Source of the DNA: Chloroflexota bacterium | Lineage (GTDB): Bacteria > Chloroflexota > Limnocylindria > Limnocylindrales > CSP1-4 | Direction of reading: 5' to 3' | DNA: 57,538 nucleotides | Assembly (NCBI GenBank): GCA_003171255.1 | Contig: PMYK01000041.1 | Span: 1-57,538 of the forward strand | Shown here: positions 1 through 57,538 of the stretch, piece by piece | Layout: each line of letters starts with the position of its first letter | Position numbering within the stretch: the stretch's first letter is position 1 | Made by a program: the position numbers and the translations under genes | Notes under the pieces: generated by a model | Databases searched by the model: none | What the model saw: only the letters and a program-made list of their open reading frames with translations | What the model was told of the DNA's origin: nothing

Positions 1-702
1 GAGATGTAGGTGGCGGATAGGCTGCCGGTGGCGGATAGGGCGACGGTCAGGCCATTGGCTAAGGTATCGCCCGCCTTGAAGTTGATCGTCGAGCTCGTCG
101 GACTCGCTACTGGATCGGGTCCTAGATAGACAGCCCAGCCCGAGCTGGAGACTGTGACTGTTAGGTTGCCCGTGACTGCCGTGGCGCCCGCGGGAACGCC
201 GCCACGGCCGCTGACCGCGAAGGTGCGGGGTGTATTGGCACTGAGCTTGCCCGACAGGCCGTTGCCGGAGCGGGTGTCGAGCAGACGGGCGGGAGCGAGG
301 GGGTGGTATGTGGCGCCACTCGCATCGGGTGTGAAGTAGCCGGTGACGTCGAAGACGAGATCGGTCGTGTTGCCGGCCGTGGAGATGTAGGTGGCGGATA
401 GGCTGCCGGTGGCGGATAGGGCGACGGTCAGGCCATTGGCTAAGGTATCGCCCGCCTTGAAGTTGATCGTCGAGCTAGTCGGACTCGCTACTGGATCGGG
501 TCCTAGATAGACAGCCCAGCCCGAGCTCGAGCCTGTGACCGTGAGGTTGCCTGTGACGCTGGTAGCGTTCGCGGGAACGCCGCCACGGCCGCTGACCGCG
601 AAGGTGCGGGGTGTATTGGCACTGAGCTTGCCCGACAGGCCATTTCCGGAGCGGGTGTCGAGCAGACGGGCGGGAGCGAGCGGGTGGTATGTGGCACCGG
701 CC
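1..702 (-). repeat. Near-identical tandem coding repeats, 381-bp period (127 aa), encoding LLDTR surface domains; array continues past the window edge
   Basis: gagatgtaggtggcggataggctgccggtggcggatagggcgacggtcag occurs at 1 and again at 382; the rest of the unit aligns with few differences. Confidence 0.93.
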
Positions 703-2141
703 GACACAGGAGGGGGAGCAGGCGCCACTGGCGTCTGCAACTTGGCCGCGATGGTCTGGGTGAGATCGCCGTCCCCGTTGTTGTTGTCGTAGCCCAGGGC
801 CCAGATGCCGACTCCGCGGAGGTTCCAGGCGTCGATGGCGTCGAGCCTGGCACCCAGTGCCTGTGCGTCGTCGAAGTAGAGCTCCCGCCATGTCGCTTGT
901 GGGCCGTAATCCCCGGCCTGTCCGTAATATGCGGTCCAGGCGGTCTGCTCGACGGTGTCGTACAGCTTGCCAAGGTGCGCACTGTCATTCATGGCGGCCA
1001 GGCCGGCTGCCGTCGAGTAATAGACCGCGGCTGGTTGCCCGTATGTGGCGGGGTCCGCCGGCGGGGCGTTGACGGCATTGCTGGCGTTGGTCGACCAGGC
1101 ATGGCCATACCAGGGCAGACCGAGGATGATCGTCGAGGCCGGAGCCTGAGCTATGAACCTATTAACTGCGTCGGTCAAGTCATAGATCCACGGACTGGTC
1201 AGGGGATCGATCGACCCCGTGTTGCCCGGGCTCCCGCCCCGGAAGTCGTAGCCCATGATGAAGACCGCGTCCGCGGCTCCAGGAGCCAGGAGGTTCGCCA
1301 GGTCGTAGGTATTGGGCCGTCCGGTGGCGCAGAAGGTCAGCTCGTAGCCCGGGTGGACCTTGTCCAGCTCGGCCCGCATCGTCTTGACGAAGGCGACGTA
1401 GTTGTTGGACTGACCGGGCGCAATCGGCTCGAAGTCGAGATCGACGCCATCGGCACCTCGACGACCGACCTCTGCGGCGATCTGCTGGGCTGCGGTCAGG
1501 CTTGCCGTCGGACTCGAGAGGAGCGCCGTCTGTGCGGCAATGCCGGGGCCATCCCAGGCAAAGCTCTGGACCGTCAGCGCGACGCGTGTGCCATAGACAT
1601 GAGCGCTGTTGATCACCGACGTCATCGTCGAGCCGATCCAGCCGTTCCAGCCGTTGCCGGACTTGTTGAGGGTGCCGTCACCGTTGAGGTCGATGCCGAA
1701 GTAGGCGACCGTGGAAAGCGTGGTGTAGTCGAGCGTGCTGCCCAGCTCCCAGTAGGGCAGGAACCCGAGTACCTCACGACGCAGCGAGGTAGCGGCTGCG
1801 TTCGGCCTGACGGGGCTCGGACCGGTCAGATCGGGGGCCGCCGCAGCGCTGCCTTCGCCCGCCGGATTAGCCGCTGGCGCCATCCCGTCGACTGCGATCG
1901 AGTCGCCGGCGCGCGGTCGGAAGGGTACGGTCACCACGCCGCCCGGGCTGAACGAATACGTGTCGGAGGCGTGAGACAGCGCCTCCTGATACTGGATCGA
2001 AGGCGCGGTCGCCTGCGGTGCTGCGGTCGAGTCCGCTTTAGCGGGCGGAGTGGCAGCCAGAGCCGTGGTCGCAGCGAGAGCGATGGCGAGCGCGATCCGG
2101 AGCGGCGGCAGCGACACGCGGTCGAACATGGCAGTCCTCAT
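1..2141 (-). CDS. Secreted glycoside hydrolase family 18 (YaaH/chitinase-like) with C-terminal LLDTR-type repeat domains; truncated at left window edge
   Basis: Continuous minus-strand frame from ATG at 2141 to the window edge, absent from the ORF track because its stop lies outside. Starts MRTAMFDRVSLPPLRIALAIALAATTALAATPPAKA (signal peptide-like); contains EVLGFLPYWELGS and the GH18 catalytic motif DGVDLDFE (1428-1451); then ATYHPLAPARLLDTRSGNGLSGKLSANTPRTFAVSGRGGVPA... repeated. Confidence 0.88.
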   Translation of the reverse strand, partial: MRTAMFDRVSLPPLRIALAIALAATTALAATPPAKADSTAAPQATAPSIQYQEALSHASDTYSFSPGGVVTVPFRPRAGDSIAVDGMAPAANPAGEGSAAAAPDLTGPSPVRPNAAATSLRREVLGFLPYWELGSTLDYTTLSTVAYFGIDLNGDGTLNKSGNGWNGWIGSTMTSVINSAHVYGTRVALTVQSFAWDGPGIAAQTALLSSPTASLTAAQQIAAEVGRRGADGVDLDFEPIAPGQSNNYVAFVKTMRAELDKVHPGYELTFCATGRPNTYDLANLLAPGAADAVFIMGYDFRGGSPGNTGSIDPLTSPWIYDLTDAVNRFIAQAPASTIILGLPWYGHAWSTNASNAVNAPPADPATYGQPAAVYYSTAAGLAAMNDSAHLGKLYDTVEQTAWTAYYGQAGDYGPQATWRELYFDDAQALGARLDAIDAWNLRGVGIWALGYDNNNGDGDLTQTIAAKLQTPVAPAPPPVSAGATYHPLAPARLLDTRSGNGLSGKLSANTPRTFAVSGRGGVPANATSVTGNLTVTGSSSGWAVYLGPDPVASPTSSTINFKAGDTLANGLTVALSATGSLSATYISTAGNTTDLVFDVTGYFTPDASGATYHPLAPARLLDTRSGNGLSGKLSANTPRTFAVSGRGGVPAGATAVTGNLTVTVSSSGWAVYLGPDPVASPTSSTINFKAGDTLANGLTVALSATGSLSATYI

Positions 2142-2449
2142 CCGATCGCACGCCAACCCACTCTCTGTGCGGGCGGACGTCGATCCACACTGTTTCGATC
2201 TTTTGGCGAATGGCCGACCAGATGACTGGCGACTCAAGCGCCTTACGGTCAACCCGATGCTATTCGAGCGATGGCGCGAACCTTATCGGGCAACAGCCCC
2301 GCCCAATCCTAGCATCGACATGTGGGTGTTTGTCTACCGCCTGGCGGCACGCCGGCCGGGCGCGGGGCCGCCAACCGGTCAGAGGTACGTCAAAGCTGCC
2401 GTCCGGGTGCGGCTCGTTAGCGCGCCATATGCCGGTCGGTCGGCACGCG

Positions 2450-3744
<1,295 letters not shown>

Positions 3745-3745
<1 letters not shown>

Positions 3746-4611
3746 CAGATCACGTCGGCGAAGGTCCGCTCGACGCGGCGGAAATAGGCCAAAGAGCCCA
3801 ACAGGACCAGCAGCGACGCCACAGCCGAAACCAGGATGAGGGCGTCGGGTCGATCGCCGCCGATGAGAGCCCAGCGAAAACCATCCACTACCCCGGTCAT
3901 CGGATTCAAGGCGAAGACCGGCTGCCATTTGGCCGGGATGAGCGTGCTCGTGTAGACCACCGGCGAGGCGAACATCCACAGCTGGACGAGAAAGGGCAGG
4001 ACGTACTTGACGTCTCGGTACCTGACGTTCACGGCGGAGAGGAAGGTGCCGACGCCGACGGCCGTCACCACAGCCATCAGTGTCAGGGCGGGCAGCCAGA
4101 CGATCGCCAGCGAAGGGACGACGCCGAAGAACAGCATGACCACGGCCAGCGCTCCCAGCGAGATCGTGAAGTCGAGCAGGAATGACCCGACCGAAGCGAA
4201 CGGCAGCAGCAGCCTCGGAAAGTAGACCTTGGTGATGACGGCTTCGCCACTGACCATGCTGTTCGAGGCGCCGCTCAGGCTCGAGGCGAAGAGCGTCCAC
4301 GGAACCAGGCCCGCAAAAACGAAGAGCGGATACGGGACGCCGGCCGGTCCGATGTTGGGCAACTGGCCCAGAGACACGGAGAAGACCAGCATCAGGAGCA
4401 CCGGCTGGAGGACAGCCCAGGCGGCCCCGAATGCCGTCTGCTTGTAGCGGACCTTGAGATCACGCCAGATGAAGAAGTAGAGGAGCTCGCGGTGGGCCCA
4501 AACCTCGCCCAGCCCGAGCTGGCGCCAGCCGTGGTGCGGTTCCAACACGACGACCTGACCGTCCCACACACTGGAGGCGGATCCCGTCTTGGGATTCTCG
4601 ATCAGCACCAT
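3745..4611 (-). CDS. Polysaccharide ABC transporter permease, Wzm-like (ABC-2 type)
   Basis: LLYFFIWRDLKVRYKQTAFGAAWAVLQPVLLMLVFSVSLG, multiple TM segments, directly coupled to the ATPase gene. Confidence 0.9.
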
Positions 4612-4747
4612 TAGCGAAAACGGACTCCTCGTGGTCGGAAACGGAAACTAGTTGCTGCAGTGGGGAGCGACAGCCTTTGCCCTGGCATTATGGCGGCTTT
4701 GAGGGTCCTTAGGTGTTGAGCCGCCCGGCGCTAGAAGGCAGCCGAAG

Positions 4748-5863
4748 CTAGATCCTGGCGCGGACGAACTCAGTCAGTCGAGTCATTCGATCCAGCCAGG
4801 TGTGATCTCGTAGCGTGCGGCGCTGGCCGGCCTGGGCGATTAGGGCAGCCTCCGCAGGCCGGCCCAGGTAGAACGCGATCAGCTCAGCGCACTCCCCGGC
4901 ATCGCTGTAGGCCACTACTTCGCGACCGACTTCGAATAGCTGCCCCAGGTTCTGCTTCGCGTCAGTGATCAGGAGCGTCCCCATCCCGGTGGCTTCGTAA
5001 AGACGAAGGTTGTTGGCAAAGCCCTCGGCAACGTCGATGTGGGTGTTGATCGTGGCCGTCGATCGTCCCAGAACCTCGTACATCTCGCGGCCCCAGACGG
5101 CTGGATGGAGCGATGCCCTCAGGTCCGCAAGCTCCGGCCGGCTGCCATCCGCCGTCCAGATGTCGAGCCCCGTGCGGGCGGCTACCTCCCGCAACAACGT
5201 CACCCGCGAGGCGTGGTGTGGCGAGAGGCTACCCACGAACGAGACGCCAACGTCGCGGGCGTCGGTGCGGATACGGTCGAGCAGCGACGGCTCGAAGGCC
5301 AGGGGAAGCCACTCGGATGCGAATCCGAGGCCCCGAAAACGTTCGACGAGATTGGGCAGCGACGAGACCATCAGGCCGTAGCCGTCGGTCGTCCAGGGTG
5401 GCAGGGGCGCTGCGAGCTGACCGACGACGAGACGGACCTCGTCGCGGATCGCCCGCACGACTTCGGGCGGCACGAGGTCCACGCACTGGATATGCACGAC
5501 ATCGGGGCGATAGGAGCGGACCTGGGCCAGCAATGCGGTCCACATCCACCTGTCGGAGCGCTCACGCCGAAGCCACGGGACGAGGTGGCGCCGCAGCACA
5601 GGCTTCAGGCGCGCTGGTCGCGGCAGGGCCAGGCTGTGCTCGGCCGCCCACGCCCTTCGCAGAGGGGCCGCGTTGACGATCAGGTCGTCTGCCTCATGCC
5701 CCAGGGCGCGCAGTGCGCCGGCCTGGAATTGCGACTCACCGAACAGCTCGTCTGAGAGGCTCCCCTGGAGCTGTATGTAACTCTGTTTCGCCAACCCGGG
5801 ATTTCGGGCCTCGAACCGAGTCAGGACGCCCTGGTAGTAGTAATCGACGATCAGGAACCGCAA
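4748..5863 (-). CDS. Glycosyltransferase, CgeB/GT1-like
   Basis: 371 aa; C-terminal ...STATINTHIDVAEGFANNLRLYEATGMGTLLITDAKQNLGQLFEVGREVVAYSD typical of CgeB-like glycosyltransferases. Confidence 0.75.
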   Translation of the reverse strand: MRFLIVDYYYQGVLTRFEARNPGLAKQSYIQLQGSLSDELFGESQFQAGALRALGHEADDLIVNAAPLRRAWAAEHSLALPRPARLKPVLRRHLVPWLRRERSDRWMWTALLAQVRSYRPDVVHIQCVDLVPPEVVRAIRDEVRLVVGQLAAPLPPWTTDGYGLMVSSLPNLVERFRGLGFASEWLPLAFEPSLLDRIRTDARDVGVSFVGSLSPHHASRVTLLREVAARTGLDIWTADGSRPELADLRASLHPAVWGREMYEVLGRSTATINTHIDVAEGFANNLRLYEATGMGTLLITDAKQNLGQLFEVGREVVAYSDAGECAELIAFYLGRPAEAALIAQAGQRRTLRDHTWLDRMTRLTEFVRARI

Positions 5864-5905
5864 TTGTCAGTCCTCACACTCCGGTGATCACGACCCGAGG
5901 CAACA

Positions 5906-5943
5906 CGCCGGCGCAGACCACGCGCCGGCGCAGACCACGCGCC
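5906..5943. repeat. Short intergenic tandem repeat, 17-bp unit cgccggcgcagaccacg, two copies plus partial third
   Basis: Direct reading of acacgccggcgcagaccacgcgccggcgcagaccacgcgcc. Confidence 0.8.
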
Positions 5944-5956
5944 GCCCTTCGAGCGA

Positions 5957-7273
5957 TCACAAGATGCCGGACTCTGCCTTGTGAAGAGTCGGCGCCCCAA
6001 CAGCCTCGAAATGATAGCCAAGGGCCCTCATTCGCTCGCCGTCAAGAAGGCGCCTGCCGTCGATGACTATCGGAGCGGCCATGATCGTAGCCAGATAGGC
6101 CCAGTCCAAGTCGCGGAACTCGGGCCATTCGGTGCCGATCACAGTGACCCCGGCACCGGCAGCCGCGGATTGAGCGGAAGTCGCGACGATCAGTCCCGGC
6201 ATCTCATGCGCCGCATTGGCGTTTGCCTGGGGGTCGTAGCCGGCTACCTCGAAACCGCGCTCGAACAGCATCTGGGCCACTTGGAGGGCCGGCGATGACC
6301 TGGTGTCGTCCGTGCCCGCTTTGAAGGCAAGCCCGAGCATGGCCACGCGTCGGCAGCCAGGGGGCATGAGGTCGGCGATCCGGTTCGCGAAATGCAGCTG
6401 ATGGTCGGCGTTGGCCTCGGATGCTGCGGCTGTGACGTGCATGGCGAGACCGTAGCTCTTGCCTACGTTGGTGAGCGCACAGAGGTCCTTGGGCAGGCAA
6501 CTGCCCCCGAAGCCGAAGCTAGGCTGCATGTGGGTGCCGCCAATGCGCGGGTCGAGGCCTATGCCCTCGATCACCCTCGTGACGTCTGCGCCCAGGGCCT
6601 CGCACAAGACGGCCATTTCGTTGGCAAAGGAAAGCTTGAGCGCCAGGAAGGCATTCGCGCCGTTCTTGATCAGGTCTGCCTCGGCCATCCCGACCACGAG
6701 GAGCGCGCAGTTGCTGAAGTACAGAACCTCCTTGACCAGGGCGAGGGCGTCTGGATCGGCAGCGGGGAAGGTGCCGATCACGACCCGCGCTGGGTCGAGG
6801 AAGTCCTCGATAGCGTGGCCTTGCCGGAGGAACTCTGGGTTGGCAAACAGGCGCGAAGTGTCCCCTCCAAGCCACTCCGCCAAGGTCTCGCCGCTGCCGG
6901 CAGGGACGGTGCTTCTGATGACAACGGGCGTGCCGGATGCCGCCAGATCCGCTACGGAGCGGAGGGCGCTCTCGATCTGACGCAGGTCGCTGCTGCCGTC
7001 TTCGTAGATCGGCGTGCCGACGCACACCAGCAGCAGGTCGCTGCCCGGTGCCGGCGAGGCCATCGGGTGGATTCGACCCCTCGTCCCGGCGTCGGCATAT
7101 GCAGCGGCCATGCCGGGCTCGTGAATCGGAAGTGAGCCGGCGAGTAACGACTCGAGGCGATCGGCACGTGTCTCGACCAGATCGACCTCATGCCCTCGGA
7201 CTGCCAGGCCTACGGCGGTGGCCAGGCCGACATAGCCGGCGCCGATGACGGAGATACGGCGTGATCGTGACAT
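5957..7273 (-). CDS. ugd: UDP-glucose/GDP-mannose dehydrogenase family protein (probable UDP-glucose 6-dehydrogenase)
   Basis: ISVIGAGYVGLATAVGLAVRGHEV, FANPEFLRQGHAIEDFLDPARVVIG, FGFGGSCLPKDLCAL. Confidence 0.87.
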   Translation of the reverse strand: MSRSRRISVIGAGYVGLATAVGLAVRGHEVDLVETRADRLESLLAGSLPIHEPGMAAAYADAGTRGRIHPMASPAPGSDLLLVCVGTPIYEDGSSDLRQIESALRSVADLAASGTPVVIRSTVPAGSGETLAEWLGGDTSRLFANPEFLRQGHAIEDFLDPARVVIGTFPAADPDALALVKEVLYFSNCALLVVGMAEADLIKNGANAFLALKLSFANEMAVLCEALGADVTRVIEGIGLDPRIGGTHMQPSFGFGGSCLPKDLCALTNVGKSYGLAMHVTAAASEANADHQLHFANRIADLMPPGCRRVAMLGLAFKAGTDDTRSSPALQVAQMLFERGFEVAGYDPQANANAAHEMPGLIVATSAQSAAAGAGVTVIGTEWPEFRDLDWAYLATIMAAPIVIDGRRLLDGERMRALGYHFEAVGAPTLHKAESGIL

Positions 7274-7316
7274 CTGATGGCTACCCAGCTCCCTACGTGA
7301 ATCCGGTCTGGGCCGG

Positions 7317-8288
7317 CTAGAGGCGCAATGATCTGACGGAAACGATAACGTGGCCGCGCCTGATCCGGCGCGCGAGCGTCCGCAAGTCATAGCGCGGACG
7401 TCGCCGGGTGCCTGATCGGGCCGTGGAAGGAGCGCGAGATCGAATGAGCCGTGCGGCAGATCTCAGCTCACGGAGGTAGCCGCCGTACAGCCACGCGCGA
7501 AGCCCTTTGTCCATCTCACCGTATGCGTCCAGACCCGGATCCCAAAGCCCCGGACCAACCGCCTTGAAGGCCTGAAAGTGGTAGAAGATCAGGGGCAGGC
7601 CGTCGACCGTTGGGGGCGTGGCCTTCAGGTCGATCCGGTATTGCATGAAGTTCCATGGCGCCAGGTCCACCCCGGGGTTTTCGATCACGTGGACGCCTGG
7701 CAAGGCAGGCCAGCTATTAAGGTAGCCCTGGTCGGCAAACTTGCCATCCTCGGCGCGGTCGAAGCACCAATCCAGGCACTGTCTGTGCCATCGTTCCAGA
7801 ACCGCCCGGCCGGCCGAATCGTTGCGGAAGGTCACCCAGGCCACGTTGTACGTCCCCCATACCGACAGCTCCTGCAGGCTGGGCGGATATCGATGCGGGA
7901 CGATGGCGACCGACGCGGCTCCAAGCTCGTCGAAGATCGGCTGAGGGCTCGAATAGAAGAGCAGATCAGAGTCCAGGTAAGTGATCGACTCTATATCGGG
8001 AACCCTGTCGAGCAGGTGCAGAGGCAGAGCCGGAGAGAGTGTGAAGTAGTACTCGACCGTCGATCGGTCTTGCTTCGCTTCAAGGAGCGCCGGATCGGCC
8101 TGCTCGAGGTCCGCTAGACGAACGGGCTGGAGAGATTCGAGCCCCAAGGCCGAGACGGCAGCGTGGACGTCGTCATCCAGGCACAGGGCCCACAGCGTGA
8201 ACTGTGGGCAGTGGCGAACCAGTGATTGATGCAGTGCGACGGCACGCGTCAAATAGTTGCTGTCGAAGTACGAGCAGAAATGGATCAC
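7317..8288 (-). CDS. Glycosyltransferase, GT8-like
   Basis: MIHFCSYFDSNYLTRAVALHQSLVRHCP...ESITYLDSDLLFYSSPQPIFDELG (DxD-type motif). Confidence 0.7.
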   Translation of the reverse strand: MIHFCSYFDSNYLTRAVALHQSLVRHCPQFTLWALCLDDDVHAAVSALGLESLQPVRLADLEQADPALLEAKQDRSTVEYYFTLSPALPLHLLDRVPDIESITYLDSDLLFYSSPQPIFDELGAASVAIVPHRYPPSLQELSVWGTYNVAWVTFRNDSAGRAVLERWHRQCLDWCFDRAEDGKFADQGYLNSWPALPGVHVIENPGVDLAPWNFMQYRIDLKATPPTVDGLPLIFYHFQAFKAVGPGLWDPGLDAYGEMDKGLRAWLYGGYLRELRSAARLIRSRAPSTARSGTRRRPRYDLRTLARRIRRGHVIVSVRSLRL

Positions 8289-9463
8289 TGGGCGGGTCCG
8301 ACCCCGGCCGCAATTCCAGAAACGCTCTCAGACCACTCCAACAAAGCCTCGATGACCAGGTTTACGTCATCGTCCGAAAGGCTCGGAAAGATAGGCAGGC
8401 TGAGGATCTCCCCGGCGATCCGCTCAGTGACGGCGAGCTCGACGACTATTGGCAGTCGTCCAGCGTAGGCGGGCTGCATATGTATGGGGACCGGATAGTG
8501 GATCGCAGTAGATATGCCCCGCTCCAGTAGCCAGGCCATCAGTTCATCTCGACGGAACGATCTCACAACGTACTGATGAAATACGTGTTCGACACCCGAT
8601 GCGACGGCCGGCGTGGTTACAGCCGATCCGGCCAATCTGGCCTCGTAGCGGGCGGCTATGGCGCGCCGACGTGCATTATCTTCGTCGAGATATGGGAGCT
8701 TGGCTCGCAAGACGGCCGCCTGCAATTCGTCCAGCCGGCTGTTCATACCGACCACGGCACTCACATAGCGGTCCCGCCAGCCATATTGGCGAAGCTCTCG
8801 GGCCCGAGCCGCGAGTGCCGGGTCGTCCGTCGCCACCAGGCCGCCATCGCCAAGCGCCCCGAGGTTCTTCGTCGGATAGAAGCTGAAGGCCGCGATATCG
8901 CCCCACGTCGCCGCCAGGCGGCCGTCTTGTCTGGCTCCATGGGCTTGCGCGCAATCCTCGACGACGAACAGGCCGGCGCCACGGGCGATGCGCATGATCT
9001 CGCTCATGGCGGCAGGCTGACCATACAGATGGACCACGACGACGGCCCTGGGTCGCGCGCCACCCGGCCGCTGATCCGCAGCCAGCGCTTCCGCCAGGCT
9101 GGCAGGGTCAAGCGTGTACGTGTCGTCGACGTCCACGAGGATCGGGACCGCGCCGGTGCGCTCGACGCCGACGACCGTCGCCACAGCCGTGTTCGAAACG
9201 GTGTACACGGCATCGCCGGGTCCGACGCCCAGGGCCCGTAGCGCCAACTCGACGGCATCGGTCCCGCTGGCAACCCCTACGCCTTCGCGAAGACCGAGAT
9301 AACTGGCGAATTCGGCCTCGAAAGCCCTGACCTCCGGGCCCAGGATGTACCAGCCGCTGTCCAGCGCCCGCCGCATCGCGGAGTCGATCTCCGCCTGATG
9401 GAGATGGTAGTCCCGACCTGGCGACGACTGCGGGATGGCCGCGAGCGCACGCCGGTCAGACAT
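8285..9463 (-). CDS. DegT/DnrJ/EryC1/StrS family sugar aminotransferase
   Basis: GVASGTDAVELALRALGVGPGDAV, FVVEDCAQAHGA, AAFSFYPTKNLGALGDGG (PLP lysine). Confidence 0.9.
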   Translation of the reverse strand: MSDRRALAAIPQSSPGRDYHLHQAEIDSAMRRALDSGWYILGPEVRAFEAEFASYLGLREGVGVASGTDAVELALRALGVGPGDAVYTVSNTAVATVVGVERTGAVPILVDVDDTYTLDPASLAEALAADQRPGGARPRAVVVVHLYGQPAAMSEIMRIARGAGLFVVEDCAQAHGARQDGRLAATWGDIAAFSFYPTKNLGALGDGGLVATDDPALAARARELRQYGWRDRYVSAVVGMNSRLDELQAAVLRAKLPYLDEDNARRRAIAARYEARLAGSAVTTPAVASGVEHVFHQYVVRSFRRDELMAWLLERGISTAIHYPVPIHMQPAYAGRLPIVVELAVTERIAGEILSLPIFPSLSDDDVNLVIEALLEWSESVSGIAAGVGPAQ

Positions 9464-10436
9464 ACCTGTCCATGTGTTTGCGATAGAACTCGAGCGTGCG
9501 AGCGAGCCCATCCTTTAGAGATACCCGCGGCTCCCACCCGATAGCTTCTCGGATGGATGCGTAGTTGGCGTAGTAGTCCCCGATGTCGATACGTTTGCGC
9601 TCGGCCGGGAAGCTCCGTGTTTCGGAAGTGCCCCCGCCGTTCACCTCGGTGAGCAGGCTGGCGAGATCGTGAAGGCTGATGACTTCAAGCCCTCCGAGAT
9701 TGAATGTCCGGCCATTCGCGGCTTCATCGCGAGCAGCGGACATGAATGCCTCGACCGCATCGTCCACATAAGTGAAGTCTCGCAGTTGAGAACCTTCCCA
9801 AACCTCTAACGGCTCCCCTCGAATCACCTGACGAATCCAAATCCCGAGAAATGTCTGGCGAGCATCGCAGACGCGCATGTGCGGACCATACGTGTTCGTG
9901 AGGCGAAGAGCACACGCGCGGATGCCGTACACGTCGTTGTAGAGGATGTGGTAGGCCTCGCCAGCCGCCTTGTTGATGCCATTGACGTCGACCGGCCGGA
10001 CGAGGTGCTTCTCGTCCACCGGCAAGTACTCCGGACGGCCGTAGATCTGGCGCGTGCTCGCAAAGATGATCTTGATGTCGGGATTGAACTTGCGACAGGT
10101 TTCCAGAATCGCCAGTTGCGCCCGACAGTTGATCTCCAGGTCTGTCTCCGGATCGGTCATCGAATCGAGATGACCCGTCTGCCCCGCAAGATTGAACAGG
10201 AGATCTTGACCGCGTATCAGGTAACGCAGACCGTGCTCGTCTCGAACGTCAGAGATGTTGATCGTGATCCTGTCGGCGAACTCCGAGACGTTGAACAGGT
10301 TTCCGCCGTACTCCGGGATCAGGCTGTCCACGATTGTGACTTCTGCGCCCTCGTCCAGAAGTCTTCTGGCAAGGTGTGAGCCGATGAAGCCGAGTCCGCC
10401 GGTGATGAGGACCCGCTTGCCGGTGAAATCGCTCAT
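9456..10436 (-). CDS. NAD-dependent epimerase/dehydratase (extended SDR)
   Basis: RVLITGGLGFIGSHLARRLLDEGAEV; STRQIYGRPEYLPVDE; LRLTNTYGPHMRV. Confidence 0.87.
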   Translation of the reverse strand: MSDFTGKRVLITGGLGFIGSHLARRLLDEGAEVTIVDSLIPEYGGNLFNVSEFADRITINISDVRDEHGLRYLIRGQDLLFNLAGQTGHLDSMTDPETDLEINCRAQLAILETCRKFNPDIKIIFASTRQIYGRPEYLPVDEKHLVRPVDVNGINKAAGEAYHILYNDVYGIRACALRLTNTYGPHMRVCDARQTFLGIWIRQVIRGEPLEVWEGSQLRDFTYVDDAVEAFMSAARDEAANGRTFNLGGLEVISLHDLASLLTEVNGGGTSETRSFPAERKRIDIGDYYANYASIREAIGWEPRVSLKDGLARTLEFYRKHMDRYV

Positions 10437-11311
10437 CGTCCGGTTGGCGAGAAGAGAAAGCCGCCGTAGTGCGCAGATTCTGGTGCATTGGGCACGCTAG
10501 GGATCTCCCAGATTAGGAATTCGCGCTCGAGATTGAGTCCTGATTCGCCGGCAGCGCCGAGGAACTCGTCTCGGTTTAGGAACCAGCCCGGATACTCGGT
10601 CTGATATCCGAAGCGATGAGGCCGCTGAACCACCACAAATGAATCTGCATGTTTGACAAAGGGCTGACGCGTTACGTACAGATAGCCGGAAGTGGCCGTC
10701 GCGAGCCGAGCCAGAAGCGGCCGCCAGTCCCGTGAGTAGTGGAGCGAACTGCTGGCCACCACCAAGTCATATCGCATGGCCAGGGCCTCGTCCTCGTCCA
10801 CATGGAAAGTTGCTTCGGGAAGCACGGTTCGGCCACCGGCGACGAGGTTCGGTAGATCTCGACAGTGGTAGTCGAGTTGGAGGTCAGGCAGGAGGGCCTT
10901 GGCGTAGACGCAATAGTGCCCTATGCCGCCGCCCCAGTCGAGCATTGAGAGACGCTTGCGGCCCTGCGCGGCACGGGCGAGAACGTAGCCAAAAGACATA
11001 ACCGTGTTGTGAACGCCGTAGTCCGGCGAGCCGCCAGCGCTTTCGTTCGAGAGGCCAAATGGAGCGCTGGTTGCGAGGGATCGGACGAAGGCAGGCCAAC
11101 GTTCCAGCTGGGTTTCGACCACGCTCTCCGAATTCCACCCGGGTGATGCGATGGACGGTTCCGGCCATCCGCCCGGTAGGTACTCCCAATCCGATGGTGC
11201 ATCTTCGCGAGAACGACGCCATATATGCCGGTAAGCGCTGGTCACCACCGGTGGCAACAGGGCCCTGGCTATCCGCCTCGCGGGAGGACCGAGGTTGTGC
11301 GAATGGCTCAT
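10433..11311 (-). CDS. Methyltransferase, TIGR04325 family
   Basis: WEYLPGGW..., MLDWGGGIGHYCVYAKALLP, YDLVVASSSLHYSRDW, CRDLPNLV; start taken at MSHSHNLGP (11311). Confidence 0.75.
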   Translation of the reverse strand: MSHSHNLGPPARRIARALLPPVVTSAYRHIWRRSREDAPSDWEYLPGGWPEPSIASPGWNSESVVETQLERWPAFVRSLATSAPFGLSNESAGGSPDYGVHNTVMSFGYVLARAAQGRKRLSMLDWGGGIGHYCVYAKALLPDLQLDYHCRDLPNLVAGGRTVLPEATFHVDEDEALAMRYDLVVASSSLHYSRDWRPLLARLATATSGYLYVTRQPFVKHADSFVVVQRPHRFGYQTEYPGWFLNRDEFLGAAGESGLNLEREFLIWEIPSVPNAPESAHYGGFLFSPTGR

Positions 11312-11355
11312 ACGGGGCGACGGTTGTTTGCGTAGCAATCGATCGACCAGGAGCC

Positions 11356-11499
11356 GCGGTACTGGCGGTCGATGCGGCCGGTCGAGAAGGAACTGGACCG
11401 TTGGATGAGACCCTGGACCCCACAGCCCTTTGACAACAGGAACTCGGCCAAGCACGAGCCACCCTGGCCGACACTCCCGACGAATAGGACCCGCTTCAT
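11356..11499 (-). pseudogene. gmd: N-terminal remnant of GDP-mannose 4,6-dehydratase
   Basis: MKRVLFVGSVGQGGSCLAEFLLSKGCGVQGLIQRSSSFSTGRIDRQYR closely matches the canonical Gmd N-terminus [47 protein letters not shown], then similarity stops. Confidence 0.8.
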
Positions 11500-11912
11500 T
11501 CGGCGGAGTATACAGTCGGGTTCCTCCGTGGTCCCGGCCAGAACCAGCCGCCTCGGTGCCATCGACGAGCGCCGGTCAGCATCCCATTGCTCTGATTGGT
11601 CGCCGTTGCGGAGCCACGATCCGCTGGCGTGCGCTCATAGCCGGTCCGCACCGCACGTGATCGCGAGACCTGGCCGACGGGCTCGTACGGGCACTACCGG
11701 CGGTCACCGGCCGACGGGCAAGCGGGGAGTATCTCTCTACTCCCCGCCAGGGCAACGGGCAACATCCTTGGCTGGGGCAGTCCCACAGGCGCGCGGCGCG
11801 GCCCATGTGCGAGAATCCGATCGCCGCGGGTGATGCACACGCCGCCGCTGATGATAGGCTGACAATCCGGGGTCAAGTTCGAGGAGTTCTTGTTGATCAT
11901 GGTCGAGACTGA

Positions 11913-12932
<1,020 letters not shown>

Positions 12933-13045
12933 CGACGCATCCTGGCGTTTGGCCGATCAGCTTGCCATGAACGACCCGGGTTCCCTCGATCTCTGAGCAA
13001 GTGCGGGCAATGGAATCTTGATTTCTCGTGAGGAGCGGCCAGCGC

Positions 13046-14290
13046 TCAGGTCGAGGCACCCGTCCGACCCGATTCGCCTGGCGGCATCTGACTGGCCCGG
13101 ACGACATCGTACAGGTCCGTCTCGTAGTCGGCCGCGATGGTTCGCCAGTCATAGTGCTCCTCGACAAGGCGCCGGGCGGACTCAGCCATCGCCCGACGAG
13201 CTGCGACATCATCGAGGAGGCGGATGATCTCGCTGGCGAGGGTCTCCTCATCGTCCGCTATGGCGACATCGATGCCATGGCGAACGGCTATGCCGGCGCT
13301 TGCCATAGTTGTTGCGACCGTGGGCAACCCTACTGCGAAGGCCTCAAGCAGCTTCAGGCGAGTACCGCCGCCCGCCCGGAGCGGCGCAACGAACAGGTCG
13401 GCGCCTTCCAGGAAGGGTCGTACGTCCGGGACGCGGCCAGCGATGTCCACGGCATCGCCTCCCAGCTTCCGCAGCGATTCCGGAGCGCTGGCACCTACTA
13501 GGATCAGTCGAGCCGAGGGGCGAACGTGACGCACGCGTGGGAGAATCCGTTCGATCATCCACTTCGCTGCATCCAGATTTGGCAGGTAGCCGAGGGTGCC
13601 CGTCATTATCAGGCCGTCGCCGCGGTTCTCCGCATGGTCTACGTACAGAAGTGACCGGAGGTCAGCACCGCTGGGCCGAACCACGACAGACGCCGATGGC
13701 ACGAGCTTGCGAAAAGCCAGTGCGTCTGACTCCGAGACGGCGATGGTCCGCTGGACGCGCCGCACAAGTCCGCGCTCGTAGGCTCGCCACTTCCAGACAT
13801 CGAGGCGCGCGCGGGCCCGACCCATCCGCGTCGACGCGAGGCGGGCAACCTCGCCGCTGATCTCGGATTCAACGTTCTGCTGGTCGAGGATGACCGGTAC
13901 GCCCGCCTCAATGAATGGGGCGGCATAGGGTCCGACGTGGGCCTGCATCAACAGAACAACGTCGAAGCGCCTCAACTCGTCGCGACGCGTGGCGACCTCC
14001 ACGTGACGGCGAGTCCACACTTCTTCCGGCAGCGTGGAGAGGAGCGAGGAAACCTTGGACCGGAAGGATCGGCGGGCCACGGCGGGGAGGGCGACAAGCT
14101 GGGGCTTCAGCTCGCCATCGGACCATTCAAGCTCGGGCTCGTCGGGCGGCACCACCCACAAGGTGACCTCGTGGCCCAGCCGCATCCACTCTTGTAGGAG
14201 GTAGTAGATGCGCATCTTGCCGCCGCCAAACGGCGGGTACGCGGCGTACGGGCTGATGGCCAGAATGCGCAAGCGCGGGCGCGATTCCAT
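13046..14290 (-). CDS. Glycosyltransferase family 4
   Basis: ILAISPYAAYPPFGGGKMRIYYLLQEWMRLGHEVTLW; VAPLRAGGGTRLKLLEAFAVGLPTVATTMASAGI. Confidence 0.85.
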   Translation of the reverse strand: MESRPRLRILAISPYAAYPPFGGGKMRIYYLLQEWMRLGHEVTLWVVPPDEPELEWSDGELKPQLVALPAVARRSFRSKVSSLLSTLPEEVWTRRHVEVATRRDELRRFDVVLLMQAHVGPYAAPFIEAGVPVILDQQNVESEISGEVARLASTRMGRARARLDVWKWRAYERGLVRRVQRTIAVSESDALAFRKLVPSASVVVRPSGADLRSLLYVDHAENRGDGLIMTGTLGYLPNLDAAKWMIERILPRVRHVRPSARLILVGASAPESLRKLGGDAVDIAGRVPDVRPFLEGADLFVAPLRAGGGTRLKLLEAFAVGLPTVATTMASAGIAVRHGIDVAIADDEETLASEIIRLLDDVAARRAMAESARRLVEEHYDWRTIAADYETDLYDVVRASQMPPGESGRTGAST

Positions 14291-14316
14291 GAGTTATTCG
14301 GACGTCGTGCAGGTCG

Positions 14317-14970
14317 TCACCGCAGACGGTGCCATGCCCTTTTGACCACGGGCGGCAGTAGGTCGCGCAAGCGGGCTTTCCGGCGGTTGTAGCCCTGCAG
14401 CGACCAGCCGTCCTCGAGGGGGTCGACGGTTGGCGCATCCGTGCGTTGCAGGAAAGCAGTCTGTCCGACCACTTCAAGCAGCCGCCACATAGGATCTTGA
14501 CGAAGAATGTCGACCATTACCCGAATGGTTGGAATCTGGACATCGTCTACGACGAGCAGTCCCTCGGGAGCGATATGGGGATAGATGTAGCAGTACTCGA
14601 CGTATGGAAACGGGAAGGCGTGTGGTCCGTCCAGCATGGCGAACTCAAACCGCTCCGCAAAAGCGTGCCGGGGTACGGTGATTTGCGTCGGCCCCTCGAC
14701 GAATCGGACCACATCCGGCGCGAGTAGCCATGACGCACGCACCCGGTCGAGGCTGTCTCCATTGCCGCGATCTTGCTTCGTGAAGACGGTGTGATCGCGC
14801 GAGAGATGGGACAGCAGGAGAGTCGTCCGGCCGGTCCCAGTCTCGACGGAATGGGTCAGGCCCTCCGCGCAGCGGCGCGCAATGGCGACCAGGACCACGT
14901 CGGAAACGGTGCCGGCGCCGTGCCAGTCATTTGGGAGCGCGCAAATCGCCGCCAGCGTCTCTTTCTCCAC
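14317..14970 (-). CDS. Class I SAM-dependent methyltransferase-like protein
   Basis: LTHSVETGTGRTTLLLSHLS; FEFAMLDGPHAFPFPYVEYCYIYPHIAPEGLLVVDDV. Confidence 0.6.
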   Translation of the reverse strand: MEKETLAAICALPNDWHGAGTVSDVVLVAIARRCAEGLTHSVETGTGRTTLLLSHLSRDHTVFTKQDRGNGDSLDRVRASWLLAPDVVRFVEGPTQITVPRHAFAERFEFAMLDGPHAFPFPYVEYCYIYPHIAPEGLLVVDDVQIPTIRVMVDILRQDPMWRLLEVVGQTAFLQRTDAPTVDPLEDGWSLQGYNRRKARLRDLLPPVVKRAWHRLR

Positions 14971-15095
14971 GGGGCCTCCTCTCAGTGGAGCGCAATCTTA
15001 GCGTGCCGACTAAGCCCGCGCCGCCACGTCGCTCCTACCGACTCTGCGCGCCCTCTTGATCTGGGCAGACTCCGTGCCCAGGTCGACCGTCCGCC

Positions 15096-16046
15096 TTACC
15101 GATCGCACAACAGAGAGCCGCCGGCCGAGCGCCTCCAACCGCGCTCCCCGGCTGCGTCCCGAAGGTTCCAGGCGAGCGAACGCAGAACCATCCGGACGCT
15201 CTCCCAAGCCCCGCCACCGTGCTTGATCCGTCGGGCGACGAAGAGAGGCATGCGCCAGCAAAGCAGTTGCAGCATGAAGACGGCATTCTGGCGTCGCGTA
15301 CCGTTGCGGCGCATGAACAGGATGGCGTTGCGCAGCATTAAGTGGTCTATCTGGGACGGTCGGGCGGTCTGGCCGACCAGGTGCACGATGCTGGCTCGCG
15401 GGTCGACGAGACATCGGAGGCCGCGCCGCCCGGCCCGGACGCATACGTCGATTTCCTCCCAGTAGAGAAAGAAGATTTCGTCGAATCCCTGGAGTTCGCA
15501 GGCCGCGGCCACGGACACCAGCATGCAGGAGCCGTCAATCCACACGACCGGGTATGGCGACGCAGGCGAAGTTATTTCGTGGGCCTGAAGGTGGCCCGTT
15601 TGGAACGTTCGCCAGTTGAGGAGCCCGCCGGCCGTCCACACTCGGCCGCTCGGCTCCTTCACGAGAGGCCCAACCGCGAATACATCTGGCCCACAGGCGT
15701 CGATCAGCCGCCTGGCCAGCAGCGGGTCATCCACGAGAGTGTCGTTGTTCAAAAGCAAGATGTACTTGGCACCGCGGTCGCGCGCCCACCGGATCCCTGC
15801 GTTGTACCCTCCACCGACCCCCAAGTTCTCAGACAACGACAGCGCCTCGACCTGACCTCCGAATTCGCCGGCCAGCCGTTCCGCCTCGGGCTCGGCCGAT
15901 CCGTTGTCGACGATCAGCACTCGGTGGGCAGGCCCGGATAGGCGTGCCAGAGACTCTATGCAGGCTCGGGTGAGGGCATAGCCGTTCCAGTTGAGGATCG
16001 CGATGACCAGCTCGGTTGGATCCGTGAGGATTTCGGTGAGCATCAC
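15096..16046 (-). CDS. Glycosyltransferase family 2 (rhamnosyltransferase-like)
   Basis: ELVIAILNWNGYALTRACIESLARL; VLIVDNGS; YILLLNNDTLVDDPLLARRL; WIDGSCMLVSVAA. Confidence 0.87.
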   Translation of the reverse strand: MMLTEILTDPTELVIAILNWNGYALTRACIESLARLSGPAHRVLIVDNGSAEPEAERLAGEFGGQVEALSLSENLGVGGGYNAGIRWARDRGAKYILLLNNDTLVDDPLLARRLIDACGPDVFAVGPLVKEPSGRVWTAGGLLNWRTFQTGHLQAHEITSPASPYPVVWIDGSCMLVSVAAACELQGFDEIFFLYWEEIDVCVRAGRRGLRCLVDPRASIVHLVGQTARPSQIDHLMLRNAILFMRRNGTRRQNAVFMLQLLCWRMPLFVARRIKHGGGAWESVRMVLRSLAWNLRDAAGERGWRRSAGGSLLCDR

Positions 16047-16346
16047 TTGCCTGTGTTCGGAAACGTGGTCGTAGGGCCTGACGAGCAGAATGGTCGTGCC
16101 CCAAGCGCCTCAAATGCTGTTGCCGGCATCGTCTCAACGCGCCCATGGCCGGGTGAAAGAAGGAGACGACGCTGACGAGCAGGCTCACATCATATCCGGT
16201 GACAGTCAGCCCAGACGCTTGAGGGGTCAAGCAGGACAGGCTGAAAGTGGGACCACGTCCCGCCGCCCGAGGCGCTCCTCGCGGCCCGCTCAAGTACACT
16301 GAGCCAGTGCTGCCTTCTCAAGGTCAGAAGGGACGGTAATCATCCT

Positions 16347-17294
16347 TTGCCCAACGTGAACACCATGGCTGACTCGACCTCGGGTCTGCGGATCTCAGCC
16401 GTGATCAATACGCTCAACGAGGAGAGACGACTCCCGTTCGCGTTGCGGTCAGTCAAGTCATGGGTGGACGAGATCATCGTCGTTGACATGCACAGCACAG
16501 ATGCCACGCGGGAGATAGCAGAGAGCTTCGGCGCCAGGGTGTTCCTGCACGAGCCCCTTGGCTACGCCGATCCTGCCAGGGCGTTTGCTCTTGAGCATGC
16601 GACTGGAGATTGGATACTGGTCCTCGACGCCGACGAACTAATACCCTTGCCCCTGAGCGAGCGACTGCTGGAAGTGGCTCGGCGGGATGAAGCCGATGTC
16701 GTTGTGATTCCATGGCTCAACTACCTGCTGGGCGCCCCGCTTCGTGGCACGGGCTGGGGGCCAACCCAGGATCGTCACGAACGGTTCTTCCGCCGAGGCT
16801 CCGTCGCTGCCCAGCCCGCGATACACGCCTTCTTGGCGATCCAGCCGGGAGCGAGGGTCCTGGAGTTGCCCTATGCGGAAGGGCTGGCGGTCGTTCATTT
16901 CAACTACCTGGATGTGCATCACTTCCTCGATAAGCTCAACCGGTATACAGACATCGAAGCGGAGAGAGTGCAGGCCAGTCGAAAGGCTGGTTCGGTCCCG
17001 CGCGCGCTCGTGCGAGCCGGGCGAGAGTTCGTGAGCCGCTTCGTGCGCTTTCAGGGCTTTAGAGACGGATGGCGTGGCTTCTATCTTTCTGCCCTAATGG
17101 CTACGTACCGGGTGGCCGTCGCCGCCAAAGTCCGCGAACGACAGGTCAATGGCGATCGACATGCCGTCGAGGCTGCCTACGAGGCAGAGGCCGAGAAGGT
17201 GCTGGCTGCCTATAGTCAGTCGGCGAGCGGACACCAACCCTCGCTCCATCAGACTCCTCAAGCGGGTCTCGCGGCTCACAGGAGGGCTGAATGA
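16347..17294 (+). CDS. Glycosyltransferase family 2 (WaaE/KdtX-like)
   Basis: ISAVINTLNEERRLPFALRSVKSWVDEIIVVDMHSTDATREIAESFGARV; WILVLDADELIP. Confidence 0.87.
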   Translation: MPNVNTMADSTSGLRISAVINTLNEERRLPFALRSVKSWVDEIIVVDMHSTDATREIAESFGARVFLHEPLGYADPARAFALEHATGDWILVLDADELIPLPLSERLLEVARRDEADVVVIPWLNYLLGAPLRGTGWGPTQDRHERFFRRGSVAAQPAIHAFLAIQPGARVLELPYAEGLAVVHFNYLDVHHFLDKLNRYTDIEAERVQASRKAGSVPRALVRAGREFVSRFVRFQGFRDGWRGFYLSALMATYRVAVAAKVRERQVNGDRHAVEAAYEAEAEKVLAAYSQSASGHQPSLHQTPQAGLAAHRRAE

Positions 17295-18112
17295 AGGTCA
17301 CGATCGTTACCCCGGTCTATAACGGCATGCCCTGGCTGCCGGAGTGCGTCGGCTCGGTTGCCGAGCAGCGACGCGACGTTGAAGTCGAGCATTTCGTTTA
17401 CGACGGGGGCTCTACGGACGGCAGCGCGGAGTGGCTTCGAGAGCACACTTCCCTCGGCTATGAGGCAATCATCGGCCCGGATGGTGGTCAGACAGATGCA
17501 CTCGCAAAGGGCTTCTCCAGGGCCACGGGCGAGATACTGGGATGGCTCAATGCCGACGATTTGCTTGAGCCGGGCGCGCTCAGGCGCGTCGTTGACGTCT
17601 TTGGTGCGGACCCGAGCCTGGCGATGGTCGTTGGTGTCTGTCTTATCATCGACTCCAAGGGCGCCGTTATCGGTGCTATGCCGCCGCCGCCGGTGCCGAC
17701 GCTCGCGGGACTGTTGCGCCTTCCCTATAACCCACCGCAGCCCGCCACATTCTTCTCTGCGTACGCCTACCGGAGCGGAGAGGGACTGGATCGGACCTAC
17801 GATCTGGCGATGGATATCGACCTGTGGTTGAAGCTGGCCAAGGTCGGTCCAATCAAGACCGTCGGGACCGAGGTGTTGGCTCGGTATCGCGAGCACCCCG
17901 ACGCCAAGTCCATAGCCAGATCTCCGGCTTCTGCGCGCGAGAGCTTCCGGATCCGGCGTCGGCACGGAATGCCACTACGTAGCCCGGCAGCAGTTAGCCT
18001 GCTCAGGATTGGTGTCGTCCGACCCATCACCTCGCCACTCACCCGTCCATTCCGAAGAGTTCTCCGGCGGATGGTACTTGGACCGTCGAACAGAGACCTG
18101 GCCAGGACCTAG
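17291..18112 (+). CDS. Glycosyltransferase family 2
   Basis: MKVTIVTPVYNGMPWLPECVGSVAEQ; FVYDGGSTDGS; GWLNADDLLEPGAL. Confidence 0.88.
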   Translation: MKVTIVTPVYNGMPWLPECVGSVAEQRRDVEVEHFVYDGGSTDGSAEWLREHTSLGYEAIIGPDGGQTDALAKGFSRATGEILGWLNADDLLEPGALRRVVDVFGADPSLAMVVGVCLIIDSKGAVIGAMPPPPVPTLAGLLRLPYNPPQPATFFSAYAYRSGEGLDRTYDLAMDIDLWLKLAKVGPIKTVGTEVLARYREHPDAKSIARSPASARESFRIRRRHGMPLRSPAAVSLLRIGVVRPITSPLTRPFRRVLRRMVLGPSNRDLART

Positions 18113-18273
18113 CGTCTCGGCCTGCAATAGCCAGGCAGTTCCGTCACGGCGCTGGTTCGACGAGGCGGCTTTCCGCGGACGCCGAACAGCGATAGGCTGG
18201 CAGGCGGCCGGCCGCCGAGCGCGAACCCCTCGCCGGATGAGGCCGAGCCTTCGTACCGCCAGCCGAGGTCACC

Positions 18274-19383
18274 ATGGCCCAGCGCCTTCTTCTCGACATC
18301 GGGCCCACGGCGGGCAGTCACGGCGCGCGCGGCATCGGAAGCTATGTCCGAGGACTGACCGAAGCCATCGGCGAGTGGCCGGCAGAGCGCCGGCAGATGG
18401 TGTGGGCACTGGCTTTGCCCGGGGCCACGTCTCCAGTCTTCGAAGGCCGCACCGTTTGCTCTCGTACCCTGAGCATTCGACCGGTCGACCTGGGGTGGCT
18501 TCTCGGGTCGTCGGCCATCGGCCGCGCGGCTCGCGTCGCAGGTGCGGACGTATTCCACGCGACCGATCCACAACGTCCCGCTCGCTTGCGCGCGACCAGA
18601 CAGGTGGTCACGGCCTACGATCTGATCCCCCTGCGGGAGTCCGGAATGCTGGGTTCCTGGCAGCCCCACCATCGCCATGCGTACCGGCTCTATCTCGATC
18701 AACTGAAGCGGGCGGATGTCATCGTTGCCATATCGAAGGCGACCGCCGAAGACCTCTCCGAGCGGCTCGGCATCCCGGCGAACCGGATTTCGATCGTGTA
18801 CCCGGTGGTCCGAACGCCTCTGGCCGTCACGCGAGCCTCCGGGGTCGGGCGAGCACCGGGTGCCGAACCCACGTTCCTGTTCGTCGGAGCACTCGACAGT
18901 CACAAGCAGCCCGAGCTGGCCATCGCTGCCCTGGCCGAGTTCCGGAAGGTCCACGCCGCCGGCAGGTTGCGGTTCATCGGACCCGCCAGGTCCGAGCAGC
19001 AGACCCAGCTGAGACGACAGGCCGAGGGCCTGGGCGCGGCAGATAGCGTGAGCTTCGAAGGTCGAGTCTCGGATGACGAGCTCGACGCGGCCTTCGCCAC
19101 CGCTACAGCCCTCGTGTCGACGTCACGGATCGAAGGCTTCGGCCTGCCGGGCGTCGAGGCGGCGATGCGAGGTGTCCCGGTAATCGCGGTCGATACGGCG
19201 GCGGCTCGGGAGACGGTTGGATCGGTCGCCATCCTTGTGCCGTCCGATGCCGGAGCGATTGCCGAGGCCATGGCGGCGCCGACCCCGGTGTCAGAGCAGG
19301 CCAGGGCCGCTCTTGCGGCTCGGTTCTCGAGTCAGGCGGCTGCGGCCGCTCTCTGGGAGGCCTACGCGCAGGTGCTCGCCTGA
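18274..19383 (+). CDS. Glycosyltransferase family 4 (group 1)
   Basis: GARGIGSYVRGLTEAI; ADVFHATDPQRPARL; STSRIEGFGLPGVEAAMRGVPVIAVDTAAARETVG. Confidence 0.87.
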   Translation: MAQRLLLDIGPTAGSHGARGIGSYVRGLTEAIGEWPAERRQMVWALALPGATSPVFEGRTVCSRTLSIRPVDLGWLLGSSAIGRAARVAGADVFHATDPQRPARLRATRQVVTAYDLIPLRESGMLGSWQPHHRHAYRLYLDQLKRADVIVAISKATAEDLSERLGIPANRISIVYPVVRTPLAVTRASGVGRAPGAEPTFLFVGALDSHKQPELAIAALAEFRKVHAAGRLRFIGPARSEQQTQLRRQAEGLGAADSVSFEGRVSDDELDAAFATATALVSTSRIEGFGLPGVEAAMRGVPVIAVDTAAARETVGSVAILVPSDAGAIAEAMAAPTPVSEQARAALAARFSSQAAAAALWEAYAQVLA

Positions 19384-19464
19384 GCGGGGCCGAGCGCAGC
19401 CGAGCGCGGCCGCGTCCACACCGTGCCCTCCATCCTGAGTGGTCAAGGACGGTAGACTCAGCCG

Positions 19465-20592
19465 ATGCGAATCGCTCTTCTCGGGACGAGGGGGATCCCG
19501 GCCAACTACGGCGGCTTCGAGACCTTTTATGAGAATTTTGGGCCGCGCCTCGCCGAAAGGGGCCACCAGGTCTGGGTCTACAACAGGCCTCACGTCGTGG
19601 GCCATCGCGATCTCCTGACCTATCGCGGTGTGAACCTGGTACATCTGCCTTCATTGGCGAGCAAGCACTTCGAGACCATCACCCACACCGCGCTGAGCGT
19701 CTTCCACTCCCTGCCGCGTCGGTATGACATCGTGTACATCTGCGGTGTGGGCAATGCCTCGCTGGCCTGGATTCCCAGGCTTACGGGGGCGCGGGTCGTG
19801 CTGAACGTAGATAGCTCCGATTGGCGTCGCGCCAAATGGGGGCGCCTTCCGGCGACCTACCTGCGACTGATGGAGCGGTTCTCTGGATCCGCGGCCAATA
19901 CCATCGTGGTCGACAACCGGGCCATCGGCCGCCGCTATCGAGAGGATCACGGCATCGAGGCTGTGTACGTGCCGTACGGCGCCAACGTCCTCCGCAACGA
20001 AGGTCGCGAGGCGCTCGATCAGTGGGGGCTCGATGACGGACGTTACGTTCTTTGGGTCGGCAGGCTCGAGCGCGAGACCCTGGTTGAGGAGCTGATCGAG
20101 GCATTCCGTCGGGCCGATCTTCCAGGGTTCAAGCTGGCGATCGTGGGAGACGCACCCTTTGCCGACGACTACAAGAAGGAGCTGCGGTCGATAGCCTCGC
20201 CGGAGGTGGTGTTCACCGGCCGCCAGCATGGCGAGGCATATCAGCAGCTGAGTTGCCATGCCTTCGCGTACGTCCAAACGTCGCCGACGTCGGGCACGAG
20301 CCCGGCTCTACTCGACCAGATGGCGTTTGGCAATGCGGTGATCGCACGCGCAACGGCCACGAACACCGAAGTGGTCTCCGATGCGGGCCTCCTGTATTCG
20401 CCCGACGATCCGATCGGAGACCTGGCCGCCGCCCTTCGACGACTGTACGAGACCGAGGGGCTTGCGGCGGACCTGCGCATCAGGGCAGTAGACCGAGTGC
20501 GCGACCAGTATTCGTGGGAGCTTGTGACCGACAAGTACGAGGAGTTGTTCGCGCGTCTGATGAAGCGCCGACCAAGAGGTACCAAAGGCTGA
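19465..20592 (+). CDS. Glycosyltransferase with DUF1972-type N-terminus (GT4)
   Basis: MRIALLGTRGIPANYGGFETFYENFGPRLAERGHQVWVYNR; TSPTSGTSPALLDQMAFGNAVIA. Confidence 0.87.
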   Translation: MRIALLGTRGIPANYGGFETFYENFGPRLAERGHQVWVYNRPHVVGHRDLLTYRGVNLVHLPSLASKHFETITHTALSVFHSLPRRYDIVYICGVGNASLAWIPRLTGARVVLNVDSSDWRRAKWGRLPATYLRLMERFSGSAANTIVVDNRAIGRRYREDHGIEAVYVPYGANVLRNEGREALDQWGLDDGRYVLWVGRLERETLVEELIEAFRRADLPGFKLAIVGDAPFADDYKKELRSIASPEVVFTGRQHGEAYQQLSCHAFAYVQTSPTSGTSPALLDQMAFGNAVIARATATNTEVVSDAGLLYSPDDPIGDLAAALRRLYETEGLAADLRIRAVDRVRDQYSWELVTDKYEELFARLMKRRPRGTKG

Positions 20593-21518
20593 TGCGAGTT
20601 CTAATAACCGGCTCCGGCGGAATGCTGGGCAGCGCCGTCTATCCGGCCTTCGTTCGCGCCGGTCACGAAGTCGTTGCGACCGACCTTGTGCCACGGCCGG
20701 AGCCCGGTATGCCGATGGGCCTTCTGGACGTCCGCGAACACGGTGCCGTCCGCGACTGCGCCCGGGAGACCAAGCCCGGCATCATCCTCCACCTGGCGGC
20801 CGAGACCGACCTCGAGCGCTGCGAAACCGATCGCGACCACGCCTACCTGACGAACGCCATCGGCACCCAGAACGTTGCTCTGGTCGCGTCCGAACTCGGC
20901 GTCCCGCTGGTCTACATCTCAACAGCCGGAGTGTTCGACGGCACGAAGGGCGACGAGCCGTACACGGAGTTCGACCGGCCGAATCCCATAAACGCCTACG
21001 GCGGCTCGAAGTACGAAGGCGAGCTCATCGTCCGGCACACCGTGCCGCGGCATTTCATCGTCCGCGCCGGATGGATGGTCGGTGGACGAGAACGTGACCA
21101 CAAGTTCGTGGCGAAGGTGATCAACCAGCTCCGAGACGGAGCCCGGGTCATCCACGCCGTCACCGACAAGCTCGGGACGCCAACGTACACCGAAGATTTC
21201 GCGCAGAACCTGCTGGCCCTGATCGACACGCCCTTCTACGGCCTATACCACATGACCTGCGAGGGAGCAGGCAGCCGCCTCGACGTGGCCCGCGCAATCG
21301 TCGAGTTCTACGGACGAAGCGACGTCGAGGTGATCCCGGTATCGAGCGATTTCTTCGCCGAGACGTACTTCGCGCCGCGGCCGCGCTCAGAGATGATGCG
21401 CAACTTCGCGCTGCAGCTGCGCGGCCTGAACCTGATGCGTCCCTGGCCCGAGGCTCTGCGCGCGTATCTGGATCAAGCGGGCTTCGAGCTCGAGCGATCC
21501 TCGGCGCGCGGGGCGTAG
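20592..21518 (+). CDS. RmlD-like SDR (dTDP-4-dehydrorhamnose reductase family)
   Basis: MRVLITGSGGMLGSAVYPAFVRAGHEVVATD; IILHLAAETDLERCE; STAGVFDG; NAYGGSKYEGE; start overlaps previous stop. Confidence 0.8.
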   Translation: MRVLITGSGGMLGSAVYPAFVRAGHEVVATDLVPRPEPGMPMGLLDVREHGAVRDCARETKPGIILHLAAETDLERCETDRDHAYLTNAIGTQNVALVASELGVPLVYISTAGVFDGTKGDEPYTEFDRPNPINAYGGSKYEGELIVRHTVPRHFIVRAGWMVGGRERDHKFVAKVINQLRDGARVIHAVTDKLGTPTYTEDFAQNLLALIDTPFYGLYHMTCEGAGSRLDVARAIVEFYGRSDVEVIPVSSDFFAETYFAPRPRSEMMRNFALQLRGLNLMRPWPEALRAYLDQAGFELERSSARGA

Positions 21519-21550
21519 AGCGGGGAGACGGCCGTCGGAACCGGGACTGT

Positions 21551-22636
21551 GTGATGAGGATTCTGTACGTCGAGCCAATCGGCGTCCGGGGCGGGATGGG
21601 CCACTACAACGAAGCCCTCGTCGGGGCCTACGAGCAGGCAGGAGCCAGCCTCGAGGTGGTCACGAGCTCGGACGATGGCTCGGGCGATTTCCGGGCGAAA
21701 GTGCACGTGAGCCACCTCTTCCGCCTCGCGCTGGACCGATCGCAGCCTCGAGTCCTCCGCGCGATTGGCTACGTAGGCGGCTACCTGGGCTGTCTGCGGC
21801 TGGCACGGCGCGCCGACGTCGTGCTCCTGCACTTCCTGCATCGGCCTGCTGCAGACCGATGGGCCCTCAAGGCATTCCGGCGGCTGGGATGTCGACTCGT
21901 ACTGGTCGCCCACGACCCGCAGCCCGTCCTGGCCAGCCAAAGCGGGTCCGCGTACCAGCGGTGTCTGCCCCTCTTCGATCTCATCGTCGTGCACGGCCCT
22001 AAGGCCCGCGCCGACATCGTTGCCCTGGGCGCGTCGAGCGACAGAGTGATCGTGGCGCCATTCGGCGACTACCGAGCCACGACGCCCCTGGACCCTGCTG
22101 CAGCGCGTCGCACTCTCGGACTTCCGGACGTTGCCCAACCGACGGCCGCAATCATCGGAAACCTCAAGCCGGGCAAGGGGATCCGTCGCGCTCGCGAGGC
22201 GCTCGAGGGCGCCGGTTCGCCCATCCGGACGCTGCTGATAGCCGGCACCAAACAAGGGGATTGGGACCTCGACGACGCCCTTCGCGCATCGGAGACCACC
22301 CAGCTCCAGATCGTGCGCGTGGACCGGCGAATGTCCGACATGGAAGAGCGCGCGGCCTATTCACTGGCAGATGTCCATCTCGCCCTGTACGACTCCGGCT
22401 ACTCGTCCGCGGTCATCGCCCGAGCGCACTCGATGGGCAAGCCCGTGGTGCTCACGGATGTCGGTGACCTCGCGCTGCAGGAGCGGCCTGGCGACGTGTT
22501 GCTGCCCGCCGGCTACGAAGCGGACCAGCTCCGAAAGGCCATCGCCGGCTGCCTGAAAGCGGACGTGGAGGCGCCGGCCACGTGGGATCGCGAAGCCTGG
22601 CTCTATCACGCCAGGAGCGTGCTGTCCCGGATCTGA
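21551..22636 (+). CDS. Glycosyltransferase family 4
   Basis: RILYVEPIGVRGGMGHYNEALVGAYEQAG; GNLKPGKGIRRAREALEGA; AVIARAHSMGKPVVLTDVGDL. Confidence 0.8.
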   Translation: MMRILYVEPIGVRGGMGHYNEALVGAYEQAGASLEVVTSSDDGSGDFRAKVHVSHLFRLALDRSQPRVLRAIGYVGGYLGCLRLARRADVVLLHFLHRPAADRWALKAFRRLGCRLVLVAHDPQPVLASQSGSAYQRCLPLFDLIVVHGPKARADIVALGASSDRVIVAPFGDYRATTPLDPAAARRTLGLPDVAQPTAAIIGNLKPGKGIRRAREALEGAGSPIRTLLIAGTKQGDWDLDDALRASETTQLQIVRVDRRMSDMEERAAYSLADVHLALYDSGYSSAVIARAHSMGKPVVLTDVGDLALQERPGDVLLPAGYEADQLRKAIAGCLKADVEAPATWDREAWLYHARSVLSRI

Positions 22637-22662
22637 CCAGCGAGTCTCGGCTTCGGTCGCGG

Positions 22663-24231
22663 TCAGGCCGTTGCGGCTACTGGTTCGGGGGTCGCCGCTG
22701 TGCCCGTACTTGCCGAGGCACCGGACGCAATGCCCGTCAATGGGGATACCGCCAACGCCGCCAGCGACCACGGAAGTATCGCCATTTCGGGTTCCATTAT
22801 GGTCGGCAGCCAGTAGCTCACGATGGCGAGGGATATCGACAGCGCGAGCAGCGCCAGCCCCACTGTGGTGCTGCCCCGACGGATAGCTCTGCCGGCCGTG
22901 ATGAGCAGCCCGAGTGCAAACAGTACGGCCCACCCAAGTCCGAGCCATCCGAGCATGACCCCCATGCTCAGGTAGTAGGACTCGAGCACGTATTGCGGTA
23001 GCTCCGTCGTTTCCGGGACCCCTCTGGAGCCGACCGTGCCAAGCCCGATACCCAGCGGGTGCGACGCGACCATGGACCATGCCGCGGAAAGCGAATCCAA
23101 ATGCCCCTGAGTCGACGGATCGACCGGTCCTCCCGATGGTAGAGATGTCGAAGTGTCACCCGGTCCCGTCCCGGTATCAGCTGAGGAGGAGGAGAACGAG
23201 ATGGAAGCGATAGTACTGGCGATCAGCGCCGTTCCGCCTCGCGCGAAGTAGATCCCGCCGCTCAGGACGATTACCGGCACGATCGCCAGGCTCAGGTACT
23301 TCAGGGCGCGGCGCGGGCTGGGCGAGAGGCGCCCGATTGCGACGAGAAGCACTACCAGACTGACAGCGCAGGCGACGATCGCACTACGGGAGAAGGTGAC
23401 GGCCAGGGCCACGAGAATGGGCACCAGGGCAAGGGCCGCCCACCGGCGCTTCAGTGGGTTCATCGCCACCAGGGCGGCCGCCATGAAACCCCAGGCGGAC
23501 AGTGCGAATCCAAGCTCGTTTGGCGAGCCATACATCCCGGCAGCGCGGGGACCGACAAGGTGTTGCGCTGTAAAGGTGGATGGGTACGGAAGGCTGAGTG
23601 TCCCCCAATAGGTTCCCACGAAAGACCAGCCGAAGGCCTCCGATTGGACGATGGCGAAGAGTGCGATCGGCACCGCAATGATCGTCATGGCCTTGAAGTA
23701 GACGCTCGTGTCGACCGGCCTCAGACGGATGGCGACATACACGCCCACCGGGAACAGCAGCAGCCTTACCTGGTTGAGCGCGAGTGCGTCGTGGCGACCA
23801 ACGAACCCGACGACGATCAGGACGACGAAGGCCGCGCCGACCATGTCCATGAGCGCGGGCTGCAGCCGGGGACGGTGGCCGGCCCGGTAAAGGGCCGCGA
23901 GCGCACCAAACTCGGCAAGCAGAGCGGCGGCGAGCGCCGCCTCCTTCCACGCGGAAAACAAGATCAGCGACGTCCCGGTGACACCGAAGTTCACCTGGGC
24001 GATCTTCGTGCTCAGCGGGTGCACGGCGAACAGGAGGAGGACCAGCCACAGCGCCCAGGTCGGCCGCAGCAGGCCAATTGCGACAACACCTGCGAGCAAG
24101 AGGAGGGCGCCCGCCAGATGGAGCGGCGAGATCAGCAACAACAGACCGGCAATTGAGGTGACGCAGGCTGCCGCTGCCGCTCTATGTGTCATCTGGTCGC
24201 GCATCATCGCGGTCTCAAGGGCTGAAGACAT
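22663..24231 (-). CDS. O-antigen ligase/polymerase-like multi-pass membrane protein
   Basis: About 10 hydrophobic segments; GPRAAGMYGSPNELGFALSAW and VASHPLGIGLGTVG resemble the Wzy_C/O-antigen ligase family. Confidence 0.78.
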   Translation of the reverse strand: MSSALETAMMRDQMTHRAAAAACVTSIAGLLLLISPLHLAGALLLLAGVVAIGLLRPTWALWLVLLLFAVHPLSTKIAQVNFGVTGTSLILFSAWKEAALAAALLAEFGALAALYRAGHRPRLQPALMDMVGAAFVVLIVVGFVGRHDALALNQVRLLLFPVGVYVAIRLRPVDTSVYFKAMTIIAVPIALFAIVQSEAFGWSFVGTYWGTLSLPYPSTFTAQHLVGPRAAGMYGSPNELGFALSAWGFMAAALVAMNPLKRRWAALALVPILVALAVTFSRSAIVACAVSLVVLLVAIGRLSPSPRRALKYLSLAIVPVIVLSGGIYFARGGTALIASTIASISFSSSSADTGTGPGDTSTSLPSGGPVDPSTQGHLDSLSAAWSMVASHPLGIGLGTVGSRGVPETTELPQYVLESYYLSMGVMLGWLGLGWAVLFALGLLITAGRAIRRGSTTVGLALLALSISLAIVSYWLPTIMEPEMAILPWSLAALAVSPLTGIASGASASTGTAATPEPVAATA

Positions 24232-24242
24232 GAACTCGGACC

Positions 24243-25055
24243 TCAGGAGGGCCAGAAGACGAAGTTGGAGACATAGTCCGGACGAGAGAAGTCGGGAAGC
24301 AACCCGATCTGATCTCTCTGCAGATCGAACTCCTCCAACTCCACGATCTTCCAGCCGCGAATGAACGCGGCCCTCGCATAGCCGTGGTGATCGCGCATCC
24401 TCTCGATTACGTTCGCCGGCGCGCCACGAGCATGCCGAGCTTCGCTCTCGACGAAGACGATCGGTCGATTCGTTGCGATCGTCTCTTCCGCGCCCTGAAG
24501 GACGGCCATCTCGTGCCCCTCGACGTCGATCTTGAGGAAGCCGACGTTGAGGAGTCCGAGGGAGTCCAATGTCTGCGTCTGGACCGACAGTTCAGTCGTT
24601 GCGCCGAGTTCCGCTTCCGCCGCGACCTGGACCTCATCCGCTTCCGGAGAAGCGAGACGAGCGAGTCCGTCATTGGACGGTACGAGGAGTCGGGCGGTCG
24701 TGGCGTGGTCCGAGAGAGCGATCTCGTGCACACGCACGTTGCGCAGACGAGCGCTTCGAATGTATCTGGCCAGCTCGGGCTGGGGCTCGAACGCGTCCAC
24801 GATGTCTGCCCGCTTGGCCATCCAGTACGCGTAGACTCCCCGGTTCGCGCCCACGTCGATGGCGTTCTTGCCGGTCGGAACGAGGCTCGTGATCAGATCT
24901 GCTGGTGGATGCAAACCAAACACTCGCCGGACGCTTCTCTTGCCCCGAAGCCTCAGAGAGATGGGAGCGGGCACGCGGTCGGCCAGACGGCCGCGGAGTG
25001 TCATTACAGCGAAGGTCCTCCTGGTTTTGGCGAAGCATCGAACGAGACGCCGCAT
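24243..25055 (-). CDS. FkbM family methyltransferase
   Basis: NAIDVGANRGVYAYWMAKRADIVDAFEPQPELARYIR; LLNVGFLKIDVEGHEMAVLQGAEETI. Confidence 0.87.
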   Translation of the reverse strand: MRRLVRCFAKTRRTFAVMTLRGRLADRVPAPISLRLRGKRSVRRVFGLHPPADLITSLVPTGKNAIDVGANRGVYAYWMAKRADIVDAFEPQPELARYIRSARLRNVRVHEIALSDHATTARLLVPSNDGLARLASPEADEVQVAAEAELGATTELSVQTQTLDSLGLLNVGFLKIDVEGHEMAVLQGAEETIATNRPIVFVESEARHARGAPANVIERMRDHHGYARAAFIRGWKIVELEEFDLQRDQIGLLPDFSRPDYVSNFVFWPS

Positions 25056-25130
25056 TCGACCTAACTCTACCCGCTGCGCACCTCTGTCGCAGGAGGGAGC
25101 GAAGGCGCCGATGCCCGCGCGACCAAGGCC

Positions 25131-27305
<2,175 letters not shown>

Positions 27306-27313
27306 GGAAAGCC

Positions 27314-28231
27314 ATGCGCGTCTTTGTCACGGGCGCCGTCGGCTTTGTAGGTGGCTGGCTGCAGGCTGAGCTCAGGCAGAACGGCCACACAGTAGCCCCC
27401 GCACCCGGCCCGGAAGAACTGGACATCACCGATCGGGAGGGTCTCGCGCGGTGGCTGGCCCAAACCGGCGACCTTCCGGAGGCGATCGTCCACCTGGCCG
27501 GCATGGCCTTCGCCCCCGATGCCCGGGATTACCCGGGGGAGGCGTTCAGAGTCAACGTCGGAGGAACGCTCGCCCTATTCGAGGCTCTTCGCCTGGTCGG
27601 GATCAAGCCGGCCGTTCTGGTGACCGGCTCGTCGGACGTATACGGTCTGCCCCGCTCCAGGGACCTGCCGCTCGGCGAGACCGCACCATTGGCCCCAAAT
27701 CACCCCTATGCGTTGTCCAAGGTCGCCCAGGAGGCCGTCGCCATCGAGGCTTCGGCTCGCTACGGGTTCCCGGTTGTAGTCACCCGCTCCTTCAACCACG
27801 CGGGTCCCGGTCAGCGTCCGGTGTTCGTCATCCCGGCCATGGCCCGCCGGGTGGTGGCGATGCAGCGGGGCGACAGGACGAGCATCCCGGCGGGCAACGT
27901 GGACGTCCGCCGCGACCTGACCGACGTCCGCGACGTGGTGCGCGCCTACCGTCTCCTGCTGGAGCGGGCCGCGGATGGTTCCGCGCCCGCGGCGCTGGTG
28001 GTGAACGTGGCCTCGGGGGAGGCCGTCAGCATCCGCTCGATTATCGATCAGCTCTGCGAGCTCGCCGGCGTGCCACCTCGCATCGAGATGGACGCATCTC
28101 TGGTCCGCGCCGACGATCCAGTCGAGATCTGCGGCGACTCCAGCCTTCTGACGCGGCTCACCGGCTGGCGACCGGCGATCCCGCTCCGCACGACGCTGAT
28201 CGATGTCCTCGCGGAAGCCTCGGGAGTCTGA
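27314..28231 (+). CDS. rmd: GDP-4-dehydro-6-deoxy-D-mannose reductase-like SDR
   Basis: MRVFVTGAVGFVGGWLQAEL; GSSDVYG; PYALSKVAQEAVA; RSFNHAGPGQRPVFVIPAMARRV; adjacent to gmd. Confidence 0.78.
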   Translation: MRVFVTGAVGFVGGWLQAELRQNGHTVAPAPGPEELDITDREGLARWLAQTGDLPEAIVHLAGMAFAPDARDYPGEAFRVNVGGTLALFEALRLVGIKPAVLVTGSSDVYGLPRSRDLPLGETAPLAPNHPYALSKVAQEAVAIEASARYGFPVVVTRSFNHAGPGQRPVFVIPAMARRVVAMQRGDRTSIPAGNVDVRRDLTDVRDVVRAYRLLLERAADGSAPAALVVNVASGEAVSIRSIIDQLCELAGVPPRIEMDASLVRADDPVEICGDSSLLTRLTGWRPAIPLRTTLIDVLAEASGV

Positions 28232-28321
28232 ATCGACTCTGCGCTCGGCCGCGCGTTGGCTCGGCCGGTCAATCCGATCCGCTATCCTGTGGGCCGGTAT
28301 TTGCCAACGGAGACTGGGACT

Positions 28322-29503
28322 TTGATCAAACGAATTGGACCAGCGATCGCGCGCATCTGGGCGGGCCATAGAGTCGCGACGATAGCCGTGAGTGTGGTAG
28401 CGGTGGTGGCAATCGTGGCCGCAAGCCTGCTTATCGTGGTCGACCCCGGCGGCACCGCGCGAGCTACCGCAACAGCGAGCCCCTCGCCAACGGCCACTGC
28501 GTCGCCCTCACCGTCACCAACCGCCTCGCCGACGCCGCTCAATTCGCCGTCTCCCACGGACAACGGCTCGCCCACGCCGATGCCTTCGGGCTGGGCCTAC
28601 TCCGACCTCGACGGCGTCGCGACCACACAGGACCTCGCGCATCGCCTGCCAATGGCGGTAATGATCGCGGACAACATCGTCTCTCGGCCGCAGTCGGGAA
28701 TCTCATCGGCCTCCATCGTCTACCAGGCCTATGCAGACGGCGGCGAAGACCGCTATCTGATGATCTTCCAGGAGGGCACGGCCTCCGCCATCGGTCCCGC
28801 CCGGAGCGCCAGACCCTACTACGTCTACTGGGCGACCGAGTACAAGGCCTTGTATGCCCACGTTGGAGGCGATCTGGTGTCCCGCACCCAGACCATTCCG
28901 GCAATGGCCCGCAGCATCTACAACATGGACGACCTCAATGGCGGCAGCTGCGCGTACCACCGCATCAGCGAGCGAGCGGCGCCGCAGAACGACTACACGA
29001 CGTCGGCCGACCTGATCCGCTGTGCCGCCAAGATGGGCTACCCGGCGACCTACCAGAACCTGCCCGTCCGCCCCTTCAGGGACAATGTCATCGCCTCCGT
29101 CCGGCCCGCCTCGCAAACGCTCTCGATCGCGTATCGAACCGTCACTGTCGGCTACGAGTACAGCCCGTCCCGGGACTCCTACCTCAGGACGATCGATGGC
29201 TCAACCGAGATCGATCCGGCCAACAACGCCAAGGTCTACGCCAACACCATCGCCATCATGTATCAGGCGGTCGGCTCCGATTCAGTAACTGAGCCCGGCT
29301 ACAACCGGCCGGTGGTGTCCAACGTCGGATCGGGCAAGGCCACGATCTTCATGGAGGGTCAGTCCATTGACGCTACCTGGAAGAAGACGTCCAACACCGC
29401 GCTGACCCGCTTCTACGACTCGGCCGGCAAGGAGATCCCATTCGTTCGCGGCGAGATCTTCATGCAGAGCATCCCGACCGGTACCGCCGTCACGGTCAAG
29501 TAG
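28322..29503 (+). CDS. DUF3048 (YerB-like) domain protein with N-terminal TM and Ser/Thr/Pro linker
   Basis: TM VATIAVSVVAVVAIVAASLLIVV; MIADNIVSRPQSGISSASIVYQAYADGGEDRYLMIFQ; GPARSARPYYVYWATEYKALYAHVGG; TTG start preferred, alternative ATG at 28256. Confidence 0.8.
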   Translation: MIKRIGPAIARIWAGHRVATIAVSVVAVVAIVAASLLIVVDPGGTARATATASPSPTATASPSPSPTASPTPLNSPSPTDNGSPTPMPSGWAYSDLDGVATTQDLAHRLPMAVMIADNIVSRPQSGISSASIVYQAYADGGEDRYLMIFQEGTASAIGPARSARPYYVYWATEYKALYAHVGGDLVSRTQTIPAMARSIYNMDDLNGGSCAYHRISERAAPQNDYTTSADLIRCAAKMGYPATYQNLPVRPFRDNVIASVRPASQTLSIAYRTVTVGYEYSPSRDSYLRTIDGSTEIDPANNAKVYANTIAIMYQAVGSDSVTEPGYNRPVVSNVGSGKATIFMEGQSIDATWKKTSNTALTRFYDSAGKEIPFVRGEIFMQSIPTGTAVTVK

Positions 29504-29546
29504 CCGCGCCGCGAGCCGCTGGCTCGTGCGCGCCACAACGCAGAAT

Positions 29547-29585
29547 CAGATCCGGCCGGCGAACACTCGCCGGCCGGATCTGTTT
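29547..29585. terminator. Bidirectional intrinsic terminator-like hairpin (16-bp perfect stem, 4-nt loop)
   Basis: CAGATCCGGCCGGCGA-ACAC-TCGCCGGCCGGATCTG-TTTG between convergent DUF3048 (+) and fabG (-). Confidence 0.85.
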
Positions 29586-29600
29586 GTCACGAGGTGAGAC

Positions 29601-30350
29601 CTACATCATCACCAGTCCGCCGTCGACGGCGAGGACCTGGCCGGTGATGTAGCCCGCCTCGTCGGAGGCGAGGAACGTCACGGCGTTGGCGATGTCCTCG
29701 ACGGTGCCGAAATGGCCCAGAGGCGTCTGCGCCTTGATCTGGTCGGTGAGGCTGACCGGGAGGTCCTTCGTCAGCTCGGTCACGATGAAGCCCGGTGCCA
29801 CCGCGTTGCAGGTGATGCCACGCGACGCGACTTCACGGGCCGTGGCCTTGGTCAGGCCGATGAGCCCCGCCTTGGACGACGAGTAGTTGGCCTGGCCCAT
29901 CTGACCGGCCTGGCCCGACACGCTCGACATGTTGATGATCCGACCCGCATGGGCCTTGAGCATCGGGCGGATGGCCGCCTTGATCATGTAGAAGGCGCCG
30001 AAGAGGTTGACCTCGAGAACCTTCTTCCAGTCGTCGATGGGCATGCGCATGATCAGGTCGTCGCGGGTGATGCCCGCGTTGTTGACCAGGATGTCGATCT
30101 TGCCGAAGGCAGCGACCGCGGCGCCGACGGCCGAGACGCAGGCCGCGGGGTCGGTGACGTCGGCCGGAATATAGAGCGCCTTGCGCCCGAGGGCCTGGAT
30201 CTCGGCCACGGTCGCCTCGGCGACTTCGGGGCGGCCCACGTCGACGAACGCTACGTCGGCGCCCTGGCGGGCCAGGCTCAGGCAGATGGCTTTGCCGATG
30301 CCACGCGCACCGCCGGTGACGAGAGCGGACTTGCCGGACAGATCGAGCAT
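29601..30350 (-). CDS. fabG: 3-oxoacyl-ACP reductase FabG
   Basis: KSALVTGGARGIGKAICLSLA; LVNNAGITRDDLIMRM; YSSSKAGLIGLTKATARE; start MLDLSGKSALV at 30350. Confidence 0.93.
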   Translation of the reverse strand: MLDLSGKSALVTGGARGIGKAICLSLARQGADVAFVDVGRPEVAEATVAEIQALGRKALYIPADVTDPAACVSAVGAAVAAFGKIDILVNNAGITRDDLIMRMPIDDWKKVLEVNLFGAFYMIKAAIRPMLKAHAGRIINMSSVSGQAGQMGQANYSSSKAGLIGLTKATAREVASRGITCNAVAPGFIVTELTKDLPVSLTDQIKAQTPLGHFGTVEDIANAVTFLASDEAGYITGQVLAVDGGLVMM

Positions 30351-30403
30351 TGAGCTCCTCCTCGTTGGTACTGCGCCGACACTCGAGGTGGCGGCGCCGA
30401 TCG

Positions 30404-31546
30404 TTACGGAGTGGTGGACGCCGAAGCTGCCCCGGCGCGGACCCACTCGAGGGCCGGCGGGAACGGATTGACGGGCTCCAGGTAGCCGGGCATGACCGAG
30501 ACGTCCGCCGGGCCGATATCCGCAGCCCGGGCGGCCGCGGCCGGATCGGCGGTCCACTCGAGGGTGATGGCGCCCGACGTCAGGCCGGCCCCAAAGGCGA
30601 CCAGCAGCAGCCGATCGCCCTTCTTGACACGGCCCGCTGCCACGGCCTCGCTGAGGGCCAGCGGCACCGATGCCGCGGACGTGTTGCCGTAGCGGCCCAC
30701 GTTCACGAAGACCCGCTCCATAGGGAAGTTGAGTGACTTCGCGAGGCCCTCGATGATCCGCATGTTGGCCTGGTGAGGGACGACGAGATCCACGTCCGTG
30801 AGCTTGATCCCGGCCTTCGCCAGTGACTTCGTGGCGGTCGAGCCCAGGGTCCGGACGGCCATCCTGAACGTCTCGGCGCCCTTCATCTTCATGTAGTGCT
30901 CGCCCGCGGCCATGGTCGTCTCGCCCGTCGGTCGAGCGGAGCCGCCGGCCGGCAGCCAGATGAAGTAGGCGCCCGACGGCTCTGTCGTCATCTCGATGCC
31001 GAGCGTCCCGCCGGGCTCGTCGGAGGCGGACAGGACTGCCGCTCCGGCGCCGTCACCGAAGAGGATGCACGTGCCTCGATCAGTGAAGTCGGTGCAGCGG
31101 CTGAGCGTCTCGGCACCGATCACGAGGACATGCTTGGCCATGCCGCTCGCGACGTAGGCGTGGGCGGTGGCATAGCCGAACACGAACCCGGAGCAGGCCG
31201 CGGCCAGGTCCATCGCCGCGGCGCGCTTGTTGCCGATTGCTCCCTTCACGAGAGCGGCAGTCGACGGCATCGGGTAATCGGGCGTGAGCGTCCCGACGAT
31301 GATCAGGTCGATGTCGTCGGGCTGGAGCCCGGCGGTGGCGATCGCTCGCAGCCCGGCCACCGCGGCCATGCTGGCGGTCGTCTCCTCCGGGCCCGCGATA
31401 TGGCGCTCCCGGATGCCCGTCCGAGAGACGATCCATTCGTCGGTCGTATCGACCATTCGCTCCAGATCGGCGTTCGTCAGGACCAGGCTCGGCGCGTAGG
31501 CTCCCCAGCCGGTCAGGTGAACACCGCTGACGGGGCGCACCGTCAC
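30404..31546 (-). CDS. fabH: 3-oxoacyl-ACP synthase III FabH
   Basis: TDEWIVSRTGIRERHIA; DLAAACSGFVFGYATA; VPHQANMRIIEGLAK; VGRYGNTSAASVPLAL. Confidence 0.93.
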   Translation of the reverse strand: MTVRPVSGVHLTGWGAYAPSLVLTNADLERMVDTTDEWIVSRTGIRERHIAGPEETTASMAAVAGLRAIATAGLQPDDIDLIIVGTLTPDYPMPSTAALVKGAIGNKRAAAMDLAAACSGFVFGYATAHAYVASGMAKHVLVIGAETLSRCTDFTDRGTCILFGDGAGAAVLSASDEPGGTLGIEMTTEPSGAYFIWLPAGGSARPTGETTMAAGEHYMKMKGAETFRMAVRTLGSTATKSLAKAGIKLTDVDLVVPHQANMRIIEGLAKSLNFPMERVFVNVGRYGNTSAASVPLALSEAVAAGRVKKGDRLLLVAFGAGLTSGAITLEWTADPAAAARAADIGPADVSVMPGYLEPVNPFPPALEWVRAGAASASTTP

Positions 31547-32118
31547 GGCTCGACCTCGATTAGCGGCTGCTTGGACTTCACGAGCTTGCCGGTCTCCGCG
31601 ACGACTCGGACGACGGTACCCGCCTGATCCGACTTGATCTCGTTGAACAGCTTCATTGCCTCGATCAGGCCGATCACATGGCCAACGGTGATGTACTGTC
31701 CGGGGGAGACATATGGCGGCGAGGTGGGCGACGAAGAGGAGTAGAAGATGCCCGTCAGCGGCGCCTTCACGAATCTGGACGTGGGGCTCGGCGCCGCGTC
31801 GCCGGCAGCGGCCCCGCCGGACGAGCCGGGCGCGTCCGTGCCTCCGCCCGGGCGATCCGAGCCCGAACCGACCTGGATCGCGACAGGGCCGATGGCCGTC
31901 GGTGCCAGGGCGGCGGGCTTCCGCAGGACGATCCCCGTCTCGCCGGCCTCCACCTCGAGCTCGATCAAGTCGCTGCGCTCGAGAAGGGACCCGAGCTTGT
32001 CGATCAGGCTAAGGAGCGACGCCGTTTCCGGCGACATCGCCGGCTGCTCGGCCGAGCCCTCCGGCGCCGGAGCCTGGCCAGCGGCCTGGTTCGTTGTCTC
32101 GTCGGGACGATCGCTCAT
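31543..32118 (-). CDS. accB: Acetyl-CoA carboxylase biotin carboxyl carrier protein
   Basis: C-terminal biotinyl domain with intact motif: ITVGHVIGLIEAMKLFNEIKSDQAGTVVRVVAETGKLVKSKQPLIEVEP. Confidence 0.92.
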   Translation of the reverse strand: MSDRPDETTNQAAGQAPAPEGSAEQPAMSPETASLLSLIDKLGSLLERSDLIELEVEAGETGIVLRKPAALAPTAIGPVAIQVGSGSDRPGGGTDAPGSSGGAAAGDAAPSPTSRFVKAPLTGIFYSSSSPTSPPYVSPGQYITVGHVIGLIEAMKLFNEIKSDQAGTVVRVVAETGKLVKSKQPLIEVEP

Positions 32119-32129
32119 CTATCGCTCCC

Positions 32130-33395
32130 TCACTCGGCCCAGCGGCGGATGACCAGGGCGCTGTTCTGACCGCCAAAACCGAACGAGTTCGAGACCGCAA
32201 CCTCGATCTCGCGGCGGCGAACCACGTTTGGTGTCAGGTCGAGGCCTGCGGCGGCAACATCGGGATTCTCCAGATTGATGGTGGGCGGGACCAGCCCGGT
32301 CCGGAGGCTCATGATCGTGGCGATGGCCTCGATCGCCCCGGCGGCGCCGAGGGTGTGGCCGAGCATGCTCTTATTTGCGGTGATGCTGACCTGACCGGCC
32401 CGCTCGCCAAAGAGTGTCTTGATGGCCTCGAGCTCGCGCGGGTCTCCCTCGGGCGTGGAGGTGGCATGGGCGTTGACCATCGTCACGTCGTCGACGCTCA
32501 GGCCGGCCTTCTCCAGGGCGCGACGAATTGCCCGCACCGCACCCGCCCCACCGGGCGCGGGCAGGGTTATGTGCGAGGCGTCGGCTGTGGCGCCGTAGCC
32601 AACGATCTCGGCCAGTGGCTGTGCGCCGCGAGCCAGGGCGTGGTCGAGCGATTCCAGCGTCAGGACGCCGGCCCCCTCGCCTATCACGAAGCCGTCTCGG
32701 CCGGCGTCGAAGGGCCGCGAGGCGCGCTCGGGATCGTCGTTGCGGGTCGACAGGGCTCGCATGGACGCGAAGCCTGCCACGAGCGCTTCGTGGCCCGTCG
32801 CCTCGGTCCCACCGGCGAGCATCACGTCGGCATCGCCGCGCCGGACGGTCTCCCAGGCTTCGCCGATGGAGTGGCCTCCGGTGGCGCAGGCGGATACGAC
32901 GCTGAAGTTCGGGCCCTGCGGGCCGAAGACGATGGCGATGACACCGGCGGCCAGGTTGCTAATGGCCATCGGGATCAGGAAGGGCGACATTCGGCCTGGT
33001 CCCTTCTCGCCCATCAGGAGAATCTGGTCGGCCAGGGTCCGGATGCCACCGATGCCGGTGCCGACGATGACACCGGTCCTTTCGGCCAGCTCGCCCTCGA
33101 GCCGAGCCGGCAGCCCCGCCTGATCCATGGCCTGGCGGGCCGCAACCAGCGCCAGCTGGACGTAGCGGTCGTTACGACGCTGCTCCTTGCGATCGAGGAC
33201 TGCGGAGGGATCGAAGTCCTTGACCTCGGCCGCGATCCGAGTCGTCAGCCGCGCAGCATCGAACTGGGTGATCGGACCGACGCCGGAGCGGCCGGCGATC
33301 AGCCCTGCCCAGGTCGACTCAACGTCGAGCCCGAGCGGGGTGACCGCGCCCATGCCGGTCACGACAACGCGAGGCTGGCCGTTGGTCGGGCTCAT
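32130..33395 (-). CDS. fabF: 3-oxoacyl-ACP synthase II FabF
   Basis: PRVVVTGMGAVTPLGLDVESTW; SVVSACATGGHSIGEAW; NAHATSTPEGDPRELEAI; NKSMLGHTLGAAGAIEAIA; start at MSPTNGQPR. Confidence 0.93.
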   Translation of the reverse strand: MSPTNGQPRVVVTGMGAVTPLGLDVESTWAGLIAGRSGVGPITQFDAARLTTRIAAEVKDFDPSAVLDRKEQRRNDRYVQLALVAARQAMDQAGLPARLEGELAERTGVIVGTGIGGIRTLADQILLMGEKGPGRMSPFLIPMAISNLAAGVIAIVFGPQGPNFSVVSACATGGHSIGEAWETVRRGDADVMLAGGTEATGHEALVAGFASMRALSTRNDDPERASRPFDAGRDGFVIGEGAGVLTLESLDHALARGAQPLAEIVGYGATADASHITLPAPGGAGAVRAIRRALEKAGLSVDDVTMVNAHATSTPEGDPRELEAIKTLFGERAGQVSITANKSMLGHTLGAAGAIEAIATIMSLRTGLVPPTINLENPDVAAAGLDLTPNVVRRREIEVAVSNSFGFGGQNSALVIRRWAE

Positions 33396-34135
33396 CGAAC
33401 AAGCTTCCCCGTGCGGATTGTGGCCGCCCGATACACGTCGCCGGGCAGGCCGCGCGCCGAGACGGCGTCCGAGGCTGCCATGACGTCGTAGTTCGTCCGA
33501 TGGATTTCGGCCTTGATGCCCTCGTCGCCGATCTCGATCAGCGCCCAGGTGGCCGTTGGATCGCCATCGAAGACGTAGCCGGCGCTGCCGGCGTTGACAA
33601 TGGTTCGCCAGCCTATCTCGCGGACCTCCGGCATGTGGGTGTGGCCGCAGACGATGACCTTGGCGTCGGTGCCGCTGACGCGCTCGATGGTGACGACCGG
33701 ATCGAGCTCCGCACCGAGACCGTCGGTCAGCGACCCGGGCGAGGCGTGGCAGAAGAGAACAAGGTCGTCTCCGACGCGCAGGCGGCGCTCCGACGGCAGA
33801 CGGCGCAGATAGTCCACGCCGTCGTCGCCGATCTGGTCGCGAGCCCATTCGGCCGCGATCCGGTACGAGTCGGGCGGTCCCTCCGTGAACCACGGGAAGG
33901 CGGCCGTGAAGTCGGCATCGGCCACCGCCATGTCCGTGTTGCCGAGCGTCACGAACGCACCCGCCCGCTGCAGCTCCTGGACCAGAGCCAGGGTGCCGGC
34001 CGGATCGGGGCCGTTGAAGACCAGATCGCCGCAGATCGCGACGTAGTCGGGGCGAGCCGCGTTGACCGCCTTGTGGACGGCTGCCAGCGCGGGCAGGTTG
34101 CCATGGATGTCGGAGAGAGCTGCAATTCGAACCAT
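33392..34135 (-). CDS. Metallophosphoesterase (YfcE/calcineurin-like)
   Basis: MVRIAALSDIHGNLPALAAV; VAICGDLVFNGPDP; VTLGNTDM; VIVCGHTHMPEVRE. Confidence 0.88.
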   Translation of the reverse strand: MVRIAALSDIHGNLPALAAVHKAVNAARPDYVAICGDLVFNGPDPAGTLALVQELQRAGAFVTLGNTDMAVADADFTAAFPWFTEGPPDSYRIAAEWARDQIGDDGVDYLRRLPSERRLRVGDDLVLFCHASPGSLTDGLGAELDPVVTIERVSGTDAKVIVCGHTHMPEVREIGWRTIVNAGSAGYVFDGDPTATWALIEIGDEGIKAEIHRTNYDVMAASDAVSARGLPGDVYRAATIRTGKLVR

Positions 34136-34626
34136 CAGCGGAGAGCGCTCTCTGGGGCGATGATGAAGCTCAGCCGGGCGTCGCAGGCAACGTCGCCGTC
34201 GACCGTCGCCACACCGTGGCCGCGCCCGAACTTGCTGCCGAGGCGCTCCATCGTCACTTCGAGGCGGAGTTGATCGCCGGGCGTGACGATGCGCTTGAAG
34301 CGGCACTCGTCGACCGCCGCGAAGAGGCCGAACCGACCGCCGAAGCCCGGCTGCTGGGCGACGAAGACGCCCATCGTCTGGGCCAGAGCCTCGATCTGGA
34401 GCACGCCGGGCATGATCGGCTGACCGGGGAAGTGGCCCTGGAAGAACCACTCGGTGGCGGTCACGGATTTGAGACCGACGATGCGCTTGGCCTCGACGTC
34501 GTACTCGACGATCCTGTCGACGAGCAGGAACGGCCAGCGATGCGGTAATAGCTTCTCGATCTGGCGGGTGGTCAGGATCACCTGACCCGGCGTCGGTATG
34601 GGTTCGTTGGTCGCTGTCTCGGTCAC
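34135..34626 (-). CDS. fabZ: 3-hydroxyacyl-ACP dehydratase FabZ
   Basis: LLPHRWPFLLVDRIVEYD; FFQGHFPGQPIMPGVLQIEALAQTMGV. Confidence 0.93.
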   Translation of the reverse strand: MTETATNEPIPTPGQVILTTRQIEKLLPHRWPFLLVDRIVEYDVEAKRIVGLKSVTATEWFFQGHFPGQPIMPGVLQIEALAQTMGVFVAQQPGFGGRFGLFAAVDECRFKRIVTPGDQLRLEVTMERLGSKFGRGHGVATVDGDVACDARLSFIIAPESALR

Positions 34627-34658
34627 GGGGGCGGCTCCTGGTGGCTGTGGGAAGCGGC

Positions 34659-36023
34659 TCAGCGGTTGCCGGCGGCGACGAACGGGGCGCTGCCGACTCG
34701 GTCGAGCAGTCCCGTGGTCACCTTGCCATCGATGAAGACCTGGTTGGCGAGGATCGCGCGATGCAGCTCGATGTTCGTGATGACGCCATCAACGAGCAGC
34801 TCGCGGAGCGCGGCGTCGGCACGGGCTATGGCCTGGGCCCGATCGGGACCCCAGACGCAAAGCTTTCCGAGGAGCGAGTCGTAGTAGGACGGGATGTCGT
34901 AGCCCGGGTACAGGTGCGAGTCCATGCGGACGCCGGGGCCTCCTGGGGCAAGGTACGCATCGACCTGGCCGGCCTGAGGGCGGAAGTCGTTGGCGGGATC
35001 TTCGGCCAGGATGCGGAACTCGATGGCGTGACCGCGCGAGACCACGTCGGCCTGCGTCATGCCGATCGGCTCGCCGGCCGCGATCTTGATCTGCAGGGCG
35101 ACCATGTCAATCCCGGTGCAGAGCTCCGTGATGGGATGCTCGACCTGGATGCGGCAGTTGATCTCGATGAAATACGCATCGCCCTTGCCGTCGACGAGGA
35201 ACTCAAGCGTGCCCAGGTTCTCGTAGCCGGCGCCGGCCACCGCCTTGACGGCCCGATCACAAAGCTCCTGCCGGGCGGCATCGGAGAGAGACGGGCTTGG
35301 AGTTTCTTCGAGGAGCTTCTGGTGGCGCCGTTGAACGGAGCAGTCTCGCTCGCCCATGTGGATCGCGTTGCCGAAGCGATCGACCGCAACCTGGACCTCG
35401 ACATGGCGGCTGTCGTCGAGGAACTTCTCCAGGTAGAGTGAATCGTCGCCGAAGCCGGCCATGGCTTCTGAGCGACTGACCTTGAGAGAGGACTCCAGCT
35501 CACGCGGCGTTCGGCACAGACGCATGCCCTTGCCGCCGCCGCCGGCGGACGGCTTGACCAGGACGGGGTAGCCGATCCGTTCGGCTTCCTCGAGCGCATG
35601 GGCCTCGTCGCGCAACATCCCGGAGCCCGGTATGGTCGGCAGGCCCTGCGCGCCGAGCAGCCGTCGAGTGCCCTCTTTGGAAGCAAAGCGCTCCAGGACC
35701 TCGGCCGGCGGTCCGACGAAGGTGAGACCGTGAGCTCGGACGACGTCCGCGAAACCCTCGTCCTCGGACAGGAAGCCGTAGCCGGGATGGATGGCGTCGC
35801 AGCCGGTCACGACCGCAGCCGAGACGATGGCCGAGGCGGAGAGGTAGCTGTGCCTGGCATCGGCCGGGCCAATGCATATGGCCTCGTCTGCCAGCTGGGC
35901 GGCCAGACTCTCGCGATCGGCCTCGCTGTAGGCGACAACGGCGCCGACGCCCAGGGTTCGGCAGGCGCGCAGGATCCGCAGCGCAATCTCGCCGCGGTTG
36001 GCGATCAAGATCTTGGCGAACAT
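34659..36023 (-). CDS. accC: Acetyl-CoA carboxylase biotin carboxylase subunit
   Basis: MFAKILIANRGEIALRILRACRTLG; IHPGYGFLSED; VKPSAGGGGKGMRLC; FIEINCRIQVEHPITE. Confidence 0.95.
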   Translation of the reverse strand: MFAKILIANRGEIALRILRACRTLGVGAVVAYSEADRESLAAQLADEAICIGPADARHSYLSASAIVSAAVVTGCDAIHPGYGFLSEDEGFADVVRAHGLTFVGPPAEVLERFASKEGTRRLLGAQGLPTIPGSGMLRDEAHALEEAERIGYPVLVKPSAGGGGKGMRLCRTPRELESSLKVSRSEAMAGFGDDSLYLEKFLDDSRHVEVQVAVDRFGNAIHMGERDCSVQRRHQKLLEETPSPSLSDAARQELCDRAVKAVAGAGYENLGTLEFLVDGKGDAYFIEINCRIQVEHPITELCTGIDMVALQIKIAAGEPIGMTQADVVSRGHAIEFRILAEDPANDFRPQAGQVDAYLAPGGPGVRMDSHLYPGYDIPSYYDSLLGKLCVWGPDRAQAIARADAALRELLVDGVITNIELHRAILANQVFIDGKVTTGLLDRVGSAPFVAAGNR

Positions 36024-36670
36024 CAGGGTCGCCCAGCCAGGGTGGCCGGCTCACGCGCCAGCAGATCGGTTTCGCCGGCCAGGTGCTCGGGAAGCCCGAT
36101 TCGAACCAGCTCCTGCCCGTATTCCACGGCCTCGCCGGCCTCGGCCAGACTCGAGCCGATCACGCCGTCTACCGGCGCCACGACGTCCTGCTGAACGCCG
36201 AGCACGTCGACCGAGCCGATCCGGTCGCCCGACCGAACACGCATTCCAACGGCCATGTCGCGCGGGTGGTAGATGCCTACCGCGGGGGACCTGGCCGCGA
36301 TCCGATCGGACTCCTCGACGGTTTCGGCTTCCGGGCGCGACCGAAGATCGCGCTCGTCGGGTCGGCCGTGGCCGGCGGCGCCTCGCGGAGCGGCATGGCC
36401 GTGGCCGGCGAGGGCTTCAGCGACCCTGCCGCCGCTCCGTCGGCCGGCGTCGGCCGTTGCGGGCTTGCGCAGCCGGGCCTTCCAACCGCCTTCACGGACC
36501 TCGATCTCGCCCAGGCCGCTGGCGGCCAGCTTGGCGATCAGGGCCGGCAGAAGGTCATCGGCAAGGCGGACGATTGCTTCTCGGTCTTGCCTCGCACGGC
36601 GAGCCTTCTCAGGGTCGGCCTGGCCGGGGTTCGCGCCGGGGTTCGCGCCGCTCTTGAGGGTGCCAGTCAT
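36023..36670 (-). CDS. BCCP-like biotin/lipoyl-attachment-domain protein lacking the biotinylation lysine
   Basis: BCCP-like N-terminus (ALIAKLAASGLGEIEVREGGWKARLRKP) and C-terminal fold (VGMRVRSGDRIGSVDVLGVQQDVVAPVDGVIGSSLAEAGEAVEYGQELVRIG) with DVLGVQQ in place of EAMKMMN. Confidence 0.85.
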   Translation of the reverse strand: MTGTLKSGANPGANPGQADPEKARRARQDREAIVRLADDLLPALIAKLAASGLGEIEVREGGWKARLRKPATADAGRRSGGRVAEALAGHGHAAPRGAAGHGRPDERDLRSRPEAETVEESDRIAARSPAVGIYHPRDMAVGMRVRSGDRIGSVDVLGVQQDVVAPVDGVIGSSLAEAGEAVEYGQELVRIGLPEHLAGETDLLAREPATLAGRP

Positions 36671-36673
36671 TCT

Positions 36674-37657
36674 CTACACCTCCTCGCGGCCAGACGGGCC
36701 GGTGCGCGGCGTTCTGGTGAACCGAGGCATCGACCGCCTCGTGGAGATCAAACCGCGCAGTCGATGGGCGATGCCGGGCCGCTCCACCGGGGCACTCGGC
36801 CGATCTGCGACTGTGTACGGGCCGTACGCCCGGTAGCGCTTGAAGCGAGCCTCGACGAGATCGTCGACGGACAGGCGTCCCAGCGAGTCCAGGTGTTCGA
36901 TCACGACGCCTCTGATGCGCCGGGCCGTCTCCGCCGGGTCCGTGTGGGCGCCCTCGCCGGGCTCCGGGATCACCGCGTCGACGATGCCGAACTCGAGTTG
37001 CTCGGCGGCGGTCACCTTCATCGCGACCGCGGCCTGGGCGCTCTGCTCGGCCGACCGCCACAGAATGGCGGCGCAGCCTTCGGGGCTGATGACGGAGTAG
37101 ATCGAGTTCTCGAGGGCGAGAACTACATCGCCGACGGCGAGGCCGAGAGCACCGCCCGAACCGCCCTCGCCCGTGATCACGACGACGATCGGGGTGCGGA
37201 GCCGCGACATCAGCCCGACGGACCTGGCGATCGCCTCGGCGATGCCGCGCTCCTCGGCCGCGGCGCCCGGGAATGCGCCTTGGACGTCCACGAATGTCAG
37301 GACCGGCATGGCGAAACGCTCGGCCATCTCCATGATCCGCATGGCCTTGCGGTAGCCCTCCGGATGCGGCAGGCCGAAGTTGCGGCGGATGTTCTCCTCG
37401 GTGTCCTGGCCCTTCTGAAAGCCGATGACGACGATCCGCCGGCCATCGATCCTGGCCAGGCCGGCCACGATTGCCGAGTCGTCGCCGAAGAGGCGATCGC
37501 CGTGGAGCTCGATGAACTCATCGGCCATGACCTTGACCAGCTCGAGCGTGTGCGGGCGCTTGAGGTTGCGAGCCTGCTGGACATGGGCCCAGACCTCGGC
37601 CGTGGGGCTCTCGGGCTTGCCCTCCGCATGGGGGCGGCCAAGAAGTCGGTCAACCAC
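36674..37657 (-). CDS. accA: Acetyl-CoA carboxylase carboxyltransferase subunit alpha
   Basis: RPHTLELVKVMADEFIELHGDRLFGDD; GFQKGQDTEENIRRNFGLPHPEGYRKAMRIMEMAERF; FPGAAAEERGIAEAIA; GTG start at 37657 with GGGGAGG upstream, ATG alternative at 37714. Confidence 0.93.
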   Translation of the reverse strand: MVDRLLGRPHAEGKPESPTAEVWAHVQQARNLKRPHTLELVKVMADEFIELHGDRLFGDDSAIVAGLARIDGRRIVVIGFQKGQDTEENIRRNFGLPHPEGYRKAMRIMEMAERFAMPVLTFVDVQGAFPGAAAEERGIAEAIARSVGLMSRLRTPIVVVITGEGGSGGALGLAVGDVVLALENSIYSVISPEGCAAILWRSAEQSAQAAVAMKVTAAEQLEFGIVDAVIPEPGEGAHTDPAETARRIRGVVIEHLDSLGRLSVDDLVEARFKRYRAYGPYTVADRPSAPVERPGIAHRLRGLISTRRSMPRFTRTPRTGPSGREEV

Positions 37658-38627
37658 GGGGAGCCTCCCCACGTGAGCCGTTGCTCTCGCCATTGCGCGA
37701 GTCGGGGGAGCCATCGCCGCTCAACGCCCCGGTCAAGGCGGACAGGAACGAGCGCGGCTTGAATGCTCCAGCGGCTATCGGCTCTCCGATGCCGTTGAGC
37801 GGCGGTGCAATCAGGAAGCCGAGCAGGGCGATGATCTCGTCGCGAAGGTGGGCCCGGGCCACGATCCGGTCGACGAACCCGTGGCTGAACCAAAACTCCG
37901 CCCGCGCGTAGCCCGGCGGCAGCTCTTCGCTGATTGTGCCAGCCGACACTCGGTCGCCGGCGAAGCGGATAAGCGCATTGGGCTCGGCGATGTTGACGTC
38001 GCCGACGACCGCGAACGAGGCGAAGACGCCGCCCGTCGTCGGATCGGCCAGGACGGAGAGATAAGGAACGCTCGCGGCCTTAACCCGTTCGACAATGGCC
38101 ATCGTCTTGGCGAGCTGCATCAGCGCGTAAGTGCCCTCTTGCATGCGCGCGCCGCCGGATGAGGAGACGATGATCAGCGGAATTCGCTCGGCGATTGCGG
38201 CCTCGCCGGCCCGAGCGACCTTCTCGCCCACGACCGAGCCCATCGAGCCACCGATGAAGCCGAAGTCCATGACGCACAACGAAACCGGCCTTCCGCCGAT
38301 CGTGGCTGTGCCCCAGACCGCGGCGTCGCGCAGGCCTGTCGAAAGCTGGGCGGCCACGAGCCGATCCGGATAGGGCTTGAGATCCACGAACCCGAGCGCA
38401 TCGACGGGCTGGAGGTCGGCGTCGCGCTCCATGAACGAACCGCTATCGACGAGATGCGCGATCCGGACCTTGGCCGGGATGCGGAAGTGATGGCCGCAAT
38501 GGGGGCAGACTCGTAGCGACTTGTCGAGCTGCTTGTTGAAGAGCATTTCCGCGCAACTCGGGCACTTCGTCCACAGGTCCGGCGGGTATGCGTCACGGCG
38601 CGGGCGGAACGGCAATCTGACCGGCAT
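37650..38627 (-). CDS. accD: Acetyl-CoA carboxylase carboxyltransferase subunit beta
   Basis: Zn finger LWTKCPSCAEMLFNKQLDKSLRVCPHCGHHFRI; VVSSSGGARMQEGTYALMQLAKT; LADPTTGGVFASFA. Confidence 0.95.
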   Translation of the reverse strand: MPVRLPFRPRRDAYPPDLWTKCPSCAEMLFNKQLDKSLRVCPHCGHHFRIPAKVRIAHLVDSGSFMERDADLQPVDALGFVDLKPYPDRLVAAQLSTGLRDAAVWGTATIGGRPVSLCVMDFGFIGGSMGSVVGEKVARAGEAAIAERIPLIIVSSSGGARMQEGTYALMQLAKTMAIVERVKAASVPYLSVLADPTTGGVFASFAVVGDVNIAEPNALIRFAGDRVSAGTISEELPPGYARAEFWFSHGFVDRIVARAHLRDEIIALLGFLIAPPLNGIGEPIAAGAFKPRSFLSALTGALSGDGSPDSRNGESNGSRGEAPRG

Positions 38628-39262
38628 CAGGACACGACCCCAATGATTCCGTTGATGACCCCCGATCGGCGGTTGCGGCCGGAATGCGCGGTCCGGCCGT
38701 GGGCCGCCCGCGCGGCGCGGCCCATCCGGCCACTGGCAGGGTGGGAATGGCGCCAGGCTACGTATACCGCCCCGAGTGAGATGGCCGCCGAGGCGACGCC
38801 CACTCCGCCAACGATCATCGGCCGCGACGGATGGGCGGCCATCTCGGGCAGCCGACGGAAGGCGGCGCCGGGCGACACGGATCGAGCGCGACCCGCGGCC
38901 GCGGGGGCGGCGGGCGGAGGCGGGGCGGCGACCGCACCCATCGTCGCGTTGATTCCGCTCAACGAGCTGCTCCGGAACGGAGCCACAGTGCCAGGTCTGG
39001 CACGGGCCACAGCCTCCGCGAGTGGCAGGCCCGATTGCTGGCGGGCGGCGCCAGCCGCGAGACGGGTCGCGAGGGCCTCCTCAAAGCGGAATGAAGGATG
39101 CACGCGGGTCAGGCTCGCCCGGAGTTCGCGGGCGGCAAACCGCACGGCCGGATCAACCTCGACGTCGACCGGGAAGTCGGCGACGCGCCGCTCGTCCGCG
39201 GCCATCAGCCCATCGAGGTAGCGCTCAGTTCGCCGAGCGTCTCGCGTTCCGTGACCCAGCAT
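38627..39262 (-). CDS. Hypothetical single-TM protein, possible anti-sigma partner of the upstream ECF sigma factor
   Basis: 211 aa, central Pro/Ala-rich stretch and one TM (MIVGGVGVASAAISLGAVYVAW); stop/start contiguity with sigma factor gene. Confidence 0.5.
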   Translation of the reverse strand: MLGHGTRDARRTERYLDGLMAADERRVADFPVDVEVDPAVRFAARELRASLTRVHPSFRFEEALATRLAAGAARQQSGLPLAEAVARARPGTVAPFRSSSLSGINATMGAVAAPPPPAAPAAAGRARSVSPGAAFRRLPEMAAHPSRPMIVGGVGVASAAISLGAVYVAWRHSHPASGRMGRAARAAHGRTAHSGRNRRSGVINGIIGVVS

Positions 39263-39909
39263 CAGCTCAGCTGGCCCCGAAGGTCGTCGGCGACGGCACG
39301 CAGGGCTCGATGCAGAAGGACTCGGACGGCGCCCTCCGAGCGGCCCAGGATCGCGGCGATCTCGGCAGTGGACATCTCATCGACGAAGCGCAGCACGACG
39401 GCCCGCCGGCGGTCCTCGGGCAGGCGCGACACGGCCTGCCAGGCGGCGCTGACTGCCTCACGAGCCGCCGCGGTCTCGACCACGTCGCCTGGGGCGGAGA
39501 GCTCCGCCGCATCGTCGAGAGAGGCGGCCGGACGGCGGCGATCGCGGCGACGCTCGTTGGCCACCACGTTGCGGGCGATACGGAAGAGCCAGACGCGGAA
39601 GGTCGAGAAGTCGGCGGCATCGGCCGCGCTCACTGGGGCTGCCCGCGAAGCGATGAAGGCATCGACCCGCTCCTCGAAGCGAGGCAGGCCGGCCAGAGCC
39701 TGCATGAAGACGCGTTCGGCCGCGTCCTCTGCCGCATGCTGGTCTCGGAGCTCGTAGTAAGCGTAGCTATACACCTGGGCCAGATACTTCCTGTACAGGG
39801 CGTCGAAATAGCTCGGGTCGCGCCGGGCCGCTTCGACAAGACTGCGATCGCGATCGAGCCGGGCGGGACGGGCGCCCTTCTCCACTCTATTCAACACCGG
39901 CCGGCTCAA
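39262..39909 (-). CDS. ECF-type RNA polymerase sigma factor
   Basis: DALYRKYLAQVYSYAYYELRDQHAAEDAAERVFMQAL; FRVWLFRIARNVVANERR; VVLRFVDEMSTAEIAAILGRSEGAVRVLLHRALRAV. Confidence 0.9.
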   Translation of the reverse strand: MSRPVLNRVEKGARPARLDRDRSLVEAARRDPSYFDALYRKYLAQVYSYAYYELRDQHAAEDAAERVFMQALAGLPRFEERVDAFIASRAAPVSAADAADFSTFRVWLFRIARNVVANERRRDRRRPAASLDDAAELSAPGDVVETAAAREAVSAAWQAVSRLPEDRRRAVVLRFVDEMSTAEIAAILGRSEGAVRVLLHRALRAVADDLRGQLS

Positions 39910-40784
39910 AGTGTTACACCCCGGCCGCGGGAATCGCGGCCTTCGGCCCGGCCAGCGGCGGTGTCGCCTTCGACTCCCCGACCGGCGGCGAGACGGACGC
40001 GCGTCACCTCGCCGACGAGAAGCTCCACTTCACGGCCTGCCGAATCCTCGATGAGCAGCGCTCCCGTGGCTCCGTCGACGCCGACGGCCTTGCCGGCCGT
40101 GATCGTCCCCTCGGGCATCTCCACAAGGACTGCGCGGCCGGTCGTGACCTGGCGGTCGTGCCAGCCCGCCACGTCGAAATGCCCGTCGCGCAGGGCCACC
40201 ACGCGCGGCTCGAGGCGCAGCAGGAAGCCATCGAGAAGGGCTTCGGTACCAATCGGACGGCCGCGCGAGACCTCGCTGAGGCTGGTCATGACGTCGGCCA
40301 ATTCTGCCGGAAAGCGTTCACGTGGCCACTCGGCGTTCACTCCGATGCCAATCGCGGCCCTCGCCTCCGGCGTGCCCGCGCCCTCGCTCTCGCCCAGCAC
40401 TCCGGCCACTTTCCGGACGCCGGCCGGGGCGTCGCCGGCCACGACGACGATGTCGTTGGGCCACTTGAGCTTGAGCATGCCGATCGGCAGGCCGGCCACG
40501 TCCTCAGCCGCGTCGGCCATCGCCAGGGCCACGACCGCGGCCAGCCGCCACAGCCGATCTGGGGCCAGGTACGTGGGCTCAAAGCCGAGCGACAGAAGCA
40601 ACCCGGCTCCATCGGGCGCAACCCAGGATCGACCGGACCGTCCCCGGCCGGCGGTCTGCTCGCCGGCGACAGCCAGACAGACCTCGGGGGTTCCTTCGGT
40701 CATCCAGGATCGAACGATGTCGTTGGTCGAGGGGACCGACCGGAACCGCTCGTGTCGCGATAGAAACGCGACGTTCGTCGTCAC
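39906..40784 (-). CDS. birA: Biotin-[acetyl-CoA-carboxylase] ligase
   Basis: FRSVPSTNDIVRSWMTEGTPEVCLAVAGEQTAGRGRSGRSWVAPDGAGLLLSLGF; LKLKWPNDIVV; GIGVNAEW. Confidence 0.93.
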   Translation of the reverse strand: MTTNVAFLSRHERFRSVPSTNDIVRSWMTEGTPEVCLAVAGEQTAGRGRSGRSWVAPDGAGLLLSLGFEPTYLAPDRLWRLAAVVALAMADAAEDVAGLPIGMLKLKWPNDIVVVAGDAPAGVRKVAGVLGESEGAGTPEARAAIGIGVNAEWPRERFPAELADVMTSLSEVSRGRPIGTEALLDGFLLRLEPRVVALRDGHFDVAGWHDRQVTTGRAVLVEMPEGTITAGKAVGVDGATGALLIEDSAGREVELLVGEVTRVRLAAGRGVEGDTAAGRAEGRDSRGRGVTL

Positions 40785-42082
40785 GCGCCCGTCTTCGACG
40801 CCCTACCGGAGACGACCTCGGCCCCGAGCTCGCCCTGCAGTAGTGGCTCCGGCTCCTCGAGCGCGAAGGCCTTGTGCAGCGCTCGGACCGCGGTCTCGAC
40901 CTGATCCTCGGCGATCATGCAGGTGATCCGGATCTCCGATGTGGAGATGATCTCGATGTTGACCCCGGCCTCCGCCAGGGCGGCGAACATCCGCGACGCG
41001 TAGCCGGGCGCGTTCTGGATGCCGGCGCCGACGATCGAGACCTTGGCCATCGCCGAGTCGGTCGTCATCTCGCGGAAGCCGAGCTCGCGCACGATCGGCT
41101 CCAGGATGCGCTTGGTCTTGGCCAGATCGCCCCGGGTGATGGTGAAGCTCAAGTCCGTGGTGCCGTGGTGGCCCACGTTCTGAACTATGGTGTCGACGTT
41201 GACGCCGGCCTCTGAAAGCGGGGCGAAGACCGCGTGAGCCACACCGGGCCGGTCCGGGACCTCGACCAGCGTCACCTTGGCGACGTTGCGGTCGTGGGCC
41301 AGGCCGCGAACCTTGTTGCGCTGCTCCACGAACGGATCCTCCTTGATGAGCGTGCCGGGAACGTCCTCGAACGAGCTCAGCACCTCGATGACGACATTGT
41401 TGACCCAGCCGAGCTCGACTGCTCGGACCTGCATCACCTGGGCGCCCTGGTGAGCCAGCTCCATCATCTCCTCATATGAGATGACGGGCAGCTGGCGGGC
41501 GTCCGGCTCAAGCCGGGGATCTGCGGTGTATATGCCCCGGACATCGGTGAAGATCTGGCAGCGGTCGGCCTCGAGAGCGGCGGCGAGCGCGACACCGGTG
41601 GTGTCCGAACCGCCGCGGCCGAGAGTGGTTACCTCCGAAAGAGTCGGGTCGAGCTGGCTCTGGCCCTGGAAGCCCGCCACGATCACGACTCGCCCCGCGG
41701 CCACCTCGGCCTGGATGCGTGACGGATCGATCCCGGCGATTCGGGCCTTGCCGTAATTGCCGTCGGTCGTGATACCCGCCTGCGCCCCCGAGAGTGCGAT
41801 CGCCGGCACACCGAGCGCGTGCAGGGCCATCGAGACGAGAGTGGCGCTCTGGTGCTCGCCCGTTGCGAGGAGCATGTCGAGCTCGCGCGGATCCGGCTCG
41901 TCGGTGATGGCGCCGGCCAGGGCGAGCAGCTCATCGGTCGTATCGCCCATCGCCGACACGACGACCACGAGGTCGGAACCCGTGGCACGCTCGCGCGCAA
42001 TGCGTGCGGCAACACGCCTGATCCGGTCGGCGTTGGCTACGGACGAGCCGCCGAATTTCTGAACGACGAGCGGTTTGGACAT
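40781..42082 (-). CDS. lysC: Aspartate kinase with two ACT domains
   Basis: MSKPLVVQKFGGSSVANADRIRRVA; GFQGQSQLDPTLSEVTTLGRGGSDTTGVALAAAL; C-terminal paired ACT regions. Long upstream ORF extension rejected. Confidence 0.93.
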   Translation of the reverse strand: MSKPLVVQKFGGSSVANADRIRRVAARIARERATGSDLVVVVSAMGDTTDELLALAGAITDEPDPRELDMLLATGEHQSATLVSMALHALGVPAIALSGAQAGITTDGNYGKARIAGIDPSRIQAEVAAGRVVIVAGFQGQSQLDPTLSEVTTLGRGGSDTTGVALAAALEADRCQIFTDVRGIYTADPRLEPDARQLPVISYEEMMELAHQGAQVMQVRAVELGWVNNVVIEVLSSFEDVPGTLIKEDPFVEQRNKVRGLAHDRNVAKVTLVEVPDRPGVAHAVFAPLSEAGVNVDTIVQNVGHHGTTDLSFTITRGDLAKTKRILEPIVRELGFREMTTDSAMAKVSIVGAGIQNAPGYASRMFAALAEAGVNIEIISTSEIRITCMIAEDQVETAVRALHKAFALEEPEPLLQGELGAEVVSGRASKTGA

Positions 42083-42230
42083 GGCGGGCATTCTAGCAGC
42101 CGAGAGAAGTTCATCTCGACACCGCGAGGCGCAACTCGAGGGACCGCGAGACGCAACCGGCCGCCTCCCCGACGGTAGCCGCGCCCCTACTCGGAACAAT
42201 GGTCTTCCACACCACCGAGGAGTTCGAACG

Positions 42231-42998
42231 ATGTGCTTCGATCTGGACAGCGCTCCCCCGATCCCTCCGATAGCCGGCGCGGCCGTCGAGAGCAAGTCGC
42301 TTACTCTCCGCGCCGCCGACGGCAACTCATTCCGGGCCTTCCATGCCTGGCCCGCCGAAACAACCGGCAAGGCCGTCGTCATCCTGCCGGACGTCCGCGG
42401 GCTTCACCACTACTACGAGGAGCTGGCGATTCGATTCGCAGAGATCGGCGTCGAGGCGCTGGCGATCGACTACTTTGGCAGGACCGCCGGTCTGGGCGAT
42501 CGAGGCGACGGTTTCGACTACGGCCCGCATGTTGCCCAGACAACCTGGGCAGGGCTTTCGGTCGACATCGCCGGCGCCGCCACCTACCTCCGGAGCGAGG
42601 GACACGGCGTGCGATCGCTCTTTACCACGGGCTTCTGCATGGGCGGCCGGAACGCCTTTCTGTCCGCGACATTGGGCCTGGGGATGGCCGGGGTCGTCGG
42701 CTTCTACGGCTTTCCCGGAGGTCCCGGCCGCAACGACTCGCCTGCCCCGATCGACGTGGTCACGCTGATGGAATGCCCGGTGCTCGGCATCTTCGGCGGC
42801 GCTGACGCTGCCATCCCGGTGGCTACGATCCAGCAGTTTCGCGAGGCCCTGACCTCGGCCGGGCTCGACAATGAGATCGTCGTGGAGCCCGATGCCCCGC
42901 ACAGCTTCTTCGACCGAAAGCAGGCCGAGTTTCAACGGCAATCGGATGATGCCTGGGCCCGGGTCCAACACTTTGTCGAGGCGCACGGCGCAGGCTGA
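42231..42998 (+). CDS. Dienelactone hydrolase family protein
   Basis: AVVILPDVRGLHHYYEELAIRFAEIGVEALAIDYFGRTAG; FTTGFCMGGRNAFL (nucleophile Cys); C-terminal PDAPHSFFDR. Confidence 0.9.
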   Translation: MCFDLDSAPPIPPIAGAAVESKSLTLRAADGNSFRAFHAWPAETTGKAVVILPDVRGLHHYYEELAIRFAEIGVEALAIDYFGRTAGLGDRGDGFDYGPHVAQTTWAGLSVDIAGAATYLRSEGHGVRSLFTTGFCMGGRNAFLSATLGLGMAGVVGFYGFPGGPGRNDSPAPIDVVTLMECPVLGIFGGADAAIPVATIQQFREALTSAGLDNEIVVEPDAPHSFFDRKQAEFQRQSDDAWARVQHFVEAHGAG

Positions 42999-43114
42999 TC
43001 GGGCCGATCCGGCATCTTCAGGAACGCAGCCCGACGACACCGGCCGCCCAGCTGTGCGACCATTCGCGGGCGCGGCGCCGTTTCGGCGAAGCTGGCGCCG
43101 ACACGGAGGAATCG

Positions 43115-44431
43115 ATGTTCAGGCGACGCGAACGGCGCGACGAGTCGGAAGTCCCGGTTGACGCCCTCGAGGCAGAGATCGACGCGACGGCCGAAGAGCT
43201 CGAAGGCGATGGGCTCGACGAGAACGAGCTGGCGGACCAGCCCGAGGACATGACGGCAGACCTGGAGTCGCAGGCCGCCGACTACCTCGCCGACAACGAT
43301 GTTTGGATGTACGGCCCCAACGCCGAGGCCGTTCTTGAGATCCTCGACCGGCTAGAGGAGATGGTCCCGGACGAAGCGCGACCTCTCGCCGAAGCCTGGC
43401 TGGCGATCCCGAAGTCGGACCGCGAGCGCGCCCGGAAGGTCGCCCGCAGGATGGCCGAGGACAACGAGGAGATCGGCCGCCATCTCCAGCTCGTCCGTGA
43501 AGCCGTCGGCACATGGATGGCAGTCACGGGTCCGTACCCGGAGTTCGTCGCGACAGACCCGGACTGGGGCCGGAACTGCGCCCAGAGCGGCGAGGCGGCG
43601 CTCGATGCGGCTACCGCCGTGATCCTCGAGGGCAAGCTCGAGGAGAAGCACTACGAGGCGCTGCTCGAGCCGTGGTCGGAGACGATGGCGGAGCTCGACG
43701 CCGCAGCCGAGGCGGCGAAGATCGAAGGCGCGCCTGACGGCGAGCCCGACGCCGATGCGGACGACGGCGAGGACGAAGACGACGAGGCTGCCGAGGGCGA
43801 GTTCGGGCCCAACTCGCTCGAGGTCGCCGACTTTCTGAACCGCTTGTGGCTGCTGACGCCCGAGCAGGTCGGACGACTCGTAAGCGGCTGGCAGAGCGCC
43901 GAGCGCGATGACCTCAAGGCCGCGCACGAGAGACTCCGAGTCCTGGTCGCCGAGGACCCCGAGTGGCGCGACCAGGTTCGAAATGCCCAGAACAACCTCA
44001 CTCCATGGCTCAACGCCGGGCGCGTCCAGGAGACGTCCGGTTTCCTCGGTCAAACCGGGCAGGGCGAGTCTCGAAAGATGGCCGGCCCGGCTCTGGCCGA
44101 TGCCGTTGCCGCCCTCGTGCTGGGCGATCTGCTCGATCGTGGCGACGCGGAATTGCTGTACGGGGCGTGGTTCAATCTGATCGGCGCGCCGGCACTGCCG
44201 GCTCAAGGCGCGGAGGACCAAGCCGTGGCGAAACCCCCAAAGGCCGAGAAGCCCAAGAAGGCATTCGCGAAGACGGATGCGGCCGTCGGCAGACCGAAGC
44301 CAGGCTCCGTCAAGGCTGTCTCGGCGCCACCGGCGAAGCCGGCCACGCCGCCGACCGCGAAGGCCGCCCCCGCACGCAAGGCCCCCGCCACAGGCAAGGC
44401 CGGCAAGGCCGGCAAGGCCGCGAGGAAGTGA
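43115..44431 (+). CDS. Uncharacterised acidic protein with two 'GPN...PW' modules and a Lys/Ala/Pro-rich (H1-like) C-terminal tail
   Basis: Good SD (ggagga) before ATG; modules at 43301-43687 and 43796-44185; tail AKPPKAEKPKKAFAK...KAAPARKAPATGKAGKAGKAARK. Confidence 0.82.
   Translation: MFRRRERRDESEVPVDALEAEIDATAEELEGDGLDENELADQPEDMTADLESQAADYLADNDVWMYGPNAEAVLEILDRLEEMVPDEARPLAEAWLAIPKSDRERARKVARRMAEDNEEIGRHLQLVREAVGTWMAVTGPYPEFVATDPDWGRNCAQSGEAALDAATAVILEGKLEEKHYEALLEPWSETMAELDAAAEAAKIEGAPDGEPDADADDGEDEDDEAAEGEFGPNSLEVADFLNRLWLLTPEQVGRLVSGWQSAERDDLKAAHERLRVLVAEDPEWRDQVRNAQNNLTPWLNAGRVQETSGFLGQTGQGESRKMAGPALADAVAALVLGDLLDRGDAELLYGAWFNLIGAPALPAQGAEDQAVAKPPKAEKPKKAFAKTDAAVGRPKPGSVKAVSAPPAKPATPPTAKAAPARKAPATGKAGKAGKAARK
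44231..44428 (+). other. Basic low-complexity Lys/Ala/Pro tail-coding segment with ggcaaggcc 9-bp tandem units near the 3' end
   Basis: ggcaaggccggcaaggccggcaaggcc near 44393-44419; encoded GKAGKAGKA. Confidence 0.8.
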
Positions 44432-44437
44432 GCAATT

Positions 44438-44458
44438 GGCTCGGGCGGCGCCCGAGCC
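44438..44458 (+). other. Intergenic GC-rich hairpin between tandem paralogs (9-bp perfect stem)
   Basis: ggctcgggc-ggc-gcccgagcc, no following T-run; just upstream of the next SD (ggagg). Confidence 0.7.
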
Positions 44459-44468
44459 CGGAGGGTCG

Positions 44469-45638
44469 ATGTTCCACAGGAAGAAGCCCGACGCCGGCGA
44501 CGAACCCAATCGGCTCCGATATGAAGCGCAGCCAAACACCTTGAGTTGGGGCGCTGGCGACGCGGCCGAACCCGCCGAGCAGGACTTCGTGGCCACCGAC
44601 GACTTCGACGAGGACGAGGACGCGGACGCGGTCCAAGGAGACGATCCCGAGACTGCCGCCCGCAAGGCCGCGGAGCTGCAGGCCGAGCTCGAGCGCCAGG
44701 CGGAGGAGTTCGGGCTGACCGGCCTCGACACGGCCTCCATCTATGGCCCGAACGGCGAGGCGGTCGTGTCGCTGCTCGAGTCGCTGCCGACCATCGACTA
44801 CGACACCGCCGAGGCTATAGCGGACGCGTATGAGGCGATCCCGGGAGCGGAGCGCAAGATCGCCCAGGCTGAGGCTCGCCGGCAAGCCCGTGCCAGCGAC
44901 CTGGACGCCGAGGCTCAGACCGCCGAGCGGGCCGTCGCGGACTGGTTGGCTTCCCTGATCCTTTCGGACGACGATGAGGGACTATTCCGCATCGTCGCCG
45001 ATGCGGCCTCGGACGCCATAGACGCCCTCGTCCTGGAGGACGATCTGGCCGAAGTCGACTTCGCCACGCTATACGGCCCATGGTCGGATGTGATGGACAC
45101 CGAAGGCGACGATGACGCCGCTTCGGGCGACGGCTCAGTCGATCAGGCGGCCAGCCCGGCGGCCGACGCGGAAGACGAATCCGAGGCAGATGCGGAGGAC
45201 GAGGGCGAGTTCGGTCCGAATACCGCGCTGGTGGTCGACTTCCTGACCCGGCTCAGCGGCCTTGACTCAATTGGGACTGGGGAAGTCGTGGCCGCCTGGC
45301 GCGAACAACCGAAGGAAGAGCTGAAGGCGGCCCACCGGTCTCTGCAGGCCCTGGCCGACGAAGACCGAAAGTGGCGCGAGCAGCTGCGGCTTGCCCAGGA
45401 GGAGATCTTCGCCTGGATGGACCATCGGACGACCAAGCTGCTCGAACGCTTCTCCGCCACGAGCGACGCCCGTATCCGTGAGTCCGCCGGCCCCGCGGTC
45501 GCCGACGCAGTCGCCGCCCTGGTCATGGCCGACATGCTGGAGCCCGACGATGCCGAGACGCTCTACGCGCCCTGGGCGAAGACCGTCGGCCAGCCGGCCC
45601 TGCCCGAGTACGAGGACGAGGACGAAGGGGCCGACTGA
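44469..45638 (+). CDS. Uncharacterised acidic protein, paralog of the preceding gene, two 'GPN...PW' modules
   Basis: SD ggaggg before ATG; modules at 44733-45095 and 45204-45590, e.g. DEGEFGPNTALVVDFLTRLSG...ELKAAHRSLQALADEDRKWREQLRLAQEEIFAWM...ADAVAALVMADMLEPDDAETLYAPW. Confidence 0.82.
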   Translation: MFHRKKPDAGDEPNRLRYEAQPNTLSWGAGDAAEPAEQDFVATDDFDEDEDADAVQGDDPETAARKAAELQAELERQAEEFGLTGLDTASIYGPNGEAVVSLLESLPTIDYDTAEAIADAYEAIPGAERKIAQAEARRQARASDLDAEAQTAERAVADWLASLILSDDDEGLFRIVADAASDAIDALVLEDDLAEVDFATLYGPWSDVMDTEGDDDAASGDGSVDQAASPAADAEDESEADAEDEGEFGPNTALVVDFLTRLSGLDSIGTGEVVAAWREQPKEELKAAHRSLQALADEDRKWREQLRLAQEEIFAWMDHRTTKLLERFSATSDARIRESAGPAVADAVAALVMADMLEPDDAETLYAPWAKTVGQPALPEYEDEDEGAD

Positions 45639-45700
45639 CCGCACGGCCACGATCGCCGGCGAGCACCTCGGCGCGTCCTCTAGACGGTAAACTCGCGTCC

Positions 45701-46306
45701 ATGAAGCAATCGATCGTCACCCTGGACATGGAAGGCGTGCTGACGCCGGAAATCTGGATTGCCGTGTCCGAAAAGACGGGCATTCCGGAACTGCGCCGCA
45801 CCACGCGCGATGAGCCCGACTACGACAGACTCATGCGCGGGCGCCTGGCCATCCTGGACCAGCATGGATTGAAGCTGTCGGACATTCAGAATGTCATCGG
45901 CACGCTGCATCCACTGCCCGGCGCCAGGGAGTTCCTGGATGAGCTGCGGTCATTCGTGCAGGTCGTGATCCTGTCAGACACATTCGAGCAGTTCGCCGCT
46001 CCCCTGCTCCGCCAGCTCAACTTCCCGACCCTGCTGTGTCACCAGCTGGTCGTCGAGAATGACCACATCGTGGATTACCAGCTGCGCATCCGGGAGCAGA
46101 AGCGCGAGGCCGTGGCCGCGTTCAAGCGCATGAACTACAACGTCATCGCCGGGGGCGATTCGTTCAACGACACGGCCATGCTCGGCGAGGCTCACCGGGG
46201 CATCCTGTTCCATGCGCCGGAGAACGTGAAACAGCAATTCCCCCAGTTCCCGGCCGTCGAAACCTACGCCGACTTGATGGGTCTGATCAAGCAAGCGATG
46301 GCGTAG
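45701..46306 (+). CDS. thrH: ThrH: phosphoserine phosphatase/homoserine phosphotransferase
   Basis: MKQSIVTLDMEGVLTPEIWIAVSEKTGIPELRRTTRDEPDYDRLMRGRLAILDQHGL; VVILSDTFEQFAAPLLRQLNFPTLLCH; MNYNVIAGGDSFNDTAMLGEAHRGILFHAPENV. Confidence 0.92.
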   Translation: MKQSIVTLDMEGVLTPEIWIAVSEKTGIPELRRTTRDEPDYDRLMRGRLAILDQHGLKLSDIQNVIGTLHPLPGAREFLDELRSFVQVVILSDTFEQFAAPLLRQLNFPTLLCHQLVVENDHIVDYQLRIREQKREAVAAFKRMNYNVIAGGDSFNDTAMLGEAHRGILFHAPENVKQQFPQFPAVETYADLMGLIKQAMA

Positions 46307-46627
46307 AGGGCTGGGGCGGGACCCGGCGACGAGCCGCGCCGAGAGCCGAGTAGAGGGATCGAACCGGCCGCACACCTCACGCCTAGCCGCCGGGTGGCTG
46401 CCATCGAAGTCCGATGTCGGAATCGGCGCGTCCGAGCGCTCCAGGGACACAAGAGAGCCCCTTCCCACGATCACGCTACCGAGTCCGGTGCCGCAGGGCC
46501 CCGCGAGTCGGCCTCGCATCGGCCCGCAGCCATACATTGCAGTCGCGATGGGAATATCTGTGATGTCGTGGATAGGCCCGGCCGGGCGGCGTGGTTCGCG
46601 ACCCGGCGAGGAGCAGAGGAGCCTCCT

Positions 46628-47731
46628 CTACCAGCCGAGAGCCCGCATCACGCCGGCGGTCGTCGGCGCCGCATCGATGATCGCGCCTACGCCACCGGCT
46701 GTCCGCTCGGCCGTCTCCGGATCCTTAAGGCCGTGGCCGGTCAGGACGCAGACAACCGTGGCGTCGCGATCGATTCGACCCTCCCGCGCGAGCTTGCAGA
46801 CACCCGCGACGCTCGCGGCGGAAGCAGGCTCGCAGAAGATGCCCTGACTCATCGCCAGGTCCCGATACGCGGCCACGATCTCGTCGTCGGTGACCGCCTC
46901 GATGAGACCACCGGACTCGTCGCGCGCGGCCTCCGCCCGCTTCCAGCTGGCGGGGTTGCCGATGCGGATGGCGGTGGCGATCGTCTCCGGGTGCTCGATC
47001 GGGTGGCCCAGCACGATCGGCGCCGAGCCGGCCGCCTGGAAGCCGTACATCTTCGGCTTGACCGAGATTCGGCCCGCGGCCTGGTAGCGGTTGAAGCCCG
47101 CCCAGTAGGCCGTGATATTGCCGGCGTTGCCGACGGGGATGGCCAGAATGTCGGGCGCCCGACCCAGGTCGTCGCAGACCTCGTAGGCCGCCGTGGTCTG
47201 GCCCTCGATTCGGTTCGGATTGAGATGGTTCACGAGCGTGACCGGATGCTCCTTCTGCTCGGCCATCTCGCGCACGACGGTCAGCGCCTCGTCGAAGTTG
47301 CCGTCGACGGCGATGATCTTCGCACCAGCCGCGAGAGCCTGAATCAGCTTGCCAAGAGCGATCTTGCCTTTGGGCAGGACGACGATCACTTCCAGCCCCG
47401 CGGCGGCGCCATAGGCCGCGGCCGAGGCCGAGGTGTTGCCGGTGGAGGCGCAGATGACCGCCTTGCAGCCCTCCTCGACGGCCTTGGAGATAGCCATGAC
47501 CATGCCCCGGTCCTTGAAGGAGCCTGTCGGGTTCATGCCCTCGTACTTCACGTACAGGTTGGGCACGCCGATCCGTTTGGCGATGTGGTCGATGCGGATC
47601 AGCGGCGTGAAGCCTTCGCCCAGGCTGATGATCGGCGTCGCGGCGGTGATGGGCAGGAACTCGCGGTAGCGCTCGACCAGGCGCGGGCGGGCGGCGGATG
47701 GAGCGGCGGCGCGAACGGACGATTCAGACAC
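46628..47731 (-). CDS. thrC: Threonine synthase
   Basis: [91 protein letters not shown]. Confidence 0.94.
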
Positions 47732-47746
47732 TTCGATCGACTCCGG

Positions 47747-49069
47747 CTACGAGGTCAGGATCGGGTAGATGGGCACGTCGCGGTCGGGCGCGATGAGCGA
47801 CTCGATCGCCTCGCGAACTTCGGCCAGCGGAACCGGTCGCGTCCGGATGGCCACCCAGGCGCGGCTCCGATGGCGCGGCACGCTGCTCGGCGGAGGCCCA
47901 GCAATCTCTTCGGCGAGACGGCCGGGGACCTCCTCAGGTAGAACGCCCGGCAGGCAGACATACCAGGGCCGCCGGACGGTGTCGCGATCGTCGGCCAGGG
48001 TTACGAGCTGAGGCGCCGCCGGTGGCAGGTCCGCCCAGGTGCTCAGGCCGCTACGAACGACCTCGAGCAGGTCCGCCAGGACGGCGCTGCTGGTCGCCGC
48101 GCCGCCGGCGCCGGGTCCCTCGAACGAGACTCGGCCGACCGGATCGGCGTCCACCTCGAGCCGATTCAGCACGCCGTCGGTCCGGCCCAATGGCGTCGCC
48201 ACTGGGACCGCGGAAGTCATGACCGATCCGGCCAGACCAAAGGCGGGCTCGGCCGTGCCGGGTGCGCTGACGGTGGCCACTAGCCTGATGGCGAGCCCCA
48301 GTGCAACGGCGCCGGCGATGTCGTTGGCCGATACGCCGGTGATGCCCGGTTTGCCGTTACCCCGCAGCGAAGGCGGGCTGGCAATGATGGAGTCGACTCG
48401 CGGCCAGGCGCCAAACGCCAGGCGGGTCAGAACGGCGAGCTTATTGGCAGCATCGTGGCCTTCGACGTCTGCACTGGGATCGCGCTCGACGTAACCCTGG
48501 GCCTGGGCCGCAGCGAGCACTTCTTCGTAGCTGCGCTTGGCTTGCATCATCTCGGTCAGGATGAAGTTGGTGCTGCCGTTGACGATGCCCCGGACTCGCC
48601 GGATCTGGTTGGCCGCGAGGTCACGGGCGATCGGATCGAGGACGGGAGTTCCGCCGCAGACGGCCGCTTCGTAGCGGAGCGCCGCGCCGGCGGCGCGTGC
48701 GATTGCCTCCAGCTCCAGGCCGTGATGGGCCAGCACGTGCTTGTTCGCGGTCACCACCGGCTTGCCGGCACCTAGCGCCTCGGCGATCAGCGAGCGCGCC
48801 GGCTCGTCGCCGCCCAGTAGCTCGACCACTACGTCGACATCCGCACGGCGCGCCACCTCGAAGGCGTCGGGGGCCATCAGCTCGCGGGGCATGCCGTGAT
48901 CGACGGCGCCCTGAACGTTCATGTCAGCGATGGCGACGAGTTCCAGCATCCGGCCTCGGGCCGGGCCGATCTGGCGATCGGGATTGCGAAGGAAGCCGCG
49001 GGCCACCTCCGCGCCAACGGTGCCCGCACCGAGGATCGCGACGCGGACTGGTCGTTTCTCGGTGGTCAT
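47747..49069 (-). CDS. hom: Homoserine dehydrogenase
   Basis: VRVAILGAGTVGAEVARGFL; VVELLGGDEPARSLIAEALGAGKPVVTANKHVLAHHG; GIVNGSTNFILTEM; DVEGHDAANKLAVLTRLAFG. Confidence 0.94.
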   Translation of the reverse strand: MTTEKRPVRVAILGAGTVGAEVARGFLRNPDRQIGPARGRMLELVAIADMNVQGAVDHGMPRELMAPDAFEVARRADVDVVVELLGGDEPARSLIAEALGAGKPVVTANKHVLAHHGLELEAIARAAGAALRYEAAVCGGTPVLDPIARDLAANQIRRVRGIVNGSTNFILTEMMQAKRSYEEVLAAAQAQGYVERDPSADVEGHDAANKLAVLTRLAFGAWPRVDSIIASPPSLRGNGKPGITGVSANDIAGAVALGLAIRLVATVSAPGTAEPAFGLAGSVMTSAVPVATPLGRTDGVLNRLEVDADPVGRVSFEGPGAGGAATSSAVLADLLEVVRSGLSTWADLPPAAPQLVTLADDRDTVRRPWYVCLPGVLPEEVPGRLAEEIAGPPPSSVPRHRSRAWVAIRTRPVPLAEVREAIESLIAPDRDVPIYPILTS

Positions 49070-49272
49070 GGGCGGGCCGGACTGGGGCCAGCGGAGCCGA
49101 GTTGGCTACGCAGCCGACTGTGACGGACGTGGATTGCGTCGTTCGGGAATGGTACCCGAGGCGCCTGAGGCCGTGCCGGATCCCGCGTCGGTCGGTAGAC
49201 CGCCTCTCCTCGACGACGATCGTCGGCACGCCGGGCTGCTGTAGACTGCGTCGGAAATTCAAGCGGGGCCAA

Positions 49273-50190
49273 GTGTTCGAAGTCATCGCAAATCTCTGCG
49301 GACGCACGCCGGCACCTACCGTCACCGGGGCGCCTGTGGGTCGCCGTGGGATCCTGACAGTCCACCAGTACCGCCTCCTCACATTCACCTTCTGGGCGCT
49401 GGGGATAGCCGCGGCCGCCTACTTCTGGTACTACCTGACCATACAACTGGGCGGGTCGACGCCAGTAGATGCCACGTTCTACTGGCACGCCAACTCGAGC
49501 AACCTGTACCCGAACGCCGCTCTCGGCCAAGGAAACGGCTATGTCTACACGCCGGCTTTCGAGTTCCTCGCGGCGCCCTGGCGAGTGCTGCCGTTCCTCA
49601 CCTTCGTGGCGATCTATCGCGCACTCCTGCTCGCGATCCTGATCTGGCTGGCCGGGCCGCTGACCCTACCGGTCCTGCTGACTTTCCCGGTCGCGTCCGA
49701 AATAACCTGCGGCAACATCCAGCTGGTCCTGGCCGCCGCCATCGTGCTCGGAAGACGCTGGCCGGCGGCATGGTCGATCGTGCTCCTGAGCAAGGTAACC
49801 CCGGGCATCGCCCTGCTCTACTACGTTCTTCGACGGGAGTGGCGCTACGTGGCGATTGCCGGTGCCGCAACGGCGGCCGTGCTGCTGGTGTCGCTCATCC
49901 TTTTCTGGGGACAGTGGCCCGACTACATCCGCTTGATGTCGAAACCGGCCCCCGCGGACGGCCCGCTGTATCTGAGCTTCTGGCAACGCGCGCCTTTCGC
50001 CCTCGCAATCATCGTGGTGGGAGCGTGGCGCGGCTGGTGGTGGACGGTGGTTGTCGCGGCGTTCGTGGCGCTACCGGGCTGGTATTACATCAGCCCGTCG
50101 CTGTTGGTCGGTGCACTGCCTTACGTTCGGGAGCATGCCGGACGGGTTCTGCTCGCTCGGCAGGCTCCGGCTGAGGCCGCTGCCGGCTAG
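49273..50190 (+). CDS. Multi-pass membrane protein, GT87/DUF2029-like
   Basis: YVYTPAFEFLAAPWRVLPFLTFVAIYR...GNIQLVLAAAIVLGRRWPAAWSIVLLSKVTPGIALLYYVLRREWR; GTG start in frame at 49273, upstream part of the ORF overlaps hom antisense. Confidence 0.72.
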   Translation: MFEVIANLCGRTPAPTVTGAPVGRRGILTVHQYRLLTFTFWALGIAAAAYFWYYLTIQLGGSTPVDATFYWHANSSNLYPNAALGQGNGYVYTPAFEFLAAPWRVLPFLTFVAIYRALLLAILIWLAGPLTLPVLLTFPVASEITCGNIQLVLAAAIVLGRRWPAAWSIVLLSKVTPGIALLYYVLRREWRYVAIAGAATAAVLLVSLILFWGQWPDYIRLMSKPAPADGPLYLSFWQRAPFALAIIVVGAWRGWWWTVVVAAFVALPGWYYISPSLLVGALPYVREHAGRVLLARQAPAEAAAG

Positions 50191-50229
50191 GCTTCGGGCC
50201 AACTTCGCGTCCGCTACACTCGGCGCACC

Positions 50230-51249
50230 ATGACTGACGCCGCCGCTACGCCCAAGCCTCGCCCGTCAAGCCTGCCCGTCAAGCCGCGCATCTACAGCGG
50301 CATCCAGCCCACCGGCCAGCCTCACCTGGGCAACGACCTGGGCGCGATCCGCAATTACGTGGCTTTGCAGGATCGCTATGAGGCGATCTACTGCATCGTC
50401 GACTACCACGCCCTGACACACGTCCACGATCCGGAGGTGCTGCGCCGCCAGACCCTCGAGATGGCGGCCGCCCTAATCGCCCTGGGCCTGGACCCGAAAC
50501 GATGCACCGTCTTCGTCCAGTCGCATCGGCCGGAGGTCACCGAGCTGTGCTGGCTCTTCAACACCGTGACGCCGGTCGGCTGGCTGCAGCGCACTCCGAC
50601 CTACAAGGAGAAGCGCGCGAACCAGCCCGAGGACGTCAACCACGGCCTGCTGACATACCCGGTCCTCCAGGCCGCCGACATCGCTCTGCCGAAGGCGTCG
50701 CTCGTTCCGATCGGCAAGGATCAGGCCCCGCACCTGGAACTCACCCGCGAGATCGTGCGCGCCTTCAACGCCCGCTACGGCGAGACCTTCCCCGAGCCAA
50801 AGGCGGTCTACACCGAGGCGCCCGTCGTCCTCGGCACCGACGGCGTCAAGAAGATGAGCAAGTCGATCGGCAACACGATCGAGGTCCTGGCCGAGCCCGA
50901 CATGATCCGCAAGCAGGTCATGTCGATGATGACCGACACGCAGCGGATCCTTCGCACCGACCCCGGGCGGCCCCAGGTCTGCAACGTCTGCCAGTTGCAC
51001 CGCCACTTCGGTGACGATTACGAGGAGATCTGGGAGGGCGAGCGCACCGCCCGGACGGGCTGCGTCGACACCAAGAAGCTGCTGGCCCAGCGGATCATCG
51101 ACCACTACGCGCCCGCCAGGGAAACCTACCGCGAGCTCATGGCCGACCCGGTCCGGCTCCGTCGCATCCTCGACGAAGGCGCCGAACGAATCCGACCGAT
51201 CGCCGAAGCCACTATGGTCGAGGTCCGCGAGCGGATGGGGCTGCGCTAG
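50230..51249 (+). CDS. trpS: Tryptophan--tRNA ligase
   Basis: RIYSGIQPTGQPHLGNDLGAIRNYVALQ (HIGH-like); GTDGVKKMSKSIGNTIEV (KMSKS). Confidence 0.95.
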   Translation: MTDAAATPKPRPSSLPVKPRIYSGIQPTGQPHLGNDLGAIRNYVALQDRYEAIYCIVDYHALTHVHDPEVLRRQTLEMAAALIALGLDPKRCTVFVQSHRPEVTELCWLFNTVTPVGWLQRTPTYKEKRANQPEDVNHGLLTYPVLQAADIALPKASLVPIGKDQAPHLELTREIVRAFNARYGETFPEPKAVYTEAPVVLGTDGVKKMSKSIGNTIEVLAEPDMIRKQVMSMMTDTQRILRTDPGRPQVCNVCQLHRHFGDDYEEIWEGERTARTGCVDTKKLLAQRIIDHYAPARETYRELMADPVRLRRILDEGAERIRPIAEATMVEVRERMGLR

Positions 51250-51300
51250 TCGAGCGGCGTACCATCTGCTCCTAAGCCAGTCGCTCGAGGACAGGGGACG

Positions 51301-52704
51301 ATGACGGATCAATCGGCGACCAACGCGCTTCTGACACCCCGCCTTCAGCGTTGGTTGACGGCGTTGGTGATCCTGGGAACCGTCGCGGTCGGCTTCATTG
51401 TCATCGGCTTTGTCACGAATCTGGTCGCGTTCTTCAGCGACGTGATCATGGTCTTCTTCCTGGCGTGGCTGCTCGCTTTCATCCTTAGCCCGCTGGCAAG
51501 CGCCCTCGTCCACCTTTTTCCGGGTCTGCCGCGGGCCATCGCCGTCATCGTTGTCTACGCCCTGCTGATCGTCGGGTTGATAGTCGCCATCCTGCTCGTG
51601 GCCCAGCAGCTCTACTCGTCGATCAACAACCTCGTCAATAACTGGCCTTCCGATCAGCGCTTGCGAGAGATTCTCCAGCCCTGGCAGGACCGCCTGAACT
51701 CGGTTGGCGGCAGCCAGATCAGCCTCCACGACCAGGTCAACCAGCTGCTGGCCACCATCAAGAACGGCGCGGGTCAGCTGGCCAAACCGCTGGGCGACAT
51801 CGCCGTCGCCAGCATTGGCATGTTCGGCAACCTGCTCTTTGTCTTCTTCCTGTCGCTATATATGGCGGTCGACCGAGATCGGATCGTCAGCTTCCTCTTC
51901 CGGATCGTCCCGCCCTCGTACAACGAGGAAGCCAGGCTGCTCGAGCACAGTGTGGCCCGCTCCTTCGGTGGCTTCCTCCGTGGCCAGGCGCTCTCAGGCC
52001 TGATGTACGGCCTGGTGTCGATGTTCGCGAGTCTCCTGCTCGGGCTTCCGTATATGCCGGTCACGGCCGCATCGTCGGGCATCCTGCAGGCCATCCCATT
52101 CTTCGGACCGTTCATCTCGTGGGTCCCGCCGGTGCTGGTGGCCATCTTCTTCAAGCCGGACGTAGCGCTCCCGGCCATGATCATCATGGTCGTCGGGTGG
52201 TTCGTGTTGATGAACATCATCCAGCCGCGTCTCATGGCCGAGGCCGTCGGCCTCCACCCTGTCGCAGTCCTGGGCTCGGTCATGATCGGCTCCAAGCTGG
52301 CAGGCATCCCCGGCGCCATCTTCGGCATCCCGGTCGCGGCAGTCATCGCCTCGTTCTTTTTCTACTACCTGGGTCGGAACCGAGACGCCGACCCGGTGGC
52401 GGTCCGAGCCGCTCGCCGCGTTGAGCAACGCGAAGGTCGGCCGATCCGAGTCCCACGTCTACCCCAGGCAGGCCAGGACCAGGAAGTGGAGACGACCGTC
52501 GCTTCCGGGGGGCAGCCGAACCTCGAGCGGCGGCGCCGAGCGGGTCGGAGTGCCGATCAGGCGCGCGTCACCGATCAGGCGCGGGCGACCGATCAAGCCC
52601 GCATCACCGATCAAGCTCGCATGACCGCTGATTCCATGCCCCCCACTCCGGTCGTCGATCCCCTCCTGCCGATCCAGGATGCCGAGGCTCCCTCGGCCGA
52701 TTAG
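51301..52704 (+). CDS. AI-2E family transporter with polar repetitive C-terminal tail
   Basis: Multi-pass N-terminus; VVFFLSLYMAVDRDRI-like segment, GLMYGLVSMFASLLLGLPYMPVTAASSGILQAIPFFGPFISWVPPVLVA; NIIQPRLMAEAVGLHPVAVL. Confidence 0.9.
   Translation: MTDQSATNALLTPRLQRWLTALVILGTVAVGFIVIGFVTNLVAFFSDVIMVFFLAWLLAFILSPLASALVHLFPGLPRAIAVIVVYALLIVGLIVAILLVAQQLYSSINNLVNNWPSDQRLREILQPWQDRLNSVGGSQISLHDQVNQLLATIKNGAGQLAKPLGDIAVASIGMFGNLLFVFFLSLYMAVDRDRIVSFLFRIVPPSYNEEARLLEHSVARSFGGFLRGQALSGLMYGLVSMFASLLLGLPYMPVTAASSGILQAIPFFGPFISWVPPVLVAIFFKPDVALPAMIIMVVGWFVLMNIIQPRLMAEAVGLHPVAVLGSVMIGSKLAGIPGAIFGIPVAAVIASFFFYYLGRNRDADPVAVRAARRVEQREGRPIRVPRLPQAGQDQEVETTVASGGQPNLERRRRAGRSADQARVTDQARATDQARITDQARMTADSMPPTPVVDPLLPIQDAEAPSAD
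52555..52626 (+). repeat. In-frame 18-bp tandem repeat, 4 copies, encoding DQAR[VAIM]T
   Basis: gatcaggcgcgcgtcacc / gatcaggcgcgggcgacc / gatcaagcccgcatcacc / gatcaagctcgcatgacc. Confidence 0.9.
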
Positions 52705-52797
52705 CGACCGGCAAAGGCCGCGAGGTCGGCCTGCGAGACGCCGGAGCCCACGATCTGATAGCCGTGGGTCGTTCCCGGAGAGACGAGCGCGACGGCC
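52701..52797 (-). pseudogene. Decayed/partial duplicate of the C-terminal motif of the adjacent lipoprotein
   Basis: Minus frame reads EAVALVSPGTTHGYQIVGSGVSQADLAAFAGR*, matching FAIYVSPGTAHGYTATGTGVSQSAFVNIVAAL of 52798-53508, in a different frame directly after its stop. Confidence 0.6.
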
Positions 52798-53508
52798 TCA
52801 GGACTTGGGCACCTTGATGAGCGCCGCGACGATGTTGACGAACGCCGACTGGCTGACGCCTGTTCCGGTTGCTGTGTAGCCGTGAGCGGTGCCGGGACTA
52901 ACGTAGATCGCAAAGCCCGTCCCGACCCCGTCCAGGCTGCCGGTCAGGTCGCCGAAATTGGCCGAGCCAAGGGCCGTGCTGTGCGCTGAGCAGGCGCTCG
53001 CGCTGCTCGTGCAGAACGCGCCTTCCTTGATCTCGATCTTGGCGCCCCCGGTCGTCTGGTAGGAGGCCGTCACCGAGCCCGAGGCGCCGTACGTGCTGCT
53101 GGCCGCGGCGAAATACCACGGACTCGGCACGACTGCGCAGTAGACGGTGAACGGAACATTGTTGGCGGTCTCCACCCAGAAGGACTGGTTCGAGACCTTG
53201 CCGGAGCATGCGCCTGCTGCACCCGTGGGACTCGCCCCGGAGGTGGGCGGGGCTGTTGGGGCCACAGTGACGGCGGGCGTCTCGGAAGCGCCCGGCGAGG
53301 CCCCTGCGGGCGTGTCTGTCGGCGCGGCCGTGGGCGATGGCGTGGGCGACGGCGTGGGCACGGGCGTCGGAGTGCCGATAGGCGCCGGTGTCGGAGTCAG
53401 CTGGACATAGATGGGCGTCGGGTTGGCGGCAGAGCATCCCGTCATCGCGATGACCAGGCCCATTGCCACGGCGATCACCGCTGGGACGCGCAGGCGTCGA
53501 CTAATCAC
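52798..53508 (-). CDS. Putative lipoprotein with Thr/Pro-rich linker
   Basis: Signal with lipobox-like VIAMTGCSAANP; PTPTP low-complexity linker; C-terminal conserved domain. Confidence 0.72.
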   Translation of the reverse strand: MISRRLRVPAVIAVAMGLVIAMTGCSAANPTPIYVQLTPTPAPIGTPTPVPTPSPTPSPTAAPTDTPAGASPGASETPAVTVAPTAPPTSGASPTGAAGACSGKVSNQSFWVETANNVPFTVYCAVVPSPWYFAAASSTYGASGSVTASYQTTGGAKIEIKEGAFCTSSASACSAHSTALGSANFGDLTGSLDGVGTGFAIYVSPGTAHGYTATGTGVSQSAFVNIVAALIKVPKS

Positions 53509-53608
53509 GACCGAACCTCGGTGTTCACAGTTGTTCCCCCGATGTCGTCGCCGGACCGCAGTGGCAGAGCCCGCGCGACGGAAAGCCTGGTCGAAGTCCT
53601 CGCCGGTG

Positions 53609-53911
53609 TCAGGCAGGGACAGCCGGCTGAGCGGTAAAGATCGACGTCTGCGCGGTCTCGGGCAGCATCACGCCCAGTATCTTTTGCAGGGCGAGGACGT
53701 GAACGCACGAACCCCAGCTCTCGAAGAAGTGGCAAGTGCAGTGCCAGGCTTCGCCTTCGAGTCGAACCGTGTGCGTATCGTTGTCGCCCTTAAACGTGAC
53801 CGCGAGCTGTTCGAACGAGATCCGATCCAGCTCGCGGGCGTAGCGGTTCGCCTTCTCGACCTTCCCGATGAGAGAGCTGTGCATCGCCAATATCCCTCCG
53901 TCGCCCTGCAT
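53609..53911 (-). CDS. Small SWIM-type zinc finger protein
   Basis: WHCTCHFFESWGSCVHVLALQKIL fits CxCx(n)CxH SWIM pattern; 100 aa; possible internal start at MHSSLIGKVEKANRYARELDRI. Confidence 0.75.
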   Translation of the reverse strand: MQGDGGILAMHSSLIGKVEKANRYARELDRISFEQLAVTFKGDNDTHTVRLEGEAWHCTCHFFESWGSCVHVLALQKILGVMLPETAQTSIFTAQPAVPA

Positions 53912-54082
53912 TGCCCCGAAGAGTTCACTGCCCTGCCACGGGGTCGCGGCGGTGGGCAGCTAGACACTCACTGTACAGCTGCGAGCCAAGAGAGGCCGGG
54001 CGGTTCCCGTGCCCCTTGTGGACATCTTCCGAAAGGGCCGGCGCGGCAGCCGGTCGCCGCCGAGTTGCGCCGGGACCCGGAG

Positions 54083-55621
54083 TCAGGCGCCGCGGACGAT
54101 GGCCTCTCCGACAGACAGATTCGCATCTACCGCGGCCACCGAGGCGGCCTCCGTGTAGACCCGCACGAGAGGCTCCGTGCCGCTGAAACGGATCAGCAGC
54201 CATGACCCGTCGTCGGCGAAGAACTTGAACCCGTCGTTGGTCGTGAGCGTCTGGGTCCGAACCACGGGCCGACCAGCCAGCTCAGTCGGAGCCTTCTGCG
54301 GCAGCTCGACCAGGAGTCGATCCTTCAGCTCCGGATAGACCGCCCGATCGAAATGGACGTCCACGCGGCGGTAGCTCGACGGTCCGGCGATCTCGTGGAG
54401 ATGGGCGATCGCCCGCGACGCGGGCCACCGCCCGGCCTCTTTCTCGCACAGGAAGAGGTCGAGCAGCATCAGGTCGGTGAAGATGCCGTCGCGCTCCGGC
54501 AGGTGCATGCCGAAGCCGAAGCCGCCGGACTCCTCGCCGCCCATCATCGCGCCCGTCTCGATCATCTTGGGTCCGACGTACTTGAAACCGACCGGGACTT
54601 CGTAGACGTCCACGCCATAGCGCTCGCCCAACCGTTCCGCCATCGACGTCTCATTGACCGTCTTGACGACCGGCTCACGCAGCCCCCGATGCTCGACCAG
54701 GTAGTACATGAGCAGGGCATAAATCTGCAGCGTGGTGATGAACGTGCCCCGCTCGTCGGCGGCGCCGGACCGATCCGCGTCGCCGTCGAGGAGCAGCCCC
54801 AGGTCATAGCGGCCCTGAGCGATCGTCCGGAGAGCCTCGTCGACGTTCGGCGGGATCGGCTCGGGATTGACGCCCCCGAAGTACGGGTTGCGCTCGGAGT
54901 GCAGCTCCGTGATGCGGATCCGACCACCCTGCAGCAGGCGCGGGATCCACGTCGCTCCGGAGCCATAGAGCGGGTCCACGAGCAGATCCACGTCCGCGGC
55001 CCGGAGGCGGTCCAGATCGAGGTTGCGACCGATGAACGTGCGGTAGGCATCGAACGGGTCGTAGCGCTCGACCAGGCCGGCGGCCTCGGCGTCCGCGATC
55101 GGCCGGCTTTCGATCGTTCTTCCGGCTCCGGCGGCGATGCGGGCTTCGATGTCCGCCAGCATCTCCGGTCCACCGGCGGCGCCCGTGGGCGACTTGACCT
55201 TGAAGCCGTTGTCGGTCCAGGGGTTGTGGCTGGCGGTGATCACGATGCCGGCCGCGGAGTGCCGCTGAACGACCTCGAACGAGGACATCTGGGTGGGCAC
55301 GGCCTGTGACGCAAGGGCGATCGGGATGTCGTGGGCGAGAATGACCTCCGCGGCGGCTGCCGCGAAGTGCTCGCTGGCGAAGCGTCGGTCATAGGCGATG
55401 ACTATGCCGCGGGTCTGCTCACCGCGAGCGATGACGTACTCCGCCACGGCCTGGGCGCAGCGGCGGACGTTGGCGAAGGTGTAGTCGTCGGCCGTCTTCG
55501 CGCGCCAGCCATCCGTACCGAAAACAATACGGGTCGCTTCGGCCGCGCCGGCTTCGCTCGCGACTGCGGTCCCAGTGGTCGCCGCCCCGGCTCCGACCAC
55601 GGCTGACTGCGTGCCGTTCAA
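54083..55621 (-). CDS. Phosphoglucomutase/phosphomannomutase
   Basis: IVFGTDGWRAKTADDYTFANVRRCAQAVAEYV; GIVITASHNPWTDNGFKVKSPTG (phosphoserine loop); GLLLDGDADRSGAADERGTF; IRFSGTEPLVRVYTEA. Confidence 0.93.
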   Translation of the reverse strand: MNGTQSAVVGAGAATTGTAVASEAGAAEATRIVFGTDGWRAKTADDYTFANVRRCAQAVAEYVIARGEQTRGIVIAYDRRFASEHFAAAAAEVILAHDIPIALASQAVPTQMSSFEVVQRHSAAGIVITASHNPWTDNGFKVKSPTGAAGGPEMLADIEARIAAGAGRTIESRPIADAEAAGLVERYDPFDAYRTFIGRNLDLDRLRAADVDLLVDPLYGSGATWIPRLLQGGRIRITELHSERNPYFGGVNPEPIPPNVDEALRTIAQGRYDLGLLLDGDADRSGAADERGTFITTLQIYALLMYYLVEHRGLREPVVKTVNETSMAERLGERYGVDVYEVPVGFKYVGPKMIETGAMMGGEESGGFGFGMHLPERDGIFTDLMLLDLFLCEKEAGRWPASRAIAHLHEIAGPSSYRRVDVHFDRAVYPELKDRLLVELPQKAPTELAGRPVVRTQTLTTNDGFKFFADDGSWLLIRFSGTEPLVRVYTEAASVAAVDANLSVGEAIVRGA

Positions 55622-56706
55622 GGCTTCTTCTCCTCTTTCGCCACGGAGTCTCGACGCGACATCTCCTCGGCGATCTTGCGAACTTCCTGTGAGCGCTCGG
55701 CTGAGCAGACGAGCAGCGCATCCGGCGTGTCGACGATGATGACGTCGTGCAGCCCGATGGTGACCACGAGGCGGCCTTCGGCGAGCACCAGAGTGTCGGT
55801 CGATCCAAGGTCGCGGCGATTGCCCAGGCCGACGGTAACGCCCGGCTCCGGACTCGGCGAGTCCTCTCGCCAGGCATCCCGCAGAGCGGCCCAGCTGCCG
55901 AGATCGCTCCAGCCCACGCTCATCGGCACGACGGCTACGTCGCCTTCCAGCGATGCCGGCTCCATGACCGCGTAGTCGATGGATGTCGCCCGCAGTGCGG
56001 GGTAGGCCGTGTCTAGATCGGTCGTCGTGCCCGCCTGGCAGATCGCTCGCAGCGGGCCGAGGATGTCCGGAGCGTGGCGCGCCAGACGGTCGCGAATCGT
56101 GGCCCGAGTCCAGGCGAAGATGCCCGCGTTCCAGCTGGCCATGCCGGTCGCGATCATCTCGGCCGCTCGATCGGCCGTCGGCTTTTCCACGAAACGTTCG
56201 ACGGCGAAGGTCGGACGGCCGGCCACTTCCCGCGCCGGCGGCCTGGCGAGAACGTAGCCGTAGCCGGTCTCGGGTCGGTCCGGCATCACTCCGAGGGTCA
56301 CCAGCGAGCCGCCCCGCGCCACTTCGCCGGCCGCGGCAAGGGCGTCGCGGAAACCGGCCTCGTCGGCGATGTGGGCATCGGCCGGGAGCACGATCATGAC
56401 CTCGCCGTCGGGTCGGGCAATCGCCTCAGCGGCCAGGGCCACTGCCGCTGCCGTGTTGCGCCCGATCGGTTCGCCGATGAGATTCGCCGCCGGAATGGCC
56501 GGCAGCTGCTCCGCGACCAGCGAGAGGTGGCGGCGATCCGCAACTACGTAGACGTCCTGCGGGGAGACCAGCGGCGCCAGCCTGGCGACGGTTCGCTGGA
56601 TCAGCGTCTCGTCGCCGAGCAACTTCAGAAATGGCTTGGGGCGATCGGGTCGGCTGAGCGGCCAGAGTCGGGTTCCGCCTCCGCCGGCGAGTACGACGGC
56701 GTACAC
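55618..56706 (-). CDS. manC: Mannose-1-phosphate guanylyltransferase
   Basis: VYAVVLAGGGGTRLWPLSRPDRPKPFLKLLGDETLIQRTV; LIGEPIGRNTAAAVALAA; FVEKPTADRA; GTG start at 56706. Confidence 0.9.
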   Translation of the reverse strand: MYAVVLAGGGGTRLWPLSRPDRPKPFLKLLGDETLIQRTVARLAPLVSPQDVYVVADRRHLSLVAEQLPAIPAANLIGEPIGRNTAAAVALAAEAIARPDGEVMIVLPADAHIADEAGFRDALAAAGEVARGGSLVTLGVMPDRPETGYGYVLARPPAREVAGRPTFAVERFVEKPTADRAAEMIATGMASWNAGIFAWTRATIRDRLARHAPDILGPLRAICQAGTTTDLDTAYPALRATSIDYAVMEPASLEGDVAVVPMSVGWSDLGSWAALRDAWREDSPSPEPGVTVGLGNRRDLGSTDTLVLAEGRLVVTIGLHDVIIVDTPDALLVCSAERSQEVRKIAEEMSRRDSVAKEEKKP

Positions 56707-56713
56707 GAGACCC

Positions 56714-57538
56714 TCAGCGCCCTGCCGCAGCGGGCTGGGCCACTCCGCACTCGTCCGCCAGCGCGGCCGCCTTGTTAGTCCGCTCCCATGGGAAGTCGTG
56801 GTCGGTCCGGCCGAAGTGGCCGTACGCGGCCGTGGGCTGGTAGATCGGCCGGCGCAAGTCCAGCGCCTCGATGATCCTCGACGGACGCAGGTCGAAGTGC
56901 TTGGCGATTGCCGCCAGGATCTTCTCGTCCGGAACCTTCTCGGTGCCGTATGTCTCGATCGACACGGACACGGGACGGGCGACGCCAATGGTGTAGGCCA
57001 GCTCGATCTCGAACCGATCGGCGAGGCCGGCGGCAACCACATTCTTCGCCACCCACCGGGCGGCGTAGGCGGCCGAGCGGTCCACCTTCGTCGGGTCCTT
57101 GCCCGAGAATGCGCCACCGCCGTGGCGAGCCATGCCACCGTATGTGTCGACGATGATCTTGCGGCCGGTCAGGCCCGCGTCGCCCATCGGGCCGCCGATG
57201 ACAAACCGGCCCGTGGCGTTGACGTGCATGACGGGATCCTTGGCCCGCAACTCCGCCGGGATGATCGGCATGATCACGGACTCGATGATGTCGGAGCGGA
57301 GCTTCTCGATGAGGACGTCGGGGTCGTGCTGCGCCGCAACGACCACGTTGGCAACGCGTTTGGGCACGCCGTGGTGGTACTCCACGGTGACCTGCGTCTT
57401 GCCATCGGGGCGGAGATACGGCAACTGGCCACTCTTGCGGACTTCCGCAAGCCGACGGGCCAGCCGGTGGGCAAGCGCGATCGGCAGCGGCATGAGTTCC
57501 GGCGTCTCGCGGCAGGCGTAGCCGACCATCATTCCCTG
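56714..57538 (-). CDS. metK: S-adenosylmethionine synthetase, 5' end truncated at right window edge
   Basis: [96 protein letters not shown]; frame open to the edge. Confidence 0.96.

Follow-up and report, generated by a model that had tools for sequence, protein, structure and literature searches.

Phage relatives of the A and B genes

The closest described relatives of the genes reported here are members of the phage protein family phrog_8332, which are coded by Propionibacterium freudenreichii phages (E6, PFR1, and others) and Clavibacter phages (CN1A). These proteins are found in phage and prophage gene clusters, and in phage E6 the phrog_8332-type genes directly precede RecE/RecT-like genes. 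They are organized with an N-terminal domain of ∼120 aa (profile positions 1 to 120) followed by a single Ala/Trp-rich module that starts with [FL]GP and ends with L..PW. Shorter proteins of actinobacterial plasmids also match the family (Mycolicibacterium, E = 6.1e-10), and a prophage-like contig of the same bacterial family as the genome studied here (contig C63 of G032, locus L153) contains RecT-like and metallopeptidase-like open reading frames (ORFs), with a phrog_8332 gene truncated at the contig end.

The window, a 57,538-nucleotide stretch of Chloroflexota DNA, contains two adjacent genes, A and B, whose modules have the same start and end. Unlike the phage proteins, A and B are acidic, contain two modules each, and lack the phage N-terminal domain, and they lie between the biosynthetic genes lysC/DLH and thrH/thrC/hom. 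Profile comparisons show homology between the entire module and the C-terminal half of phrog_8332 (profile positions ∼122 to 246). In a PHROGs scan, 23 of 25 modules match the family, and the matches of gene B (1.8e-11) and gene A (9.9e-7) cover positions 122 to 244 of 248. Because the phage domains are Ala/Trp-rich, a shuffle control was needed: a reciprocal profile made without phage sequences scores the phage domains at 29 to 45 bits across the whole module, and 300 shuffles per phage sequence give at most 11.5 bits. The link is found only with a profile, as tblastn searches of phages and plasmids with single Chloroflexota modules gave no relevant match.

Organization of the A and B genes

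The initial annotation had described two adjacent ORFs with strong Shine-Dalgarno sequences, and both are present where it placed them (Table 1). Comparison with the nearest relative, G039, gives dN/dS ratios of 0.24 (A), 0.27 (B), and 0.11 (thrH), and by this measure A and B look like true genes under purifying selection. They diverge faster than their neighbors, with 40 to 76% identity versus 90 to 98% for lysC. Neither protein has a hydrophobic stretch of the transmembrane type (best KD19 value, 1.6), and both are therefore likely to be cytosolic; a Pfam scan gave no match to a DnaJ domain, or J-domain with an HPD motif, in A or B.

Table 1. Features of the A-B locus (window coordinates)
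Feature	Coordinates	Strand	Remarks
Shine-Dalgarno GGAGG, gene A	43105..43109	+	Direct reading; ATG at 43115
Gene A	43115..44431	+	438 aa, pI 4.46, net charge -39
Module A1	43298..43687	+	Residues 62-191; 130 aa, length constant in 16 orthologues
Acidic linker of A	43688..43795	+	47% D+E; neither length nor sequence conserved
Module A2	43796..44197	+	Residues 228-361; 53/134 columns invariant
Lys/Ala/Pro-rich tail of A	44198..44428	+	Varies among species
Shine-Dalgarno GGAGGG, gene B	44460..44465	+	Direct reading; ATG at 44469
Gene B	44469..45638	+	389 aa, pI 4.05, net charge -68
Acidic N-terminus of B	44469..44630	+	Residues 1-54; predicted disordered, pLDDT below 50
Helix before module B1	44646..44708	+	Residues 60-80; predicted; counterpart of A segment ADLESQAADY
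Module B1	44733..45095	+	Residues 89-209; phrog_8332 match 6.8e-9
Acidic linker of B	45096..45203	+	44% D+E; predicted disordered
Module B2	45204..45602	+	Residues 246-378; modelled as six-helix bundle
thrH	45701..46306	+	Neighboring gene, outside the module family; NCBIfam equivalog TIGR02137, 306 bits vs cut-off 223.4

Four copies of one module and the order of duplication

The two genes had been proposed to contain four copies of one module, and the sequence comparisons confirm that all four segments of ∼130 aa are mutually homologous. With each module entered as its own orthologue alignment, all six pairs align in profile-profile hhalign comparisons (A1-A2, E = 2.3e-13; A1-B1, 4e-22; A1-B2, 3e-19; A2-B1, 2e-13; A2-B2, 3e-45; B1-B2, 2e-17), and the pairwise z-scores against shuffled sequences range from 7.5 to 25. 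The second modules are closest to each other, as had been noted, with 59 of 133 positions identical between A2 and B2 versus 46 of 119 between A1 and B1.

In a phylogeny of 74 modules, the two first modules (A1, B1) form one group and the two second modules (A2, B2) another (97% SH-aLRT each), and every class clusters, although with few columns the inner order is resolved only partly. From this pairing, the internal duplication is older than the gene duplication. Both genes also have a helix preceding the first module, in which ADLESQAADY of A aligns with AELERQAEEF of B, and together with the tree this supports derivation of A and B from a two-module ancestor by whole-gene duplication; the hhalign comparisons and the tree thus bear out the order that the initial annotation had suggested.

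Module A2 is the best-conserved part of either protein, with 40% invariant columns. Its loop GFLGQTGQGESRK (window 44030-44090) is strongly conserved in A orthologues and is possibly a binding site. The same loop was considered as a P-loop and rejected, since the spacing is similar but the key lysine is missing and the model is all-helical. The conserved W71, W124, D101, and A102 of the B2 module may be just core residues.

Predicted structure, linkers, and termini

AlphaFold2 predicts the B2 module, modelled with 24 relatives, to form a six-helix bundle at high confidence (pLDDT, 92.8; pTM, 0.87), and full-length B is predicted to consist of a disordered region at residues 1 to 54 and two folded modules separated by a disordered linker at residues 217 to 243. 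The comparison of orthologues agrees with this picture, in that the modules keep their length and 57 to 73% identity, whereas the linkers keep neither (27 to 35%). The description of the linkers between copies as Asp/Glu-rich holds when measured, at 44 to 47% Asp plus Glu. Gene A codes for a basic C-terminal tail of 77 aa that is rich in Lys, Ala, and Pro, with 16 Lys plus Arg in the last 60 residues, and this is missing or non-basic in many of the orthologues (about half).

Searches with A, B, or all 25 modules against Pfam, NCBIfam, and PADLOC gave only sub-threshold single matches, and no family passed the curated cut-offs of Pfam or NCBIfam. A sequence profile search of the PDB returned weak, partial helical matches (designed helical repeats among them) with E values of 0.002 or worse, which were set aside as non-specific. 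A Foldseek search with the isolated module, one of the checks proposed at the outset, found no significant fold in the PDB (best E = 1.2, probability 0.15), and nothing significant was found in BFVD; a weak Foldseek match to a protein of Propionibacterium phage Doucette (probability 0.38 over 37 residues) fits the phage link without proving it. The initial annotation's view that the module belongs to no known family thus stands for Pfam, NCBIfam, PADLOC, and PDB sequences and folds, but not in view of the phrog_8332 match and the Chloroflexota relatives described below. It had also held that a strong match to a characterized family would overturn that view; the family that is matched, phrog_8332, is itself functionally uncharacterized, and the domain is without a function assignment in any database used here.

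Module relatives in Chloroflexota

Within the order, a profile built from the 25 modules has matches in 56 of 126 genomes, every one a member of family f1, and matches in other families of the phylum reach E = 7e-11; reversed and shuffled controls fall far below the real scores in every case tested. Profile searching, which had been suggested for taxonomic range, places the module in other Chloroflexota families and not solely in A and B. The relatives include single-module proteins coded by ORFs of ∼140 to 200 aa, which in the genus of the window have E values of 1e-23 to 1e-38, and the same genome has a fifth copy of this type (C55:6843-7220). These differ from A and B in containing one module without an acidic linker and in having no lysC or thr genes nearby. 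The fifth copy (L113:6789-7229) adjoins ORFs resembling an S9-type peptidase and a thioredoxin, both named by eye, and this neighborhood is common to the counterparts in five other genomes of the genus. When the neighbors of single-module genes of other lineages were clustered, no common neighbor was found except among close relatives.

The module also occurs in other architectures. Three proteins (L041, L132, and L159) of genus g25, which belongs to the same family, have the module after a DnaJ domain (PF00226, E = 4.5e-13 to 5.5e-15), in contrast to A and B, which have neither a DnaJ domain nor a transmembrane-like stretch. L132 and L159 extend beyond the module through a hydrophobic stretch and a Pro/Thr-rich region to a terminal segment that, by eye, resembles PASTA but has no Pfam match. 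Two further proteins (L157 and L166) have the module behind a hydrophobic N-terminal stretch. In family f22, three proteins of 590 to 659 aa (L129, L130, and L131) contain several module-like repeats, apparently a separate expansion; the first copy alone has a good score, the other repeats having been read by eye, such that these are probable multi-module proteins.

The DnaJ fusions of g25, together with the Lys/Ala/Pro tail of the window's A protein, raise the idea of a chaperone-like or nucleoid-associated function, in which acidic modules and a basic tail would together hold client proteins or work in the manner of a histone chaperone. This appears distinctly unlikely, as the basic tail is lost from about half of the orthologues, the J-domain is absent from A and B, and no nucleic-acid-binding family is matched.

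Possible roles of the A and B proteins

The reading that we favor, at slightly less than an even chance, is that A and B act in the cytosol as a pair of acidic scaffolds or adaptors. They would be a co-inherited, soluble, strongly acidic pair, each carrying two helical interaction domains, the six-helix modules of ∼130 aa, which are rigid themselves and set on flexible tethers of high charge. In an ancestor of the genus, one module copy would have been duplicated within a gene and the two-module gene then duplicated, with the A-B pair becoming fixed at the site that holds thrB in sister genera. The modules would serve as protein-protein interaction domains, with the principal binding face on A2, the best conserved of them, and with the disordered acidic linkers spacing them apart; we infer both this binding role and any partnership between A and B.

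The adaptor or scaffold role is suggested because the rigid helical domains recombine with many partners and are here paired on acidic tethers: the module is seen alone, with DnaJ, behind a hydrophobic stretch, in proteins that probably have several modules, and with the phage N-terminal domain, and shuffling of one module among architectures is typical for interaction domains. However, mobile domains can also be enzymes or toxins, and the adaptor reading is weakened because no PDB fold match lends a function and because the conserved residues of B2 may belong simply to its core. A broader proposal, that the module is a general interaction domain common to phages and their hosts but absent from curated collections, and that A-B is a genus-specific two-protein adaptor, possibly of the co-chaperone type, seems rather unlikely.

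The homology with the C-terminal half of phrog_8332 could alternatively reflect domestication of a phage gene, in which A and B would derive from a phrog_8332-like protein and still act on DNA metabolism or in conflicts between phage and host, acidic inhibitors that mimic DNA being one example. The RecE/RecT-like neighbors in Propionibacterium phages and the phrog_8332 gene on the prophage-like contig of the same bacterial family fit such an origin, and the strong negative charge of A and B would fit DNA mimicry, but the net charge comes mostly from the disordered linkers rather than from the fold, and the PADLOC scan gave no match. Moreover, A and B lack the phage N-terminal domain, cellular single-module proteins are common across the phylum such that transfer could have occurred in either direction, and the genes are kept at one site, next to biosynthetic genes, in 21 of 21 genomes. 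Domestication is thus an improbable explanation.

Whatever the role, these comparisons provide a domain that can be named, with a confidently predicted fold, for proteins missed by curated libraries, and connect cellular proteins of Chloroflexota with phrog_8332, a phage family that has no assigned function. Since the module recurs next to DnaJ, after a phage domain, and in tandem arrays, a ligand identified in any one of these architectures would inform all of them.

The A-B locus and threonine biosynthesis genes

The A-B pair is found in one genus only, in which A or B is present in all 21 genomes and the partner is missing only where a contig ends; A precedes B wherever both share a contig. 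The thrH gene follows B in the 18 loci whose contigs extend that far, and is inverted in one genome (G053). In sister genera, the genes are organized as hom-thrC-thrB, followed by DLH, lysC, and birA, and A-B-thrH (window 43115-46306) occupies the position of thrB (compare L173 to L178). Searches for thrB found it in four of four sister genomes and in none of seven genomes of the A-B genus. A search for thrH in 10 sister genomes found none, using a query that recovers thrH in the A-B genus but without a positive control of its own. ThrH thus appears to have displaced ThrB (homoserine kinase) in this genus, a substitution that a homoserine phosphotransferase activity of ThrH would allow, and in this one genus A-B-thrH would have taken over the site of the homoserine kinase gene.

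The joint presence of A-B and thrH at the sister-genus thrB site, with their linkage kept in the genus, could suggest that A and B are accessory to threonine synthesis, regulating or scaffolding ThrH as the apparent homoserine kinase replacement. We regard this as highly improbable, as the inversion of thrH in G053 and the variable spacing argue against a strict operon, and the whole surrounding gene order is conserved, so linkage says little; to our knowledge, ThrH elsewhere functions without A/B-like partners. In genome G046, an additional module ORF (L052:1718-2266) lies immediately after B, with an assembly gap inside and unsure boundaries.
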